A stretch of 64,000 bases of DNA from Streptomyces sp. SirexAA-E. Its GTDB lineage: Bacteria > Actinomycetota > Actinomycetes > Streptomycetales > Streptomycetaceae. Position 1 is the first letter of the stretch. Each line of letters opens with the position of its first letter. Where the stretch lies: assembly GCF_000177195.2 (NCBI RefSeq), contig NC_015953.1, positions 1-64,000 on the forward strand, read 5' to 3'. Shown here piece after piece: positions 1 through 64,000 of this stretch. Position numbers and translations under genes: made by a program. The notes beneath the pieces were generated by a model. The model searched no databases and was not told the origin of the DNA. It saw nothing but the letters and a program-made list of their open reading frames with translations.

Positions 1-236
1 GTCTGCTCCGCAGACACGACGCGCCGCCGCTACGCGGCGGAGACCGGTCTGCTCCGCAGACCGTCGGCCACTCCGTGGCCGGGTGCTCCACTCCGTGGAG
101 CACCCTGGTGGGTCGGTGTGATGGGAACCTGATCGCTCCGCGATCTGCTTCCCATCACACCTCACCTCACCTATCCCCTTCAGCTGGTCGCTTGGTGATG
201 GTGCCTCAGGATGACGCCCGCTCCGCGCGCATCATC
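1..236. other. Linear-replicon telomere: tandem hairpin palindromes
   Basis: Seven closely packed inverted repeats. Arms and triloops: 1-6/10-15 (loop 7-9 TCC); 24-30/34-40 (loop TAC); 46-52/56-62 (TCC); 66-71/75-80 (TCC); 81-91/95-105 (TCC, 11 bp perfect); 131-136/140-145 (TCC) nested inside a 13-bp outer stem 115-127/149-161; and 210-221/225-236 (TCC, two mismatches). On the complementary strand, which would carry the 3' overhang of a left end, the loops are GGA or GTA, so all are GNA triloops closed by C:G. Streptomyces telomeres are known to fold into such GNA (usually GCA) hairpins. The first palindrome starts at base 1, as expected for a replicon end. The outermost sequence does not match the archetypal CCCGCGGAGCGGG start I remember, so this would be a non-archetypal telomere. 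Confidence 0.8.
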
Positions 237-722
237 GGGCTGGCTGCCCATCGGGGTGTCTGGGGTGAAGCCCGGCAACAGTAACGGGCGGCTTCGGATG
301 TCTCATCTAAGGAAGCAAAAAACTATACGAGTTTACGAGAATCCTCCCCCGCCTCTTGGCGCCATGGGCTGATCATGCTGGGTGGACTGGCCGCAGATCC
401 ATGCGCCGGGGTGCTTGCGGCCGTCGGAGGAACGCTGAGCTCTCCATACAGTCATTCAGATTGACTGTCTGCAGTAGCACTTGATCTGGCGTCAGGATGA
501 GCTGACTGAACCGCCGCTGCCGGCCGATGGTCGTCCCTCGAAGCGCGGAGGCTTGGCTCCCAGTCCTGACTGGACGCCACCAAGGGCAGGTTGACGGGGA
601 CACCTATCCACTTTCGGATGAGATGGTGCTGTGCGGCTGCGACAATGAGGCACCGCAGGGGGCGGGTGCGTGACCTGGCCGCAAGTGAGGCCGTGGGTTC
701 CCTGCGTATGTGAGGAGGCAAC
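237..722. other. Subtelomeric stretch without a convincing gene
   Basis: No reading frame here has a protein-like composition. It holds a locally AT-richer patch around 300-345 and a 7-bp inverted repeat (448-454 and 462-468, seven-base spacer) that could be a binding site. The strong ribosome binding site of the next gene (GAGGAGG, about 712-718) closes the region. Confidence 0.5.
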
Positions 723-1322
723 GTGGGGGCGTGGTTTGAACGCATGGCAGCTGTCCCCGGTCTTGCCTTTGCCGGGAGTCCGGGTGTTGTGCGGGAGGCG
801 GTGCCGGGCTGGGCGGATCGCCCCGACGAGTCGTACGGTTCGCCGATGTGGCCGACGGCAGAGGGCAGTACGTCTGCGACGCCGGCCAGTCGGCATGTGC
901 CGTTCGACGTGGGAGGTGCTGATCTGATCGCCCGTGTCTGGGAGGCGTTGGAGCTTCCAGGCTCGGCCATGGACTACCACTTCGTCCTGCAGAGCGCGGT
1001 CGAGCGGCTGTGGGGTGCACGGCGTGCCGAGCCTGAGGCACTCGCCGCGCTCGAGGTGTTCGCTCTGCTGGACTTGGATTTGATGGAGGCAGCCCCACAC
1101 GCGGTGTCCTTCAAGACTGCTGCTACGGCGGTGAAGTTTGTGCAGGTGTCCTCAGTGCCGCGGTTGATCGCTCTGTTGGAGCGTGAGGGAGCCTTCGGGG
1201 AAGCACTTGCGGTGGCGCGGCGGCTGGTCCGTTTCGGCCAGGGTGAAAACGTGGTGGTCCGGCTGGAGGAGAAGGCCCGGGCGCTGGTGACTGAGGCTGC
1301 TGCGCAGGGTGGATCGGCATGA
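723..1322 (+). CDS. Small helical protein, first gene of the telomere-side TerD/helicase cluster
   Basis: 199 residues, family not recognised. The GTG start is supported by a GAGGAGG ribosome binding site four to five bases upstream. The N-terminal 60 residues are Gly/Pro/Ser-rich and probably disordered. The rest is predicted helical, with a C-terminal segment of alternating Leu/Ala/Glu helices (about residues 145-195) that resembles a helical-repeat adaptor. Its stop overlaps the start of the helicase gene by four bases (ATGA at 1319-1322), so the two are translationally coupled and probably work together. Function is inferred only from context: a likely accessory or adaptor subunit of the nuclease-helicase that follows. 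Confidence 0.7.
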   Translation: MGAWFERMAAVPGLAFAGSPGVVREAVPGWADRPDESYGSPMWPTAEGSTSATPASRHVPFDVGGADLIARVWEALELPGSAMDYHFVLQSAVERLWGARRAEPEALAALEVFALLDLDLMEAAPHAVSFKTAATAVKFVQVSSVPRLIALLEREGAFGEALAVARRLVRFGQGENVVVRLEEKARALVTEAAAQGGSA

Positions 1323-3385
1323 GAGCGGGGCTGGAGCAACTGATCCCGTCGTCCTCTTACTTGGAGGAGGCGTTCTTGCGGTGGGTTCTGACTCCTGCGG
1401 TGGACACGGCGGTCGTCTCGCGGGTGCGTAGTCAGCACCCGGTCACCGTCAACGAGCGTACGTACCGGCTGGATTACTTGATCGCGGGTGAGGCGCTGCA
1501 GTTGGCCGTCGAGTTGGACGGGTTCGCCTTCCACAGTGACCGGGCGGCGTTCACCTACGATCGGCTTCGGCAGAATGATCTGGCCGCGACTGGTCTGACG
1601 GTGCTGCGATTCTCCTACGATGCGGTGCGTGTGGACACCGCGCGCTGCGTGGCCCAGTTGCAGGCGATGCTGCGGCAGGATCCGCTTTTGGCTCCGTTGG
1701 TGACTGCGGTGCCGCGTATTGAGGTCCCGGACATGGTCGGCGATCCGATGCGGGCGGCCGATCCGCCCCGCTGGGACCAACTTGCTTCGGACGGGGGGTA
1801 CTTCGCGGGTGCGCGGACCCGGGTGAGCCGGGGACCGTTGCGGTCGTGTCAGGACGAGGCGTTGGCCGCGCTCGCGAACTATTACGGTTCGGGTGGCCGG
1901 CACGCTGCGACGGTGATGGCGGTCGGGGCCGGTAAGACGGCTCTGGGGGTGGCGGCCGCGTTGTCGTTCAGCAGACGGCGGGCGCTGGTGGTGACGCCTG
2001 GCTCGGTCATCCGCGGGACGTTCGCCAAGGCGCTCGATCCGGGGGTGCCGGGCAATGTGCTGTACGGGCTGGCGGGCGGTCCGCTGTTGCCCGGTGTCCG
2101 TCCTCCGGCCACGCTGGTTCTGGATGCGGAGGACGGGCAGATCAGCGGGGTCAGCCGTGAGCGACTGCTGGCCGCGGACGTCCTCGTGACGAACTTCCAT
2201 GCGCTGGGCTCCGGGGACAGTGACGGGGATCTGCTGGCGAAGCTGGAGCCGGACGATGTCGACTTCATTGTCGTCGACGAGGCGCACATCGCGGCCAGCG
2301 CTTCCTATCAGAGGTTGTTCGCGCACTTTCAGGGTGCGCGCACGTTGTTGATGTCGGCGTGCTTCCTGCGGTTGGACGGCAAGCCGATCGACGCCGATGT
2401 CGTCTACCGCTATCGGCTGGTGGACTCCGTCGCGGACGGCTCCGCGAAGAACCTGCGGGTGCATCGGTTCGCCCCTGAGGTGGCGTCGACGGTGTATGAG
2501 GCGGTGTGGCCGGACGGGCGGCGCGAGCAGATCGTGGGCCGTGACGCTTTGCTGGCTGCGATGGGCGATGAGCGGAAGATGGCCCGCATCACCGCGCAGT
2601 CCGAGGCGTCTATCCGGCAGGTGATGGCGGTGACGCGGGCGTGTCTGGATGCACAGGCCAAGCTGCTGGCGCCCGTCAAGCCGCGTGTGCTGTTCGCTGC
2701 GATGGGCCAGGCGCATGCCGAGCAGATCGCGCGGATAGCCGAGGAGCACGGTATCCCCTGCGCCACGCTTCATCACAGCATGCCCGCGTCGGCGATCGCC
2801 TCCACGCGGCGGCGGTTTGAATCCGACGCGGGGGACCTGCAGGGCATCGTGCAGTTGCGGATGCTCGGTCAGGGCTACGACTTCCCGCCGATCACTGTCG
2901 TCGTTCCCATCCGCCCCTATGGCAGCTTCGGCGAGTTCTACCAGTTCGTCGGCCGGGGTGTTCGTGTCCTGCGCCAGACCGCAGTGGCTGCCGGGCAGCA
3001 GTACCTGGACGTGGTCTGCCATGCCGAACTCGGTTTGGAGCAGCATCTGGAGGCCATGTGCTCGGACAACGACATGGATCCCGCGGTGCTGCTGGACGTT
3101 CCGCTGATCGACTCCGCGTCGCTGGAGGAGATTGCGGCCGACGCTGACACCGGCGCCGAGGGGGCCGGTGGGGGTTCGGGAGGGGTGGACGCGTTCGTGC
3201 TGTATGAGCGGGGGCGGGTCGAGCAGCGTGTGGTCCACGGACTGGCCCGTGTGGAAGCCCGGAGGGACGAGCGGGAGATGCAGCTGATGGCCCAGCGCTA
3301 CGCCGTCTATGCGCAGGGCACCGCGACGCCGGTGCCGTTTGAGCAGTTCGTCGAGTACATGCGGAGGGTGACTGGTGTCCGGTAA
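1319..3385 (+). CDS. DUF559-like nuclease fused to SF2 DEAH helicase
   Basis: 688 residues. Residues about 40-110 resemble the DUF559/Vsr-type PD-(D/E)XK nuclease fold: LDYLI near 51, an acidic ELDG at 65-68, and the run DRLRQNDL near 81-88 before a TGLTVLRF strand. An SF2 helicase core follows: P-loop AVGAGKT at 201-207, DEAH at 320-323, SAC in place of the usual SAT/TAT motif III at about 346-348, and motif VI QFVGRGVRV near 542-550. Such fusions cut or unwind DNA in an ATP-dependent way. The ATG overlaps the previous stop by four bases and the 3' end overlaps the TerD gene by 11 bases, indicating one operon. Telomere-proximal SF2 helicases (TtrA type) are common in Streptomyces. The DUF559 fusion and TerD partner make a conflict or DNA-processing role equally plausible. 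The helicase call is secure; the nuclease call is moderate. Confidence 0.85.
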   Translation: MRAGLEQLIPSSSYLEEAFLRWVLTPAVDTAVVSRVRSQHPVTVNERTYRLDYLIAGEALQLAVELDGFAFHSDRAAFTYDRLRQNDLAATGLTVLRFSYDAVRVDTARCVAQLQAMLRQDPLLAPLVTAVPRIEVPDMVGDPMRAADPPRWDQLASDGGYFAGARTRVSRGPLRSCQDEALAALANYYGSGGRHAATVMAVGAGKTALGVAAALSFSRRRALVVTPGSVIRGTFAKALDPGVPGNVLYGLAGGPLLPGVRPPATLVLDAEDGQISGVSRERLLAADVLVTNFHALGSGDSDGDLLAKLEPDDVDFIVVDEAHIAASASYQRLFAHFQGARTLLMSACFLRLDGKPIDADVVYRYRLVDSVADGSAKNLRVHRFAPEVASTVYEAVWPDGRREQIVGRDALLAAMGDERKMARITAQSEASIRQVMAVTRACLDAQAKLLAPVKPRVLFAAMGQAHAEQIARIAEEHGIPCATLHHSMPASAIASTRRRFESDAGDLQGIVQLRMLGQGYDFPPITVVVPIRPYGSFGEFYQFVGRGVRVLRQTAVAAGQQYLDVVCHAELGLEQHLEAMCSDNDMDPAVLLDVPLIDSASLEEIAADADTGAEGAGGGSGGVDAFVLYERGRVEQRVVHGLARVEARRDEREMQLMAQRYAVYAQGTATPVPFEQFVEYMRRVTGVR

Positions 3386-6095
3386 CCCGTCGCGATGGTG
3401 GCAGCCTGCTCTGGAAAGCAGCCCGGGGACGGCACTCGCCCTGGAACGGGCGGCCGGGCAGCAGCAGCGGTTCGCCGACATCGACGCGCTGGCGGCCCGG
3501 CTACTGGCCACAGGGTTCGCCGGACGGCCGATTGCCACCATCGTCACCGGCCGAGGGCGTCACACGCCGGACACCGGCGAGGTGACAGCCCTGACTCGGG
3601 AGGAGAGGGCCTTCTGCGCCACCGTCTTCGACGTCCGGGAACAACAGCGGCGCGGCGCGTGGTACCTGCCGGAGAAGGTGTCGGTGAAGGCGGGGGTGGT
3701 CAATCTGCCGTTTCTGCTGCGTGAACGCCCTGCCCACGCTCTGACGCTGGCCGCCGATGACAGCGCCCGTCTCACCGCGGTGGAGGGCTGGGACACGGTG
3801 TTGCTGTGGGCGCTGCTGGTGCCGCTGTTCGAAACGCTGCTTGAGCCGGTCCGGCTGCGGGCGGTAGGAGAGATCTTCCCGCCCACACAGCAGCGGCGAT
3901 TCTGGGCAGTCATCGAGGAGCGTTACCGGCTGTTGGGTGTCGGTGAGGGGGCGCTGGAAGCCTTCCGCTTCGGCGGCGGCTGGCATGAGCTGGACCGTAC
4001 GGGGCAGCAGCAGGCCCGCCTGGATCTGCTGGAGAGTCTTGCCGCGGCTGATCTCGTGCAGGTTGTGGCGCGTCATCGCATCCAGCGTGTGCAGGGTCTG
4101 ATGGCTGGTTTCGCCAAGAAGGCCAAGGCTGGCACGGCCCTGGCGCGGCGGGTGCTTACCAAAGAGTTGCAGCCGGTCGTCTGTGCCTACTTCGGGGGCG
4201 ACTGGCTGGCCGTGCTGGACTACCTGCAGGCTCCCCCGCACCCGGATGAGGAGATCATCACTGCTCTGCCCGAGCCGCGTCTGTATGTCGGCGTGGCTGC
4301 TCAGGCGGCCGGCGTGGCCGCTGAGGCGGGCATCGCGGAGGACGAGGTCCAGGCGATGCTCGCGGCGTTCCTCGGCGGCGGCAGTTCCGTGTCCCCTGTG
4401 CAGGAGCGGGCTGCGACTCTAGGCGACTGGTGGGCGGCCTTCGATCATGCACATGCTGTCCAGTCGCGGGGAATGCCGTCCTTGTGGGGTCTGGTCGATC
4501 AGGACCTGATGAGCGTGTCCCGGACCGAGCAGGGCTACACCCCCCAGGCGTACCGGCAGCGTCTGCCTTCTGGGGTTCTCGACGGGGTGGGGCGGCTGTG
4601 GGAGACGGTGACGCTGCCGCAGCACCCGGGCAGCATCGTCAGCAACCCGCGCCCGCACCAGACCATGGCCGAGGCGCTCGGTCCTGCGGTCGAGTTCTGG
4701 CACGGCGTGGGCCTGACCGCGTGGTTCGTGTGCGAAGGTCCCTACTCACGCACCACCTTGGACCGGGTCGAGAGCTACTACAGCAGGGCGCTGACCGCCT
4801 TGCGCGCGGCCGGATGCCCGGTCGAGGCTGCCTTCTTCCGCGAGCTGTGCGCCGCCGAGCAGCTCCTGGGCCCGGAGGAGGAAATCACCGACCGCCAGAG
4901 CAGCACGGTCGAGACCCCCTACGGGGAGATGACGATCACCTTCGGCATGAGCCGCGGCAGCCGCCGGGAGGGCTTCGAGCGGGTGCGAGACCTCATCACA
5001 CGACACCGCCGTGCCTGGGCCGAACAGCATCTCGACGCCTACGTGGAGCATCGCTGGCGTTCGGAGCTGGAGGAGGTTGCTCGTGACCACCACCGCTTCG
5101 TCGCCGCCAAGGGGCGGCCGCCCACACTGGCGCAGTTCGCCCGATTCGCCACCACAGCAGCCAACCACTGGACGGGCGGCGACCTGGAGGCACTGTGCAC
5201 GGCCATCGGTGAGCCTGCGCCGTCTCCGCAGCAGCGGCGCGCCCGCCTGCTGACCGAGGAGGGCTACGACTTCGCTCAGCGGGTCTACCAGGAGCTGGGC
5301 GGAAAGCCCGTCGATCACGACACCTGGAGGAACGACCCGGAGGAGACGCAACGGCAGTGGCGGCTCGGGCGTCTGGCCGCTGAGAGCCTGCGCTACCTGC
5401 AGCTCCAGGAGGCGCTCGGGCAGCCGCCCACTGCCAAGCAGTTCGGCGCGCAGCGTCTGACGTGGCCGTGGCCTGGGGAGGAAGCCGAAGGCTGGCCCAT
5501 CTTGCAGCAGGTCATCGGCTCGCTCACCGTCACCGGCCTGCCCCGGCCGGGTGCCGCTCCCCCACCGCCTCGGGCCGCGACGAGGGGGCACGGCGCTCGG
5601 CAGACGTTGGCCAAGGGAGCTAACACGGCTGTGGCCACCGAACCGACGACCGTGCGGATCACCTGCACCGGCGCGACCGTCGATGTCTCTGCTGTACTCC
5701 TCGCCCGCAACGGCAGGGTGCGCAGCGACGACGACCTCGTCTTCTACAACCATCCCTGCCACGACGGAGTCCGCGTCGGAGGAGATACCGTCACCGCCGA
5801 TCTGCGCCTGGTCCCTGACGACATTGCCTCCGTCGCCGTGATCGTCAGCATCGACATCGAGGCCCAGCCCTCCGCGGTCTTCGACGAGCACACCCAGTGG
5901 CAAGCGGACATCACCCAGGCTTCGGGCGTCCAGCTGGTCTTCGTACCGGGGCCGTTCTCCTCGGACGAGACAGTCGGCATCGCGGTGGAGCTCTACCGGC
6001 ATGCCACTGGCTGGAAGGCCCGTGCCGTCGGCCAGGGCTACGACACCGGCCTCGCGGGGCTGGCTTTGGACTACGGCATCGACGTGGAAACCTGA
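3375..6095 (+). CDS. Large protein with C-terminal TerD domain
   Basis: 906 residues, GTG start overlapping the helicase gene. Residues 1 to about 700 match no family I recognise; they are largely helical, with scattered Trp-rich segments. Residues about 757-906 form a TerD domain: the strand-acid loop NGRVRSDDDLVFYN, a VRVGGD turn, the LRLVPDD and VAVIVSID strands, and the C-terminal signature LYRHATGWKARAVGQGY followed by LALDYGI. TerD proteins bind calcium through these acidic loops and belong to tellurite or stress systems; published comparative work has tied some of them to DNA processing. Fusion of TerD to a 700-residue extension and coupling to a nuclease-helicase is unusual. A Pro/Ala linker around 720-750 separates the parts. 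The TerD call is firm; the N-terminal function is unknown. Confidence 0.85.
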   Translation: MSGNPSRWWQPALESSPGTALALERAAGQQQRFADIDALAARLLATGFAGRPIATIVTGRGRHTPDTGEVTALTREERAFCATVFDVREQQRRGAWYLPEKVSVKAGVVNLPFLLRERPAHALTLAADDSARLTAVEGWDTVLLWALLVPLFETLLEPVRLRAVGEIFPPTQQRRFWAVIEERYRLLGVGEGALEAFRFGGGWHELDRTGQQQARLDLLESLAAADLVQVVARHRIQRVQGLMAGFAKKAKAGTALARRVLTKELQPVVCAYFGGDWLAVLDYLQAPPHPDEEIITALPEPRLYVGVAAQAAGVAAEAGIAEDEVQAMLAAFLGGGSSVSPVQERAATLGDWWAAFDHAHAVQSRGMPSLWGLVDQDLMSVSRTEQGYTPQAYRQRLPSGVLDGVGRLWETVTLPQHPGSIVSNPRPHQTMAEALGPAVEFWHGVGLTAWFVCEGPYSRTTLDRVESYYSRALTALRAAGCPVEAAFFRELCAAEQLLGPEEEITDRQSSTVETPYGEMTITFGMSRGSRREGFERVRDLITRHRRAWAEQHLDAYVEHRWRSELEEVARDHHRFVAAKGRPPTLAQFARFATTAANHWTGGDLEALCTAIGEPAPSPQQRRARLLTEEGYDFAQRVYQELGGKPVDHDTWRNDPEETQRQWRLGRLAAESLRYLQLQEALGQPPTAKQFGAQRLTWPWPGEEAEGWPILQQVIGSLTVTGLPRPGAAPPPPRAATRGHGARQTLAKGANTAVATEPTTVRITCTGATVDVSAVLLARNGRVRSDDDLVFYNHPCHDGVRVGGDTVTADLRLVPDDIASVAVIVSIDIEAQPSAVFDEHTQWQADITQASGVQLVFVPGPFSSDETVGIAVELYRHATGWKARAVGQGYDTGLAGLALDYGIDVET

Positions 6096-6315
6096 CGGCC
6101 GGACGCCCGCAGCACCGTATGTGGGGAGAGCGTGCAACCTCCCGGGACAGCGCATCTGGCTGGCGCCTGGACGGCAGTCATGCTGCTGGAGAGCGGCGAC
6201 GTCGGAAACCCAAGGCGCATCAGCGATGCCTCGCTGGGGTGCGCATCGGCTGAGGCTTCACCGCCGAGGGGTTCGTGTACGGGGAGTGTCGGTGCCCGGC
6301 GTTAGGGTCGGCGCT

Positions 6316-8550
6316 GTGATCAGGGAGCACTACCCGCGGGCGTGGGAGCATCTGCGTGCCGCACAGCGGGCGAAAGCGGCAATGGCTTCGTCGTGGAACA
6401 CGCTTGTCCAGGACGAGCTCGTCCAGGAGAGCGTGGTGACGCACCCGGACGGGTCAGGGACCATAGGTGCCTGGCTGGCCTGGCCGCCCGGGACTCAGTC
6501 GGAGCTGACCGACCTGTTCCGCAGATGTGTCCGGGAACTGTGGGCGTGTCTAGACGCACTGGTGGTGGAGTCCGTCGAGGCGTTCAGCGTGTTGCAGCGG
6601 CCACGCAGTCCGGAGCGTCCCCGGTTCTTCCCGGTCGCCGATTCGCCAGCCGGACTGAGGGAGCTGCTGGCCGAGTCGTGCATGGACGGTGCCCTGCGCT
6701 CGCACGTGGCGATGGTGCAGGACTGTCAGCCCTTCCACGACAGCGACGGCAACGACGTCATCGACCTGATCCGCCGGGGGCTGGGGTACCTGGTGGAGTG
6801 GGAAGCGAGCCTGGATGCGGAGGCCGTGATGGGCGCCTGGGCCACCCCCGTCGAACCTCAGGTTCATGCCGCGGCACCCGCAGTACTCGAGAATCTTCAA
6901 ACCGCGGAGCCGGGGGCTCTGAGCGCTGAAGAGCGTGTCCTGGCCCGCTACCGGCTGAGCTCTTACCGGAGCGGGGACACGGTGGCCGCACAAGCAGGCA
7001 CCCACATCGACCTGTGTTTCACCGAAGGGTTCACCCCGGCCGACGGCGAGGACACCTTCGACCGGCGGCTGACGCTGGCGATCGAGACGGTCACCCGGTT
7101 CGCCGTATCGTTCACCTACCTCTCCCGCCAGGTACCGGGCAGCAGACGCGTGCTGGCAGCGGGCGGCTCCGCTACTGCGGACACCTGGATCGAAACCGCG
7201 CGTTCCTCGAGGCACTGGTCCGCCGAGGAGTTGGCCGCGCTGGCGTCTTCGGACATCGGCCTGGGACGCGTCCAGGACGCCGGCACGCTCACACTGGTGG
7301 TGAGCACGCCGAACGGGGTGTACGAGCGGGTCGTCCCGCACGCGACGCCCTTGCGCCACCACGAACGGCGAGGCGCGGCCGCGGAGACGGCCGTCAAGGA
7401 CGCAGCCGCGACCTGGGGGCTGCCCGATTTCGTGATGACTCCGAGCGTGGAGCGCAAAGGGCGCGGCGTCAGGGAGATCAGCGACGGGCTGCTGGTGGTC
7501 GGCGAACGCGGTGTCGTGGTGCAGATCAAGGCCCGCGAAGGCGAGCCCGGCACGCCCGAGCGGGAGAGGTCTTGGGTCGGCAAGCAGCTCATCTCGGCTG
7601 GCAAGCAGATCCACGGCACCGTGCGCCGGCTGAAGACCGAGGGCGTGGAGATGGTCAACGGGCGAGGCCGCAGCCTCCGTATCGACAGCCCGGCCATCGA
7701 CTGGGTCGGCGTCATCATCATCGAACATCCCGACCCACCGCAGGAACTGGCGGTTGCCGCCGACTCCGCCGATACGCCGGTGATCGCCCTGATACGGCGT
7801 GACTGGGAATTCCTGTTCAACCAGCTGCGCTCCACCCACGCGGTTGTCGGCTATCTGCACCGTGCCGGCGCCTCGACGCCCGTCCTGGGCGGCGAGCCGG
7901 AACGCTATTACGAGCTGGCCGCCGCGGACGCCGCCGCCGTACCCGGAATAGTCGACCCGTCCTGGGCCCGGCTCGGCGGACAGCCGCACAGCGTGCCGCT
8001 GCTGCCTGCCGCCCCGGCCGGCAGCGATGACGACCAGGCGCACACCATGGTCCGCATCATGCTCGAGGACGTTGCCACCAGCCCGGCCGGACCCGACGAA
8101 CGGGAAAACTGGCAGCAGGTGCTGGCGTCCCTCGACAGCCTACCCGTCGGCTATCGGACGGATTTGGGCCGCTTCCTCCTCGATGCCCTCGGCACCGTCA
8201 CCGGGGCTGAAGAAGGCACGACGGCATGGAAGATGCGTACCTTCGTCGCTGGACCCAACTGGGACCAGCTCGGCTTCGCTGCCTGCTCCGCCCTGACCGA
8301 CACCACGCGCGCCGCGTTCTCCGCCTGGCTCCAGCTGCGCCACCATGAACGCGGCGAGCATCACGACCTCGCTGGCCTGAGGTCCGTGGGTGTACTGCTC
8401 ACGCCGCGTACCGACGGCTACCGCGAGTGGGACACCACCGTGGTGGCCGTCAACGGCGATCCGGAACTGACCGAGGAAGAACTGCGCACGTATCAGTCCC
8501 TGTTCAACACGCCCAAGGATCCGGCACAGGGCAACCCTTCCGAGGGATAA
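6316..8550 (+). CDS. Large protein with central PD-(D/E)XK nuclease-like motif
   Basis: 744 residues from a GTG start. The frame is open further upstream (to 6001), but that part has no protein-like composition and would overlap the TerD domain, so I use the GTG, although its ribosome binding site is weak. At about residues 385-403 the order is acidic SDG, hydrophobic strand, then VVVQIKAREG. This is the D...(E/Q)xK core of restriction-endonuclease-like nucleases, followed by a helix with repeated Lys. N- and C-terminal halves are not recognised. It lies 220 bases after the TerD gene on the same strand and ends convergent with the next helicase gene, so it is probably the fourth member of the telomere-side cluster and could be its nuclease effector. 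Confidence 0.75.
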   Translation: MIREHYPRAWEHLRAAQRAKAAMASSWNTLVQDELVQESVVTHPDGSGTIGAWLAWPPGTQSELTDLFRRCVRELWACLDALVVESVEAFSVLQRPRSPERPRFFPVADSPAGLRELLAESCMDGALRSHVAMVQDCQPFHDSDGNDVIDLIRRGLGYLVEWEASLDAEAVMGAWATPVEPQVHAAAPAVLENLQTAEPGALSAEERVLARYRLSSYRSGDTVAAQAGTHIDLCFTEGFTPADGEDTFDRRLTLAIETVTRFAVSFTYLSRQVPGSRRVLAAGGSATADTWIETARSSRHWSAEELAALASSDIGLGRVQDAGTLTLVVSTPNGVYERVVPHATPLRHHERRGAAAETAVKDAAATWGLPDFVMTPSVERKGRGVREISDGLLVVGERGVVVQIKAREGEPGTPERERSWVGKQLISAGKQIHGTVRRLKTEGVEMVNGRGRSLRIDSPAIDWVGVIIIEHPDPPQELAVAADSADTPVIALIRRDWEFLFNQLRSTHAVVGYLHRAGASTPVLGGEPERYYELAAADAAAVPGIVDPSWARLGGQPHSVPLLPAAPAGSDDDQAHTMVRIMLEDVATSPAGPDERENWQQVLASLDSLPVGYRTDLGRFLLDALGTVTGAEEGTTAWKMRTFVAGPNWDQLGFAACSALTDTTRAAFSAWLQLRHHERGEHHDLAGLRSVGVLLTPRTDGYREWDTTVVAVNGDPELTEEELRTYQSLFNTPKDPAQGNPSEG

Positions 8551-8596
8551 GCGGGCAAGGACGACGCGTGTGCCCCGCGCCCGACGCCGGGCACCG

Positions 8597-11038
8597 TTAC
8601 TCGGATGCGGGGGTCGTCCAGTCAGCCTGGAGGATCTGCGCCATCAGCTCGTCCTGTTCCCAGGTGAGTTGGTGGGCGTTGTGTCGGGTGCGGGCCTTGC
8701 ACAGCCAGGGGCCGATCATGATGCGTTCTCCGTCGACGTCGATCCATTCCCGGGCGGCGGGCGGGCGGCCCCGGTGTTCGACGAAGAGCTGGAGGATCTG
8801 CGCGGTCTGTTCGAAGGACCGGCGGGTCCGCCTCGCTGCGGGCGGGCTGGTGGTGCGCTGCGCGGGCGGCAGGGGAGTGGCGGGGGTCAGCTGCAGGCGG
8901 GTGAGGAGGTCGCGTTGTGCGGGGGCGAGCCGGTTCCAGGTGGAGAGCTGGCGGTGCAGCCAGCTGCCCACCTTCACCTCGTCGATTACGGTGTCGCGGT
9001 GGAGTGAGGCGGGGCTGTGGCCGGCTTCGATGTGGCGTCGCAGGAGGTGGTATTTGCGGTGCCAGTCGGGGCCGTGCGGGAGGATCCAGTGAGGGTCGAG
9101 GGCGGCAAGCTGGGCGAGGCGGTCGGGGTCGAGGAGGTTGTCGCGGGCGAGGGCGCGTTGGGTGACGAGGAAGCGGCCGCCGGGCTCGTGCTGGGGGACG
9201 GCGAGGTGGCCGTGCTCGGCGTGGAAGGCGGTGACGGTGGTGAGGTTGCCCTGCCAAGCGGCTTCGTGGTCATCCCAGATCATGCCGAGTGCGTCGAGTT
9301 CGGCGATCCAGTCTTCGGCGAGGATGCCTTGCCTGCGGGCAGTGCGCTGGCCGGTGACGAAGGCGCCGAGCCGATAGCCGTAGGCGTCTTCGTAGTCGGT
9401 GGGCACGCGCAGGTGGCGGTGTTCGGCGTGGAAGCGGGTCGCGGCCGCCAGGCCCGCCCGGCGTGGGGCGGAGAGGACGGCGGCGTCGGCGGGCCAGGCG
9501 ATCAGGTCCATCGCCCGGGCGATGCTGTCGGGGTCGAGGGTGAAGTCGAAACGGAAGCGGCGGGCCAGGAGCGTGCGGGCGCCTTGGTCCAGGCGGTGTT
9601 TGGCGGTGGTGCGGGGGGCGCGGGCGGCGATGGTCTGGTCGTGGTGGCGTAGGGCTGCTGTGACGAGCCAGAGGGCTTCGTAGGGGGTGCCGAGGAGGTC
9701 GGTGGGGTCGGCGCCGTGGGGGATGTAGGCGGGGATGACGAGGCTGGCGCACTTGGTGTCGACGGTGGGGGGTTTACGCAGGGCGCGGCCGAGGGCCTGG
9801 ACGATGCGGCGGACGCTGGCGGTGCGGTCGGCGAAGACGACGGCGTCGACGGCGGGCAGGTCGACGCCCTCCCCTAGTACTTGGGAGTTGGTCAGCACGG
9901 CGCGGTCGGCGGTAGCGAAGTCGGTGAGGATGTCGTGGCGCTGGCCGGGGCTGTGGGTGCCGTTGATCGACTGGACTACCAGGTCGCTGGTCCAGGCCGG
10001 ACGTTGGTCTTCGGTGAGGGTGCGCAGGGTGTGGGGGAACTGGCGGGCGAAGTCGGTGGCGTCGGCGACCTGCTGGAAGTACACGATCACGTGGTGGAGG
10101 TCGTGCTCGGTCATCGCTTTGAGGACTGCCAGGTGCAGGGCGGTGGTGCGGCGTGCGGTCGGGCCGAAGCCGGAGTAGGTGTCGGGGGTGGTGAGGACGG
10201 TGCGCAGGTGGGTGTCGGTGATCGTAGGGACGACCAGTTGATAGTCGGCAAGGACTCCGTCGTCGATGGCATCGGCGTGGCTGTAGGTGTGCAGGCGGGG
10301 GCCGAAGGTTTTCGTGTCCGCCATGGAGGCGACGAGGGCGGGGGTGTCCCAGGCGGGGGCGGTGGCCGCAGTGCGCTTGGGCTGGGGGCGGGTGGTGGGT
10401 GCTTCGGTCAGGCGTGGTGGATTCCATTCGTAGGGGGTGGCGGTCAGGTAGAGACGGCGGTCGGCCCGGATGCGGGTGTGGTCATGCAGGACGGTCCAGT
10501 CCTTGTCCCAGCTTCCCGCGGTGCGGTGTGCCTCATCGACGATCAGGAAGTCGAAGGTCGGCACGGGAGCACGGGTGTGCTGGGTCTGTTCGATCTTCGG
10601 GAGAGAGTCGAGCGTGACGAAGACGGTGGCGTGCTCGTGCCGGGCCAGCCAAGTCGCCAGGAACTCCGGGTTGTTGGTGCTGTGGACGGCTGCTCCGGCC
10701 AGGACCGGGTGCTTGGCTGCCGCCAGAGAGGAGACGGCCATCATCGGTTCTGGGCGTCCATCGTTGCGGGCTGTGCTGGCCCACTGCGAGATGAGGTCCA
10801 GGCTCGGCACGGCGATCAGCAGGTGTCGGGCGTCGAGGGCTTCGGCGGTCCGCAGCGCGGTGAGCGTTTTCCCTGTGCCGCAGGCCGACACCATGTGTCC
10901 GCGGGTGTGTTCGCGTGCCAGGTGACGTGCCGCGCTGTCGACCGCCCGCTGCTGGTCCGGACGTAGGGAGAGTCGGGCGGGGCGGGTGCGGAAGGCGGTG
11001 ACGGCGGAGATCTCGGCGACGGGCTCCTCGGAGAGCAT
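8597..11038 (-). CDS. SF2 DEAH helicase with helicase-associated repeats
   Basis: 813 residues. P-loop SACGTGKT at about 51-58, DEAH at 168-171, a TATP motif III, and QALGRALR as motif VI give a type-I-restriction/UvrB-like SF2 helicase. The C-terminal third carries helicase-associated (HA) repeats, recognisable by FHAEHRHLRVP (about residue 536) and FHAEHGHLAVP (about 604) spaced near 68 residues, and a further HA-like unit near the end. Proteins with this layout are typical of Streptomyces chromosome and linear-plasmid ends. The ATG is preceded by GAGGA about ten bases upstream. The gene points toward the telomere and converges with the nuclease gene. A role in replicon-end metabolism or transfer is known for the related TtrA and is only inferred here. 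Confidence 0.85.
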   Translation of the reverse strand: MLSEEPVAEISAVTAFRTRPARLSLRPDQQRAVDSAARHLAREHTRGHMVSACGTGKTLTALRTAEALDARHLLIAVPSLDLISQWASTARNDGRPEPMMAVSSLAAAKHPVLAGAAVHSTNNPEFLATWLARHEHATVFVTLDSLPKIEQTQHTRAPVPTFDFLIVDEAHRTAGSWDKDWTVLHDHTRIRADRRLYLTATPYEWNPPRLTEAPTTRPQPKRTAATAPAWDTPALVASMADTKTFGPRLHTYSHADAIDDGVLADYQLVVPTITDTHLRTVLTTPDTYSGFGPTARRTTALHLAVLKAMTEHDLHHVIVYFQQVADATDFARQFPHTLRTLTEDQRPAWTSDLVVQSINGTHSPGQRHDILTDFATADRAVLTNSQVLGEGVDLPAVDAVVFADRTASVRRIVQALGRALRKPPTVDTKCASLVIPAYIPHGADPTDLLGTPYEALWLVTAALRHHDQTIAARAPRTTAKHRLDQGARTLLARRFRFDFTLDPDSIARAMDLIAWPADAAVLSAPRRAGLAAATRFHAEHRHLRVPTDYEDAYGYRLGAFVTGQRTARRQGILAEDWIAELDALGMIWDDHEAAWQGNLTTVTAFHAEHGHLAVPQHEPGGRFLVTQRALARDNLLDPDRLAQLAALDPHWILPHGPDWHRKYHLLRRHIEAGHSPASLHRDTVIDEVKVGSWLHRQLSTWNRLAPAQRDLLTRLQLTPATPLPPAQRTTSPPAARRTRRSFEQTAQILQLFVEHRGRPPAAREWIDVDGERIMIGPWLCKARTRHNAHQLTWEQDELMAQILQADWTTPASE

Positions 11039-11195
11039 GAAACAAGATCCTCAGTGCGCGATGGAGCGGTGGCCGGCGGGATCCATCGTGTCGGGTGTCC
11101 TTCGCTGAGTGGTGTTGTGGGAGGAGTAGGCCGGGTCGGTGGGTGTGGGTCGTGTCCGTGCAACGTTAGGGGATGGCGTGGGGCTGGTCTGGGGG

Positions 11196-11696
11196 CTAGG
11201 CGAACAGGGTTTCTACCAGGACTGCTTGGAGCCTTCCTTCCTTTAGCGCGGTCGTGATTTCGGCTGCTGAGGGGTCTCCGGTGAGGCCGGTGCACAGGAC
11301 CGCGCAGGGCTCGTTCTGGACCATCTTCCACATCGCGTCGGACAGAACGGTGGCCGGGACGCGGAAGGTCTGCGTCTCTTCAAGGGTGGGGCCCTCGTAG
11401 TAGATGCCCCTGAAGGTGCGGTCCTGGGTAGCAAAGACGGCCTTCCACTTCTGGTGGGCCTCGGGGATGGTCTCTCCCTGCCAGGTCGGCCAGATGAAGC
11501 GGCTTGGATCGACGTCGGTCTCGGCCAAGTGGGCGGCGGGGCTCACCACGATCACGATCACGTCGGTGCCCAGAGTGACTTCGTTGATGAGTTCGGTCAG
11601 GCGGTTGACCTGTACCTGTGAGGTGGGGAGCGTGACGTGGGTGAGGCCGATGTTGAAGACAGGCAGCCGGCCGGGCGAGTGGGGCGGTGTCGTCAT
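11196..11696 (-). CDS. Hypothetical protein between two telomeric helicases
   Basis: 166 residues; not recognised. The start is the ATG with AGGAG eight bases upstream (CCAGGAG on the coding strand); the frame stays open 48 codons further but without protein-like content. The sequence is a compact alpha/beta mix with a hydrophobic strand VIVIVVSPAAHL (about residues 46-57), Trp-rich FIWPTWQGE, and a second core around CAVLCTGL, with a C-terminal helix and strand LQAVLVETLF. No catalytic motif or membrane segment is visible. It sits between two helicases on the same strand (157 and 196 base gaps) and may be their accessory protein. Confidence 0.65.
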   Translation of the reverse strand: MTTPPHSPGRLPVFNIGLTHVTLPTSQVQVNRLTELINEVTLGTDVIVIVVSPAAHLAETDVDPSRFIWPTWQGETIPEAHQKWKAVFATQDRTFRGIYYEGPTLEETQTFRVPATVLSDAMWKMVQNEPCAVLCTGLTGDPSAAEITTALKEGRLQAVLVETLFA

Positions 11697-11892
11697 GATG
11701 CCGTACTCCTGGTTGAGGTCGTTCGGTTCTTTCGTGCTTTTGGGCTGCGGTACGTCTGGTGATGTCAGCCGGGCTGGGGTTGCGGGTCGGTTGGACGGGT
11801 GCGGCGGCCGCTGCCGGGAGGATCCCATGCAGCTGTTCATGCGGGGGGCGGAGCGCAGGGGCGCGCCCGTGGTCTGCCGGTTGGTCGGCGGT

Positions 11893-14268
11893 TCAGGGTG
11901 TGCGGTGCCGGTGGCGTGAGATCCAGCGCATGTCGAGGGCTTCCAGGGCGTCCAGTTGTTCTCGCGAGAGGGCCTGCGGAAAACGCCGCTTCTCGGCGAG
12001 CCACCTTCCCAGGGCGAAGGCGTCTTCGCAGGTGTAGTTGTAGGGAACGTCCAGGTGATGGTGGCGGCAGCGGTAGGCGTAGGCGGCCTTCAATCCTCGG
12101 GCGAAGGCCCGTTGGGAAGCGCCGCGCGGGCGGCGCAGCAGGAGGGCCAGGGGGTGCTCGATGGGGAGGTCGCCCATAAGGTGGCGCTGGTAGTCCTCGA
12201 GCTTGTCGAGGTTGTCGATCTGCTCGGCCAGCCATTGGGTCAGCACAGGGGCGGCGCCGGTGAGTTGGTGTGGGCCGGGGAAGATCAAGGTCTTGTCGCG
12301 TGCGGCGGCGTGGGCGCGGGCGTAGGTGCGTTTCCATTCGGCTCTGCCTTTGGCGTTCCACCAGGGGTAGATCTCGTTCAGGGCCCGCTGGTAGCAGTAG
12401 GGCAGGCGACGGGTGTTGGCTTCCTTTCGGCTGTCGGCGAGCCAGCGACCCAGGTGCAGGCCTTGGTGGTGTTCGCCCCACCGAGGTGCGAGGTGTCCGT
12501 GGCGGGTGACGTAGTCGCGGGCGATGAGGAGTTTGCGCTCGATGCTGTGCGGGGGGTGCTCCCAGATCATGCTGAGGGTGTCGAGTGCTGCGATGCGTTC
12601 GGGCAGGAGCAGGCCGTTGTTGCGCATGGAGCGTTGTGCGCCGATCCACCATCCGAGGTAGAAGCGGCCGTCGTGGAGGTAGCGGCTGGGGACGTCGAGG
12701 TGGCCGTTTTGGAGGTGGAAGCCTGTGGCGACTTCGAAGGCGGCCTCCCATACGCGGTTGGGGGCCATGACGTCGTTCAGGTCGAGAACGGGGATGATCT
12801 CGTCGGCGCGTTCCGGGCGCGGGGCGATCTGAGGGGTGTCGGTGGGGTCGCTCGGGTACCGGAAGTGGTCGACAAGGTGGAAGGTGTGCTCGTCGTAGAC
12901 GTCGAGGTCGATGAGGACCCGGTAGATCAGGTGGAAGGCGGTTTTCTTGACGGCCTCCTCGAGGGTCTCGCCGGGTGCCATGTAGATGGGGATGACGATG
13001 GTGGAGATCTTGTTGTCGCCTGGGGTCTGGCGCAGTGCGCGCCCGATGGACTGGATGATGTCGATGCTGCTGGTCTTGGGATGGGCGAAGAGCAGGGAGT
13101 CGATGGCGGGGATGTCGACGCCTTCGGCGCAGCAGCGGCAGTTGGTGAGGATGGCCCGGCGGGGCGGCTGCTGTGAGGCGGGGGTGTTGAGGGGCGCGGA
13201 GGCGAAGTCGGTGTAGTTCTTCTGGCGTTCGAAGGGGCTCTGCCTGGAGCTGACGGTGCCGACCTGCAGGGGCGCGTGGTAGGCCGGGGACATGAGGGCC
13301 GCGGTCTCGTGGAGTGTTTCGGCGAAGACGTCCGCTGCGGCGATGCAGGGGTGGAAGGTCAGGGTGCGGCGCAGGTCGTAGCGGTGCTGCGCGACCAGCA
13401 GGGCCACTTGAGCGGCTGCGGCACGCAAGGCTTCGCCGGTCCAGGTGTTCGCGGGAAGCCGGTTCAGAAGGCCTCGCAAGTCTTCGTCTCTGATCACGAC
13501 GCCGGCGATGCGGTAGTCGGCGAGGAGCCCCTCGTCGATCGCTTCTCTCAGGGAGATGCGGTAGACGACGGGCCCGTAGATGCTCACGTCGTCCATGGAG
13601 GCGACGACAGTGTCCGCGTTGATGCCCTTTTCGCGGGCTTTCTTCTCGTCGAAGACACGGGGTGTCGCGGTCATGTAGAGACGGTGGCGGGCGGGCAGCT
13701 TGTCGTCGTGGTGGACGCGGGCCCAGGGCTTGTCGTAGTCACCGGCGGTGCGGTGGGCTTCGTCGGCGACCACGACGTCCCAGCGGGGCAGATGGAAGTC
13801 GCGGTGGGCTTCGACGACCTTGTCCAGGGAGTCGTAGGTGCAGAACACGTTGAGCGGTCCTGGGGTGTCGGCTGCCTGCCAGGCCAGGTCGTCGGCGGTG
13901 CCCACCATGGTGAGGACGTCGGCCAGGTACGGGTCTGCCGGGTGGCTTGAGGAACAGACACCGAGGTAGCGGCCGGGACGTCCTTCGCTGTGCCATTTCG
14001 CGGCGGTCTGCTCAAGCAGTCGCAGGGAGGGGACTGCCACCAGGGAGGCGCCTTCGGGTGCGGTTTCCTGGACGACGTGCAGGGCCACCAGGGTCTTTCC
14101 GGTGCCGGTGGCCATGTAAACGCTGACACGACGGTAGCCCTCGATGAAGCTGCTCGCGGAGGTGTCGACGGCGATTTGCTGGCCTCCGCGCAGGCGGGTC
14201 TTCAGGCGCGAGGCAGTCGCGGGGGCGGGGACGGTCGTGTCCGGGCGGATGCGTGTCGTCGTGGCCAT
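11893..14268 (-). CDS. Second SF2 DEAH helicase with helicase-associated repeats
   Basis: 791 residues from the ATG that follows a GGGGGAGG ribosome binding site; an upstream in-frame ATG (14310) lacks one. P-loop YMATGTGKT at 51-59, ADEAH at 168-172, MTATPR motif III and QSIGRALRQ motif VI are all intact. The C-terminal half holds several HA repeats (for example FHLQNGHLDVPSRY, then a unit at YVTRHGHLAPRWGEHHQ, and a terminal one at CRHHHLDVPYNY). It has the same fold and orientation as the 8597-11038 helicase but differs clearly in sequence, so it is an old paralogue and not a recent copy. Divergent from tniQ across a 209-base gap. Function as for the other telomeric helicase: inferred. Confidence 0.85.
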   Translation of the reverse strand: MATTTRIRPDTTVPAPATASRLKTRLRGGQQIAVDTSASSFIEGYRRVSVYMATGTGKTLVALHVVQETAPEGASLVAVPSLRLLEQTAAKWHSEGRPGRYLGVCSSSHPADPYLADVLTMVGTADDLAWQAADTPGPLNVFCTYDSLDKVVEAHRDFHLPRWDVVVADEAHRTAGDYDKPWARVHHDDKLPARHRLYMTATPRVFDEKKAREKGINADTVVASMDDVSIYGPVVYRISLREAIDEGLLADYRIAGVVIRDEDLRGLLNRLPANTWTGEALRAAAAQVALLVAQHRYDLRRTLTFHPCIAAADVFAETLHETAALMSPAYHAPLQVGTVSSRQSPFERQKNYTDFASAPLNTPASQQPPRRAILTNCRCCAEGVDIPAIDSLLFAHPKTSSIDIIQSIGRALRQTPGDNKISTIVIPIYMAPGETLEEAVKKTAFHLIYRVLIDLDVYDEHTFHLVDHFRYPSDPTDTPQIAPRPERADEIIPVLDLNDVMAPNRVWEAAFEVATGFHLQNGHLDVPSRYLHDGRFYLGWWIGAQRSMRNNGLLLPERIAALDTLSMIWEHPPHSIERKLLIARDYVTRHGHLAPRWGEHHQGLHLGRWLADSRKEANTRRLPYCYQRALNEIYPWWNAKGRAEWKRTYARAHAAARDKTLIFPGPHQLTGAAPVLTQWLAEQIDNLDKLEDYQRHLMGDLPIEHPLALLLRRPRGASQRAFARGLKAAYAYRCRHHHLDVPYNYTCEDAFALGRWLAEKRRFPQALSREQLDALEALDMRWISRHRHRTP

Positions 14269-14477
14269 GGTCCTCCCCCGGGTGACGGTGTGCACAGGCA
14301 CCTGGTTCACAGGGTGGAAGGAGTGTGCGAGGCCGTGCCTGGGCGTTCGCCTGGGTTCACCTGAACGAGTGCCGGCGCTCTTGACCAGCCTCCGGCGGGC
14401 CGGTCACGGTGGGCTGTGGTGGCGGCTTCAGCGGAAGGGCAGCGGTGCTGGACGATCCCGGCCTGTACGGACCTCGC

Positions 14478-15488
14478 ATGCCTCTGCCGCTGCGCGTAAA
14501 GCCGGTGCCGGGTGAGTCGACGGGGTCGTTCGTGAACCGGCTCGCGCACGCCAACGGCCTGAGCCTGGCTGCTTTCCTCGACCGGGTCGGACAGGGCGAG
14601 GCACCCGCGGACCCCGAGCGGGTGGAGAAGTACCCGCAGTCCACCGAGATGTACGTGAACGAGGCGGGACTGCGCTACCTGTCTGTCCTGGCCGACCGGT
14701 CACCCAGTCTCCTGCAGCAGGATCTGCCCAGCCTGAACGCAGACCAGCTGCAGGCAGATGGCGAGGACGAAGAGGCCGAGTGGAGGTGGCCCTGGGAGCC
14801 GCTGACGGGGCACCTCGTGCGGTACTGCCCGCTGTGCGGTGATGACCTGGGTGTCGGCGAGGCGGTGTGGCTGATGTCGTCGGACAGCTGGCAGGTGTGC
14901 CTGCGGCACGGTTACTGGACCGACGACTCACGCGGCCGTGGTCCGCACTTCGTGCAACTGGCCGAACTACCCGAGACGATAGGGGCGCACCACGTGCGCC
15001 GGCAACTGGCCGAACAATGGGGGCCGGCCGGTGAGGAGCTGTTCGCTGATGCCTTCCAGGTGGCGGTGTACTGGTGGACGCGGATGCCGGACACCGCGCG
15101 CTGGGTACAGCGAGCCTGGACGGCCGGGCTGGATGCGCGGGAAATGCGGGCGGCCCCGCTGGTGATCTACCCGGAGGCGGCCGAGCTCGCGCGCGCCATG
15201 GTGGACTTCGAACGCGCCGGACAGCGGGATACGGCGGCCCGGACCCGATGGCTTGTGGGCGTGGAGCAGTTGATGTCCGGGTTGGGCGTGGACGTGGCTG
15301 CAGGGCGTCAGGCGCTGCTGGTGTGGCTGGGACGGCATCGTATGGGGTCGCCCGAGCGGGGCTATCCGGTGGGTCCGCCTCGCCTCGCGCTGGCTCTGGG
15401 GCACAACAGGATCGCGTCCCGGACCGGGTCTGTGAGCCAGCGCTCGTGCCTGACCTGGCAGTTGGGCATGGCAGCCGCCGACATGTAG
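14478..15488 (+). CDS. tniQ: TniQ-family transposition targeting protein
   Basis: 336 residues. The N-terminus has the TniQ hallmark: a basic Pro start (PLPLRVKPVPGES), then SFVNRLAHANGLS with a helix and LAAFLDRVG. Zinc-finger pairs YCPLCG (about residues 115-121) and CLRHGYW (about 140-146) follow, as in other TniQ/TnsD proteins. TniQ selects target DNA and links it to the AAA regulator TnsC. The normal partners (tnsA, tnsB, tnsC) occur in this window only at 33094-37482, about 17.6 kb away, so this copy is detached or belongs to another element. I chose the ATG because the upstream extension is not protein-like. A strong hairpin terminator follows the stop by eight bases. Confidence 0.75.
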   Translation: MPLPLRVKPVPGESTGSFVNRLAHANGLSLAAFLDRVGQGEAPADPERVEKYPQSTEMYVNEAGLRYLSVLADRSPSLLQQDLPSLNADQLQADGEDEEAEWRWPWEPLTGHLVRYCPLCGDDLGVGEAVWLMSSDSWQVCLRHGYWTDDSRGRGPHFVQLAELPETIGAHHVRRQLAEQWGPAGEELFADAFQVAVYWWTRMPDTARWVQRAWTAGLDAREMRAAPLVIYPEAAELARAMVDFERAGQRDTAARTRWLVGVEQLMSGLGVDVAAGRQALLVWLGRHRMGSPERGYPVGPPRLALALGHNRIASRTGSVSQRSCLTWQLGMAAADM

Positions 15489-15496
15489 GCCTCATA

Positions 15497-15540
15497 AGGT
15501 TGGAGGGCCCGACCCGTACCGGTTTCGGGCCCTCCAACCT
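15497..15540 (+). terminator. Hairpin terminator after tniQ
   Basis: A perfect 16-bp stem (15497-15512 with 15525-15540) with a 12-base loop, GC-rich, starting eight bases after the tniQ stop. No T-run follows, which is usual for actinomycete terminators. Confidence 0.75.
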
Positions 15541-15544
15541 GCAT

Positions 15545-15685
15545 CTGTGCAGCGGAGTTCCACGCGGCCGCAATCAGCCGCTGTGGTGGACCCTGCGACG
15601 CCCGCGGCGGCCACTGAACTACAACGCCGCTCGCGCCATGTTCACGCGGGCGGTTGAGTTCTTGGGCACACCGCGACCTATCAAC
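15545..15685 (+). pseudogene. Fragment of a phage-type tyrosine recombinase
   Basis: The frame containing QPLWWTLRRP (about 15575-15604) and PLNYNAARAMFTRA, then EFLGT, matches a segment that in actinobacterial integrases lies just before the catalytic HxLRH box. The downstream HDLRHT and the final Tyr are absent, and no start or N-terminal core-binding domain lies upstream, so only an internal remnant of about 45 codons survives. A broken tRNA-Met 800 bases further on fits an old integrative element that used a tRNA site. The assignment rests on remembered family sequence. Confidence 0.6.
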
Positions 15686-15692
15686 CTCACGC

Positions 15693-15713
15693 GGGCGGGC
15701 CACTGGCCCGCCC
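15693..15713 (-). terminator. Hairpin terminator after TIGR02391-like gene
   Basis: A 10-bp perfect stem (15693-15702 with 15704-15713) around a single base lies six bases beyond the stop of the leftward gene at 15719. Being symmetrical, it could also stop rightward transcription from tniQ. Confidence 0.55.
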
Positions 15714-15718
15714 ATTGC

Positions 15719-16465
15719 CTACAGGTCGTGCAGGTCCTCGCCGTGCTGGTGGCGAAGTTGGGTCAGAACCAGGCTTCCCAGCCCGAGTACGCCGAATGCG
15801 TATCGCTTTGCATCGTCCCGCTTTTGAATATTATGGCGGTCCACATTGCTCAGAGCCTGAGCGAACCCCATTCCCAGCCCTCGCCACCCTTCCCATTCTC
15901 CCGGCTCCTTGCCGAGTCGGTACTGGGCATCAGTGGCAAATACTGCAGCGAAGAGGCCCTTGCCGACCAGTGCCTGGCCGTTGTTTCCCCGGGGGTTTCC
16001 GCACCATCTCCGAACGCAGTCCTCCACATAGATGGCGGTCTGGCTGGCGACCGTCTGCCAGTCCTCATTCTGGACATGTGCCTGAACGTGAGACCACAGG
16101 TCCGGGTCGAATGCCGTTTCGTCCACTGCGTCGTCGCTGGTTCCTGCCTCTTGCAGCTCGAAGACGGCTGCCTCGATGACTCCGCTGGCCTTCCGCAGCC
16201 CTCCCAGAAAGGCCCTCTCGAAGGACGAGTCAGGCGTGTCAGTACTGAATGCCATCAGCGAGTACCGGACACTCTCGAAATCGGCCAGCAGGTGATGGTC
16301 CTTCCCGAGGGCTCGGATGAGGGTGGATCTCACGCGTCCTTTCCAGGATGCAAATTCACCAGGCGGCCGAAGCTCCGCCCCTCGCCGGTCTGCTTCTTCC
16401 TTGAGCCCCGTCAGGACCTCAATAGCTCGCTGAGCGTTCATCGCCACAAGGTATCGGCCGCTCAC
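15719..16465 (-). CDS. TIGR02391 (Ymh)-like protein, possibly HEPN-related
   Basis: 248 residues from GTG; an ATG eight codons later (16441) is equally possible because neither has a clear ribosome binding site. The C-terminal part, with FAQALSNVDRHNIQ, then DAKRYAFGVLGLGSLVLTQLR, is similar to the helical C-terminal domain of the TIGR02391/Ymh family, which often occurs in mobile islands and is discussed as HEPN-related. The N-terminus (about 1-110) is helical with many charged residues. Lower GC at codon third positions than its neighbours (for example TTGAATATTATGG around 15825) suggests transfer. A toxin or abortive-infection role is inference from the family. Confidence 0.65.
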   Translation of the reverse strand: MSGRYLVAMNAQRAIEVLTGLKEEADRRGAELRPPGEFASWKGRVRSTLIRALGKDHHLLADFESVRYSLMAFSTDTPDSSFERAFLGGLRKASGVIEAAVFELQEAGTSDDAVDETAFDPDLWSHVQAHVQNEDWQTVASQTAIYVEDCVRRWCGNPRGNNGQALVGKGLFAAVFATDAQYRLGKEPGEWEGWRGLGMGFAQALSNVDRHNIQKRDDAKRYAFGVLGLGSLVLTQLRHQHGEDLHDL

Positions 16466-16484
16466 ACGCTCGGCATAGCGGTTG

Positions 16485-16545
16485 GTTCAGAGAAGACCTC
16501 TGGGTCATGAGCCCAGCGAGCTACCGAGCTGCTCCACCACCGCGT
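16485..16545 (-). pseudogene. Decayed tRNA-Met (CAT) gene
   Basis: On the minus strand, from 16545 down, the sequence reproduces the actinobacterial tRNA-Met/fMet D-arm (GGAGCAGCTCGGTAGCTCG), anticodon stem-loop CTGGG-CTCATGA-CCCAG and variable region AGGTC. After that the T-arm is missing: only about nine bases separate the variable loop from CCAACCGC, which could pair imperfectly with the 5' acceptor strand GCGGTGG. An intact tRNA needs a 17-base T-arm here, so the gene cannot be functional. tRNA genes are common integration sites, and an integrase fragment lies nearby. Confidence 0.65.
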
Positions 16546-16620
16546 CGGTTCGCCCCACCAGGTCCCGTGGCCCTTTTCCGGTCCGGAGCCTGTTGGTCCG
16601 GCAGCGGGATACTGGCTCGT

Positions 16621-17385
16621 ATGACACCGGATCACGCTGCCGACAGCCGGCCCGTCGTAGATGTAGACGATCCCGCCACGTGGCCCCGGCCGGTGGCAGA
16701 TCTCATCTACGAGATCGCCGACGAAACCGAACTGGCCGAGCCGGATCTGTATGTCGACTTGGAGTTGGAGGACGAGGAAGCGCGGCTCCTCGACCTACTG
16801 AGTGACCACCTGCTGCGGGCGCAGCACTGCACCAGACTGCTCGACCACGAGGCCGATGCGATTCGTGCTCATGGCCTGCGGCCCCTGGACCTCGTTCTCG
16901 TGGATGACCGCCTGAACCAGGCTCAGGAGCGAGGTTATCTGACCGACGCCGAGCGGGAGTTGCTGCGCTCCCAGAGCATGGTCGTCCCGGGGAGGCAGAA
17001 GTCGGGCAATCGAGAGGGGCAGGTCTGTCTGACGCTCTCCGCCGAGGCCACCTCCCACAACATCAACGGGGCGTGGCGGCTGTTGTCCTTCTGGGGTGGC
17101 GAGGCGATCTACTGGCAGCACTGCGACGACCATGCCGGCGTTGCTCAGAGACTGCGTTCGCTGGGCCGGCCCGCTTTGGTCACCGCCTACGTGGACCTCG
17201 CCAGTCCGGGCAGGCACCTCGTCTTCAAATCGGTGGTGCACACCTTCGTCGGCAAGGCCATCGGCCATACCCCGGCCAACGCTGACGTCCTCTACCGCAA
17301 TGCGATCCCGCCGCAGCACATCGAGTCCATCGCCTTCCCCGGCGATGTTGCCTACGACCGGCTTCCGGGGCTCCCCGCCGCGTGA
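16621..17385 (+). CDS. Hypothetical protein with ART-like sequence pattern
   Basis: 254 residues from the ATG at 16621 (the frame is open upstream but composition is poor there). An acidic N-terminus (many D/E before residue 60) precedes a globular part: HCTRLLDHEADAIRAHGLRPL, then REGQVCLTLS, then WRLLSFWGGEAIYWQHCDD. The order H-x-T-R, an S/T-containing strand and a GGEAI segment recalls ADP-ribosyltransferase-like or RES-like folds, but I do not see a complete catalytic triad, so I leave it unassigned. It stands alone between the broken tRNA and the convergent tpg gene. Confidence 0.65.
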   Translation: MTPDHAADSRPVVDVDDPATWPRPVADLIYEIADETELAEPDLYVDLELEDEEARLLDLLSDHLLRAQHCTRLLDHEADAIRAHGLRPLDLVLVDDRLNQAQERGYLTDAERELLRSQSMVVPGRQKSGNREGQVCLTLSAEATSHNINGAWRLLSFWGGEAIYWQHCDDHAGVAQRLRSLGRPALVTAYVDLASPGRHLVFKSVVHTFVGKAIGHTPANADVLYRNAIPPQHIESIAFPGDVAYDRLPGLPAA

Positions 17386-17476
17386 TTGATCGCTCCGCTC
17401 GCCCCGGTGAGACGGCCTGGTTGGACGTCCAGATTCCGTCCTGGACCAGACGGGCGACAGCGTCACGCAGCGGCTG

Positions 17477-18052
17477 CTACGCGGCGAAGCCGATGTTTTT
17501 GACGTATTCATACTGGCCCCACTGGGAGCCCAGATCGGGCAGGACATCGGCCGTCCAGACGTCGTCCAGGCCTTGGTGGTCGCCGGCCGCCCAGGATCCG
17601 ACGATCTTGTCCCAGCGGCGCACGTTCATCGTCCGGTGTGCCACCACCCGCTGAAGCTGGCGGGCCACGCCGGACTGGTCGAGGGGGTGGATCTCCACGC
17701 GGGTGCCGCGGCCCTCGCGGTTGAGGCGGGCGGTGAGGTGGCGGGCGACGTTGCGGCGCCGCACCGCCCGGTAGGCGGTGTCGATGCGTTCCAGGTTGGC
17801 CTTCGAGGGACGGCGGGTGCCCTGCATCCACGCCTTCAGCGTCCGGTCGCTCACGGTCAGGCCGGCGTCCTTGGCTGCCTGCCAGGCCCTGTCCGACGTC
17901 GTCAGGTAGTGCAGGCGTGCCATCAGGCCGCGCCTGGCGGTCACCGGGGTGGCGATGTGAGCGGCGAGCCGGTCGAGCTGGCGGGCGACGGCTTCGCTGC
18001 CCTTGATCCCGCTCGCGCCGAACTTCCCGAAGTCGATGTTCTTCTCCGGCAT
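17477..18052 (-). CDS. tpg: Tpg-like telomere terminal protein
   Basis: 191 residues, close to the usual 184-186 of Streptomyces Tpg. It starts directly at the stop of the tap-like gene (TAA then ATG), and tap-tpg in this order is the known telomere operon. Layout resembles Tpg: an N-terminal helix-turn-helix (GLTVSDRTLKAWMQGTRRPS, about residues 64-83), a basic middle (NVARHLTARLNREGR) and an aromatic C-terminus (WGQYEYVKNIGF). Tpg is covalently bound to the 5' end and primes end patching. Overall similarity to archetypal Tpg is low by eye, which fits the non-archetypal hairpins at 1-236. Alternative: a DNA-binding accessory protein unrelated to Tpg. Confidence 0.6.
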   Translation of the reverse strand: MPEKNIDFGKFGASGIKGSEAVARQLDRLAAHIATPVTARRGLMARLHYLTTSDRAWQAAKDAGLTVSDRTLKAWMQGTRRPSKANLERIDTAYRAVRRRNVARHLTARLNREGRGTRVEIHPLDQSGVARQLQRVVAHRTMNVRRWDKIVGSWAAGDHQGLDDVWTADVLPDLGSQWGQYEYVKNIGFAA

Positions 18053-19618
18053 TTACTGCTCCTGCCCCGTGCCGGCTTCGGTGCCGGTCCCGGCGGTGTA
18101 GGTGTCTTTGACCTTGACCTCGGTAACCGAGCGGCCTTCGGGGAAGACACGGCGCCAGTCTCCGATGATGTGGAGTTCGTCGGTTCCCATCGCCCGTACG
18201 ACCGTCAGTCCCGCGTCGTGGGCCTTGAGCGCCTTCATCCAGAGGTTGGCGAAGGCCTGGGAGCGGATGATGTGCATCCAGTCCGGGCGGTAGAGCTCCC
18301 GGTTGTAGTTCGACTCCCCCATCGTGGACACGAACTTGGAGTACATCGCCTTCACGTATTCCAGCGTCAGCTCGTCGCCGTCTGCGATCGCGGTGTCGCG
18401 GGCGTCCTTGAGGGCGATCCGGAACTTCTCCAGGAGGTTCTCGGTGGCGCCCGAGGTGTACGACTCGTGGATCTCGGGCGGCTCGCACAGGCCGTGCTTC
18501 GGGCCGGACAGGCGCAGCAGCAGGCGCAGGGTCGGTTCGGTGACCCACAAAGGGCCCGGTTCGTCGCGCTGGCCGATCGGGTTGGGCAGCACCGCGTCGT
18601 GCTCCCAGGCGGGCGGGGTGATCAGGTGGACTCCGGCGCGGCGCCGGTCGTGTGCGAAGCCGCTGGAGTGTTCCATCTGGCCGAGCGGGAGGTGGGTCTT
18701 GAGGGCCGAGAGGTAGGCGCCGTTGATGTCGAGCGCGGTGACGTCGTGCTTCCCGGGCGGCAGTTCGGGCCGCGTCCACTTGGGGCGGGCTTCCCAGATC
18801 TGGTCGGCGCCCTTGGACGTTGGCTTCTTGAGGATGTCGGGGATCCAGGGGTGGGCGATCACGTCGTAGCGGGCGCCTTTGCGGGTCTCGTCCAGCAGGC
18901 GCATCGCGTCCGGGATGGCCCGCTTCAGCAACGCGGCACTCGCGGCTTCGACATCGCCTTGGTGCTCGGCGAGCGCGGCGCGAACCGCTTCGTGGATCAA
19001 GTCGCCCGGCCCGGACGGCTCCTGGAACGCGCGCCCGCGCGGGGCCGTACCTTTCCCGCCGGCCGGGCGGGGCGGGCGTGCTGTGCGCGACTCGTGGGGC
19101 CGGGCAGACAGCGCGGCGAGCTCGGGCTTCGGGGTTCCGACAGGGGTCGCCTGGCAGTCGGAGAGGTCGAGGTGCTGAGCGAACCCCGCCACGCGTTGTT
19201 CGGCCGGACGGCCGCACAGCACACACGGCTCGGGCACGGCGAGCAGTTCCACCTCGTCCTCGTCCTGGCCGACTTCCGGCGAAGACGTGGAAGTGACGGC
19301 CGCCGCAGCAGCGCCTGACGCCATGGGCTGCTCGGCCAGCTCCGCCGTGTTCTCGGTCTCGGTCGGGGTCTCCTCGGTGGCGAGCTTGGCGTTGAGTCCG
19401 TCCAGCAGGTATGCGTACTTGGCCCGGGCCTCACCGGCCGGGTCCCGGCCGCTCTCCCATCCGCTGAGGGTGGACGGGCTAACGCCGAGCGCGCGTGCCA
19501 CCTGCGCCTTGGACAACTGGGCCCGTTCCCGCAGCTCGCGGCGCACCTGGCAGGGCGGGAGTTGGGCCTGCGGGCCAACGGCGTCGAGCAGCGAGTCGAT
19601 CTCGTCGAAGTCGCTCAC
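18053..19618 (-). CDS. tap: Tap-like telomere-associated protein
   Basis: 521 residues from the GTG that overlaps the upstream HTH gene (GTGA) and has GAAGGG ten bases upstream. The N-terminus holds an XRE-type helix-turn-helix (ELRERAQLSKAQVARALGVS, about residues 26-45). A variable acidic linker with one CVLCG knuckle follows, then a long conserved C-terminal block with DINGAYLSALKTHLPLGQ, LWVTEPTLRLLL, EYVKAMYSKFVSTMGES and WMHIIRSQAFANLWMKALK. I recognise this block from Tap homologues. Tap binds the folded 3' overhang and recruits Tpg to the telomere. The coupling to tpg and the telomere hairpins in this window support the call. Confidence 0.8.
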   Translation of the reverse strand: MSDFDEIDSLLDAVGPQAQLPPCQVRRELRERAQLSKAQVARALGVSPSTLSGWESGRDPAGEARAKYAYLLDGLNAKLATEETPTETENTAELAEQPMASGAAAAAVTSTSSPEVGQDEDEVELLAVPEPCVLCGRPAEQRVAGFAQHLDLSDCQATPVGTPKPELAALSARPHESRTARPPRPAGGKGTAPRGRAFQEPSGPGDLIHEAVRAALAEHQGDVEAASAALLKRAIPDAMRLLDETRKGARYDVIAHPWIPDILKKPTSKGADQIWEARPKWTRPELPPGKHDVTALDINGAYLSALKTHLPLGQMEHSSGFAHDRRRAGVHLITPPAWEHDAVLPNPIGQRDEPGPLWVTEPTLRLLLRLSGPKHGLCEPPEIHESYTSGATENLLEKFRIALKDARDTAIADGDELTLEYVKAMYSKFVSTMGESNYNRELYRPDWMHIIRSQAFANLWMKALKAHDAGLTVVRAMGTDELHIIGDWRRVFPEGRSVTEVKVKDTYTAGTGTEAGTGQEQ

Positions 19619-19902
19619 CGGCTCGTGCCCTTCGCATCGGCCCGGGCGGAGCGGTGCCGGTCGGCGGGCAGCACCTCGCACGCGCGCGTCGGCCCCGCCA
19701 GCAGGTCCAGCGCGCCTATGCCGTAGTGCTCGGCCAGGACATCGACGTCACGCAGGCTCCACGAAACGGCACCCGACTGTCTGCGCGACACCTGCGTCTG
19801 CGTCAGTCCCAGCACCCCCGCAACCGACCGCTGCGAGTCACCCGTCACCTGCATCAATGCGGCCACCGTCAGCCGCAACGACTCCTCCAAAGCCAATCCC
19901 AT
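19615..19902 (-). CDS. Small helix-turn-helix protein heading the tap-tpg operon
   Basis: 95 residues. A helix-turn-helix is visible at about 15-45 (LMQVTGDSQRSVAGVLGLTQTQVSRR), followed by a short helical tail. The stop overlaps the GTG of tap by four bases, so it is the first gene of a three-gene operon. A perfect 12-bp palindrome (AATTAGCTAATT, 19942-19953) about 40 bases upstream of its start is a natural target for autoregulation. It may set the level of telomere proteins; this is inference. Confidence 0.75.
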   Translation of the reverse strand: MGLALEESLRLTVAALMQVTGDSQRSVAGVLGLTQTQVSRRQSGAVSWSLRDVDVLAEHYGIGALDLLAGPTRACEVLPADRHRSARADAKGTSR

Positions 19903-19941
19903 ACCCCTAATCTACCCGATTCCATGCACCTTTCGCATTGA

Positions 19942-19953
19942 AATTAGCTAATT
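19942..19953. promoter_or_regulatory. Palindromic operator in AT-rich promoter of the tap operon
   Basis: AATTAGCTAATT is a perfect 12-bp palindrome in a short AT-rich island that stands out from the GC-rich surroundings, 40 bases upstream of the first operon gene (start 19902). It is probably the binding site of an operon-encoded HTH protein. Confidence 0.5.
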
Positions 19954-20055
19954 GCTATCAGTGATGCATAGAAGCTTCACCTGTTCACGAGTGAGCTGAG
20001 GACCCTCGCTATGGCGTCTCTCGCCCGGGCCGACAGGCCAGCGGTGAGGACCGCT

Positions 20056-20439
20056 TTACTCACGCGGAAGTCTGCGGGACGCCCGCCGGGCGTCCCACCT
20101 CGCCTGGCGTGCCTCTTCAACCGCCCGATCGGACAGGCACCGCGGGCACACGAGGTCCAGGACACGGCGGCGCAGGACCCGGCGCAGCCGGGGTCCGGGA
20201 GGCAGCGGCCACCCACGGCAGTGACGGTGCACCGTACGCGCGCGGGTGCCCAAGAGCGCAGCGACCACAGAGGTGTTGCCGGCGTAGGCGGCCAGGAGGA
20301 ATGCCATCTGCGCCTGGTGGCCTGCCGGGAACCGCGCGGCGGACTCGGCCTGCTCTTCCGGGTGGAGGAGGGCGTCGTGGCGCTCGCAGCGCAGCGTCGT
20401 CCTGCTGTTCCGGGCGATGCCCGGCGAGCTGGTGTTCAT
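20056..20439 (-). CDS. Hypothetical small zinc-knuckle/HTH protein
   Basis: 127 residues, third codon positions almost all G or C, unlike the other frames here. It has CERH near residue 18, a helix-turn-helix-like stretch (YAGNTSVVAALLGTRARTVHRHCRG, about 51-75) and CPRC near residue 98, then a very basic C-terminus. This suggests a small nucleic-acid-binding protein. No recognised family and no obvious ribosome binding site. It is upstream of the tap operon on the same strand but separated by 153 bases and the operator, so it is not in the operon. Confidence 0.55.
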   Translation of the reverse strand: MNTSSPGIARNSRTTLRCERHDALLHPEEQAESAARFPAGHQAQMAFLLAAYAGNTSVVAALLGTRARTVHRHCRGWPLPPGPRLRRVLRRRVLDLVCPRCLSDRAVEEARQARWDARRASRRLPRE

Positions 20440-20574
20440 GGTGTGGGGAGCCTGCCTGATGCCGCCTGTGGACAGCGGCGGCCTGGCGGGCCGCGGCAGG
20501 ACGGAAGGCGGGACATCTGTGACTTTGACTATTACTTGGCCACCTTTGACGTGCAGCTGGCCTCTGATCAGTCG

Positions 20575-20745
20575 TCACCACGGCGATGCGCTGAGCAGCA
20601 GTTGGAGCCAGTTCGGGAGCTCCGCTCCTGCGGTGCTCCCCAGGCCCGTTGCGATTCCGCCGATGAAGCCGAGGATCACGACCGCGGCGGCGCGGCGTAG
20701 GCGGGAGGTTTTGCGCTGGGGAGCTTCTGGAGCCGTCTGGGTCAT
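20575..20745 (-). CDS. Small single-span membrane protein (tentative)
   Basis: 56 residues from an internal ATG. A basic stretch (RKTSRLRR) is followed by a clear transmembrane helix (AAAVVILGFIGGIATGL) and an amphipathic tail (LPNWLQLLLSA). The gene would be too short to trust on length alone, and no ribosome binding site is obvious. The ordered basic-then-hydrophobic composition is what supports it. Function unknown. Confidence 0.35.
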   Translation of the reverse strand: MTQTAPEAPQRKTSRLRRAAAVVILGFIGGIATGLGSTAGAELPNWLQLLLSASPW

Positions 20746-20834
20746 GCTGCGAGCTTGAGGTGCGCGGAGGGTAATGCGCAGCGGGCAACAGTTGCCAACG
20801 ATGTGCAACGCGTTGCCAATTCGTGCGCAACAGT

Positions 20835-21719
20835 GAGCGTTTTCAGCGTTGCCGCTCCAGGGCGAGGACGGCTTTGGTGATGACGGTCATGCGGTTCGGG
20901 CTGATGCGGGATCTGCGGAAGATCTGCCAGGACTTCAGCCGTGCCATGCCGCGTTCGACCGGTGCTCGGGCTGCGGCCAGGGCCCGGTTGACGGTGCGCT
21001 GGGTGAGGGTGAGCTCGCCACCCGGTGGCCGTTTGAGTCCAGTGGTGACCCAGAAACCGGCACCCTGGTAGGCACGGTCGGCGAGGACGGGGATGCCCTG
21101 GCGTTCGCAGATCCGGATGATGCGATGGGTTCGGGCCGCGGTCAGGTCATGGGTGCGACCGGGCAGCGCGGGCGAGATCCACAGCAGTTCGCCCGTCGGA
21201 TTGGTCACGACCTGGATGTTCACGCCGTGCCGGCGGTGCTTGGCCGAGTAGTCGGCCCGGCTGTCGCCGACGCGGTCGCATTCGGCGAGGGTCCCGTCCA
21301 GCAGGACGAACTCCGGATCCTGCTCGCGCAGCGTTCTGAGCAGGCCGGGGGCTCGTTCGGCGAGCAGGCCGGTCACGGCGGTGACGTAGGCGTGGGCGGT
21401 GCCGACGGATATCCCGAAGCCGGTCGCGATCCGGGCGAGGGTGTCGTGGCGGCGCAGGTACACCAGAGCGACGAGCGCACGCTGGTGCGGCGGGAGCTTG
21501 CAGCGGCGGTCACCCTCGCGGGTGACGATGAGCATGGTGACCCACTCGACCAGGGCGTGAGGAAGGTCGAGTGCGGCAGGATAGGGAACCAACAGGGCTC
21601 CTGTGCCGGTGGGTTGAGACGTCGAACACCTCCCTCAACGGCACGGGGGCTTTGTGCGTTGCGGCCCTCACCTCAACCTGACCGGCGTCACTCGATCAGT
21701 GGCCACGCTGAAAACGCTC
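20835..21719. mobile_element. Complete IS5-family insertion sequence
   Basis: 885 bp bounded by inverted repeats: GAGCGTTTTCAGCGTTGCC (20835-20853) and its near-perfect complement at 21701-21719 (one mismatch in 19). It carries one transposase gene filling most of its length. I see no convincing target duplication at the borders. It lies against the broken XRE/DUF2220-like gene and may have taken part in its loss. Confidence 0.8.
20843..21592 (-). CDS. IS5-family transposase (DDE_Tnp_4 type)
   Basis: 249 residues from a TTG start with GGAG nine bases upstream. An N-terminal helix-turn-helix ([20 protein letters not shown], about 52-71) precedes the DDE core: FVLLDGT (first Asp, about 96), [11 protein letters not shown] (second Asp, about 170) and [13 protein letters not shown] (Glu, about 213). 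All three catalytic acids are present and the frame is intact, so the element is probably active. This family moves DNA by cut and paste. Confidence 0.9.
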
Positions 21720-21756
21720 CGTCTGACAGGGCCAAGTGGTGGCCGACACTGGGGCA

Positions 21757-22790
21757 GTGACGACCAGTAGACGTCGAAGTGGGGCTGGCGCCCTCGGCCC
21801 GCTTCACCCGGATGCGGGCCCTGAGCGCCGGGAACTCGCCCTTGTTCTGCGCGAGTTGTTTCAGAGACTTGAGATGCCCCTGCGGAGGTACGCGGACAAG
21901 GAAGCGCGCGCCGCCAGCTCTGTAAGCCGCACACTCAGTGGCGAGCGGCCCGCGCAGGAGGATTTCGTGAGGAATCTCCTCCACGACGCGGGTGAGCCCC
22001 CTCGGCCGCCGCTGTCCGAGGAGGAGCCACGCGCTCCTCGGCCCCGTCAACGTGCTGCTGCGGGACGAGCCGGATGCCGAGATCGTTCCCATCGCCGACC
22101 GCTCCTACCAGCTGTACGGCGACGAGAAGCACCTCAAGGACATCGCCCGCCACCACCTCGTGGCCAAGGGGCTCCTCGACGTGGCCACGCACCTACGGGC
22201 GCGCCCTACCCCCGCCCCGCTGGCCATGTTCGAACTCGGGCCCGCGCCCTGGATGCTCATCGTGGAGAACACCGCCGCGTTCACCAGTCTGCGAGAGATC
22301 CTCGGGGCATGGTCCGACCGTGGCCAGGTGGGATGGCTCGGCTTCGGATCCGGCGACCAGCTGGTCGCCTCCATCCCCACCGCCCTGGCCTCCTTCCGTG
22401 AACGCGACCACCCCGCCGACACCCTGCTGATGTACGCGGATCTCGACGTCGACGGCCTGCACTGCGCCCAGCAGGCCAGCCACCACGCACAGACCGTCGG
22501 CCTCCCCCCGCTGCTGCCCGCAACCGGCCTCTACAAAGCTCTCCTCCGGGCGCCCACGCTCCGGTCCGCCCGCCACAGCCGACGAAGCACGCGCTGCGGC
22601 CGCCTGGCTCCCGCCGCACCTCGCCCCCTGCGTGGCCCAACTGCTCGCCGACGGCCGGGTTCTGCGGCAGGAAGCCTTCCCCCTGCCTCATCTGCGTACG
22701 TTGCTCACCCCGGAGGCACCCTTGCTGCCCCAACTGCGCGACGGAGCTCTGCCAACAGACCCAGTCGGTCAGGCCCACGGCGGGCTTTAT
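21757..22790 (+). pseudogene. Broken XRE-DUF2220 (JetD-like) gene
   Basis: Three frames carry consecutive pieces. Frame one (21757 to about 22030): an XRE-like N-terminus (ELALVLRELFQRLEMPLRRY, then SSVSRTLSGERP). Frame two (about 22040-22545): IVPIADRSYQLYGDEKHL, PWMLIVENTAAFTSL, then TLLMYADLDVDGL. This order resembles the C-terminal Toprim-like DUF2220 part of Wadjet JetD. Frame three (22545-22790): WLPPHLAPCVAQLL and GRVLRQEAF, the expected tail. The second shift is explained by one extra C near 22543; the first looks like a fusion of two different genes. The IS5 element ends 38 bases upstream. No JetA/B/C partners are present, so this is a remnant. Confidence 0.55.
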
Positions 22791-23102
22791 TCACCGGAGG
22801 AGCTGTCGCCCCAGGGCGGACTGGCAGGGGGTGCAGGCTGAGCCGAATGGCCGTGCCGATCAGTGGGTGAGCTGCGCAGCTCCTCAAAGCGGGCCGCCCC
22901 TGGGCCAGCCTTCCAGGCCGGCGCCGTCACCACCGGCGCCATAACCGTCCGTAGGGCACGGGCCGCAGCAGCGGGGCCGCATCTGACCTGCACCGACCTG
23001 CCCGTCCCACCGGCAGCCGAGAACCTCGTGTGTCAGTGCGGCCCTTTAGGCTGGAATCCGATGCGCGCGCCGTGGGGCGGCAGAACGGTTCAGAGGGCGG
23101 CA

Positions 23103-26100
23103 GTGACAGCGAACGACAGCAGGGCACACAACTGGCAGAGCATCCGGGAGTGGGACGGAAGCCAGCATCGTGCCTTTGAAGAACTGTGCTTCCAGCTCCG
23201 AAAGCCGGCCCCTCCGGGTTGGGAGACGATCAAGACCGCTGCTCCGGACGGCGGCGTCGAATGGTACGACCAGGCGCCCGACGGCAGTGCCGCGCACGGA
23301 TACCAGGTCAAGTTCGTCCACAGCATCGAAGACCTGATCCCCCAGGCGAAGAAGAGCGCCGCGACCGTCGGCGAGAACATGGCGAACCGGAAGATCGTCC
23401 GACTTGAGTTCCTGACGCCCTTCGACCTTTCCGACCCCACCCCCGTCACCCCGCGCGGAAGGCCGCGCACCGGCGCAAGGGAGCGGTGGAACAAAAACGT
23501 CGCCCAGTGGAAGGAGCAGCTGCCCGGTCTCGCCGACGTCGACATCTGCTACGTCGGCGGTGGTGAACTGCTGGAACGGCTGACCCAGCCTGGAAATGAG
23601 GGACGCCAGTGGTTCTTCTTCGAAAGGCGTGCGCTGGGCAGCGAGTGGTTCCGGGAACAGGTCACGCTTGCTGAGCGTCTGGCCGAGTCGCGGTACACAC
23701 CCGAACATCATGTGGCGTTGCCGCTCGCTCAGGTGGCGGACGCGTGCGCCCTGCCGCAGGAATTCTTGCGGCAGGGCGTCCAGCGGGCCCGGGACCTGCA
23801 GGCCGCCGTTGAGACTCTCCTCGCCGAGATGATGCGGTGGCATAGCCGCTATCCCGCGCCGGACAGCAGCCCGGCGCACCAGGCGCTGTCACAATGGGTG
23901 AGCTCGTGGACGTTTCCGTTGCGGGAGGGCGCGCAAACCTTGGTCCACGACCTGTCCGCGGTATCCGCGACGTCCGGTTTCCCCGCTGAGCAGGCAGCCG
24001 CTGTGGCCGAGGACATGCTGGAGCAGCTGGGCGAATTCCGGGAGCTGGCCGACCGGTTCGCGGAGGAACTGCCCGAATCCGCTGAATCTTCCGCGGCACC
24101 TGTGGCACAGCCGGGCAGGGGCGGGCCGGTGACGGCTTCGCAGAGTGTGGCGCCGTTGTGTGAGGGCGCTCTGGCTCGTGCCCGCAGCGCCTGCGCGCGG
24201 GTGGAGGACCTGATGCAGGGCGCCGCTGCGAAGGCAGCGCAGAAGAGAGCGTGGCTGCTGTTGGGTGAAGCCGGGCAGGGCAAGACGCACCTGCTGGTCG
24301 ACGCCGCGCGAAGGGCCGTGGACGATGGCCGGCCGGCGCTGGTGGTGTTCGGGCAGGAGCTCAGCGGGCACAACACGTTGAGTGAGATCGCGCAGAAGCG
24401 CGGACTGGGCCCCCTTGCCGAGCGGGACTTCCTCCAGGCGATGGACGCCGCCGGCGCGGCCAGCGGCTGCCGCTTCCTGTTGATCATTGATGCCCTCAAC
24501 GACTCCGACGATGCCGGGAACTGGAAGAGCGAGCTGCTCGCTCTCCAGGGGCATCTGGCCGCGTACCGGCACATCGCTTTGGTGGTGTCCTGCCGCTCGA
24601 CCTTCAGGTCTTTGGTGGTGCCTGATCGTTTCGACGGGCCGGCTTCGGTGCATTCCGGCTTCGCCGGACGGGAGATGGAAGGTCTCGAGAGCTACCTTCG
24701 TGGAAATCCCGCTGCTCTTCCCAACACTCCCCTGCTTACCTCGGTCTTCACCAACCCGCTGTTCGTGAAGCTGTATGCGGACAGCCTGGGCAAGAGCCAG
24801 CACCGGGGCGCGGCCGGCTCGGGCAGCCATCCGCGTGACCGCAGCGCGGTGTTCGACGCCTATGTCGATCACCGGGCAGAGACCATCTGCAACCGGCTTG
24901 GACTGGATCCTCTCGAGCGGCCCGTGCACCGTGCGGTGGACGCCCTTGCCTCACGCATGGCCGCCGCACGGCTTTCCGTGCTTCCGCGTGATGAAGCCCG
25001 CACCCTTGTCGACGCCTACGCTCCAGCGGCCACAGCGTGGCCGGACACCATGCTCGGCCAACTCCTCGCTCAGGGCATCGTGTCCAACGAGCGCACCTAT
25101 AAGGCCGCGGAAGGCATCGGCATCGGCATCGGTTTCCCCTACCAGGCGTTGGGCGACGACCGCGTCGTGCGGTCGGTCTTCGCTGCCCACCAGGACGAGA
25201 TCGACTCGCTACGTGAAGGCCGGCCGCTGGACGCCGACTCCCCTTTGCGGAGCTGGCTGCGTCAAGCCGCCCCGAACTATCAGGAAGCTGCATCGATTCT
25301 CCTGCCCGAGCAGGCCGGCACGGAACTCGTCGACCTGCTGGCGTGCCCTACCCTGCCGGCCACGGACACCGCCGGGCCCGGCCGCCGCGCGGACACCCAG
25401 GGCTACCTGCTGGCCCGGAGCTTCCTGGAGACGCTTCCCCTGCGCAGCACACGAAGCGTCAACGAACGCACGATCACGCTCCTCAACGAGACGGCCTCCC
25501 GTCACGGACGCGCTGCCGATGTGCTGGAGGCCGTTTTGGCGGTCACCGCGGAGCCGGGGCATCTGCTGAACGCCGACCGTCTCCACCGGGTGCTGGTGAG
25601 AAGGCCGCGGCCCGAACGCGACGCGTGGTGGGGCGTCGAGACCTACGCGATGCTGTGGGACGTCACGGCGCTGCACCGGCTGCTGCGTTGGGCCGAGCAG
25701 TACCCCACCCCGCATGCTCTGCACCCCGCGTCCCGTCCGGCCCGGCCGCGGCTCGGGGACCGCTCACGCGGGCCCGTGATAGTGCCTGGCGCCACCGATG
25801 AGGAAGTCGTCCGGCTGGCGGCGACGACGCTGGTGTGGACCCTCACGTCCTCCAACCGGTTCTTGCGGGACCGGGCGACCAAAGCCCTCGTGCAGCTGCT
25901 CCTGGGCCGCGGGGACGTTTTGGTGTCCCTCCTGGACAGATTCCTACACGAGGACGTCGAGAAGGTCGACGACCCCTACCTCTTCGAGCGCCTGGTGTGG
26001 GTCGCATACGGGGTGGTGGCCCGGCGCGGCGAGGGCGAGGAGCAGCGCGGCCTCCTCGGGCAGGTCGCGCGGCGGCTCGTCGAGTACCTCTACGGTGATA

Positions 26101-28127
26101 TCGCATCGCCCGCGCACGCCTCACGGAACGCGCTGCTGTGCGATGCGGCCACCCGCATCGTCACCATGGCGCACGCCGCTGGAGCCATCACCGGCGAAGA
26201 AGCAGGCGCGGTCAGGCATCCGCACGCCTGCCCCGAGGTCGGGCAGGCTCCTGCGGAGGAGGATCTCGACGTCCTCTTCCCCCGGCGGGAGCAGAACGAG
26301 TCGCTGTGGGGATCGGTTCGCTCGTCCCTGTCATCGCTGGGTGACTTCGCGGACTACGAGGTCCGCCCGGCCGTCCACCACTTCAGCATGTTGCCGCTCG
26401 CATCCGACTATCCCCGCCGGCCCTCGTGGCAGCGCCGCGATGATCCTGTCGTGGTGGACCCGGGCCGCATCCCGGCCTTCGCGGAAAGTCTCCCGGAGTC
26501 CGTCCGGCCTGCTCTGAGCACACCGGTCGCCGTCGAGCAGCTCCTCACCGGGTGGAAGGCGAGGCAAGTCCTCGACCAGGACCAGTACGCGCTGCTGCAG
26601 GACTGCCGGGTGCCGCCGGCCGTGGACGAACGCCTCGCCGATGCCCAAGTGGACGCGGAGTGGGCCGCCAGGTGGGTGCTCGCCCGTGTCGCCAGCTTGG
26701 GCTGGTCGCCCGAACTCTTCGCGGAATTCGACAATTCCCGGGGACGCATGTCCGGCTCCCGCCAGTCCCACAAGGGCGAACGGATCGGCAAGAAGTACCA
26801 GTGGATGGCTCTCCACGAGTTGGTGGAGCGGCTGGCGAACCACCGGCACCCCCATCGGAGCGGTGAGCACGACCCGGCCGACTACCCCGGAGCGGCACGA
26901 TTGTCGTTGCTTGACATCGATCCCTCCCTCCCCCCGGCCCGGCACCCGTTCGCCGGTGCTGACGAAGAAAGCGGCAGCAGCGAGGCCGACAACGCCACCT
27001 TTGCGCCCGCCGGCCCTTCGCATCCTCTGGCACCGCCCGTTCCGGCGCTGCCGGACGCCGACGGTATCGACGAGTGGATCAGCCATCCGGGCAACCTGCC
27101 CGACCTCGGTGAACTGGGGGTACGAACCGACGGCCAGGGCAGGGAATGGGTCGTGCTCCATGAGCAGGCCACCGATGACCACGACGGCCGAGGATGGAGC
27201 GCCACCCACGGCCAGGCTGAGCAGTGGCACCGCGTCCACAGCTGGATCGTGTCCGACGATCAGTTCACCAGTCTGCTCACCTGGCTTGAAGGCCGTGCCC
27301 TCACACACCGGATGATGCCTGACGGTCCCGACCGCCATAGTCTCCTCTTCGCCGACTTCCCCACCGTGCCCGGTCCTTGGACCGACCCCGAACCGGACTC
27401 CTGGCACGTGAGCATATTCCAGCATGAAGAATATGAAACCGCCCAGGACTATCCTGATATCTCGGACGATGACAACGACCTGGCCTCGCCGGAGACAGCC
27501 CTTGGACCGGCTGCCGACGCCGAGACCGTCGACGCTCTCGCCATGTGGCGGAAGAGGAGGGAAGAGAGGCAGGCCGAGTCGCTCGTTGACCTGGCGGAGC
27601 AGTGGGCGGACGGCCCGGTCGACGACAAGGACGACTGGCTCGAACGCGCCCTCGCCGCACAGCCGCAGGGCCGGATCGACCGCGCCATGGACCCCGCCGG
27701 ACAACCCGTCACCGCCATCCCCACCGACCAGACCTACAGCTGGAGTGGGCAGAGCTCCGACTGCTCCCTCGACGCGCCCGTCTCCGTGACGCTGCTCAAT
27801 GACCCGCTCCTGAGAGACAGCGGACTGCGACGCGACCCTGACCGTCCCTGCTGGTACGACGCCGACGGGCACCTCCAGGTGCAGTACCTGACGTGGGACC
27901 GTCCAAGCGGCACGGCCTACAGCCTCCTCGCCTCCAGAGAGTGGCTCGAACAGCTGCTCCAGCGCATCGGCCACTGCCTGGTCCAGGGAATGCTCGGCGA
28001 ACGGCAGACCGTGGCCGCCGAACGCCCCTTCGCCTGGCGAGAATTCAGCCAGAGCGCAGGCCACACCGCGCGGGGACGGCGGACGTCGGCAACAGCCGTC
28101 ACTGCACTCAGGAGAAGCCTCCGATAG
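23103..28127 (+). CDS. Avs-like STAND NTPase with Cap4/Mrr-type nuclease domain
   Basis: 1674 residues. The GTG start has GAGGG upstream; an ATG 14 codons earlier (23061) is possible. Residues 15-75 carry a PD-(D/E)XK core (FEELCFQL, GGVEWYDQ, then GYQVKFV), as in Cap4 or Mrr effectors. Residues about 386-395 are a P-loop (LGEAGQGKTH) and about 456-464 a Walker B (LLIIDALND), followed by CRSTFRSL, a sensor-like Arg motif, and a winged-helix/helical region. The remaining 1000 residues are a long helical scaffold of unknown fold. This is the layout of antiviral STAND proteins: a sensor tail, an oligomerising NTPase and a nuclease head that cuts DNA when a phage protein is sensed. It stands alone, as many Avs genes do. 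The exact Avs type is not assigned. Confidence 0.8.
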   Translation: MTANDSRAHNWQSIREWDGSQHRAFEELCFQLRKPAPPGWETIKTAAPDGGVEWYDQAPDGSAAHGYQVKFVHSIEDLIPQAKKSAATVGENMANRKIVRLEFLTPFDLSDPTPVTPRGRPRTGARERWNKNVAQWKEQLPGLADVDICYVGGGELLERLTQPGNEGRQWFFFERRALGSEWFREQVTLAERLAESRYTPEHHVALPLAQVADACALPQEFLRQGVQRARDLQAAVETLLAEMMRWHSRYPAPDSSPAHQALSQWVSSWTFPLREGAQTLVHDLSAVSATSGFPAEQAAAVAEDMLEQLGEFRELADRFAEELPESAESSAAPVAQPGRGGPVTASQSVAPLCEGALARARSACARVEDLMQGAAAKAAQKRAWLLLGEAGQGKTHLLVDAARRAVDDGRPALVVFGQELSGHNTLSEIAQKRGLGPLAERDFLQAMDAAGAASGCRFLLIIDALNDSDDAGNWKSELLALQGHLAAYRHIALVVSCRSTFRSLVVPDRFDGPASVHSGFAGREMEGLESYLRGNPAALPNTPLLTSVFTNPLFVKLYADSLGKSQHRGAAGSGSHPRDRSAVFDAYVDHRAETICNRLGLDPLERPVHRAVDALASRMAAARLSVLPRDEARTLVDAYAPAATAWPDTMLGQLLAQGIVSNERTYKAAEGIGIGIGFPYQALGDDRVVRSVFAAHQDEIDSLREGRPLDADSPLRSWLRQAAPNYQEAASILLPEQAGTELVDLLACPTLPATDTAGPGRRADTQGYLLARSFLETLPLRSTRSVNERTITLLNETASRHGRAADVLEAVLAVTAEPGHLLNADRLHRVLVRRPRPERDAWWGVETYAMLWDVTALHRLLRWAEQYPTPHALHPASRPARPRLGDRSRGPVIVPGATDEEVVRLAATTLVWTLTSSNRFLRDRATKALVQLLLGRGDVLVSLLDRFLHEDVEKVDDPYLFERLVWVAYGVVARRGEGEEQRGLLGQVARRLVEYLYGDIASPAHASRNALLCDAATRIVTMAHAAGAITGEEAGAVRHPHACPEVGQAPAEEDLDVLFPRREQNESLWGSVRSSLSSLGDFADYEVRPAVHHFSMLPLASDYPRRPSWQRRDDPVVVDPGRIPAFAESLPESVRPALSTPVAVEQLLTGWKARQVLDQDQYALLQDCRVPPAVDERLADAQVDAEWAARWVLARVASLGWSPELFAEFDNSRGRMSGSRQSHKGERIGKKYQWMALHELVERLANHRHPHRSGEHDPADYPGAARLSLLDIDPSLPPARHPFAGADEESGSSEADNATFAPAGPSHPLAPPVPALPDADGIDEWISHPGNLPDLGELGVRTDGQGREWVVLHEQATDDHDGRGWSATHGQAEQWHRVHSWIVSDDQFTSLLTWLEGRALTHRMMPDGPDRHSLLFADFPTVPGPWTDPEPDSWHVSIFQHEEYETAQDYPDISDDDNDLASPETALGPAADAETVDALAMWRKRREERQAESLVDLAEQWADGPVDDKDDWLERALAAQPQGRIDRAMDPAGQPVTAIPTDQTYSWSGQSSDCSLDAPVSVTLLNDPLLRDSGLRRDPDRPCWYDADGHLQVQYLTWDRPSGTAYSLLASREWLEQLLQRIGHCLVQGMLGERQTVAAERPFAWREFSQSAGHTARGRRTSATAVTALRRSLR

Positions 28128-28203
28128 CGGCCCAGCCGGGGCGGGGAGTATCTCCTCGCACGGTTTCAGCTGCTTGCGGACAGGTTCCTGGAGGCAGATC
28201 ACG

Positions 28204-29712
28204 TCATCGTGACCCCGCCCGGTGATCATCAGGGTGTGCCTGGCTCGGCGGGGTGCCGTCCGGGTGGTCGTAGATCCAGGAGAGGCCTCCCAGGTCGAGG
28301 CGTCGGCGAGTGCGGGTGACGGCGACGTAGGCGAGACGGGCCTCGGCATCGTCCACGGGGGCGGGGACGAGTGCGGGCGTGTTTCCCGTCTGGCCGGTGG
28401 TGTCGTCGAGGGACCGGGCGAAGTCCTCGGCGATGAGGACGCTGGGCCATTCGCGTCCCTTGGCCTTGTGAGCCGTGGAGACGGTGACGTGTGCGTGCGG
28501 TTCGGGGGCGAGGTGGGTGAGGGCGGCGAGGATGGCGTCGGCGCCATGGGTGTCGACGAGGTTGACCAGGGGCTGCAGGTCCCGGCCCGCAGGATCGTGG
28601 GCAGCGTAGTCCTGCAGGTCGCCCCAGCAGGGAAAGAGAAGCAGTTCGGGATGGTGGGTGCGGCGGCCTTCTTTGAGGTCGCGGGCCGCGAGGGCCAGGG
28701 CGTGCAGGCTGTCTCCTCCCCCGGCCAGGGCGACCCGGTGTCCGGCTGCCATGTGGGTCATGACCTGGGCCATGGCGCCGACGTTGGTCCGGCACAGGAC
28801 GGCGTCCGGCTGTGTGACGAGGCCGAGTTCGGTGGGCACGGCGGGGGTGCCGGTGAGGCGGATCGGCGCGTCGGCCAGGTGCAGCCAGCGGTTGGCTTCG
28901 GCGGCGAGGTCGGGGCCGAAGCGGAAGGACTGGGACAGGGCGAGCTGGGTGCCGTCGAAGCCGGTCATGATGTCCTTGGCGCCGCGCCAGTGGTAGATGG
29001 CCTGGGCGGAGTCGCCGACCATGACCAGCTGGGCGTGGTCGCGCTGGGCGAGGAAGATCTGTTCGACGACGGGGTTGGTGTCCTGGGCTTCGTCCAGCAG
29101 CAGGAAGTCGGCCTGGATGCGCGGCCGGGTGAGGGCCCAGATCTTCAGGTAGTGGTCGTGGTCGAAGCGGACGGCGCCGTCGTCGGGGTGTTGCAGGTCG
29201 GCCCACGCCTTGTGGGCAAACGGCACGATGTGGGCGGCGAGTTGGGTGTGGAGGTCGGTGTCGTCCAGGCCGCGCAGCCGGGGCACGTGATGGGGGGTGA
29301 TGGCTTCGTCGGCGGTGTGGCAGAAGCGTGCGACGGTGCGCAGGGTGGCGTTGGAGAGGGCTCGTTGCGTCACCTCGCGGTCGCCGATGCGGACGGCTTT
29401 GTTAATGCCGAGCATCTGTCCGGTCTGCCAGGCGGGGCGGCGGGGTGCGTTCAGGCGGTGGGTGTAGCGGTGGCCGACGGCCGCGTAGGCCAGGGCGTGG
29501 GCGGTTTTGCACTGGACGGTGTCGGGGAAGCGGGTGCAGGCGTCCTGGGCGATGGCCCGGTTGTAGGCGAGGTAGCGGCCGCGGCGTGTGGTGGTGCGGG
29601 CGAGCAGGGCCAGGGTGGTGGTCTTGCCCGTGCCGGCGCCGGCCTGCAGGGCGAGGTGCTGGCCGGCATGGAAGGCGTCAGCCGCTGCCGTCTGTTCGTC
29701 GGTCGGGTTCAT
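28204..29712 (-). CDS. UvrD/Rep-family SF1 helicase
   Basis: 502 residues. Motif I QAGAGTGKTTT (about 22-32), motif II LLLDEAQDTNP (about 201-211), motif III GDSAQAIYHWRG, motif V STAHKAKGREW and motif VI YVAVTRTRRRL are all in place. It is shorter than UvrD and lacks big insertion domains, like FBH1-type or plasmid-borne SF1A helicases, which unwind DNA 3' to 5'. The ATG overlaps the stop of the upstream 158-residue gene (ATGA), and this is the last gene of a three-gene operon. The operon is convergent with the Avs-like gene, 76 bases apart. Confidence 0.9.
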   Translation of the reverse strand: MNPTDEQTAAADAFHAGQHLALQAGAGTGKTTTLALLARTTTRRGRYLAYNRAIAQDACTRFPDTVQCKTAHALAYAAVGHRYTHRLNAPRRPAWQTGQMLGINKAVRIGDREVTQRALSNATLRTVARFCHTADEAITPHHVPRLRGLDDTDLHTQLAAHIVPFAHKAWADLQHPDDGAVRFDHDHYLKIWALTRPRIQADFLLLDEAQDTNPVVEQIFLAQRDHAQLVMVGDSAQAIYHWRGAKDIMTGFDGTQLALSQSFRFGPDLAAEANRWLHLADAPIRLTGTPAVPTELGLVTQPDAVLCRTNVGAMAQVMTHMAAGHRVALAGGGDSLHALALAARDLKEGRRTHHPELLLFPCWGDLQDYAAHDPAGRDLQPLVNLVDTHGADAILAALTHLAPEPHAHVTVSTAHKAKGREWPSVLIAEDFARSLDDTTGQTGNTPALVPAPVDDAEARLAYVAVTRTRRRLDLGGLSWIYDHPDGTPPSQAHPDDHRAGSR

Positions 29713-30185
29713 GCGGGGGCTGCTCCGGGGGTGCGGGTCAGGGCGTGGCCGACGGCTGCCAGGAGGTGTGCGGCCGTGGTGTGGGCGAGCAGTTGCTGCA
29801 CGGCCCGGTCGAGCCGGTGGGCCTCGTCGCTGGCGTGCTGGGCCAGCGCGCGGTGCAGGGCCAGCTTCACGAAGATTTCCGGGCTCTGCCCCGCTTCATG
29901 GGCAGCCTGGCGGATCGCAGCGTGGACGGCGGGTGAAAAGGCGAGGTTGAGCAGGACCTGTCCTGCGGCATCCGGGTAGTGGGTGGTGATCACGTCCACG
30001 GGAAGCCGTGCGGCGAGGCGTTGGCGCAGCCGGTGCGCGGCGCGGTGGGGGGTTTCGGCGCGTACGAGGGTCATGAGGCGGGTGGTGTCGTGGTTGGTGG
30101 CGAGCGGCAGCACGCGGACGGCTTCGCGGAGTTCGGCTGAGCTCAGGGGGCGGGTCAGGACGACTTCCAGGGCGTGGTGCGGCAT
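29709..30185 (-). CDS. Hypothetical RHH-like protein coupled to the SF1 helicase
   Basis: 158 residues from the ATG two bases after the stop of the DUF6083-like gene. The C-terminal half has a strand-helix-helix pattern (VLLNLAFSPAVHAAIRQAAH, then SPEIFVKLALHRALAQ) resembling ribbon-helix-helix or CopG-like DNA-binding domains, although a partner toxin is not evident. The N-terminus is rich in Arg and Leu. Its stop overlaps the helicase start by four bases. Possible role: regulator or loader for the helicase; inference only. Confidence 0.7.
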   Translation of the reverse strand: MPHHALEVVLTRPLSSAELREAVRVLPLATNHDTTRLMTLVRAETPHRAAHRLRQRLAARLPVDVITTHYPDAAGQVLLNLAFSPAVHAAIRQAAHEAGQSPEIFVKLALHRALAQHASDEAHRLDRAVQQLLAHTTAAHLLAAVGHALTRTPGAAPA

Positions 30186-30187
30186 CG

Positions 30188-31048
30188 TCACCGCTCTCTG
30201 CTTTCGTGTGCCGGTGGATAGGGCAGATCGGTACGCAGGTGCTCGGCGTGCAGAAGGGGATCGAAGACCTGCCATCCGGCCAGTGCCAGATCGGCGGTGC
30301 CGTGGGGGACGGCGTGCGCGGAGCAGCGCTGGATGCGCCAGCGTCGTTGTTCGGCGTGAGGCAGCCGGCTGAGGTCGTAGACGGCCATCGTCTGTTCGGG
30401 CAGAGCAAGCTCGCCGCGCCGGGGGCCGACAGGCAGCAGGCTCCAGGATCCGGCCGGGCCGTCCGGGTCGAGGACGGGGCGGGGGCAGCGGCGGCGGTGG
30501 TTCGTCTGGGCTACGCAGCGGACGGCCTCCACGGGGCCGTCGGCGAGGTAGAGGCACAGCAGCATCCGTACGACCGGGTGGTCGGGGGAGCCGGTGCCGG
30601 TGGGCGCTGTTGTGGTGGGAAAAGCCGTGGGCGTGAAGGCGCCGGTGTCGATCAGGCGGCGGGTCCGTACGGCGAGTTGGCGGCGCGCCGACTCAAGGGG
30701 CCGGCTGATCCGGCAGATGGGGGTGCGTTGCGGGCAGAGCACGGCGTGCGGAATGCGGCACCAGGTACGGCCGTCGTCGTGCGGGTGGGCGATGCCGGAA
30801 CTCAGGTGCCAGCGGCAGGGGGCGGGGACCTGGGCAGTGGCGAGTTCGGCGGGATGCAGGGCGGTGGGCCGCCCGTCCGTACGTGGGTAGAGGTCGATGC
30901 GGTTGCCGCATTGGGGGCAGCGGCGGCTCTGGCCGGCGCGCAGCAGGCGGCTGGGGCTGGTGGTGGCTACCCGCAGCGGACGGCGCACCGGTGCGGTGCG
31001 GGGGCTGCCGTCCCAGTGGCAGCCGGTGGGGGCGGTGTTGGGGCGCAT
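30188..31048 (-). CDS. DUF6083-like zinc-binding protein
   Basis: 286 residues from the ATG at 31048. The segment CPQCGNRIDLYPRTDG, then CRWHLSSGIAHPHDDG and WCRIPHAVLCP gives four spaced Cys/His groups and resembles the DUF6083 family that I associate with Streptomyces plasmids and arms (from memory). The start HWDGSPRTA and LRVATTSPSRLLRAGQ fit that family as well. The second half (about 140-286) contains CRRC-like NHRRRCPRP and Trp-rich segments. First gene of the operon with the 158-residue protein and the SF1 helicase. Function unknown, probably nucleic-acid binding. Confidence 0.7.
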   Translation of the reverse strand: MRPNTAPTGCHWDGSPRTAPVRRPLRVATTSPSRLLRAGQSRRCPQCGNRIDLYPRTDGRPTALHPAELATAQVPAPCRWHLSSGIAHPHDDGRTWCRIPHAVLCPQRTPICRISRPLESARRQLAVRTRRLIDTGAFTPTAFPTTTAPTGTGSPDHPVVRMLLCLYLADGPVEAVRCVAQTNHRRRCPRPVLDPDGPAGSWSLLPVGPRRGELALPEQTMAVYDLSRLPHAEQRRWRIQRCSAHAVPHGTADLALAGWQVFDPLLHAEHLRTDLPYPPAHESRER

Positions 31049-31217
31049 GGCGAGGACCGTGCCAGGCGCCCCCTGCCGGAGGCGGGGCAGGCGGGCCGGC
31101 AGTCCCCCGGCCGGCCCAGCGGTATCGAACGGTGACGCGGTTCTGCGAGTGTGCGTTCTATGCGTGCTCGCCGGTTCGGGTGATTTGTGCCGCGCTTCAG
31201 GCCTGGCGCGACCGGAG

Positions 31218-31481
31218 TCAGGCGCCCTTGGATCCGGGCGGGGTGTGGCCTTCGCAGAGTGAGCCGAGCAGCTGCTCGATGGGGACGTCGAAGGCGTGCG
31301 CGAGGGCATGCCAGGTGGTGACGGTGCCGGCGGCTCGGCCGTGTTCGAGGTCGATCAGCGTGCGCCGGGCCAGGCCGCTGCGGCCGGCGAGTTCGTCGAA
31401 GGTCCACCCGCGCTCATTCCTCAACCGTGCCAGCGTCACACGCAGGGCGTCGCGGTCCGGGTCGGGGGGCAAGATCGTCAC
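31218..31481 (-). CDS. XRE-family regulator
   Basis: 87 residues from GTG. An XRE helix-turn-helix covers about 9-60 (LARLRNERGWTFDELAGRSG, LARRTLIDLEHGRA, then WHALAHAFDVPIEQLL). It is transcribed away from the Cys-rich gene at 31674, and the intergenic DNA holds two conserved palindromes, its likely operators. It lies upstream of the DUF6083-like gene on the same strand, 169 bases away, and could control both directions. Confidence 0.8.
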   Translation of the reverse strand: MTILPPDPDRDALRVTLARLRNERGWTFDELAGRSGLARRTLIDLEHGRAAGTVTTWHALAHAFDVPIEQLLGSLCEGHTPPGSKGA

Positions 31482-31515
31482 TCCACCATCCGACGGTGCA
31501 GACACCTGCCCTGTC

Positions 31516-31533
31516 AGTGCGGATTTCTGCACT
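31516..31533. promoter_or_regulatory. Operator palindrome 1
   Basis: AGTGCGGATTTCTGCACT: 7-bp arms with one mismatch, four-base spacer. It overlaps a second palindrome TGCACT-ATC-AGTGCA at 31528-31542. Shares both arms with the site at 31574-31591. Probably bound by the neighbouring XRE regulator. Confidence 0.6.
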
Positions 31534-31573
31534 ATCAGTGCAGGTGAGCGCACCAGGCCCCCGCTTCTGCGCG

Positions 31574-31591
31574 AGTGCAGGAATCTGCACT
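31574..31591. promoter_or_regulatory. Operator palindrome 2
   Basis: AGTGCAGGAATCTGCACT: perfect 7-bp arms with a four-base spacer, centred 58 bases from site 1, in the divergent promoter between the XRE gene and the gene starting at 31674. Confidence 0.6.
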
Positions 31592-31673
31592 ACGGTGCGG
31601 GCGGCTCCCGCGTGCGCACCGGGAGACCACCGCGCGACGCCGGCGCAGACCAGAGCGGAGGGACAACGAGCCG

Positions 31674-32684
31674 ATGCGGCTTGCCAGCACACACGCCACG
31701 GTGCAGCGCATCTGGACAGTGCGCCTGCGCCCGCAGACGGGCGGACCGGCCCTGGCCTGCCCTCGCTGCACGCACAGCCCCGTCCTGCAGGCCGTCTCCG
31801 CCCGCTCGGCCGCCCTCACTCATCTGGCCCGCCATGCCCGCGCCGACGCGTTGCCCGGGCATCTGCGCACCTGCCAGTGCCGGGCGCTGGGCTGCCGCTG
31901 GCACCCCCGCCACCGCGGCTGTGCGGGGCCCGTTCTGCTCGCCCTGACCTGCGACCGCGGCGGCCGTACCTGGCGGCTGGCCGATGCCTGCGCCGCCTGC
32001 GCGGCGGCGATGAGCCGCACCGCCGTCGTACCGCCCACCCTGCTCCGCGCCGACCGCACCCCGACGCACTCCAGTACGTCGCGCTCTGCGCGCATCGCAC
32101 CGCCATTCGGCCCGGCAGAGCAGCAACGCGTACGCGAAATGCTCACCTACCTCGCCACAGCACTGCCGCGTTTCTCCTCCCCCGCGGCCCGGCTGCTCGC
32201 CCTGCAGTGCGCACTGCGCGCTGACCGCCAGGGGCAGATCCGCCTGCCCCACGGCTTCCTGCGCGGCATGCGGCTGCACGGCCGCGCAGAGCTGTGGCTG
32301 GAGCTGGAACACGCCGGCTGGCTGCACCGCTTCAGACGCAGATGCTCCCCCGTCCAGGCGCAGTTGCTCGATGCCCCCGTCCTCCACCAGGATCCCGGAC
32401 GCACCGCGCGCGTCCGCGCCGCCCAATGGGCGCTGCGCCCCGCCCCGCTGATCCTCTCGCCCGCCCTGCCCTCCGCTCTACGGCTGGCCGCACTGGCACT
32501 GGCCGCCCACAGCACCGCTGGGGCGGGCGGGGGTGAGCTCGATGCTCTCGCCCGCCAGTGCGGGCAGCCGCCTCAGCAGTTGGAGGACCTCCTCGACCAG
32601 TTGGTCCGCGCCCGTCTCGTGACCACCTGGCGCCTCCATCACGACGGTGACGAGGTGCGGTGGGAGCTGCCCGGGCACTCCTGA
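31674..32684 (+). CDS. Cys-rich protein with C-terminal winged-helix-like region
   Basis: 336 residues from ATG with GGAGGG twelve bases upstream. The N-terminus has many metal-binding candidates: CPRCTH (about 29-34), CQCRALGCRWHPRHRGC (about 68-84) and CAACAAAM (about 106). The C-terminus (about 285-336) looks like a winged helix (ELDALARQCGQPPQQLEDLL, LVRARLVTTWRLH). The middle is Leu/Ala/Arg helical. Probably a DNA-binding protein; family not recognised. It is divergent from an XRE gene and likely under the two operators at 31516 and 31574. Confidence 0.7.
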   Translation: MRLASTHATVQRIWTVRLRPQTGGPALACPRCTHSPVLQAVSARSAALTHLARHARADALPGHLRTCQCRALGCRWHPRHRGCAGPVLLALTCDRGGRTWRLADACAACAAAMSRTAVVPPTLLRADRTPTHSSTSRSARIAPPFGPAEQQRVREMLTYLATALPRFSSPAARLLALQCALRADRQGQIRLPHGFLRGMRLHGRAELWLELEHAGWLHRFRRRCSPVQAQLLDAPVLHQDPGRTARVRAAQWALRPAPLILSPALPSALRLAALALAAHSTAGAGGGELDALARQCGQPPQQLEDLLDQLVRARLVTTWRLHHDGDEVRWELPGHS

Positions 32685-33093
32685 TCGGGCAGAAGTCGTC
32701 CAGCGGGCCGAAGTCGGCTTCTTGGCAGGCGAGTTCAGCAGCTGAGCCGCCGCGCGGGATGGCGACCGGGCAGCGCCCGGCGTCCTTCGTTGTCGCCGAC
32801 TTGTTCACCCTTTCAGGTGTATCCGGCAGGCGGGAAAGTCCTCGCAGCGCGGAGCGGAGCAGCATGGGCATGCCGGGCTACGGCAGCAGTCATCACCGAA
32901 AGAGGCAGGGGCGGGTGAACAGGTGACGGGAGCTTGGCTGTCCGGCTCCTGCCAACCCGTGCCGGTGCGGGGGCAGTCGACGGCGGGCGGGTTTCGTGGG
33001 GCGGCCGGTGCAGGTCAGGGACTGGGCCCAAAAGGGGCTGCCGACCGGACAGGTATGCGGGACCCTGCGGCGGCACGGCAAGGGGTGGGCGGC
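32685..33093. other. Gap before tnsA; possible transposon-end repeats
   Basis: No convincing gene. It contains short related words in both orientations: GAAGTCG near 32693, GAAGTCGGC near 32709 and GCCGACTTG near 32797. These could be TnsB-type end repeats of the Tn7-like element, but they are too few and too short to define an end. Confidence 0.3.
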
Positions 33094-33852
33094 GTGAACG
33101 CGGCGGAGGGTCCCGGCGGCCTGATGGAAGGCGAGGCCGTGCCGAAGGCGGGGCAGGGTGTCGTGGTTTTGTACCGCGAGCCCTACGGGCCGGTGCGCCT
33201 GCGCAGCGCGGCCGGGCTTCGGGGCGTGGCACTGGAGGAGTTCGGGCCGGTGAGCGAACCGGTGCCCTACCGGGGCCGCAAGGGCATCATCACCTACTGG
33301 CCGGTGGCGACCCGGGAGCAGACCGTGGTGTGCGGCAGCCTGCGGCAGTGGCGGCTGGCGATAGAGCTGGACTTCGAGCCGGCCTGGGCGGCGTTCAGCG
33401 CCGGCCCGGTGGAACTGCGGTGGCGGGCCGGAGGACGCCTTCGCCGCTGGCGCCCCGACTTCGTGGCGCGCACGGCCGAGGGCGAGCGTGAGGTGCTGGT
33501 GCTGAAGCCGCCCCGACAGGAGAGCCTGCCCGCGGTGAGACTCGAGGTGCTTCAGGAGGTGGCGCAGGCGGCCGGGTGGCGGGTGCGGCAGGTGCGTGAA
33601 CCGTCGGGGCTGCGCGCGCGGAACCTGGGCTGGCTGGCCGGTTACCGGTTTGCCGTGGGCGACGAGGAGGGCCTGGGGCGGGCGCTGCTGGAGGCGTTCA
33701 GGGCGCCGACCGGTCTGCGGGCGGGGGTGGCGGCCAGCGGGCTGGACGAGCTGACCGGGCTGGACCTCGCCTACCGGATGCTTTGGCAGCGGCGGCTGCT
33801 GTTCGATGCCGCGTATCCGCTGCTGCCCGACGCCGTGGCCTGGACGGCCTGA
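33094..33852 (+). CDS. tnsA: TnsA-like transposon endonuclease
   Basis: 252 residues from GTG (33094; ATG at 33055 or 33124 are alternatives). The restriction-endonuclease core of TnsA is visible: an acidic IELDFEP (about 90-96), WRPDFVA (about 118-124) and VLVLKPP (about 136-142), which give the E, D and K of the catalytic centre. A C-terminal region of mixed helices (about 160-250) would contact TnsC. TnsA cuts the 5' ends so that Tn7-like elements leave by cut and paste. It lies 18 bases before the tnsB-like gene, followed by tnsC, in the standard order. Sequence is far from Escherichia coli TnsA. Confidence 0.75.
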   Translation: MNAAEGPGGLMEGEAVPKAGQGVVVLYREPYGPVRLRSAAGLRGVALEEFGPVSEPVPYRGRKGIITYWPVATREQTVVCGSLRQWRLAIELDFEPAWAAFSAGPVELRWRAGGRLRRWRPDFVARTAEGEREVLVLKPPRQESLPAVRLEVLQEVAQAAGWRVRQVREPSGLRARNLGWLAGYRFAVGDEEGLGRALLEAFRAPTGLRAGVAASGLDELTGLDLAYRMLWQRRLLFDAAYPLLPDAVAWTA

Positions 33853-33870
33853 ACGACCAGGAGGGGGCAC

Positions 33871-36234
33871 ATGGCGGGAGCAGACGAGGGCCGGTCTGCG
33901 GGGTCGCTGTCCATCGGGGCGCTGGTGCGCTGGCACAGGCACGAATGGGAGGTGGCGGAGTGGCAGGGACCGCTGGTCACGCTGGTGCCTCGGGACGGCG
34001 CCGAGGCACCCCGGGCGGTGTCGTTCCGGTGGCTAGTGGGCGCGGAGGACTTCGCTGTCCTCAGTGGCGGTGCGGCACCGGCCGCGGGTGGGGCGGCTCT
34101 CGGCGGGTGGGGCCGGCCGGAGGGGCGGGAGGAGGAGGCCGCACTGTGGCAGGCACGCATGGTGGAGATCGACACCGGTCTGGCGCCGGGCCGAAGCGAG
34201 CATGCGCGGGGATTCGGGCCGGACACGACGCTGGCCCAGCGGTGCGCCGCGATGTCGGCGCGGCTGGCCGCCGACGGCATCCGCTGCTCCGCCCACACCC
34301 TCGCCGACAAGCGGCGCAAGTGGAAAGCGGCCGGGGAGAACCCGGTCGTCCTGCTGCCTCAGCCGCGGGAGGGGCGGCCGGGGGGCTTCACTGATCCGCG
34401 GTGCCTGGCCGCCATGCAGGAGGTGGTGGCCCGGCGTGCGCATGCGTCGGACGTGACCATCGACGTGATCCGCGAGGAAGTCGAGGACCTGCTGCACTCG
34501 CGGCACGCCGAGGAACTCGGCTCGGCGGCCGTGGCGGCCCTGCTGCCCTCCCGTTCCACCTTCTACCTGCGGATGAAGGAGTCCGGCCTGGCCGATGCGC
34601 TGGGCCAGCCGACACGGGCCCGGGCCGCCCTGGCCTCCACCCCGCCGCTGCCCCATGGCGGGCGCGAGGTCGTGCTGCGGCCGGGACAGGTGACCCAGAC
34701 CGACACCACGCCGCTGCGGATCCTGGCCCGCGGCGACGACGGCCGGCCCACCGCAACGGAGCTGTCCACGCTCATCGATGTGGCCAACCACAACGTGTGC
34801 GCGCTGATGATCACGCCCAGCCGCCCCCGGGACGCCGAGAACGGGCAGGTGGGCCAGGCGACCCGGGCGATCGACCTGACCCTGATGCTGGCTCAGGCCT
34901 TCGCGCCCTGGCCGGTGATGCCCGGCTGGGACCCGCTCAGTGGGGCCGCCGCCTCCAGTCTGCCGTTCGGAGCGCTGCGGGCGGCGGACGAGCGGTTCAC
35001 CGAGGCCACCGCCGCCCGCCCGGTCATCCGCCCCGAGCTGATCATCTACGACCAGGGCAGCCCCTATGTGAGCGAGCACTTCACCGAGGTCTGCGACCGG
35101 CTGCGCATCGCCCGCCGCCCGGCGCGCAAGAAGACCCCGACCGACAAGCCGCTGCCCGAGCACTTCTTCGTCACCCTCGCGCACCGCTTCAGTCAGCACG
35201 TCACGCACGGCTGGCAGGGCCGCAGCCACAAGAAACGCGGCCGCGGCATCGACCGGATGCCGCTGTACACGATTGCCGAGCTCCAGCAGATGGCCCAGGA
35301 GTGGGTGGCGCTGGAGTACCAGCAGACCCCCGACGCGGGGCTGCGCGACCCGTTCCGGCCAGGCGTCGTGCTGTCGCCCAACGAGATGTACGCGGTCCAA
35401 GTGGCCCGCAGCGGCTACCGGGCGGTGCCGCTCTCCCCCGCCCAGAACCGCTTCTTCCTGCTGCGGCAGTGGGTCCGCCCCGGCAAGGGCGGCTTCATGA
35501 TCGACTATCGGACCTATCAGCCCCTCGCGCAGGACGCCGGGCACTACCGGGAGATCCTCCTGCGTGGCGGCTCGAAGCTGCCCGGCCGGGAGAAGCAGTG
35601 GGAATGCCGCTTCAACCCCTACCGTCCCGAGCGGGTGTGGTTGTACGACCACACGGCCGATACCTGGGTGACCTGCGATTTCCGGCTCCGGCACCTGCTG
35701 CACGATCCGTGGACCGCGGACATGTGGCAGGAGCACGCCGAGCGGCACCAGGCGGCCGGCGGCAGCAAGCAGGACGAGGAGGTGATCGCCCTGTCCCTGG
35801 CGCAGCGCGACCGGCGTCGTCGCAGTCGCAGGCCGCCACCGAAGCGCACCGGGGCCGAACCGCCCTTCCAGGGAGTGGAGTTGGAGACCGAACAGCTCTC
35901 CCATGACCCCTACGCGGGTCTGGAGGAGTTCGACCTGTCGACCCTGCGGCCCTACCCGGCGCAGCCCATCTCCCCTCTGGCGCCCCCGTCCGCGCCGCCC
36001 GCCCCGGCGCTGCCCGCCTGCACGGGCGGCGCGGACCGTCCCCCGGGCAGCGGGCAGGCTCCGCATCCGCTGGCAGCTCTCTTCCCCGACGACGGCGACG
36101 ACAGCCCGCCGGAGGCCTCCGCGGCCGTAACACCGGAGGCTGCCGACGAGGTCGTCGAGGCGGAACTCCTCGACGACCTCGATCCGGACGGTGATGACGG
36201 TACCGAGGACGAGGGCGACGTATGGGAGATGTAG
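33871..36234 (+). CDS. tnsB: TnsB-like DDE transposase
   Basis: 787 residues. Catalytic acids are placed exactly as in rve-fold transposases: D278 (TQTDTTPL), D394 (IYDQGSPYVSEHF) and E430 (PLPEHFF), so the last pair is D(35)E. Upstream helices (about 100-230) should form the end-binding HTH domains; downstream is a beta-barrel (about 560-640), and the tail is a Pro/acid-rich linker of over 100 residues that could contact TnsC. The gene follows tnsA by 18 bases. TnsB joins transposon 3' ends to target DNA. The acidic C-terminal tail is longer than usual for this family. Confidence 0.85.
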   Translation: MAGADEGRSAGSLSIGALVRWHRHEWEVAEWQGPLVTLVPRDGAEAPRAVSFRWLVGAEDFAVLSGGAAPAAGGAALGGWGRPEGREEEAALWQARMVEIDTGLAPGRSEHARGFGPDTTLAQRCAAMSARLAADGIRCSAHTLADKRRKWKAAGENPVVLLPQPREGRPGGFTDPRCLAAMQEVVARRAHASDVTIDVIREEVEDLLHSRHAEELGSAAVAALLPSRSTFYLRMKESGLADALGQPTRARAALASTPPLPHGGREVVLRPGQVTQTDTTPLRILARGDDGRPTATELSTLIDVANHNVCALMITPSRPRDAENGQVGQATRAIDLTLMLAQAFAPWPVMPGWDPLSGAAASSLPFGALRAADERFTEATAARPVIRPELIIYDQGSPYVSEHFTEVCDRLRIARRPARKKTPTDKPLPEHFFVTLAHRFSQHVTHGWQGRSHKKRGRGIDRMPLYTIAELQQMAQEWVALEYQQTPDAGLRDPFRPGVVLSPNEMYAVQVARSGYRAVPLSPAQNRFFLLRQWVRPGKGGFMIDYRTYQPLAQDAGHYREILLRGGSKLPGREKQWECRFNPYRPERVWLYDHTADTWVTCDFRLRHLLHDPWTADMWQEHAERHQAAGGSKQDEEVIALSLAQRDRRRRSRRPPPKRTGAEPPFQGVELETEQLSHDPYAGLEEFDLSTLRPYPAQPISPLAPPSAPPAPALPACTGGADRPPGSGQAPHPLAALFPDDGDDSPPEASAAVTPEAADEVVEAELLDDLDPDGDDGTEDEGDVWEM

Positions 36235-36351
36235 GCGACCGGTGACAGGGGCCGTGCACCATGCAGCCGCAGGCCGGCCCCGGGGGCGGAGAGGTTTCCC
36301 GGTCCGGAGCCGGTCTGCCGGTGTGAGCCAGGACCGTGACGAGAGAGAAGC

Positions 36352-37482
36352 ATGATGAAGGCATCCGTCGAACTGCGTGCCAAACGTGAAGCCCGCCTGC
36401 GTCAGCAGCTGCAAGAAACCCCGATGCGGCCCCTGCCGCTGTTCCAGCTCACCGGCTGGACCCACTTCGTCGACGAGAAAGTGGAGCCGCCCGTCCTGCC
36501 GACGGGCGGCACTCCCACTGCCGGCAGGAAGCAAGACGACCAGGCCATCGCCTACCATCGCCATCTGCGGATGGTGTCCACCGACGCGACGACCCACATG
36601 CAGGAGACGGTCGTCGAAGCGGTCCACCGCAACAGCGGGTGCCGTGACGGGCTGATGGACCAAGTCATCGACGGGCCCCCGGGCACCGGCAAGACCTGCC
36701 TGCTGCGGGCGATGGGACGCACCGCCCAGAAAGAGATCGAAGCCGTCACGAACGGCAGGCAGCCAAACACGATCCCGGTGGTGCACATCACCACTCCCGC
36801 AGACCCGGAGCCGAGGGTGAACTGGCTCTGGGAGATCGGCTCCTACCTGGGCCTCAACCCCGAGCCGAAAAACCTCCAGGAGGTTCTGGAGATGCGCAAG
36901 CACCAGGACGTGACCCTGCCGGTCAACTACGTCCTGGAGACGGCGCAGACCCGTCTGCTGCTCATCGACGACATCAACCGCGCCTCGCCGCAGCACCTGG
37001 CGAACGTGCTGCCCTACTTCGACTACCTGCGCGAGAAGCTGGGCATCTCCATCGTCTTCTGCGGCACCGGCGCCAGCCACCGCCTGCACCAGGCCCGCAT
37101 CCTGGCCGGAGAGCTGACCCGGGTCAGCGAGGAGAATCGGGTACGGCTCGAACGGGCGGGACAGCCAGCCCAACCCGTCTCCCCCTCACCGATCGCGCTG
37201 CTGCCGGTGACCTGGCTGCACCCCCTGCCCCTGGGCACCAAGGCCGAGGAACAGGAGATGTTCCGGCGCGTCCTGGCGAGCTTCGAGGCCGACCTGAGCT
37301 TGTACCAGCTGGAAGAGAACGCCCTGAGCCAACATGCAGCCGTACTGCACCAGCGCACCGGCGGTTACTTCAAAGCCCTCGCCTATGTCGTCTCCACGGC
37401 CGCCGTCATCGCGATCCGCAGCGGCAGCGAGAACATCACCATGAAGGAGATCGACGCCGCGACAGCCCAGATCCGCTACTAA
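36352..37482 (+). CDS. tnsC: TnsC/TniB-like AAA+ transposition regulator
   Basis: 376 residues (start ATG 36352, or the next codon, also ATG; GAGAGAGAAG upstream). Walker A DGPPGTGKT (about 106-114), Walker B LLLIDDIN (about 202-209), then sensor-1 IVFCGTG (about 227-233) and an Arg-rich AELTRVSEENRVRLER region. It is shorter than Tn7 TnsC and nearer to TniB-like ATPases. TnsC polymerises on target DNA and passes the choice from TniQ to TnsB. No tniQ follows; the only complete TniQ in the window is at 14478-15488. Confidence 0.85.
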   Translation: MMKASVELRAKREARLRQQLQETPMRPLPLFQLTGWTHFVDEKVEPPVLPTGGTPTAGRKQDDQAIAYHRHLRMVSTDATTHMQETVVEAVHRNSGCRDGLMDQVIDGPPGTGKTCLLRAMGRTAQKEIEAVTNGRQPNTIPVVHITTPADPEPRVNWLWEIGSYLGLNPEPKNLQEVLEMRKHQDVTLPVNYVLETAQTRLLLIDDINRASPQHLANVLPYFDYLREKLGISIVFCGTGASHRLHQARILAGELTRVSEENRVRLERAGQPAQPVSPSPIALLPVTWLHPLPLGTKAEEQEMFRRVLASFEADLSLYQLEENALSQHAAVLHQRTGGYFKALAYVVSTAAVIAIRSGSENITMKEIDAATAQIRY

Positions 37483-38015
37483 AACAAGCCGCGGGTGCCA
37501 TCAGCGGACGGCCGGTGCAGACCCGCTGCTTAGGTCGGTGCGCTTGCCGTAGTGTCGTCTGCCGTTCCTTCCGGGCCCATCAACAGCGCGCGGCGGCACT
37601 CAGGTCTGCGGCCGCAGGTACCTGCCAGACGTTCAGGGCGCCGAGCAGCATGCCGGCCCGGCCGTTGTCGATCGTCTCGATGGAGGCCGTGTACCTGATA
37701 TCACACAGCCTTTCCATCATTGCTGTTGTGGCGAGCACATGCGGCGCACCCGGAGCAACCAGCGCCTTCCGCGGCACAGCCGCCGGGGAGCCGTCGGTGC
37801 GTGACAGGCCGGTTGAGGATCCACCCGGCAACAGAAGGCTCCCGGGCGGCGGCACCGGACGCCATACGCGGAGGCTTCGCCGTCAGCCCCTCACCCCGAG
37901 ATGCCCCACCTTGGCCACACGGGTCCTGAATGGCGGAATGCACGCTTTCGGGACACGGCGGGTAATGGTAAGAACGTGCCCTGGGCAACGATCATGATCA
38001 TGCGACGGGGGATGC
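37483..38015. other. Gap between tnsC and the ABC-3C system
   Basis: 533 bases without a reliable gene. The leftward frame at 37580-37855 is not convincing. A transposon right end may lie here, but I found no repeat array. The last 40 bases should contain the promoter and ribosome binding site (GGGGG) of the ABC-3C operon. Confidence 0.4.
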
Positions 38016-39131
38016 ATGAGTTCACCCGACGGCTCCGCCGAGCCGCTGTTCTCCGAGGTGCCGAAGCCGTCGCAGGTCCCAGTGACAGTGCTGTCCCCCA
38101 TGATGGCGACAGGCCCTGCGGTGACGCCCAAGCAGATCCTCGCGCATCACTCGCCGACTCAGTTCGAGGAGTTCGTCTACGAGTGGCTGCTGGCGCTGAA
38201 GGAGGAGGAATACGTGGACGTGATGCAGCTGGGCGGCGCCCACGACGGCGGCGCCGATGTCGCCGCGTTCCTCACGGCGCACCGGACGGACGACCGGTGG
38301 CACTGCTATCAGTGCAAGCACTACGGGAAGGCGCTCACCCCGGCCATTGCCTATGTCGAGATACTGAAGATCATCGCAGTGGTGGCCGGCGGCAAGTACC
38401 GCACTCTGCCCGAGCGTTACGTCTTCGTGGCACCCAGGATCGGCGCCTCACTCACGCAACTGCTGGCCAAGCCCGCGGAGCTGAAGGAGTCGTTCCTCGA
38501 CTGGGTCGCCAAGGGTGCGGACCGGCTAACCGCGGAGTACGGCGCAGATCCGCTCGGAGCGGCGCTGGAGCTGGCCCGAGAGACGGACTTCGCCCGCTTC
38601 GAGGCGGCCAATCTCGACCGGATCCTCGAGCAGCACGCCACCACGCCGTATCACGTGCGCAGGTTCGGCACGCGGCTGCCGGACCGCGAGGCCCGTCAGG
38701 CGCCCCCGCCGGAGCACACACCGGTGGAAACCCGGTACATCCAAAAGCTCCTGGACGTCTACCAGGAGAAGTGGGGCTGTGACCCCGGAGCGATGGGGCA
38801 GGTGCGCGCGCATTCCAAGGCGGGCCCTCACCTGCAGCACCAGCGGGAAGCCTTCTACTGCGCCGAGCAACTGCGGGTGTTCGCCCGTGACAGCGTGCCG
38901 GAGGGCACCTTCGAATCGCTGCAGAAGAACGTCTACGACGGTGTCGTCAACGTGACCTGGCGGGACTTCGCCACCGGATTCGACCGGCTCAACGCGGTGC
39001 AGGACGCGGCACGCGACATGCAGCTGGGAACGAACGTCCTGGTCCACGTGGTGGAGCCCATTGACCGCATGGGCATCTGTCACCAGCTCGCCAACGACGA
39101 CCGGCTGACCTGGGTCGAGGAGGAGACGTGA
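38016..39131 (+). CDS. ABC-3C effector subunit: Mrr-type nuclease plus ABC-3C C-terminal domain
   Basis: 371 residues. After a 40-residue disordered lead, residues about 45-125 show a restriction-endonuclease fold: QFEEFVYEWLLALK, GGAHDGGADVAAF and CYQCKHYGKAL, giving E, D and QxK. The rest is helical and ends in the ABC-3C C-terminal domain (for example VYDGVVNVTWRDFATGF and RMGICHQLANDDRLTWV). In ABC-three-component systems this protein is the executioner released by the ABC ATPase. Its stop overlaps the GTG of the middle component (GTGA), and the ATPase follows, so all three parts are present in one operon. Confidence 0.8.
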   Translation: MSSPDGSAEPLFSEVPKPSQVPVTVLSPMMATGPAVTPKQILAHHSPTQFEEFVYEWLLALKEEEYVDVMQLGGAHDGGADVAAFLTAHRTDDRWHCYQCKHYGKALTPAIAYVEILKIIAVVAGGKYRTLPERYVFVAPRIGASLTQLLAKPAELKESFLDWVAKGADRLTAEYGADPLGAALELARETDFARFEAANLDRILEQHATTPYHVRRFGTRLPDREARQAPPPEHTPVETRYIQKLLDVYQEKWGCDPGAMGQVRAHSKAGPHLQHQREAFYCAEQLRVFARDSVPEGTFESLQKNVYDGVVNVTWRDFATGFDRLNAVQDAARDMQLGTNVLVHVVEPIDRMGICHQLANDDRLTWVEEET

Positions 39132-39604
39132 GAGCGCTCAACAGCCCGCTGGAGGTCGGTGTGCGCGCTCTGGTGCTGCTCGCAGCCTCCTTTCCCCGGC
39201 CGCTGGACCTGCCTCAACTGGTGTACCTGGATTACGCGATGCTGCACAGCGGCGAGATGGACGGGCCGCCCAGTGTGCACCCGTCACTGCCGGCCGGCCC
39301 GGGCGAACTGGCCATGAAGCGCCAACTGCTCGAGCAGGGACTGGTGGTGCTGATGCGCGCGGGGCTGGCCGACGTGCAGGCGGACGACAGCGGGCTGATG
39401 TACCGGGCGAGCGAGGAAGGCCCGGGCTTCCTCGACTTGCTCGAGGCCCCATATGTCGGAGCCCTGCGGGAGCGGGCGCAGTGGGCGCTGGCCTTCCATC
39501 ACCGCGTCCCGGCGGACAGCCGTGCCGCCACGGACGACATCACACAGCGGTGGATGGGGACGTTCGAGAATCGTCTGCCGCGCCAGGGAGGCGATGATGA
39601 CTGA
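39128..39604 (+). CDS. ABC-3C middle component
   Basis: 158 residues, GTG start overlapping the effector gene by four bases. The run NSPLEVGVRALVLLAASFP, LDLPQLVYLDYAMLHSGEM and GPPSVHPSLP is characteristic of the middle component of ABC-three-component systems (type MC2 as I remember it). The rest is helical, ending near FENRL. It bridges effector and ATPase. The last eight bases overlap the ATPase gene, so the order effector-middle-ATPase is fully coupled. Confidence 0.8.
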   Translation: MRALNSPLEVGVRALVLLAASFPRPLDLPQLVYLDYAMLHSGEMDGPPSVHPSLPAGPGELAMKRQLLEQGLVVLMRAGLADVQADDSGLMYRASEEGPGFLDLLEAPYVGALRERAQWALAFHHRVPADSRAATDDITQRWMGTFENRLPRQGGDDD

Positions 39605-41447
39605 GCTGCGCCTGCTGCATCTGACCTACGCCGGCATGGGCCGCGAGACGGCCCGCGTGGACTTCGACCCCCGCCTGACGATCGTCTACGGCGCCTCGGA
39701 CACCGGCAAGTCGTTCGTCACCGAGTCGATTGACTACATGCTCGGCGCCCGCAAGCTGAACCTCATCCCCGAGGCCGAGGGCTACTCGCAGATCCTGCTG
39801 GGCATCGCCTTGCCCGACGCATCGGTCATTACCCTGATGCGAGCGCCTCAGTCCGGGCGGGTCAGCGTCTTCGAGGACGATATCCGCGACCTCGTCTACC
39901 GGTCGCCGGACCTGGTGCTCTCCGCCCAGCACAGCCCCCGGACCACCAAGAACCTCTCCCGCTACCTGATGGAGCGTATCGGGCTCGACGGCTCGCTGCT
40001 GGCCACCAACGACTCCGGTGGCACCAAACTCGCCGGCTTCCGGGACCTGCTACACCTGTGCCTGATCAGCGAGACCCGCATGGTCTCGAAGGTCTCCCCC
40101 GTCCTGCGCACGTCGGGCACCAGCGGCCAGACCGCGCACAAGTCGGCCCTCAAGCTCCTGCTCACCGGGGCGGGTGAGCAGCCCTCGCCAAGCCGCCTCA
40201 ACCAGGCACAGCGCCGCGTCCACAAAGGCAAGATCAGCCTGCTGGACGACCTAATCCTCGGACTGCAGCGCCAACTGGCCACACGCGAGGCCAACCAGAG
40301 TCAGCTGCAGCAACAGCTGCGGCGGCTGCTGGAACATCAAGAAAACCGCGCCGAGTCGCTGCGGAACGTCACCCGCCGTCACGCGCAGGCGGCCTCCGAC
40401 CGCGCGACCCTGTCCGTGGCGCTGGCCCGTTACGCGCAGCGCCTGGCAGAGACCGATGACCTGCTGGGCCGGTTCGAGCTGCTGCGGGCCCAGTACGAGT
40501 CCGACCTGGCCCGCCTGGGCATGGTCAGCGAGGCCGGCAGCCTGCTCGGCTACTTCCGCAGCGGCCCGTGCGTGTTCTGCGGCGCAGAGCCCCACCACCA
40601 GCAAGCCGGTCACGACTCCATGGAAACCACCGCCCTGCACCAGACCGTCACCGCTGAAAGCACCAAGACCCGCACGCTCCTGGCCGACCTGCTGCTCACC
40701 ATCGACGACCTGCGCTCTCAACGTGAGTACGTGGCCGAAGACCAGGCCGCGCAAGCCGCCTTGGCCGAGCAGGCGGACGCCGAGATCACCCGCATCGAAC
40801 GCGAGGAACTCAACCCCCTGCAGGACGAGGTGGCCGAGGTGATGGCCGCCCGCTCCCGCCTGGAGAACGAACTCGGCCTGCACGCACGGATCGAGGAGCT
40901 GGAAGACGTCAGAGCGCAACTGGTCTCCGAAGAGGCCCAGCCTGGTGGGCAGCCCAGCCGCGGCATCCCGCCCGCCACGCTGACCGGCTTCGATCGCACC
41001 GTCGAGCGGACGCTGGATGCCTGGCAGGTACGGCGGGAGGAGGAGGTGATCTACGACCAGTACACGGCGGAGCTGTATGTGGGCGACCGGTCCCGTTCCG
41101 GCCACGGCAAGGGCATGCGTGCCGTCCTGCACGCCGCCTTCATTACAGCTCTGGCCGACTACTGCCTGGAGCAACGGCGCAGCCATCCCGGCTTCATTGT
41201 GCTGGACTCCCCCCTGGTCACCTTCCGGGAACCCGGGGTGCGGGAGGCGGATCTGCGCCAGAGCGTGCCCCGGCACTTCTACCGGCATCTGCTCAACGCC
41301 TTCCACGGCCAGGCCATCGTCGTGGAGAACACCGACCCGCCGTCGGACATCCTCGATCAGGCGCAGGTCTACATGTTCAGCCGCGAGGCACACGGCCAGC
41401 GCTTCGGATTCTTCCCTCTCACGTCTTCGTCCTTGCCGACGCAGTAA
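39597..41447 (+). CDS. ABC-3C Rad50-like ABC ATPase
   Basis: 616 residues. I chose the second of two adjacent ATGs because the GGGAGG site is then six bases away. Walker A VYGASDTGKSFV (about 31-42) begins an SMC/Rad50-type head. A long coiled-coil arm (about 215-470) contains a zinc-hook-like CVFCG near residue 325, and Walker B FIVLDSPLVTF is near 535. The head ends in a D-loop region with DPPSDIL. The ATPase is the sensor and switch of the ABC-3C system. It is 180 bases from, and convergent with, the end of the VMAP-like operon. Confidence 0.85.
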   Translation: MTELRLLHLTYAGMGRETARVDFDPRLTIVYGASDTGKSFVTESIDYMLGARKLNLIPEAEGYSQILLGIALPDASVITLMRAPQSGRVSVFEDDIRDLVYRSPDLVLSAQHSPRTTKNLSRYLMERIGLDGSLLATNDSGGTKLAGFRDLLHLCLISETRMVSKVSPVLRTSGTSGQTAHKSALKLLLTGAGEQPSPSRLNQAQRRVHKGKISLLDDLILGLQRQLATREANQSQLQQQLRRLLEHQENRAESLRNVTRRHAQAASDRATLSVALARYAQRLAETDDLLGRFELLRAQYESDLARLGMVSEAGSLLGYFRSGPCVFCGAEPHHQQAGHDSMETTALHQTVTAESTKTRTLLADLLLTIDDLRSQREYVAEDQAAQAALAEQADAEITRIEREELNPLQDEVAEVMAARSRLENELGLHARIEELEDVRAQLVSEEAQPGGQPSRGIPPATLTGFDRTVERTLDAWQVRREEEVIYDQYTAELYVGDRSRSGHGKGMRAVLHAAFITALADYCLEQRRSHPGFIVLDSPLVTFREPGVREADLRQSVPRHFYRHLLNAFHGQAIVVENTDPPSDILDQAQVYMFSREAHGQRFGFFPLTSSSLPTQ

Positions 41448-41628
41448 TCAGATAGAGGAGGTCCGAACCTGGCGCGGCTTCGGGCTGTCGGGGACGAGGC
41501 AGGGGGGCATCGGCGCTCTGTCCCAGAAGCAGGTCCAGGATGGCGCCCCGGACCGGCTCCCGATCCGTCGCCGTCCCTGATCCCTCCGGGCCCGGAGCCG
41601 GTACCGACTCCGGAACCTGGGCCGCCGC

Positions 41629-44600
41629 TCAGCTGAGCGGGGAGGAGGGCTCGGACAGCGCGGCCGAGCGTGGCAGGGAAACGGCCAGGCCCACCAGTGG
41701 AGCCGTGACCTCGTAGTCGACGGTCTCCTCCCCCCGGACCAGGTAGATCGACAACAGAGCCTGGTCCGGGCGGCGCACGGCCTCCACCGCCGCACGGGAG
41801 GGCCGCGTCGGCTCATGCCCCCGGGCCGGACGAGCCGGATCGACCGCCGCCGCGGAGCGTGTCACGTCGATAGCTCTGAGGTACTGGTCCGGGTCGAGAT
41901 CCGCGTACTCGTTTCCGACAGCGGACAGCCGCCGGATCCTGAACCCGTCCTCATTGCCGCGCGGCAACGGAGCACGGCGAACCGTGCCGACCCGATGCCC
42001 CGCAACCTCAACCAGTACCGGCGATTTCGACGGGCTCACCAGCTGAACGGTCCACTCGCCCAGCCCTCCTAGGCCGGCGCCCCGGCGCAGGTACCGGCAG
42101 ATCTCGGCGAGCCGGTTCCACGATGGCTCCGAACCTGGCAGATAGGCGTCGAGGAACTCCGCGATCTTCGCGGGTGTGACGCCATGCCACAGCAGGTTCG
42201 CGGCGGTGCGTGGGTCCGGGGTGCCGGCTCGGCCGAGGCCGCGGATGAATGCCTCCAGGGTCCGGAAGTTCTGCCGCACCCTCTCGAGGGCCAATGTGAA
42301 GTCCAGAGTCTCCCACGACCTGCCGGGCGATTGCGTGGCCCGGACATGCAAGACGGCCTGGGCGGGGGTGATGTCGAGACCGGCCAGCTCCTGCAGTTCC
42401 TTGCGCTGTCCGTTGATCGTCGCCGTCAACCGGTGTTGGGTGTCGAGGACTTCCAGCGTGGCGTAAAGACGGCACAGGTCCTGGTAACCGGTGTGGGGCC
42501 CGAACGGCGTGGTCAGCAGGCGCAGGGTTTCGTAGTTGGCCGGAGCTCGGAGACAGTAGCTGGTGGTGAGCCCTTCGAGAGGCAGGCCCTGGGCCGACTT
42601 GGCGCCGCCGACCGCCACGATGTTCAGACCGCCGTATTCGCTCTCGTGCAAGTGGGGCATCATGTCGGAGGCGGAGTTGGCCGTGACGACGACCAACTGT
42701 TGGGCCACGATCGGCAGTTGGTCGGCCACCTGTTTCCATGAGACCGCCGGTACGGCCGCGTCGGCGATCGCTTCGCTGGTCGGGACGAAGTCCTGGCGCC
42801 ACAACTCCTCGAAGTCGGCCATGAGCCGCTGTCCGCGCGGGCCGCGCCGGTCTCTGAGGTCCTCGGCGATGACGCCGACCCGCTCGGCCAGCTGGTCGCA
42901 GACTCGCGTCTGGACCGCGACGAACCGACTCACGGACACCAGCATCGAGTTGCTCGTCCGCTTCCGGTCTCGGACTCGGCGTGCGGCACACGCCAGCACG
43001 AACGACTTCAGCGCGGTGAAGAGAGAGACCGGCAACTCCCGGCCCGGCACGTGGTCGGCCCGATGCCCGGGCGGCAGCCAGCGGTCCTGATCGAACACCG
43101 TGCGGACCAGGGGCAGCGGTTGCTCCGTGTCGGTGAAGAGCTGTTCGGGGCCGAAGTGACCAGGGGGCTGCGGGACATGGTAGATGAAGTCGGGGAGGAC
43201 CTGCGATGTCGTGAGGAAGGGCGTATAGGTGTAGCCGACATAGCCGACCCTGGGACACGAGGACAGCAACCGCTCCACGCTCTCGTCCACTTTCGAGGGA
43301 GAGCTGAGCGTGCCCCTCGCGTCGCCTGTCGTGTCGATGACGAGCATGGGCCGGTCTTCGGGCTGTGAGGTGTGCATGAGCCAGTCGCGGACTCTGTCGA
43401 CGATCCTACGGTTCTTCTTGATCACGAAGATCTGCGGGTGGGCAGGGGAAGGATGCCTGAGGCCTATGGCCTTGTACGGCGAGAAGTCGCCCTGCTCGCC
43501 ACGGGTCGTCACGGACACGATGGGGAGGGCGCGGGCATGGGGCATGGCACCCGCGCCGATCCGGCCGCCGGTTTCCGAACTCGCCGCGTACTGACTATCG
43601 AAGCCCAACAGCCCCTCGTCCACGCGCTGCTGCATCTGATCGCGTGCGGCATTGGTCGTACCGGCCAGAATGACGACCGTGCCGTAGCCGGCGTCGACCG
43701 CCTTGGCGGCCAGGGCGATCACCGAGGTGGACTTGCCCGAGCCGACGGGCGCCATGACGAGACCCGTGCGCCGCCAACTGCCCGGCCGACGAGGGTCCTC
43801 CAGCTGGGAGAGCAGGTCACGGGTGACATCGTCCAGCTGACGGACCTGTGCCGGCGGCAGGATCCGCTCGTACTCCAGGAACCTCAGATAGCGCTCCCAG
43901 AACTCCCGTCCTCGGGTGCCGTCACCGTCCGGCGACCACGGCTCGTGGTCCCGGTCGTCCTGCAGAACGGCGGGCCGCGTGACGAACTGGAAGACGGAAG
44001 CCTCCAGTTGCCTCAGCAGAACCGCCTTGTCGACCGCGAGGCCCCGCGCGGCGAGCAGGGTGACGACCGAGTGCACGGTCTCGTGCAGCTCGCCCGCCTC
44101 CGCCTGCCGGTCCTGCGGCAACATCGCCAGCGCCACCCGCAGCGCGAGGTCGGTGGCATCCGCGGGCTCCGTCGCCGCCCCGACGCTCTCCGGCAGTTCC
44201 GTACCGCCGGTCGGCAGGGGGAGCCCAAGCAGCTCCAGCGTCCGACCCCATGCGACGCCCGCCGCCGTGGCCTCCGCGGCGATCGCCTCCTCGCCGTCCG
44301 GTCGGCCCGCCACCGCCGACAGTCGTCCCCCGCCGCCCTGACCCGAGGAGATGTGCCGGTCCAGCACCCGGTTGAGCCGCATGGTGTCGTGCTCCGTCAA
44401 CGCCTCTTCCAGGCGGGCCCGCACCTGGGGAGCGGGCGTCAGTGTCACCGGGCCGCCGGTGTCCGTGTCCAGTGCGTACAGCCCGGAGCCGAGCAGCTCG
44501 GCCAGGTCCTCGGTCGTGGCCTCGGGCACCAGCTCTTGGCGGAGCACATGGAGCAGGGCCAAACTCAGCCGGTCGAACACGGAGGTCAGCATCGCCAGAC

Positions 44601-45801
44601 GGGCGGCCGAGGGCGACGCGGTGCGCAGAAATCCGTCCGTTCGGGCCTCGGCGCTTCTGCGGGCCGGACGGCCCGTGCCGAGCGGAGTCGGGCGGCCGGC
44701 GGGCGGGATCAGGGCCGCCGAGCAGCCCTCGGGGGCGGCCAGCATCACTGTCCGCGACCAGCGCCCGAGTGCGTGAGGGGAGAGCGAGAGCACCGGCAGC
44801 GCGAGCCACTCGTCGGGGTCCGCCTCGCCGACGGCCAGCAGCGGAGGCAGCCGGAAGCGGAGTCCCGTGTTGCCGGTGCCCGGGGCGTCCGGGGACACCC
44901 GCACGGTCGGCAGATCGAGTCCGGTGCGCCGCCACAGCTTGGGCGGCAACGGGTTGAGCAGGGCCACCGGTTCATGGCCCGCCCAGGCCCGCAACTGCTG
45001 CCAGATCTCTGGTGCCCGCCAGGCCGGTGCCGCGCAGTCCGATACCACGACGATCAGCCGACGGCCGTCGGGGGAGCCCAGCTGACCGGTCGAGGTCGGC
45101 AGGCCCTGACGGTCGGTGAGGCCGACGCCGTCATCCGGGTCCACGGTGAGGTCGCGCACCTGAAGGGTGCGGAACGCGCCGAGCCGGTCGAGTAGCCCCG
45201 CGAAGGCGCTGACGGTCTCCCGCCACACCTGCATCGAGGGCGAGCGGTCGACGACGAGCACGAGGTCGAACCAGCGTTCTGGAGCGGGAGCGAAGACCGG
45301 GATCAGCTCCCCGCTGCGGGCGTACCCCGCCACGGTCGCGTCGAGGTCGAGCGCCTGCCGCCGCCCCGTGCGCCACGGGCGTTTCCAGGGGCGCAGGGCA
45401 CGCGTCATCTCCAGCGCCGACGGCAGCGCCGTCGCCCGGGGGACGGCGACCGCGTCACCGGGGACTCGGCCGGTGGATCCGGGCAGCCGCTCGTGGAGGG
45501 GACGGGCCGACCGGTTCTCCGGGGCCGTCGGAGGGCTCTGGCGCACAAAGTCACCCACGCGCGGCAGGCGCTGGACGGACGGCCCGGTCAGTGCGGGAGC
45601 CTGCGCCGACGCCGGCGCCGGTTCTTCGGGTGCGGGCGAGGCCGAGCCGGCGGCCATACGGGAGGCCAGCCACAGCGCCTCCGCGAGCGCCGTCCCGTCA
45701 AGCCCCGGAGCCACGGCGCCGATCGCCGACACGGCCCCGTTCAGGCCGGTGACCCGCTTCACGCCCAGGGAATCCCCCGGCCCGTCCGCTTCCTCAGGCA
45801 C
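41629..45801 (-). CDS. SAV_2336N/vWA protein fused to a degenerate Z1 helicase
   Basis: 1390 residues, GTG start overlapping the MoxR gene by eight bases. Residues about 20-160 are the Pro/Ala-rich SAV_2336 N-terminal region (ATVAGYARSGELIPVF, PERWFDLVLVVDRSPSM). A vWA-like domain follows near 175-330, then a helical part to about 650. Residues about 670-1180 align with Z1 helicases: P-loop APVGSGKST (about 682), VVILAGTTNAARDQ, DEGLLGFDS and GLPLEGLTTSYCLR (about 1067). Where Z1 proteins have an acidic IIDDEAD the sequence has VIDTTGDARG (about 819). LSRG is replaced by SAQG, and the GRWFGYR motif VI by TTPFGPH. ATP binding may persist but hydrolysis probably does not. This fusion inside a MoxR-vWA operon is the oddest gene in the window. 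Confidence 0.8.
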   Translation of the reverse strand: MPEEADGPGDSLGVKRVTGLNGAVSAIGAVAPGLDGTALAEALWLASRMAAGSASPAPEEPAPASAQAPALTGPSVQRLPRVGDFVRQSPPTAPENRSARPLHERLPGSTGRVPGDAVAVPRATALPSALEMTRALRPWKRPWRTGRRQALDLDATVAGYARSGELIPVFAPAPERWFDLVLVVDRSPSMQVWRETVSAFAGLLDRLGAFRTLQVRDLTVDPDDGVGLTDRQGLPTSTGQLGSPDGRRLIVVVSDCAAPAWRAPEIWQQLRAWAGHEPVALLNPLPPKLWRRTGLDLPTVRVSPDAPGTGNTGLRFRLPPLLAVGEADPDEWLALPVLSLSPHALGRWSRTVMLAAPEGCSAALIPPAGRPTPLGTGRPARRSAEARTDGFLRTASPSAARLAMLTSVFDRLSLALLHVLRQELVPEATTEDLAELLGSGLYALDTDTGGPVTLTPAPQVRARLEEALTEHDTMRLNRVLDRHISSGQGGGGRLSAVAGRPDGEEAIAAEATAAGVAWGRTLELLGLPLPTGGTELPESVGAATEPADATDLALRVALAMLPQDRQAEAGELHETVHSVVTLLAARGLAVDKAVLLRQLEASVFQFVTRPAVLQDDRDHEPWSPDGDGTRGREFWERYLRFLEYERILPPAQVRQLDDVTRDLLSQLEDPRRPGSWRRTGLVMAPVGSGKSTSVIALAAKAVDAGYGTVVILAGTTNAARDQMQQRVDEGLLGFDSQYAASSETGGRIGAGAMPHARALPIVSVTTRGEQGDFSPYKAIGLRHPSPAHPQIFVIKKNRRIVDRVRDWLMHTSQPEDRPMLVIDTTGDARGTLSSPSKVDESVERLLSSCPRVGYVGYTYTPFLTTSQVLPDFIYHVPQPPGHFGPEQLFTDTEQPLPLVRTVFDQDRWLPPGHRADHVPGRELPVSLFTALKSFVLACAARRVRDRKRTSNSMLVSVSRFVAVQTRVCDQLAERVGVIAEDLRDRRGPRGQRLMADFEELWRQDFVPTSEAIADAAVPAVSWKQVADQLPIVAQQLVVVTANSASDMMPHLHESEYGGLNIVAVGGAKSAQGLPLEGLTTSYCLRAPANYETLRLLTTPFGPHTGYQDLCRLYATLEVLDTQHRLTATINGQRKELQELAGLDITPAQAVLHVRATQSPGRSWETLDFTLALERVRQNFRTLEAFIRGLGRAGTPDPRTAANLLWHGVTPAKIAEFLDAYLPGSEPSWNRLAEICRYLRRGAGLGGLGEWTVQLVSPSKSPVLVEVAGHRVGTVRRAPLPRGNEDGFRIRRLSAVGNEYADLDPDQYLRAIDVTRSAAAVDPARPARGHEPTRPSRAAVEAVRRPDQALLSIYLVRGEETVDYEVTAPLVGLAVSLPRSAALSEPSSPLS

Positions 45802-46735
45802 CGGTCAGCTCACGCAGGATCAGTTCCCTGACCTCCTCGGCGGCGGCTCCCTCCGGCGCCTGGGCACCGGTCAGGACGTGCACGGCGTTGAGCAACTGGT
45901 CCACGGCCAGGCTCTCGCCCGCCCGCAGCCGGTCGACGAACGTGACGATCAGCGAGTCGACCGGACCCGAGGGCGCCACATCGGTCTCGAAGTGGGCCGC
46001 CACCACCCGCCGCAGCGACTCCGTGTCCGGCATCGGCATCGTGTACCGGATGCAGCGCCGCAGGAAGGCGGCCGGGAAGTCGCGCTCGCCGTTGCTCGTC
46101 AGCACAATGAACGGGAAGTTGTCGCACCGCACGCGGCCCTTGACGATCCGATGGACGGCATCGCTGTCCCATTCCCGCACGTCCACGTCGTCGTCCCGGT
46201 ACCGCGCCAGCTCCGGGATCTCGAACTCCCCGTGCTCCAGCACGTCCAGCAGATCGCTCGGCAGATCGAGGTCGCTCTTGTCGATCTCGTCGATGAGCAG
46301 GGCGCGGGGCTGCTCGGACGGCGCCTTCGACGGCAGCAGTGCCGTCCCCAGCGGTCCGAGCTGCAGGAAGGGGGCGATGTCGTCGGTGCCCGAGTCGCCG
46401 CCCAGGCGTTGCGCGTGGATGCGCCCCAGGGCGTCGTAACGGTAGAGCGCGTCCACGAGGGTGCTGCGTGAGGTGATGTGCCAGCGCAGTGGCTCCCCGA
46501 GCCGCAACTCCGTCGCCACCTGCTTGATGACCGACGACTTGCCGGAGCCAGGCGCACCCGTCAGCAGCAGCGGACGGCGCAGGGCGAGCGCGGCGTTCAC
46601 GGCCTCGACGAGCCCGGGTGGCGGCTGGAACCGCTCGGGCCGGGGCTGCCGGGAAAAGGTGCGCCAGGGCGGCGGGGCACCGAGGTCCACGTCCCGGGGG
46701 GTGCCGTCGCCGACGTAGAAGGGTGTCCAGGTCAT
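45794..46735 (-). CDS. MoxR-family AAA+ ATPase of the VMAP-like operon
   Basis: 313 residues. Walker A TGAPGSGKSSVI (about 57-68), Walker B ALLIDEIDKSD (about 145-155), sensor-1 FIVLTSNGERDF and an Arg finger region FLRRCIRYTMP mark a MoxR/AAA-lid ATPase. The ATG overlaps the caspase stop (ATGA), and the stop overlaps the vWA/Z1 gene start. In vWA-MoxR-associated systems the ATPase acts as a chaperone-like switch between the vWA partner and the effector. It is the core that identifies the operon type. Confidence 0.88.
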   Translation of the reverse strand: MTWTPFYVGDGTPRDVDLGAPPPWRTFSRQPRPERFQPPPGLVEAVNAALALRRPLLLTGAPGSGKSSVIKQVATELRLGEPLRWHITSRSTLVDALYRYDALGRIHAQRLGGDSGTDDIAPFLQLGPLGTALLPSKAPSEQPRALLIDEIDKSDLDLPSDLLDVLEHGEFEIPELARYRDDDVDVREWDSDAVHRIVKGRVRCDNFPFIVLTSNGERDFPAAFLRRCIRYTMPMPDTESLRRVVAAHFETDVAPSGPVDSLIVTFVDRLRAGESLAVDQLLNAVHVLTGAQAPEGAAAEEVRELILRELTGA

Positions 46736-48789
46736 CGCGGGTTCTCTCCATCGACCGAGTCGTTCGCGAACGCGTCGCAGAAGTCCAGCCATTGCTCGTC
46801 CAGCCACACGGAACGCACCCGGGCGAGATCGGTGTGCTCGTGCGCCGGGTCCCCCTGCTTCCAGGAGGTGCGGTAGGCGGCGCTGAACTCTCCGGGGAGT
46901 CTCGCCCAGTTGCGTTCCACGCTGTCCTGCGACGCCTGCGGCAGATCTCCCGTGCCGTCTGGCCACAGCATCATCGGGGCGTACGCGAGCAGGGGTTCCA
47001 GGAGTTCCTGGAGCCGCTCCGGCCGGTGTCTCAGCGCCAGCGCGCCGCCGTAGCAGCCATTGCCGAGGCTCTCCACCAGCTTCTGCACCGCGCTGAGTTC
47101 GGCCTTGTCGAGCCAGTTCACGGGCGTGGCCGGGCCGTCCTTCATCTCGTCGAGCTGGTTCCGGGCGAACTCGTTGATCAGGCCCAGGTGGGCGGGGAGG
47201 TTCAGACGGTCGCTCCAGCGCAGGACGATGTCGTAGTAGAGCCCCAGTCGCTGCCCGAGCCTGGCTTCCTCGGGGCGCCAGCAGGCGAGCAGCGCGGCGG
47301 GCGCTGCGATGTCGATGCGTTTGAGCCTGAATCCGGTGCACCGGGCCTGCCGGGTCGCCCAGGCGAGCACCGCGCCCAACCGCTGTTCGACGCCGGCCTG
47401 CGTCGGAGGGCAGCGGAAGTCATCACGTCCCACGAGGGTTTCGCCGTCCAACAGCCAGACGAGAAGGGTCTCGGGCCACTCGTCGGCCATCGCGGAGTGC
47501 AGGCTGACCACCAGCCGCAGCCTGTTCTCGGCGGCTCGACGTGCCTGGGCGGCGAAGGCGTCGACGAGTTCCACGCCGGCCCCGATGCCTCGCGCCCACC
47601 CCGTGAGTCCGGGCGTTCCCGCCGCGAGACCGTCTTCCACGGCCAGCGCGGCGACGAAGGTGGCGAGAGGCGCCGTGGGACTGCCCTTGGCGCGAGGAAC
47701 TCGCAGGCACAGTGACTCGACGCAGTCACGCAGCAGTTCGTCCCCGTCGGACGCGGACGCGGGCCGGCCGGCCGCCGTCACATAGGCGCGACGGATGCGT
47801 TCCGACTCGGGGAGGCTGCCTGGCCAGGACGACAGAAGGAACTCGCGGGTGCGTACGGCGGTCGCGAGCCGGTCGACCGTGCGCAGGGCGTGGGCGAGGT
47901 GCTGGTCGGCGGTGGCCTGGTACCGGTCAAGGGCCGCCAGGGTCCGGCGCAGCCGGGCCAGATCGCCGGAGGTGACGATCGGCAGGGCGGGAGCCGCATC
48001 GCCGAGCGGGTCAAGGGCGAGCCGCAGATCCTCCTCGCCCAGCGGCCCCAGCAGCGCGCCGTCGGCCCTGTGCCGTGCGTTGCGGGCGAACCAGGGTCGG
48101 GCATCCAGGGAGAGGCCGTTCAGCGTGACCAACTGGGAGCTGGTGCCCGCTTCCTTGTCCACGGCCTCCTGTACGTCCTGCGGCGAGAGGAACATCCCCG
48201 CGTCGGGCAGGCCGTCGCGCAGCACGCGCACCAGCGTCCGGGTGTACGCGAGACCGTGGGCCGACTCGACCGCGCTCGCGGACATCAGCAGGGAGAGGCT
48301 GGTCGCGCCCTGCCGGACCCCTCCGGCCAGCCCACCGAGATCCGGTACGGCTCCGCCAGCGCGGCAGGTGTCCACCAGGGCGATGACGCCCCGCACACCG
48401 GGGACGTCCAGGGCCAGGGTGAGCAGCCCGCCGACGTCCACGACACTGGTCGCGACGTCCTCGTGGGAGTCGCTCGCCATGAAGGCCAGCTTGGGCGTCT
48501 GGCCGAGGGTGGTGCCGTGTCCGAGGAACGCGATTACCAGCACCGCCTCCGCGGCCCCGGCCCGGTCCGCCGCGTCCCGGACCGACTGGTCGATCTCGGC
48601 CCTGCAGACGCTGAACCCGCACAGCAGGGAGGGCACGCCCGGCGGGCTCGGCTCGCAGCCGCCCAGCTCGTCGTCCAGGAGGACGGCGTGCAGGGACTCG
48701 GCGGTCTCCTCCAGACCGGTCAGCAGTCCTTGGGCCGGGCACTGCGGCGCGATGACCAGCAGGTGACGCGGCGGTGTGGACGGTGTCAT
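46732..48789 (-). CDS. Caspase-like peptidase with VMAP-C-like region
   Basis: 685 residues from ATG overlapping the esterase stop. A C14-type caspase fold lies at about 1-230: catalytic His in FLGHGTT (H91) and Cys in ALVDTCRAGG (C142). The downstream helical part contains LRLVVSLHSAMADEWPETLL and VWLLDGETLVGRDDF, typical of the VMAP-C region that binds the MoxR-vWA pair. Such proteins are proposed executioners in NTP-dependent conflict systems: sensing activates the peptidase, which would act on host or system proteins. Both catalytic residues are intact. Its target cannot be read from the sequence. Confidence 0.85.
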   Translation of the reverse strand: MTPSTPPRHLLVIAPQCPAQGLLTGLEETAESLHAVLLDDELGGCEPSPPGVPSLLCGFSVCRAEIDQSVRDAADRAGAAEAVLVIAFLGHGTTLGQTPKLAFMASDSHEDVATSVVDVGGLLTLALDVPGVRGVIALVDTCRAGGAVPDLGGLAGGVRQGATSLSLLMSASAVESAHGLAYTRTLVRVLRDGLPDAGMFLSPQDVQEAVDKEAGTSSQLVTLNGLSLDARPWFARNARHRADGALLGPLGEEDLRLALDPLGDAAPALPIVTSGDLARLRRTLAALDRYQATADQHLAHALRTVDRLATAVRTREFLLSSWPGSLPESERIRRAYVTAAGRPASASDGDELLRDCVESLCLRVPRAKGSPTAPLATFVAALAVEDGLAAGTPGLTGWARGIGAGVELVDAFAAQARRAAENRLRLVVSLHSAMADEWPETLLVWLLDGETLVGRDDFRCPPTQAGVEQRLGAVLAWATRQARCTGFRLKRIDIAAPAALLACWRPEEARLGQRLGLYYDIVLRWSDRLNLPAHLGLINEFARNQLDEMKDGPATPVNWLDKAELSAVQKLVESLGNGCYGGALALRHRPERLQELLEPLLAYAPMMLWPDGTGDLPQASQDSVERNWARLPGEFSAAYRTSWKQGDPAHEHTDLARVRSVWLDEQWLDFCDAFANDSVDGENPR

Positions 48790-49748
48790 GCGACGGTGAC
48801 CGCGTCGAGCGCCTCGATCAGCGGGCCCGCGACGGCGGGCTGCGCCAGGTACTTGACGGCCGGATGCACATTCAGTCCGTCCGAATCGACCCGCGTGCTC
48901 ACCGGAGCGACCGAGGCGGCGTTCGAGGCGATGCACAGGGCCAGTTCGGTGCCACCGGTGACGAAGTCGTCGCGGTCCCAGAAGTTCAGCCAGCGGCCGA
49001 CCGGTTCCGGGGTCTGTACGGGCTGCGGGCGCACCCGCGGCCGTACTGCCGTGCGCATTCCGAGCGGTGATCCGAGCGTGACGAACAACGGGACGTGCGC
49101 GGAGTGCGCGTGCAGTGTCTCGAACGCCACCACGGTCCCCAGCGAGTGCGCGACGACGACCGTGGGTCCCTCGGGGTCGAGTTCCGTGGCGACGCGGGCA
49201 CGGATGCGCCGGTCGAGGCTCAGGCCAGCCTCGTCGGTCTCCTTGCGGGCGAGATATCTCCTGACCTGGTGCAGATCGTGCTTCATCGCTCCGGCACTGA
49301 GCCAGCCGCCGAAGGTGCGGAGACCCGGCACCGCGAAGAGGGAGTTGGCCCCGACGAGCACCTGCCGTGCGAGGCTGCCAGGTCCCTGTTCCTCGCCGGT
49401 CGGCGCCAGTTTGTTCCTGGTCACCCGGAGCGCCTGTGCCTGACGGTCGTCGCGGGGCGCTTCGAGCTGCTCGTCGACCATGTCGAGGAGCAGCTCCCGC
49501 AGTTCCTCGTCCGGTCCGGCGGGTGCGGGTGCCACAGCCTCATTGTCGGGAGCGGCCCCCGGGAGGAAGAGATCGCCGTAGTACGCGAAGTGGATGTCGA
49601 CCGCTCCGCCGTCGAGCAGCTCCGCGGCCTTTCGGGAGTGCCCGGCCGCTCGCGCGCCGACGGTCAGCGCGGCCCGCCACGCCTCCAGCTCGGTCTTGGC
49701 CTCCCGTGGCTTTCCCACCCCGTGCACGAACACTAGACGTGGCCTCAT
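48786..49748 (-). CDS. Alpha/beta-hydrolase (esterase/lipase-like), first gene of VMAP-like operon
   Basis: 320 residues. An N-terminal oxyanion strand LVFVHGVGK (about 5-13), nucleophile elbow VAHSLGT (Ser near 200) and a C-terminal Asp/His region (DRDDFVTGG, then GLNVHPAVKYL) match esterase/lipase hydrolases. No signal peptide is present, so it acts in the cytosol. It overlaps the caspase gene by four bases and heads the leftward four-gene operon. A membrane- or lipid-directed effector that works beside the caspase is a reasonable guess, or it may modify a small signal. Confidence 0.82.
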   Translation of the reverse strand: MRPRLVFVHGVGKPREAKTELEAWRAALTVGARAAGHSRKAAELLDGGAVDIHFAYYGDLFLPGAAPDNEAVAPAPAGPDEELRELLLDMVDEQLEAPRDDRQAQALRVTRNKLAPTGEEQGPGSLARQVLVGANSLFAVPGLRTFGGWLSAGAMKHDLHQVRRYLARKETDEAGLSLDRRIRARVATELDPEGPTVVVAHSLGTVVAFETLHAHSAHVPLFVTLGSPLGMRTAVRPRVRPQPVQTPEPVGRWLNFWDRDDFVTGGTELALCIASNAASVAPVSTRVDSDGLNVHPAVKYLAQPAVAGPLIEALDAVTVA

Positions 49749-50010
49749 CTACTCCACACCCCCGAACCCCTGTGCCCACACCTGTTGTCGGGCGGGGCAG
49801 CGAGAATATCAACGCACCAGTGGGCCAGTGGCGACACCGGCCCACTGGTGCGTCACGGCTGGGTCAGCCCGTCACCTCGGACCCGCCCCCGCCCCACAGC
49901 GTGTGGAACGAGCCGTCACGGTCCGTCCGCCGGTACGTGCGGGCACCAAAGAAGTCAGGCTGCCCCTGGGTGAGCGCGGCTGGCCGCGCTACCTCGCCTT
50001 TGAGCTGAAA

Positions 50011-50740
50011 TCAGATGGGTTGGCTTTGTATGTGGGACTCGACACCGCTGGTGGTGTCGTCGTGCAGATCAAGGCCCGCGAGGGTGAGCCTGTCCAACGA
50101 CCAGCGCTCGTCGGTAAGTTTGCGCCCGCACCACGTGCACACCGGCCGCTGCGCCTCCCGCGGCGCGGCCCTGCATGTCCTCCGCGTCGGCGCGGGCGTA
50201 CTGGCGAAGGAAGAGGGCGCCGCTGTCGGGATTGTCGAGCGCGGCCGTCAGGGTCTGTCCGTCCTTTCGTCCCAGGCATCGCCACACCGCCGCGTCCACG
50301 CCGTGCTCCTGGAGCCGTTCCAGGGTGGTGACGACGACGGACACCGCATGGCCGTAGTCCCACGCGGTGACTGTCATCGGGGAGAGGGTGCCGTACCGGC
50401 GCGGAGCCCAGTAGCGACAGCCGGCCCCCTCCAGCACGACGACCGTGTTGGCGACCTTCGCCTCGGTGGTGTCCGCGAACACGAACGCGAAGGGCATCAG
50501 GTCCTCTCGGCAGGTCGGCGGATAGACCCACCGCCACAGCCGATTCTCGCGGCCAACGTCCTCGATCGCGTCCGGCCGGGGAGCGGACCAGGTCCACGGT
50601 GCGCCTGTCCACATCCGGTGCCAGCAGCCGACCCCCTCGCGGGTCCGGCGCAGCTTGACCACCAGCTCGTACGCGTCCTCGCTACGGCGGTCGGTCTCCG
50701 GCAGCACCGGCACCCGGGCCTCCGGCACCCGCACCACCAT
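50011..50740 (-). pseudogene. Frameshifted hypothetical gene with C-terminal zinc knuckle
   Basis: The frame from ATG 50740 (AGGACGG just upstream) runs open to 50069 as a Trp-rich protein (GCWHRMWTGAPWTW, RLWRWVYPPTC, FAFVFADTTEAKVANTVVV). From about 50150 the convincing continuation is in another frame: CTWCGRKLTDERWSLDRLTL, ending at 50011. One extra G in a GGG run near 50160-50163 explains the shift; without it the product would be about 242 residues. It could be a sequencing error or a real lesion. No family recognised; the CxxC knuckle suggests nucleic-acid or metal binding. Confidence 0.5.
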
Positions 50741-50806
50741 GTCCGTCCTGTGGACGAAGCCGCTGCCCTGGTCGCGATCATGCCAGCATCTGCCGGGGTC
50801 GCGGCA

Positions 50807-51547
50807 TCAGGTCCGTTCCGGACCCGGGGCGTGTAGTGCCCTGATGGCGACGGTGATGTCCGGGCGTCCGTATCGGTCTGTGAGGGTGGCCAGGGTGTCA
50901 ATCAGGTGAGCCTTGGCGCCGTCAGTCAGGTTATCGGCGAACGTGTGCAGCAGTCGGGCCAACGGTGCCCACTGGCCGTGGGGGGCGTAGGCGGCGGCCG
51001 TGCTGAACAGTTCCTCCAGGCGGGCGAGGGTGTCGGTGTCGATGGTGTGAGGGGCTGCGGCAAACCAGTAAGACAGGGCCAGGGACGGGTCGCTCATCAG
51101 CGTGTCACGCAGGGCGCGGGCCTCGGACAGGCGGCGTTGTTCTTCTGTACGGCGCTGTTCTTGTTCGTGCGCGAGGCGCTGCTGAGTGAGGGCGGCTTGT
51201 TGGGCGCCGGGCTGGGCGGTGAGGTGGGCCGTGGCCCAGCAGAGCCGTACGGGCAGGCTGGGGACGTCACTGGGGCGGCCGAGGACGGTGTTGATGCGGG
51301 CGGTGGCTGCGGCGGTGTCGGTGGCCAGGTAGTTAGCGGTGATGTTGCGGACGACGGTGAGAGCGTGGTCGGTGGCTGCAGCCGCCGGAGTGCGGTGCGG
51401 GGTGGGTGCAGGCAGTTCTTCCCACGCCCCGTCGAGGGTGAGCTCGAAGTAGTAGCCCGGCGTGATGGTGGGAGCCGGGCAGGTGAGTTTGAGCGTGCCT
51501 GCCCGGGGTGTGGGCCATCTGCTGCCGCTACTGCGCGAGCGGGGCAT
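50807..51547 (-). CDS. Hypothetical protein, third gene of the GR-type STAND operon
   Basis: 246 residues, ATG start inside the last 20 bases of the STAND-like gene. The N-terminal 60 residues contain a beta-rich stretch (TITPGYYFELTLDGAWEELP). The rest is helical with a coiled-coil segment around 120-145 (QQRLAHEQEQRRTEEQRRLSEA). No catalytic motif. Coupling to the upstream gene implies a shared complex. Function unknown. Confidence 0.72.
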   Translation of the reverse strand: MPRSRSSGSRWPTPRAGTLKLTCPAPTITPGYYFELTLDGAWEELPAPTPHRTPAAAATDHALTVVRNITANYLATDTAAATARINTVLGRPSDVPSLPVRLCWATAHLTAQPGAQQAALTQQRLAHEQEQRRTEEQRRLSEARALRDTLMSDPSLALSYWFAAAPHTIDTDTLARLEELFSTAAAYAPHGQWAPLARLLHTFADNLTDGAKAHLIDTLATLTDRYGRPDITVAIRALHAPGPERT

Positions 51548-53870
51548 GGCGCGCGGTCACAGGTGCGGCGGGGTCTGCTTGGGTCAGGGCCCATACGAGG
51601 GCGTCGCGCAGGAGTGAGCGTTCACCTGGGTGTGATTCGGCGTGTGTGGGCTGCCAGCCGAAGGCTGCTTGGTTGAGACGCAGGTAGCGCTCTGCGAGGT
51701 AGGTGCGGTCGGCGTCGGATCGGAAGACGGCTTCGGTGAAAGTGCGCAGGACGGTGGTCCGCAGCGTCGGGTGGTTCAGTGCGGCGTCGAGCCAAGCATT
51801 GACGGCTCGCTGTACCGGCGCGGTGGCGGGGCCGTCCAGGGCGCAGCGCCACCCGGCGAGCGTCCAGGGATCGGGGGTGTGGTCGGTGTGGTTCACCAGC
51901 AGGGGCAGGCTCTCGGCGGTGGTCCGGTCGGCCAGGTGGAGGAAGGCTCGGCGTGCGGCTGCGACGTAGTGGGTCTGGGGGGAGGTGAACCAGGAGGAGA
52001 GGATTGTGCGGACGGTGGTTTGGAGGGCTTTTTGGTCCCACAACTGGGTCAGGGCGTCTCCGACGGCGTCGGCGACCGTTTCGTCGGTGGTGTGGACGGC
52101 GAGTTCGGACAGCCGTTTGAGGGCGATCTGGGGGTAGGCGGGGGCGAGTTGGGCCAGGGCCCCGGCGAGAGCTCGTTTGAGGGCGAGGGGGATGTGCTTG
52201 CGGTTGCTGGGGTCGTCGGTGTCGGGGGCTTTGGCCCAGGTGAGGTACTGATCGCGTGCGCGTTTGCCGTCGGTGGGGTCGACTGCAGCGGCCACGAGGA
52301 GGTCCTGGGCTCGGTCGTGGAGGCGGGGGTTTTTGGCCCAGTCGGTGGCGATGGCCCTCAGCACGGTGAAGCTCTGCTTGGCGATGGTGTAGTGGGTGGC
52401 CCACTGGGTGACGCGTTCGGCCAGCGGGTCACCGAGGTCAGGGGGCAGTGTGGCGGCTTGTTCGGCGGTCCAGCGGGTGAAGGCTGCGACGTGGTGGGGC
52501 CGGTCGACCCAGAAGTAGTCGACGACGGCTTCGGCGTATCCGGGGTTGAGGAAGCGGACGCGGTCGTCGCTTCCGAGTTCGGCGCCGATGGTGTGGGTGA
52601 GTTCGATGATGCCGGGGCCTTGTTGTCCCCGGGTGGGCTGTGGCGTGTCACCGAGGATCTTGCCCAGTGTGGTGTGGGCTTCGTAGATGTCCTCGGCGGG
52701 TGCGCCGTCGAGGGTCGCGGCGGCAAGCAGGTAGTTGCGGTGGGTGCTGTCGGTGTTGCAGGTGTGCCATGTGCGCAGAGTGTGGCGCCAGTTGCGGGCA
52801 GCCTGGACGACAGCGTCGACCAGTTCCGGAACGCTCTTGGGGTCGGTGCTGGAGCTGTTGAAGGCGGCGGTGGTGCGGATGATGCGGGCCCAGTGTGCTG
52901 CGGTGGCCGGGCTGGCGCCTTCCATTTCGGTGACGATGGCGTCCTGGGCGAGCCATTGTTCGAGCTCGTCGATGCCTGGCTGGGGGCAGTTCAGGTGCGC
53001 GCGCAGCGCATTGAGGGCCACGGGCGGGGCGACGGGGCGGGCGAGTTCGGTGGCTTCACTGGCCACGCAAGCCCAGGTGTCGGTATGGGTGACCACGATG
53101 ACCAGGGAGCGGGTTGCGCTCAGGTGCCCTTCGGCCTCTCTCAGGTGCAGTCCGAATCCGGTATGCAGGGTCTCTTCTTCGTCTCTGAGGTCCAGGATCC
53201 AGCCGGTGTCCTCGTCGGTGAGTCCCTCGAGGTCCACTGCGTCGTTGGGTTCTCGGCGGACTTGCCGGATGGCCGTTACGGCGGACTGGCGGGTGAGGGT
53301 GTGCAGTGCGGTGGAGTAGCGGCCGGTGCCGGGCAGGCCGTGGAGCACCGCGACGCGGTTGTTTTTGAGAATTCCGCTGATGGCGTCGGTCAGTTGGCTG
53401 TCTGGGAGGTAGGAGGCGAGACGGTCCTCGATCCAGTCTTTGGGCAGCGGAGTGCCTCGCAGGCGGCGGATCTCGCTGATGTTCTGTGTCCCGATGACCG
53501 TGCCGAGGTTGACGGGGACGTTCTGCTGGACGGCTGGTGCGGAGGTGTGCCTGCCGTCGTCCTCGCGGGCGCCAAGTCCGGGGTCACGGTCTGGGACAGA
53601 GGGCTGGGCATCAGCGCGGGGCGGCTGGTGACCGGTGCTGCCGTGTACGGGTTCGCCTCCGCGGGCTGCGGCCGGGGGCGCGCTGGCCGGTGTGGGAGCA
53701 GCGCCGTCTTCGGCGTCCGTTTCTCCGGTGTCCGCGCGCGTCTTTTCGGTCTGCGCTGTGTCCTCGCGGACAGGCGGGAACCCGCCGGGTGCCGGGGCTT
53801 GCAGCCGACTGGATGGAGCTGAGGGCGGCGTGGCGGTGTTGTCGGGGTCGGCCGGCGGAAGCGTGGTCAA
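51528..53870 (-). CDS. STAND-like NTPase with Arg in place of the Walker A Lys
   Basis: 780 residues. The first 110 residues are Pro/Ala/acid-rich and disordered. Residues about 116-130 (QQNVPVNLGTVIGTQNI) form a Gly/Asn/Val motif like those seen in bacterial amyloid-signalling or effector-associated linkers. The P-loop at about 178-189 reads HGLPGTGRYSTAL: G-x4-G then R-Y-S, so the canonical Lys is Arg. A Walker B-like LVIVVTHTD is near 256. The C-terminal 400 residues are helical repeats with conserved Trp/His, suited to ligand sensing. It is likely a signal-transducing NTPase with altered hydrolysis. It lies 68 bases after a small gene and overlaps the next one. Confidence 0.75.
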   Translation of the reverse strand: MTTLPPADPDNTATPPSAPSSRLQAPAPGGFPPVREDTAQTEKTRADTGETDAEDGAAPTPASAPPAAARGGEPVHGSTGHQPPRADAQPSVPDRDPGLGAREDDGRHTSAPAVQQNVPVNLGTVIGTQNISEIRRLRGTPLPKDWIEDRLASYLPDSQLTDAISGILKNNRVAVLHGLPGTGRYSTALHTLTRQSAVTAIRQVRREPNDAVDLEGLTDEDTGWILDLRDEEETLHTGFGLHLREAEGHLSATRSLVIVVTHTDTWACVASEATELARPVAPPVALNALRAHLNCPQPGIDELEQWLAQDAIVTEMEGASPATAAHWARIIRTTAAFNSSSTDPKSVPELVDAVVQAARNWRHTLRTWHTCNTDSTHRNYLLAAATLDGAPAEDIYEAHTTLGKILGDTPQPTRGQQGPGIIELTHTIGAELGSDDRVRFLNPGYAEAVVDYFWVDRPHHVAAFTRWTAEQAATLPPDLGDPLAERVTQWATHYTIAKQSFTVLRAIATDWAKNPRLHDRAQDLLVAAAVDPTDGKRARDQYLTWAKAPDTDDPSNRKHIPLALKRALAGALAQLAPAYPQIALKRLSELAVHTTDETVADAVGDALTQLWDQKALQTTVRTILSSWFTSPQTHYVAAARRAFLHLADRTTAESLPLLVNHTDHTPDPWTLAGWRCALDGPATAPVQRAVNAWLDAALNHPTLRTTVLRTFTEAVFRSDADRTYLAERYLRLNQAAFGWQPTHAESHPGERSLLRDALVWALTQADPAAPVTARHAPLAQ

Positions 53871-53938
53871 GGCTCAGCCCTTCAGGATCGGGGTACGGCG
53901 GTGCCGCATACGCAGGCGTGGTCGATGGCCGGTTCTGC

Positions 53939-54457
53939 TTACGGGCCGATCCGCCGGGCCTTCATTCCGGTCATCTTGGCGTCCCGCTCCACCCGGCCGA
54001 CGTCCTGGACGACCCGGGCGTTGCCGGTGATGTCGTCGGCGTCCATGCCTGTGGCCTCGCCGGTGAGGACGTCGGCCTTCTGGTGCACGAACGGTCCGGA
54101 GGCTGGCCGGTCTTCTCCGGCGAAGGTCAGGCGCTGGCTGTAGATGTCTTCCAGTGCGTCGCGGAGCCTGGCCCAGTTGCGCAGCAGGGCCGGTGAGGCG
54201 GGGACGGGGACGTCGCCGTGGGAGTAGTCGGCGAGGGCGTCCCGCAGCATCTCGAGTTCGTGCCGGCGCTGGTCTAGGAGGGCGTGGTCGGGTTGCAGCG
54301 GCAACTGCAGCGTTCCGGTCAGGGCGTCGGGTACGGCGATGTCGGCCTCGGGTTCGACACCACGGGAGCTGAGGAGGCGTTCCACGCGCTGGAAGACGAA
54401 AGTCAGCGCGGCTGGAAGCGAAGCGGTAATCAAAGCTAGCTCAGTGGCATCGGGCAT
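53939..54457 (-). CDS. Small N-terminally hydrophobic partner of the STAND-like gene
   Basis: 172 residues from the ATG with GGGAGAG upstream. An N-terminal hydrophobic helix (LALITASLPAALTFVFQRVERLL, about 6-28) may anchor it to the membrane or pack as a helical bundle. A helical middle (LLDQRRHELEMLRDALADYS) and a Gly/Asp-rich tail follow. It is the first gene of the operon with the STAND-like NTPase (68-base gap). Similar small genes preceding GR-type STAND genes are familiar to me from Streptomyces, but I cannot name a family. Confidence 0.7.
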   Translation of the reverse strand: MPDATELALITASLPAALTFVFQRVERLLSSRGVEPEADIAVPDALTGTLQLPLQPDHALLDQRRHELEMLRDALADYSHGDVPVPASPALLRNWARLRDALEDIYSQRLTFAGEDRPASGPFVHQKADVLTGEATGMDADDITGNARVVQDVGRVERDAKMTGMKARRIGP

Positions 54458-55613
54458 GTTTCGCTCTCCCGGTTGTCTAGGGAATGACCGCTCGATTCTT
54501 TCTGACACAGCCTCTCGACACGGATTATTTCCGTGAGGATGGCAGGTTTCTCTCCCTCTCCCCGGCCAGAATGAAGCGACCAGAATGCAGCGCATGTCAA
54601 TTCGGCCACTTGTCCGATCGGCGCATGGTGCCGTCTCGCTCTGGCGGGCGGGATCCGGGCGCGTGGCCGTGTTGCCGATAGAGGGCTTCGTCGGGAAAAC
54701 GCTCCACGCGCGCGCGGCGCCAGGCCACGTCGAACGATGCCTCTCCGTGACTTGTGATGCTCTGCCGGAAGGCAGCTAAGCTGGTGACGGGGTCAAGAAC
54801 CCATCGCAGCAGATGAAGTCGCATGCCCACAGAATCCTTACGGCGGGCACGGCAGGTGGATCCTTTTGGGCAGTGATGAGAAAAGGCTGCCGCACTGCGT
54901 ACGGTTTTAGCCAGTTGATCTTTTTGACTCGCGACACGGGAGTGGCTGCCGTGTTTTCTGTTGTTCGTGGGATTTCGGCAGGACGGCAGTTTTCGGCCAC
55001 GGTCACTCGGAGAAGCGCCGTACCGGCGCGGGAGGCGGATCCTAGGTTATTTCTTCATCAGTGCCGTCGATGATTCGACCACCAGAGCGGTGCCGGCGCA
55101 TGCCAGCTGCTCTCGACAAAGGCAGCTGGGCATGAGATGCGGGCGTCGCCGCGTCTGCTTCCGCACGGCGTTCACGGGGGTGATACCGGTGATGTCGCTG
55201 CCCCAGCCGTCGGGGTGGGGGCGCAAATGGACGGCCTAACGGTGGCCGGCCAGGCGTTTGTGCTCGGTGGTGAGAACCGCGTCCAGGGCGGTCAGCGCCG
55301 GGTCGAGGATCCACACGCCGACCAGCGGCGGATGACGGCGGCCACTGCCCCCGGGGGCAGGCGACGGGCGCTGCACGCTACTGCTGCACCATCTGCAGCC
55401 CGACGGCCGGGTTCTGGGCAGCGAAGGCCTCTCGGCCGGACCGTTCGTGGCCCGGCAGGGCCGGGACCGCGCGATCCTCGAGCGGGTGATGGTCAGGGCG
55501 CGGAAGACGGTCCGGCCAGGTCTCTAGCGCGGTGCAGCGGCGGTCTGTGGCTTCGGCCAGGCAATTCACCCGCCTGCGCCGCACTGGACTGGCGACGTGC
55601 GTCCTCCGGATCG
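54458..55613. other. Gene-poor stretch with a short coding remnant
   Basis: 1156 bases without a reliable gene. Around 55230-55320 the leftward frame ending DPALTALDAVLTTEHKRLAGHR looks like the C-terminal tail of a lost gene. The leftward frame at 54597-54830 has mixed third-position bases and was not accepted. A hairpin-forming GGTGTGG-type signal was not found. Confidence 0.4.
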
Positions 55614-57050
55614 CTACCAGTCGGCTACGGGGCGCAGGGCCAGGGCGTCGGAGGTGCGCGCGTACTCCCATGAGCAGAGGCGGTACGCCCTTTTTGGCTC
55701 ATGGAGCGGGTGGTGTGACCGCAGGGCGCAGATGAGCAGTTCGCTTTCCGCGACCCGGCCCGGCCACGCGTCCGGGGCAGACCTTCCGTTTTCGTCGCGG
55801 TGCGGATTTCTCACCGCAAGGCCTGTGACCCACTCTTCGGGCGCGCCGTCGCAGTCGGGCAGGTCCGGCCCGCTGGGCGAGACGATGTAGCCGACGGCTT
55901 CCAGCGGAACTGTCTGCTCAGGGTGGTGGCGAACGACTGCTGGGCTGTTCAGCGGGCGGAAGTAGCTGAATGTTGCGGCGTCGAATTGCTCGAACAGGTG
56001 TCGGATGGGTTGGAGGTCCACGGGGACGCCGGGCAGTTGGAACGACAGGCGGCAGTCGTAGACGGCCCGGGACCGGTAGTTGGCGATGCTTGCGGTGAGG
56101 GTGTAGAAGCCTCCGCCCTGGCAGGTATCGAAGTAGGTGACCTGTTCGGTGTGGTGGGCGCTCTTCAGGGCGTCTTCGCGGTTCTTCCAGGCACGCAGCG
56201 TCTCGACGAACTCCTGGGCTCCGGTGCCGTGCCAGTTCGCGCTGGACTGCTGGATGTTCCACTGTGGTGCGGCTGTGGTCCAGCCCATCGAGTCCAGTGC
56301 GTACAGCAACTCCACGATGCCGTCCTCGTTGTACGGCCTGACCGGTACATCGAGTGAGACGCCGCTGCCGCTGCCGAACGCCCAGTCCACGTCGGGCAGC
56401 TCCGGCACGAAGACGAACTCGCCGAACCCGCCCCCGGACGTGATGTACGGCAGCGGCTGCTGGTCGAGGCCGAGTAGTCGTGCCTCGGCCGCCGGGAGAC
56501 TGGTGGCCGGCCGGCGCTGGCGCCGGGGCTTGGGGGCGGCGGCGAGGTGCACGCGGCCGTGGGTGATCAGCTCCTCCCGTTTCACCTGCAGGAGGTTGAC
56601 CAGAGATCTCGGTGTGCTCAGAACCTGGGTCAGCTCCTCTTCGCCGAGCAGCAGGATCGTCCCCCGGTCCCGGCGCGCCCGCAGGTCATCCACTGCCGAG
56701 TCGGTGAAACCGTTCACGCTAATGATGACGCCGATGACAGCGGATGAGGCGGCCCGCTCCATCCGTGACCGGACGGCGTCGAAGACGTTGATGTCGGCTG
56801 GCTCGTTGTGCCACTTGGCCTCGATCAGGTACCAGGTGTCCCCGTAGCGGGCCACCAGGTCCGTCTGCCGCGGTTTTGCCACGGAGGCGTTGCGGTCGAC
56901 CCGGAAGTGTGCCCGCCTGAACAGCTGCTCCAGCAGCACCTCAAGCTGGTAGCCCCGCCTGTGCGCGGACGGCAGTGCCCCAAGCCGCGTGAACTCCGCC
57001 AGCAGCGAGGACCCTCCCGCCCTGACGCGCTTTCCCTCACCAGCAGCCAT
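55614..57050 (-). CDS. Mrr/restriction-endonuclease-like protein, stand-alone
   Basis: 478 residues from the ATG with GGGGAG close upstream; a longer frame to 57188 is poorly supported. Residues about 20-110 hold a PD-(D/E)XK core: GYQLEVLLEQLFRRAHF, AKPRQTDLVARYGDTWYLIEAKWH, with D and ExK in the right order, then a Mrr_cat-like helix (DVFDAVRSRMERA region) and a DNA-interaction strand. The second half (about 190-478) is beta-rich and unassigned, with VDWAFGSGSG and FETLR-like parts, and may be the sensor. A stand-alone modification-dependent or defence nuclease is likely; no methyltransferase lies near it. Confidence 0.78.
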   Translation of the reverse strand: MAAGEGKRVRAGGSSLLAEFTRLGALPSAHRRGYQLEVLLEQLFRRAHFRVDRNASVAKPRQTDLVARYGDTWYLIEAKWHNEPADINVFDAVRSRMERAASSAVIGVIISVNGFTDSAVDDLRARRDRGTILLLGEEELTQVLSTPRSLVNLLQVKREELITHGRVHLAAAPKPRRQRRPATSLPAAEARLLGLDQQPLPYITSGGGFGEFVFVPELPDVDWAFGSGSGVSLDVPVRPYNEDGIVELLYALDSMGWTTAAPQWNIQQSSANWHGTGAQEFVETLRAWKNREDALKSAHHTEQVTYFDTCQGGGFYTLTASIANYRSRAVYDCRLSFQLPGVPVDLQPIRHLFEQFDAATFSYFRPLNSPAVVRHHPEQTVPLEAVGYIVSPSGPDLPDCDGAPEEWVTGLAVRNPHRDENGRSAPDAWPGRVAESELLICALRSHHPLHEPKRAYRLCSWEYARTSDALALRPVADW

Positions 57051-57809
57051 GGGCTCCCCTCCCCTTGATCCCCGACGATGAACTCTCTCAGCTCCGCCAC
57101 AGGGTAGGGAGCCGCTTTCGACCGGCCCTGGGCAATCGTCAAGCACAGCGGCCAGGACCGTACTCTGTGCGATCGCCTCCGCCACCACCGCCTCTTCGGC
57201 ACAGCGGCTCTTCCCACATCAGGGTCGTTCGGGCCCACCGACCGACGGGTCATAAGCAACCAGTGGGTACCACCAGGTAGAGCGGTCGGCCAGGTACCGG
57301 CACAGACGGGCGGCGGTCGGAAGGCGACACTGCCGTCCTCGGACAGGAGCCAGGGGCAGGCCAAGGCCCGGGACGGCAACTGGCGGACAGGGCTCAGCGG
57401 ATAGCGGGCGGAGGGACGCTGCGACCCAGGACGGCGTACAACACTGGCCCGCAGCCAACCGGGATCGACTCGAGTCATCACTACGTCGAGTCGGATCTTC
57501 CCCATCGCGGGCCGACACAGCTCGGTCAGCCCTGGGCAGCACTCCGGAAAGCCAGGCGCTGCTGACCCCGCCGCCAATAATCAGACACCGCCCAGCCCTT
57601 GACCAGCGCAAACCAGCCCATTTGAACCACGCATCAATAGAGAAATCCCACGCCGATCACTACATTCCAAGACAATCACTGAAACTGCACTCCAGAGCCC
57701 CTCCGGCATCTGCACCTCCACGGAAATCCCAGCTCAGAGACATGCCACACCACAGCACAAAATCCTGAAACGATCACTAGACACCCAGGCCAGCGACATC
57801 ACTCATCTA
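57051..57809. other. Gap with a low-GC tract before an IS element
   Basis: 759 bases. A leftward frame at 57219-57611 was not accepted. From about 57620 to 57800 the base composition drops strongly (many CA/AA words), unlike the rest of the window. At 57772-57780 and 57807-57815 are 9-bp inverted repeats (GATCACTAG/CTAGTGATC) that border the IS start. Confidence 0.45.
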
Positions 57810-58613
57810 GTGATCACTGAAGGATTTGTCACAGCCCCGTTCACCGGGCTGAGCCCGCGCGCCTTCGGGAAGCTGGTGACGGTTCTGCGCCGCGAGGGTG
57901 CGGACGCGGTCCGCAAGGGCCGGCCGTGGGGCCTTCCGCTGGAGAACCGGACGCTGCTGGTCGCGGCGTACTGGCGCACGAACCTGACCATGCGCCAGCT
58001 CGCACCGCTGTTCGGGGTCTCCAAGCCGGCGGCGGACCGGATCATCGACCACCTCGGGCCGATGCTCGCTCTCCAGCCCCGCAAGCGGTTCGCCAAGGAC
58101 ACCGTGCTCATCGTGGACGGCACCCTCGTGCCCACCCGCGACCATGCCATCGCGGAGAAGTCGAAGAACTACCGGTACTCCACCAACCACCAGGCCGTCA
58201 TCGACGCCGACACCCGCCTGGTCGTCGTGGTCGGCCGGCCGCTCGCCGGGAACCGCAACGACTGCAAGGCATGGGAGGAATCCGGGCCAAGTCCGCCGTC
58301 GGCAACACACCCACGATCACCGACGGTGGCTACCCGGGCACCGGCCTCGTCATCCCGCACCGCCGACAGCACGACCAAGCCGAACCGCCGGACTGGAAAC
58401 AGGAGCACAACAAGTGCCACAAGCAGGTCCGTGCCCGAGTCGAGCACGTCTTCGCCCGCATGAAGACCTGGAAGATCCTGCGCGACTGCCGCCTCAAGGA
58501 CGACGGCGTTCACCACGCCATGCCCGGCATCGCCCGGATGCACAACCTCGCACTCGCCGGATAGACCAGCGGGCCGCACAGCAGCCAACCACGCCCGAGA
58601 CAATCCGAAGATC
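57808..58613. mobile_element. IS5-family element, probably inactive
   Basis: About 800 bp with one frameshifted transposase gene. Possible terminal repeats are TGATCACTGAAGGATTTGTC at the left and the complement of TGATCTTCGGATTGTC at the right (about 58596-58611). They match only imperfectly, so the limits are approximate. It sits against the truncated DUF255 gene. Confidence 0.5.
57810..58564 (+). pseudogene. Frameshifted IS5-family transposase
   Basis: Two frames together give one complete transposase. From GTG 57810: MRQLAPLFGVSKPAADRIIDHL (helix-turn-helix), VLIVDGTLVP (first Asp) and GRPLAGNRNDCKAW. After 58283 the other frame continues TITDGGYPGTGLVIPHRR (second Asp) and ARVEHVFARMKTWKIL (Glu), ending LHNLALAG-like. 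A missing G in the run at 58284-58286 accounts for the shift: with four Gs the frame reads on. All DDE acids exist in sequence. It could be programmed frameshifting, an old lesion or a base-calling error. Confidence 0.7.
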
Positions 58614-58749
58614 ATTTACGGGACAACCCTTAGGACCTCTAAGCGAACAAGGGGATATCGATGAAGCCCGTCGACTGGCAGCAACAGCTCAGCAGTCCGT
58701 CGCTGTCGACCTGGACGACGTCACCGCCGCCGCCATCGGAGCCTCGGCA

Positions 58750-58815
58750 GCCGACGGGGTTGTCGGCGTGCTGGAGGAGGTACGGGGAGGTGCTCTGCGC
58801 GAGTCGGTCGGCCAT
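58750..58815 (-). pseudogene. 5' stub of a DUF255/YyaL (thioredoxin-domain) gene
   Basis: From ATG 58815 the leftward frame reads MADRLAQSTSPYLLQHADNPV, the strongly conserved start of DUF255 (YyaL/SPATA20-like) proteins, then loses all similarity. Only about 21 codons remain of an expected 650 or more. The IS5-family remnant begins about 140 bases further left, so transposition probably removed the rest. Confidence 0.65.
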
Positions 58816-58889
58816 GGCCTCATCCTTGCGCACGCCCACCCGGCCGCCCACGTACGACAGGGGCCGAGTGCGAAAAGCGCTTCGGGTGG

Positions 58890-60662
58890 TCAGACGAAGT
58901 ATCTGGCCTGTAGGCGGTACAGCTCGGCGTAGGTGCCGTCGGCCTGGATCAGGTTGTCGTGGGTGCCTACCTCGGCGACCCGGCCGTGGTCCAGGACGAC
59001 GATGAGGTCGGCCGCGCGGGCGGTGGTGAAGCGGTGGGTGACCAGTACGGTCACCCCGCCGTCCAGGCGGTCGAGCTCGGCGTACTGCTGGAACAGCCAC
59101 TCCTCGGCCCGGGCGTCGAGACTGGCGGAGGGCTCGTCGAGGATGCGCAGGAGCGGCGTCCGCCGCATCGCGGCCCGGGCGTTGGCGAGCGTCTGCCACT
59201 GGCCGCCCGACAGGCCCTTGCCGTCCCAGGAGGTGCGTCCGAGCCGGGTGTCCAGGCCGTCGGGAAGCCCGGAGAAAAGCCTGTTGCCGCCTGCGGTCCG
59301 CAGCGCTTGGAGGACGCGTTCCGGGTCGTCGCGGTGGTCGAGGAGGCCCAGTCCGATGGTGTCCTGGAGGGTCATCTCGATCGGGACCGGGTCCTGGAAG
59401 GCCACGGTGGTCCGGGCCCGCCACTCCTCCGGCGAGAGCTGGGCGAGGTCGGTGCCGTCCACCAGGGCGCGCCCCGCGTCGGGGCGGTAGAAGCCGGTGA
59501 GCATGGTGACGAAGGTGGATTTCCCGGCGCCGTTCTCGCCGACCAGGGCGACCACCGCACCGGCCGGGAGGTGGAGGTCGACGGCGTCCAGCGAGGGCTG
59601 CTCCCGGTTCCAGTACCGGAAGGTGAAGCCCTCCAGGGTGATCCCGTCGCGCAGTGCGTCCGGCACCGGCGCCGGGGTGGCTGGCACGACGGCCGCCCGC
59701 TCCGCGTCGGCGTCCTCGACCACGTCGAGGAAGACCCGGGTCGCCCGCAGCGACTCCAGGGTCCAGAAGCTCAGGTTCAGCAGGCCGTGCACCTGTCCGG
59801 TGATCTGGCTGCTGACTGCGACGGCCGTGATGACCAGGCCGAGTGAGGCCTGGCCGGACAGTGCGGCCCGCACCATCAGGACGATCGCGCCCGCGTAGGC
59901 CAGCACGAAGAGCAGCCACGCCAGGGCGACCCTCACCCGGGCCCGTCCGTCGGTTTGGGCGATGTCGCGGCCAGCGGCGTCCCACTGCGCGCGGTGCCTG
60001 CGCCGCAGTTCGCCCGCGAGTCCGAACAGACGGGTCTCCCGGCCGGGTGCGGCGGTGGTGGCGAGCGTGAAAAGGTGCCCGGCCAGCCGGGTGCTGGGCG
60101 TGGTGCGCTCTTCGGCATCGCCGCGTCGCTTGTCCGCGGCCTTGGTGGCCAGCACGGTGGGTACGGCGAAGAGGGGCAGCGCCGCGAGGACCGGGACGAC
60201 CGACGCCATCAGCACCGCCGAGACGATCAGCGCCAGCGCGGCTCCGGTCAGCCACAGCAGCCGGTCGAAGGCCGGTCCGATCTGGCCGCGGGTGGCACGG
60301 GCCGTGGCCGCCTTGTCGGAACGGCTCGGACGCTCGTGGACCTCCAGGGTCGGCGTCGTGCCGACCACGCCGATGAACCGCAGCTCGATCCGGTGCTGGA
60401 TCTCCTCCTGCAGCCGCAGCCGGGTGAAGTACCCGGCCACGAACGTGCCCTGGGTGAGCATCACGAATACCGCCGCGGACAGCGTCAGGACGATCAGGCC
60501 GTCCGCCGAGTGGCGGGTCGCCACCTCACTGAAGAGGCCGAGCAGCACGGCCAGGCCCACCCCGGTGGCCGGTTCGAGCAGGGCCACCGCCACCACCAGC
60601 AGGGACCGGACCCGATCCGTGCGTGGTCCGATCGCCAGGACGAACCGCAGCGCGCCGATCAC
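58890..60662 (-). CDS. ABC exporter half-transporter 1
   Basis: 590 residues. About six transmembrane helices lie in the first 300 residues (for example LLVVAVALLEPATGVGLAVLL, LIVSAVLMASVVPVLAAL, VALAWLLFVLAYAGAIVLMV). The nucleotide-binding domain has Walker A VGENGAGKST (about 376-385), signature LSGGQ, Walker B LLRILDEPSASLD and a switch His in VTHRF. The aspartate before the catalytic Glu is intact. It overlaps the downstream partner by four bases. Exports a small peptide or lipophilic compound; substrate unknown. Confidence 0.88.
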   Translation of the reverse strand: MIGALRFVLAIGPRTDRVRSLLVVAVALLEPATGVGLAVLLGLFSEVATRHSADGLIVLTLSAAVFVMLTQGTFVAGYFTRLRLQEEIQHRIELRFIGVVGTTPTLEVHERPSRSDKAATARATRGQIGPAFDRLLWLTGAALALIVSAVLMASVVPVLAALPLFAVPTVLATKAADKRRGDAEERTTPSTRLAGHLFTLATTAAPGRETRLFGLAGELRRRHRAQWDAAGRDIAQTDGRARVRVALAWLLFVLAYAGAIVLMVRAALSGQASLGLVITAVAVSSQITGQVHGLLNLSFWTLESLRATRVFLDVVEDADAERAAVVPATPAPVPDALRDGITLEGFTFRYWNREQPSLDAVDLHLPAGAVVALVGENGAGKSTFVTMLTGFYRPDAGRALVDGTDLAQLSPEEWRARTTVAFQDPVPIEMTLQDTIGLGLLDHRDDPERVLQALRTAGGNRLFSGLPDGLDTRLGRTSWDGKGLSGGQWQTLANARAAMRRTPLLRILDEPSASLDARAEEWLFQQYAELDRLDGGVTVLVTHRFTTARAADLIVVLDHGRVAEVGTHDNLIQADGTYAELYRLQARYFV

Positions 60663-62500
60663 GACGCCACATCCTCAAAACGCTTGGCCTGCAGGCGGAA
60701 CAGCTCGGCATACCGGCCGTCGGCGGCCAGCAGGTGCTCATGTGTGCCGTCCTCGACGATCCGGCCGCCGTCGAGCACGACGACCCGCTCCGCCTTGCGC
60801 ACGGTGGCAAAGCGGTGCGAGATGGCGATGGTGGTGGCCCCCGCGGTGAGCTCGTGGAACGTGTCGTAGAGCCGGGCCTCCGCACGGGGGTCCAGGCTGG
60901 CGGCCGGCTCGTCCATGATCAGCAGTTGTGCACCATGGCGCAGGCCGAACAGCGCTCGGGCGATAGCGATGCGCTGCCATTCGCCGCCCGACGCGTCGAC
61001 CCCGCCCGCGTAACCGCTGGACATCACCGTGTCCCAGCCGTCGGGCAGCCGCTCGATGAAGTCCAGCAGCCCGGCCTGTCGTGCCACGGCACGCAGTCCG
61101 TCCTCGTCGTCCGCGTGGAGCAGCGAGCCGAACGCGATGTTGTCGCGCACGGTCAGCTCGTAACGTCCGAAGTCCTGGAACACGGCGACGACTTGACGCT
61201 GCCAGCCGCGCCGACCCGCGTCGTCGACCGGCACCCCGCCAATGTTCAGCGAGCCCCCGCTCGCAGCGTCCAGTCCGGCGACGAGGCGGGCCAGTGTGGT
61301 CTTGCCGGCGCCGTTGAGGCCGACGACGGCGAGCGACTGACCGGCAGGGACGGTGAGGTCGATGCCGTGCAGCACCTCGCCCGCGCCACCGCCGTAGGAG
61401 AACCGCAGACCCTCACAGGCGATGGTGCCGGAGGACACCGGCTCGCCCGGCGGCGGCGGCTCCGCGGCCGGTTCCACAGCGGGGAAGGACAGCGCCTCGC
61501 CGGCGGCCTTCCCCCCGAAGCCCATGCGGAGGTCGTCCTCGTCCGCCCGGAGCACCTGCATCAGCGCCCGCACGGCCAGGCCTCCGATCGCCAGATCACC
61601 CACGGTCGTCCCGTCGGCGCGTGACGCGGCCCGGTACGCCAGGTAACAGAAGACCAAGGCCACGGCGGCGCCGGTGAGCAGCACGACCACCACCACGAAC
61701 AGATCGTGCTCGCGCCGGCGCCGCCAGACCTCCGCCATGTTCGTACGCCACCCCGCCTCGTACGCCTCGCGGAAGAAGCCGGCCAGGCCGAACAGCCGCA
61801 CCTCCCGGGCAGCTCCGGACGTGATGGACACATCCCGCAGATAGGACGTACGGCGCAGCCCCGTAGTCCGGTTCACCGTCTCGACAACGGCCTTGCGGTA
61901 GTTCCGGACCAGCCGGCAGTGGAGCAGGGTGAACACGACGAAGACGATCGGCCCCAGCCACCAGGCGACCCCGGTGAGCAGCGCCGCGGAACCGATCGCG
62001 GTCACCCACAGCGTGGACCTGGTGGAGTACCCGAAGACAGCCTCCCCGGGAGGCATGTCGATGGTCCCGGCACCCCGGGCCCGGCTGATCCGGCCGAGGT
62101 AGGCGGAGTCCTCCAGGTGGCCGACGGTCGCCGGCTCCGAGGCCGCCCCCATCACGCGCTCGCCCAGCCGCCCGGTGACCCGGCGGCCGAGCGCCCGGCC
62201 CAGCGCGCTGCGTGCCGACTCGGCGAGGTGAGTGACGAGGAACAGCAGGACGATGACCCCGACCCAGCGGAAGCACTCGTCCGCCACCGGCCCGCTCGTG
62301 CCCTTGCCGGCCGCCGAGGCGAGACCATTCACGAGTTCACCGATCGCGATGGTGATACCGACCGGCGCAGCGCCTGCCAGCACGGCCGTGAGCGCGGTCA
62401 GGGTGCTCACGGCCGGGGCCTCCACGAAGGAGTACCGGACGAGAGCGGGCATCACCCACTGCTTCACCGGGGACGCGGAATGACCCGTATCCGTAGTCAT
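60659..62500 (-). CDS. ABC exporter half-transporter 2
   Basis: 613 residues, ATG start. Transmembrane helices occupy about 20-320 (VGVIVLLFLVTHLA, LWVTAIGSAALLTGVAWWLG, LFVVVVVLLTGAAVALVF). Walker A VGLNGAGKTT, a modified signature SGGEWQRIAIARA, Walker B LLIMDEPAASLD and the switch His ISHRFATV follow. The last four bases overlap the next gene. Together with 58890-60662 it forms a heterodimeric exporter like those of RiPP or drug-efflux loci. No precursor peptide was seen near it. Regulation by the TetR gene at 63156 is possible but separated by debris. Confidence 0.88.
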   Translation of the reverse strand: MTTDTGHSASPVKQWVMPALVRYSFVEAPAVSTLTALTAVLAGAAPVGITIAIGELVNGLASAAGKGTSGPVADECFRWVGVIVLLFLVTHLAESARSALGRALGRRVTGRLGERVMGAASEPATVGHLEDSAYLGRISRARGAGTIDMPPGEAVFGYSTRSTLWVTAIGSAALLTGVAWWLGPIVFVVFTLLHCRLVRNYRKAVVETVNRTTGLRRTSYLRDVSITSGAAREVRLFGLAGFFREAYEAGWRTNMAEVWRRRREHDLFVVVVVLLTGAAVALVFCYLAYRAASRADGTTVGDLAIGGLAVRALMQVLRADEDDLRMGFGGKAAGEALSFPAVEPAAEPPPPGEPVSSGTIACEGLRFSYGGGAGEVLHGIDLTVPAGQSLAVVGLNGAGKTTLARLVAGLDAASGGSLNIGGVPVDDAGRRGWQRQVVAVFQDFGRYELTVRDNIAFGSLLHADDEDGLRAVARQAGLLDFIERLPDGWDTVMSSGYAGGVDASGGEWQRIAIARALFGLRHGAQLLIMDEPAASLDPRAEARLYDTFHELTAGATTIAISHRFATVRKAERVVVLDGGRIVEDGTHEHLLAADGRYAELFRLQAKRFEDVAS

Positions 62501-62587
62501 GTCTTCCCCTGGGTGCTCGACATCGCTCTTTCTCCTGCTCGGTCAGTGCTTCCGCGGCACTGCGGTGCGATCAACACCCATGGACGG

Positions 62588-62740
62588 CCGCGGCAGCATA
62601 CGCCCCGCGAAGCCTGCGCCTGAGTACTTTTCCGGTGACGCCCACCGGAATCAACTCCTATTCGACCGACCGGAGTTCAGCCAGCGGCGGCTTGACCAGG
62701 CCGCTGAGGATCTCGTTGACCCAGGTCCAGCCTTCCATCG
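62588..62740 (-). pseudogene. Tail of an acyl-CoA ligase (AMP-binding) gene
   Basis: On the leftward strand the end of the frame reads IPVGVTGKVLRRRLR, matching the A10-type catalytic-lysine motif (TGKVLRR) at the C-terminus of acyl-CoA synthetases. Immediately upstream the same frame has LAELRSVE and an in-frame TAG, and nothing else of the gene remains. Broken. Confidence 0.5.
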
Positions 62741-63155
62741 GTGCCGTGGCCGTCACGGAGGCAGACCAGGACAACGGCGCGGACTTCCCCGTCCGTCCTG
62801 TTCGGACGCCACCACCACACAGTCATCAGGCTCTGGCAGCCGGGCGGGGCGAGCCGCAGACGGTAGGAGAACCTCAGCACGAAGCCGACCAGGGACTCAC
62901 CGTCCAGCGGGTCGAGGCTGCGGCCGAAGGCCCGCGGCCCGGGTTCCGTGCTCCGGTCAGTCACCGGCGGCCGACCTGCCGCCGCGGTCGTCGAGGACCG
63001 TGTTCCGCCGCGCTTGCGACGAGACTTCGGCCGCGGTGTCACGTCCTGCGGGATGTCGGGGATCTCTCCGGCCTCGGGGTCGAGATCGCCCAGGTTGCCG
63101 AGGTGGATCGTGGTCTTCGCGAGCAGTTCGGGGGTGAGGCGGGGGGCGGAGCCGG
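62741..63155 (-). pseudogene. Remnant of TniB C-terminus and TniQ N-terminus
   Basis: Leftward from 63155 the sequence reads LLAKTTIHLGNLGDLDPEAG and PRPKSRRKRG, then in a shifted frame RNTVLDDRGGRSAGD and stop, as in TniB-type transposition ATPases. A GTG overlapping that stop starts a TniQ-like MTDRSTEPGPR, SLDPLDGESLVGFVLRFSYR. The ATPase tail needs one extra base near 62990, and the TniQ frame is lost after about 62820. It is a second, decayed Tn7/Tn5053-like element. The rest is overwritten. Confidence 0.55.
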
Positions 63156-63755
63156 TCAGCCGAGAGCGTGAGCGCGGCAGGTCCGCAGAATCTCGTCGGA
63201 CAGTTCGGGCTGGACGTGGCTCACGGCGCGGGCGAGGACCATCGCCCCTACGAGTCGGCTGAGCAGCAGCACCGCGCGCTCCCGCGCCTCCTGTGAGGTG
63301 ATCTCCCCTTCGCGCTCGCGGGCGAACTCCTCGGCGAAGCCGGTGAGGTACCCCTCCACGCCGACCGCGTAGGCGCTCTGGACCGTGTCGCTGTGCCGTC
63401 CGGCGTCGATGACCAAGGAGGCGGAGGGACAGCCGCCGTCCGAGGCATCGCGATGGGCGGCCGAAAGATAGTTGTCCACCACTCGCTTCAGCGGTGGGCC
63501 GGTGAGATCGGGGCCTTCCTCAAGGGTCTGGTCCAGGACGCCCAGAGAGGCTCTGAACGAGGCGCCGCACGCCTCGGCGGCCAGATCGTCTTTGGACGCG
63601 AAGTGGTTGTAGAAGCCGCCGTGGGTCAGGCCCGCTTCCTTCATCAGGTCGGCGATGCCTACGGCGTCGACGCCCTGCGAGCGGAACATGCGCCCGGCTG
63701 CCTCGACGATGTTCTGCCGGTTCCTGGCCTTGTCTTCCCTGGTGATCCGCGGCAT
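63156..63755 (-). CDS. TetR-family transcriptional regulator
   Basis: 199 residues from the ATG with AGGAGG upstream. The N-terminal TetR helix-turn-helix is clear: RNRQNIVEAAGRMFRSQGVD, VGIADLMKEAGLTHGGFYNHF. The ligand domain has Cys and Trp-poor helices (GCPSASLVIDAGR), like AcrR-type regulators. It is divergent from the oxidoreductase, with a palindrome in the intergenic DNA; it probably represses both. Confidence 0.92.
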   Translation of the reverse strand: MPRITREDKARNRQNIVEAAGRMFRSQGVDAVGIADLMKEAGLTHGGFYNHFASKDDLAAEACGASFRASLGVLDQTLEEGPDLTGPPLKRVVDNYLSAAHRDASDGGCPSASLVIDAGRHSDTVQSAYAVGVEGYLTGFAEEFAREREGEITSQEARERAVLLLSRLVGAMVLARAVSHVQPELSDEILRTCRAHALG

Positions 63756-63816
63756 GGCCGCCCTCCTGTGTCGGCAGTGTTTGACGTTTTCGATGTTACC
63801 CCTCATTATTCCTTTT

Positions 63817-63836
63817 AATGATGGGCATCATTAAAG
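63817..63836. promoter_or_regulatory. TetR operator candidate
   Basis: TTAATGAT and ATCATTAA form 8-bp perfect arms with a four-base spacer, in an AT-rich promoter between the TetR gene and the oxidoreductase, a typical TetR operator shape. Confidence 0.6.
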
Positions 63837-63853
63837 AGCGAGTGGAGGCGCCT

Positions 63854-64000
63854 ATGCGCACCGTGGAGTACACGCGGCATGGGGAAGCCGCACAGGTACT
63901 GACGCTGAGGGAGGAGGCCCGCCGGCCGACTCCCGGCAGCGGAGAGGTTCTGGTCCGCATGCTGGTCCGGCCCATCCATCCGGGGGACCTGATCGGTGTG
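63854..64000 (+). CDS. MDR-type (zinc-alcohol-dehydrogenase-like) oxidoreductase, partial
   Basis: The first 49 residues are present before the window ends. The start MRTVEYTRHGEAAQVLTL and GEVLVRMLVRPIHPGDL match the N-terminal beta-barrel of MDR quinone or enoyl reductases: VxV-type strand, then NPxDL-like PGDL. The ATG is preceded by GTGGAGG. It is divergent from the TetR gene and probably under its control. Full length and the NAD(P)H-binding domain lie beyond 64000. Confidence 0.75.
   Translation, partial: MRTVEYTRHGEAAQVLTLREEARRPTPGSGEVLVRMLVRPIHPGDLIGV

What the first reader, a model, noticed from the sequence alone, without database searches (positions are those of the whole stretch)
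17477..19902. HTH-tap-tpg operon with a divergent terminal protein
Tap is recognisable, but the protein in the tpg position shares only layout with archetypal Tpg. Matched to unusual telomere hairpins in the same window, this suggests a co-evolved end-replication pair. The extra HTH gene and the AATTAGCTAATT palindrome give the operon its own regulation.
Basis: partly seen in the sequence, partly recalled or inferred. Interest (0 to 1): 0.68.

Follow-up and report, generated by a model that had tools for sequence, protein, structure and literature searches.

The report
Telomere priming operon for Sg2247-type ends
A three-gene operon near the end of a linear Streptomyces chromosome very probably makes the protein primer and the unusual polymerase that copy a class of chromosome ends whose replication proteins were reported as unknown, and its polymerase-like protein shows signs of a hidden virus-type DNA polymerase core.

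Summary
The operon is real: HTH (19615-19902), Tap-like (start corrected to GTG 19618) and a 191-aa protein, minus strand, tightly coupled. Bases 1-40 equal the documented Sg2247-type telomere of pSCAT; a 2021 paper calls the end-patching proteins of that class elusive. The 191-aa family is in 81 of 199 Streptomyces genomes and tends to replace archetypal Tpg (40 of 49 Tpg-less genomes have it, 41 of 150 with Tpg; p=2e-11). All 12 genomes with the telomere start at 0-1 mismatch carry it (p=1e-5), as do 21 of 23 terminal telomere-bearing plasmids looked up; 0 of 6 archetypal ones has a full copy. The Tap-like protein is a distant Tap (hhalign 98%). Three of its most conserved blocks resemble family-B polymerase motifs A, B, C, and both Foldseek libraries rank family-B, protein-primed polymerases first; profile comparison is not significant. 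Archetypal Tap shows like motifs, which could explain its published polymerase activity without a known motif. The proposed palindrome operator is not conserved (0 of 80). Whether the 191-aa protein is a GtpA homologue (S. griseus) could not be tested. The same chromosome also carries archetypal tap-tpg near its other end.

The parts
1..175 (.). Sg2247-type telomere array: hairpin I 1-15 (TCC loop), constant GACGC 18-22, hairpin II 24-40 (TAC loop), then further hairpins, nearly all with triloops; about 7 terminal bases seen in relatives are missing from this assembly
17477..18052 (-). 191-aa candidate terminal protein (HTH_3-like stretch 58-94, weak; pI 10.8; hydroxyl residues at T/S35, Y49, Y94, S/T176, Y181 in all 156 members compared)
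18053..19618 (-). Tap-like protein, 521 aa: HTH (about 20-82), zinc-ribbon-like C132/C135/H149/C155, C-terminal polymerase-like core with D297 (block A, codon 18728-18730), K423 and K428 (block B; K423 codon 18350-18352), D480 (block C, codon 18179-18181)
19615..19902 (-). 95-aa HTH protein, first gene of the operon; homologues upstream of or in one ORF with Tap-like genes elsewhere
19942..19953 (.). AATTAGCTAATT palindrome upstream of the operon; not found in 80 named relatives

Best explanation
The operon encodes the end-patching machinery of Sg2247-type telomeres. The 191-aa protein is the terminal protein: a hydroxyl group of it is the primer, and it stays bound to the 5' end. The Tap-like protein binds the folded 3' overhang (hairpins with GGA and GTA loops around a constant GACGC/GCGTC spacer), holds the terminal protein at the end and adds the first nucleotides; a host polymerase then fills the rest. 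As a sub-claim, its C-terminal core is a divergent, exonuclease-less relative of protein-primed family-B DNA polymerases. Shown: operon layout, family, distant homology of the Tap-like protein to Tap, association with the telomere class, motif conservation. Inferred: covalent priming, telomere binding, polymerase chemistry, which residue primes. The confidence below is for the pair as end-patching system; for the family-B core it is about 0.55.
For: Telomere identity with documented Sg2247 ends: 40 of 40 nt with pSCAT, 97.6% over 41 nt with pSHJG1 (class of both from PMC8743542). Genomes: 191 family in 81 of 199, Tpg in 150 of 199; 40 of 49 Tpg-less genomes carry the 191 family against 41 of 150 with Tpg, Fisher p = 2e-11. 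The 23-base telomere start with 0-1 mismatch occurs in 12 of 199 genomes, all 12 with the 191 family, against 69 of the other 187, p = 1e-5; 8 of the 12 lack Tpg. In 9 genomes, G104 among them with 2 mismatches, I read it at a contig end. Plasmids: 21 of 23 terminal Sg2247 records looked up carry the family on the same replicon; 0 of 6 archetypal-ended plasmids has a full copy, p = 6e-5. Telomere core (GACGC then hairpin II with TAC loop): in left ends not chosen for the motif, 5 of 21 of 191-bearing genomes against 0 of 20 Tpg-only ones, p = 0.03; stems change with compensation while loops and spacer stay; telomere likeness follows protein likeness (12 genomes, Mantel r 0.62, p 0.005). Tap-like against archetypal Tap: hhalign Prob 98.4, E 5e-15, 212 columns. 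Polymerase: motif pattern in 106 of 108 Tap-like rows, 16 of 16 archetypal Tap rows, 8 of 9 phage pPolBs, 0 of 2141 other ORFs; Foldseek top hits phi29 polymerase in PDB (E 1.3e-3, prob 0.95) and a podovirus polymerase in BFVD (E 2.9e-4, prob 0.99), with tectivirus, Bifidobacterium phage and His1 polymerases among the first six; block A ends a strand, B lies in a helix, C in a beta-turn. Precedent: Tap+Tpg and Tac+Tpc prime and polymerise alone in vitro (PMC4513846, passages).
Against: The family also sits in genomes whose fetched end looks archetypal-like or non-telomeric (G151, G067, G193), and 9 of 30 fetched loci hold a 191-aa gene with no Tap-like gene in the 1.5 kb at hand. Two terminal Sg2247 plasmids (CP003276, CP108583) carry no copy (other replicons of those cells were not searched). 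9 of 199 genomes have neither family. The own genome also has archetypal tap-tpg. In S. albus J1074, an Sg2247 strain, the gene next to the Tap-domain gene was called a pseudogene (PMC3937824). Profile comparison with nine phage pPolBs is not significant: Prob 0.9, score 22.6, below the best of 40 column-shuffled controls, 25.5; archetypal Tap against pPolB gives no motif alignment; Pfam, PHROGs and PDB sequence profiles find no polymerase. Block B can be laid on the polymerase motif in more than one way (K423 or K428). The Tap model is middling (pLDDT 64.7), Foldseek TM-scores are low (about 0.17 for the query) with rmsd about 16-21 A. The 50 VIA-align rows hold no polymerase and are nearly all HTH chains. 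Related replicons are not independent samples.
Confidence: 0.75

Rival explanations
1. The operon is a relic of a linear plasmid; the archetypal Tap-Tpg pair encoded near the right end caps and patches both ends of this chromosome.
For: Archetypal tap-tpg without inner stops is at 7350273-7352990 of the same chromosome. The window shares no blastn match with the right-most 40 kb, as in a hybrid chromosome. Lone and broken copies of the 191-aa gene exist.
Against: The left end is Sg2247-type, not archetypal, and the operon is intact. Of 12 genomes with the telomere start at 0-1 mismatch, 8 lack Tpg. Tac cannot be replaced by Tap on the SCP1 telomere in vitro (PMC4513846).
Confidence: 0.15
2. 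The 191-aa and Tap-like proteins are ordinary XRE-type regulators, or an addiction module, that merely ride on linear replicons with this telomere.
For: HTH matches in all three proteins (weak, E 0.025, for the 191-aa one); plasmid annotation, where there is any, mostly calls them transcriptional regulators or HTH proteins; VIA-align and PDB sequence matches are mostly HTH chains.
Against: The conserved half of the Tap-like protein is not HTH and aligns with archetypal Tap; strong exclusion with Tpg; most near-invariant residues of the 191-aa family lie outside its HTH.
Confidence: 0.05
3. This disputes only the sub-claim: the pair is the terminal system, but the Tap-like core is a new polymerase fold or needs the terminal protein to complete an active site; the likeness to family-B polymerases is convergent or a product of the structure predictor.
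For: Profile comparison with pPolBs not significant; no Pfam, PHROG or PDB sequence match to a polymerase; only one Asp in block C (GTDE); ambiguous block B; no exonuclease domain seen.
Against: Order and spacing of three conserved blocks match (A to C 183 aa here, 216 in most archetypal Taps shown, 209 in phi29); two structure libraries put such polymerases first. [quoted passage not shown]
Confidence: 0.35

Closest known systems
GtpB-GtpA of Streptomyces griseus IFO13350 (Suzuki 2008, cited in PMC7205883; original not held)
   Same: Non-archetypal TP/Tap pair, both genes in one operon, GGA-type hairpin loops in telomeres of strains that carry homologues (PMC7205883, passages and sections 12, 13 read)
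   Different: Identity to GtpA/GtpB could not be measured: no sequence reachable here. Telomere class differs by name (Sg13350 against Sg2247). The 191-aa family may well include GtpA.
Archetypal Tap-Tpg
   Same: Operon order, size of the small protein, high pI, HTH in both, Tap homology over 212 columns, similar three blocks in Tap
   Different: Below both NCBIfam cut-offs; the C-terminal half of the 191-aa protein does not align with Tpg; other telomere class
Tac-Tpc of SCP1
   Same: Non-archetypal pair with polymerase activity of its own (PMC4513846, passages)
   Different: Not compared: sequences were not fetched
Protein-primed family-B DNA polymerases (phi29 type)
   Same: Block A D-x-N-x-x-Y, lysines of block B, block C TD-x-x-H, spacing, rank in fold searches, use with a terminal protein (role recalled for the phages)
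   Different: No exonuclease domain seen, N-terminal HTH and zinc-ribbon-like part, first Asp of motif C missing, no significant profile match

Membership tests
Sg2247-type telomere | terminal sequence like documented members, at the replicon end | tested here: met
   40 of 40 nt with pSCAT, 97.6% over 41 nt with pSHJG1, at base 1 of the contig; about 7 tip bases absent
Archetypal Tpg (NF047541) | score over curated cut-off 90 | tested here: not met
   no match for the 191-aa protein
Archetypal Tpg (NF047541) | T114-like priming residue followed by an acidic residue (PMC3572947, passages) | tested here: inconclusive
   C-terminal halves do not align; five other always-hydroxyl positions in 156 proteins
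Archetypal Tap (NF047542) | score over curated cut-off 600 | tested here: not met
   70 bits, best stretch N-terminal
Tap superfamily (homology) | shared C-terminal core | tested here: met
   hhalign Prob 98.4; 87 and 80 with core-only alignments
GtpA/GtpB | sequence identity with the S. griseus proteins | not testable with these tools
   papers not held; S. griseus genome not recognised among those searched
Family-B DNA polymerase | motifs A, B, C in order and spacing | tested here: inconclusive
   A and C clear, B laid in more than one way, C with one Asp
Family-B DNA polymerase | palm fold | tested here: inconclusive
   Foldseek E 1.3e-3 and 2.9e-4, TM about 0.17; no polymerase in the 50 VIA rows
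Family-B DNA polymerase | significant profile match | tested here: not met
Protein-primed PolB (phi29 type) | 3'-5' exonuclease domain | tested here: not met
   HTH, zinc-ribbon-like and low-confidence stretches precede the core in the model
Tac-Tpc | sequence likeness | not tested
   sequences not fetched

The most novel reading that the evidence does not exclude
All Streptomyces telomere-associated proteins, archetypal Tap included, are a captured lineage of protein-primed family-B DNA polymerases: they lost the exonuclease, gained HTH and zinc parts that read folded telomere DNA, and now prime only chromosome ends. Linear Streptomyces chromosomes would thus be maintained by a domesticated phage or tectivirus polymerase, with several telomere classes each served by its own polymerase-primer pair.
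Probability: 0.5. Interest if true: 0.88.

Novelty: new variant of a known kind. Interest (0 to 1): 0.72.

Why it matters
Published work says the end-patching proteins of Sg2247-type telomeres are unknown (PMC8743542) and that Tap polymerises without any polymerase motif (PMC4513846). This locus offers candidates for the first and a concrete active-site hypothesis (D297, K423/K428, D480, and their partners in archetypal Tap) for the second; both can be tested with point mutants and existing in vitro assays. It also offers a simple genome test (which pair serves which end) for a genus that makes many antibiotics.

Tried and rejected
Rejected: AATTAGCTAATT as a conserved operator (0 of 80 named loci). 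S127 (not S or T in 12 of 156) and T117 (R or Q in 16 of 156) as universal priming residues. A solved fold for the 191-aa protein: Foldseek best E 1.1, VIA best Z 5.7 for an HTH-containing chain; no family is excluded by that. A family-B match by sequence profile: not found. Relatives in viral contigs: none.

Counts and what was dropped: the telomere pattern with up to 3 mismatches is noisy, 92 of 199 genomes matching with a reversed control that matches often too, so I count 0-1 mismatch (12 genomes); of 10 genomes with a 2-mismatch match 4 carry the family and 6 do not. Contig ends were fetched for genomes with the family and for 20 Tpg-only genomes, not for all 199; the ends read with the motif were, apart from the window, fetched because the motif had been seen there. 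The core was found in 12 of 28 left ends of family-bearing genomes, 7 of these 28 chosen for the motif, leaving 5 of 21; of 9 right ends and 1 further left end it was in 2. Plasmids: 42 records match the telomere, 40 were listed; 30 are terminal: 21 with the 191 family on the same replicon, 6 seen with the Tap-like gene only (191 not looked up), 2 tested without, 1 untested; of 10 non-terminal ones 6 carry it and 4 do not. One archetypal-ended plasmid has a fragment match, E 1e-8.
Full report
WHERE IT IS. The window is the left end of a 7,414,440-base single-contig Streptomyces chromosome (genus from its named relatives). From memory, that length fits Streptomyces sp. SirexAA-E; no call confirms the name. 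The operon lies 17.5-19.9 kb from the end, transcribed towards it. The HTH gene overlaps the Tap-like gene by GTGA, and the Tap-like stop touches the start of the 191-aa gene.

THE END ITSELF. Bases 1-40 equal the end of pSCAT and nearly equal that of pSHJG1, both listed as Sg2247-type telomeres in PMC8743542 (sections 12 and 13 and passages seen). [quoted passage not shown] The 3' strand folds into a row of hairpins, nearly all with three-base loops (z = -11). Relatives start with about seven more bases, so the assembly stops just short of the tip.

THE PAIR AND THE TELOMERE GO TOGETHER. In 199 Streptomyces genomes the 191-aa family is in 81 (E 1e-3 or better, fragments included) and archetypal Tpg in 150. 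They avoid each other: 40 of 49 Tpg-less genomes have the 191 family, 41 of 150 Tpg-bearing ones do (p = 2e-11); 9 have neither. The telomere start with 0-1 mismatch is in 12 genomes, and all 12 have the family (p = 1e-5); 8 of the 12 lack Tpg. In nine genomes I read it at a contig end. On plasmids, 21 of 23 terminal Sg2247 records looked up carry the family on the same replicon; six more were seen with the Tap-like gene only, and one was not looked up. Of six archetypal-ended plasmids none has a full copy. The 21 include pRLB1-9.2, found with both genes here; PMC7205883 says of a plasmid of that strain (written there as pRLB1-9.1) that it encodes no Tap or Tpg homologue. Counts of related replicons are not independent.

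A SHARED TELOMERE GRAMMAR. Many ends of 191-bearing replicons repeat one plan: hairpin with TCC loop, constant GACGC, hairpin with TAC loop; where the contig starts late only the second hairpin is seen. The stems differ between subfamilies with compensating changes; the loops and spacer do not. The core was found in 12 of 28 left ends of 191-bearing genomes; seven of these 28 had been fetched because the motif was known to be there, and without them it is 5 of 21, against 0 of 20 Tpg-only left ends (p = 0.03). It was in 2 of 10 further ends of 191-bearing genomes, 0 of 6 archetypal plasmid ends, 0 of 412 background stretches, and in 7 of 7 terminal Sg2247 plasmid ends read, which had been found by likeness. 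Many chromosome ends show no telomeric sequence at all. Over 12 genomes, telomere likeness follows protein likeness (r 0.62, p 0.005; in one, G021, the two lie on different contigs).

THE SMALL PROTEIN. 156 distinct full-length members keep 24 near-invariant residues, most of them outside the HTH. It is very basic (pI 10.8; own Tpg 10.1). hhalign sees likeness to Tpg only in the HTH half (Prob 30, E 6e-4). The AlphaFold model is good (pLDDT 87) but has no clear PDB relative. Hydroxyl groups present in every member are at T/S35, Y49, Y94, S/T176 and Y181; which one primes, if any, is open.

THE LARGE PROTEIN. NCBIfam gives 70 bits to Tap (cut-off 600). Profile comparison with archetypal Tap aligns 212 columns of the C-terminal half (Prob 98.4, E 5e-15; Prob 87 and 80 with core-only alignments). 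Ahead of the core lie an HTH and a zinc-ribbon-like CxxC...H...C whose four positions are kept in 93-100 of 108 rows (the 108 rows are about 93 different proteins by their last 250 residues).

A POSSIBLE POLYMERASE CORE. Among the strongest blocks are LDINGAY, YVKAMYSKF and GTDELH. D297, N299, K423 and Y426 are the same in 108 of 108 rows, D480 and K428 in 107. phi29 polymerase has DVNSLY and TDSIHL at about the same distance (209 against 183; most archetypal Taps shown have DVNMAF or alike and SDCAVY or alike, 216). A single pattern built on these blocks fits 106 of 108 Tap-like rows, 16 of 16 archetypal Tap rows (14 genes) and 8 of 9 phage polymerases, and 0 of 2141 other ORFs of 300 or more residues. 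It was written after seeing the motifs, so this is a specificity check, not an independent test. Block B is the weakest: in archetypal Tap, K-x3-KGGIGK runs in step with phi29 K-x3-NSLYGK, but in the Tap-like protein either K423 or K428 could be the motif lysine. In the model, block A ends a strand, B lies in a long helix, C sits at a beta-turn. Foldseek ranks phi29 polymerase first in the PDB and a podovirus polymerase first in BFVD, with a tectivirus, a Bifidobacterium phage, a Rhodococcus phage and His1 among the first six; that these are protein-primed is recalled. Against this: the model is middling, TM-scores are low, the hhalign score against phage polymerases is below the best shuffled control although its alignment puts blocks A and C in register, and no sequence library sees it.

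WHAT IS KNOWN. PMC4513846 (passages) reports that Tap with Tpg, and Tac with Tpc, prime and extend alone, and states that no polymerase motif is in them. Two surveys were searched for words only: PMC7544198 has no occurrence of Tap, telomere or Streptomyces; PMC12926913 has none of Tap or telomere as whole words and four of Streptomyces, one of them the title of a cited paper on translesion polymerases at telomeres. Paper searches in the held open library listed no paper that, by title, start of abstract or the passages I read, assigns Tap to family B or a protein pair to Sg2247 ends; subscription papers are not covered. GtpB-GtpA of S. griseus is a published non-archetypal pair (cited in PMC7205883). 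PMC3937824 noted in S. albus J1074 a Tap-domain gene upstream of a DNA-binding pseudogene and supposed an unknown pair. Whether our family contains GtpA is untested; I think it likely.

OWN GENOME. Archetypal tap-tpg without inner stops lies at 7,350,273-7,352,990, about 61 kb from the right end, and the right-most 40 kb shares nothing with the window by blastn. The chromosome thus looks like a hybrid with two end systems, or its right end is incomplete (inference).

VERDICT. Finding confirmed and sharpened: a candidate replication pair for Sg2247-type telomeres (0.75), plus a testable active-site hypothesis for Taps.

Noticed in passing
window 20056-20439 (-): 127-aa ORF, residues 28-109 of which match the N-terminal half of Tpg (NF047541, 32 bits against cut-off 90) and which lacks the priming half: a Tpg-derived HTH protein or relic next to the operon.
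   Followed up: partly
own genome C1:7350273-7352990 and right end (L002, L003): Archetypal tap-tpg near the other end and no shared terminal repeat with the window: a hybrid chromosome or an incomplete right end.
   Followed up: partly
plasmids CP108874 925-963, CP109577 926-964, CP108270, CP108311, CP107962; G159:C1:3130-3152: Telomere-start copies about 0.9-3.1 kb inside replicon ends and in the opposite orientation to a terminal telomere, as if new DNA or a foldback had been added beyond an older end.
   Followed up: no
L015, L022, L024-L027, L034, L036, L040: 9 of 30 fetched loci hold the 191-aa gene with no Tap-like gene in the 1.5 kb at hand, like the lone tpg genes of the literature.
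   Followed up: partly
L042 and L071: The HTH homologue is in the same reading frame as the Tap-like protein (ORFs of 452 and 634 aa), suggesting gene fusion.
   Followed up: partly
window 14409-21592: Other genes around the operon: TniQ (14409-15488), DDE transposase (20843-21592), and a Hypoth_Ymh protein (15719-16465).
   Followed up: partly
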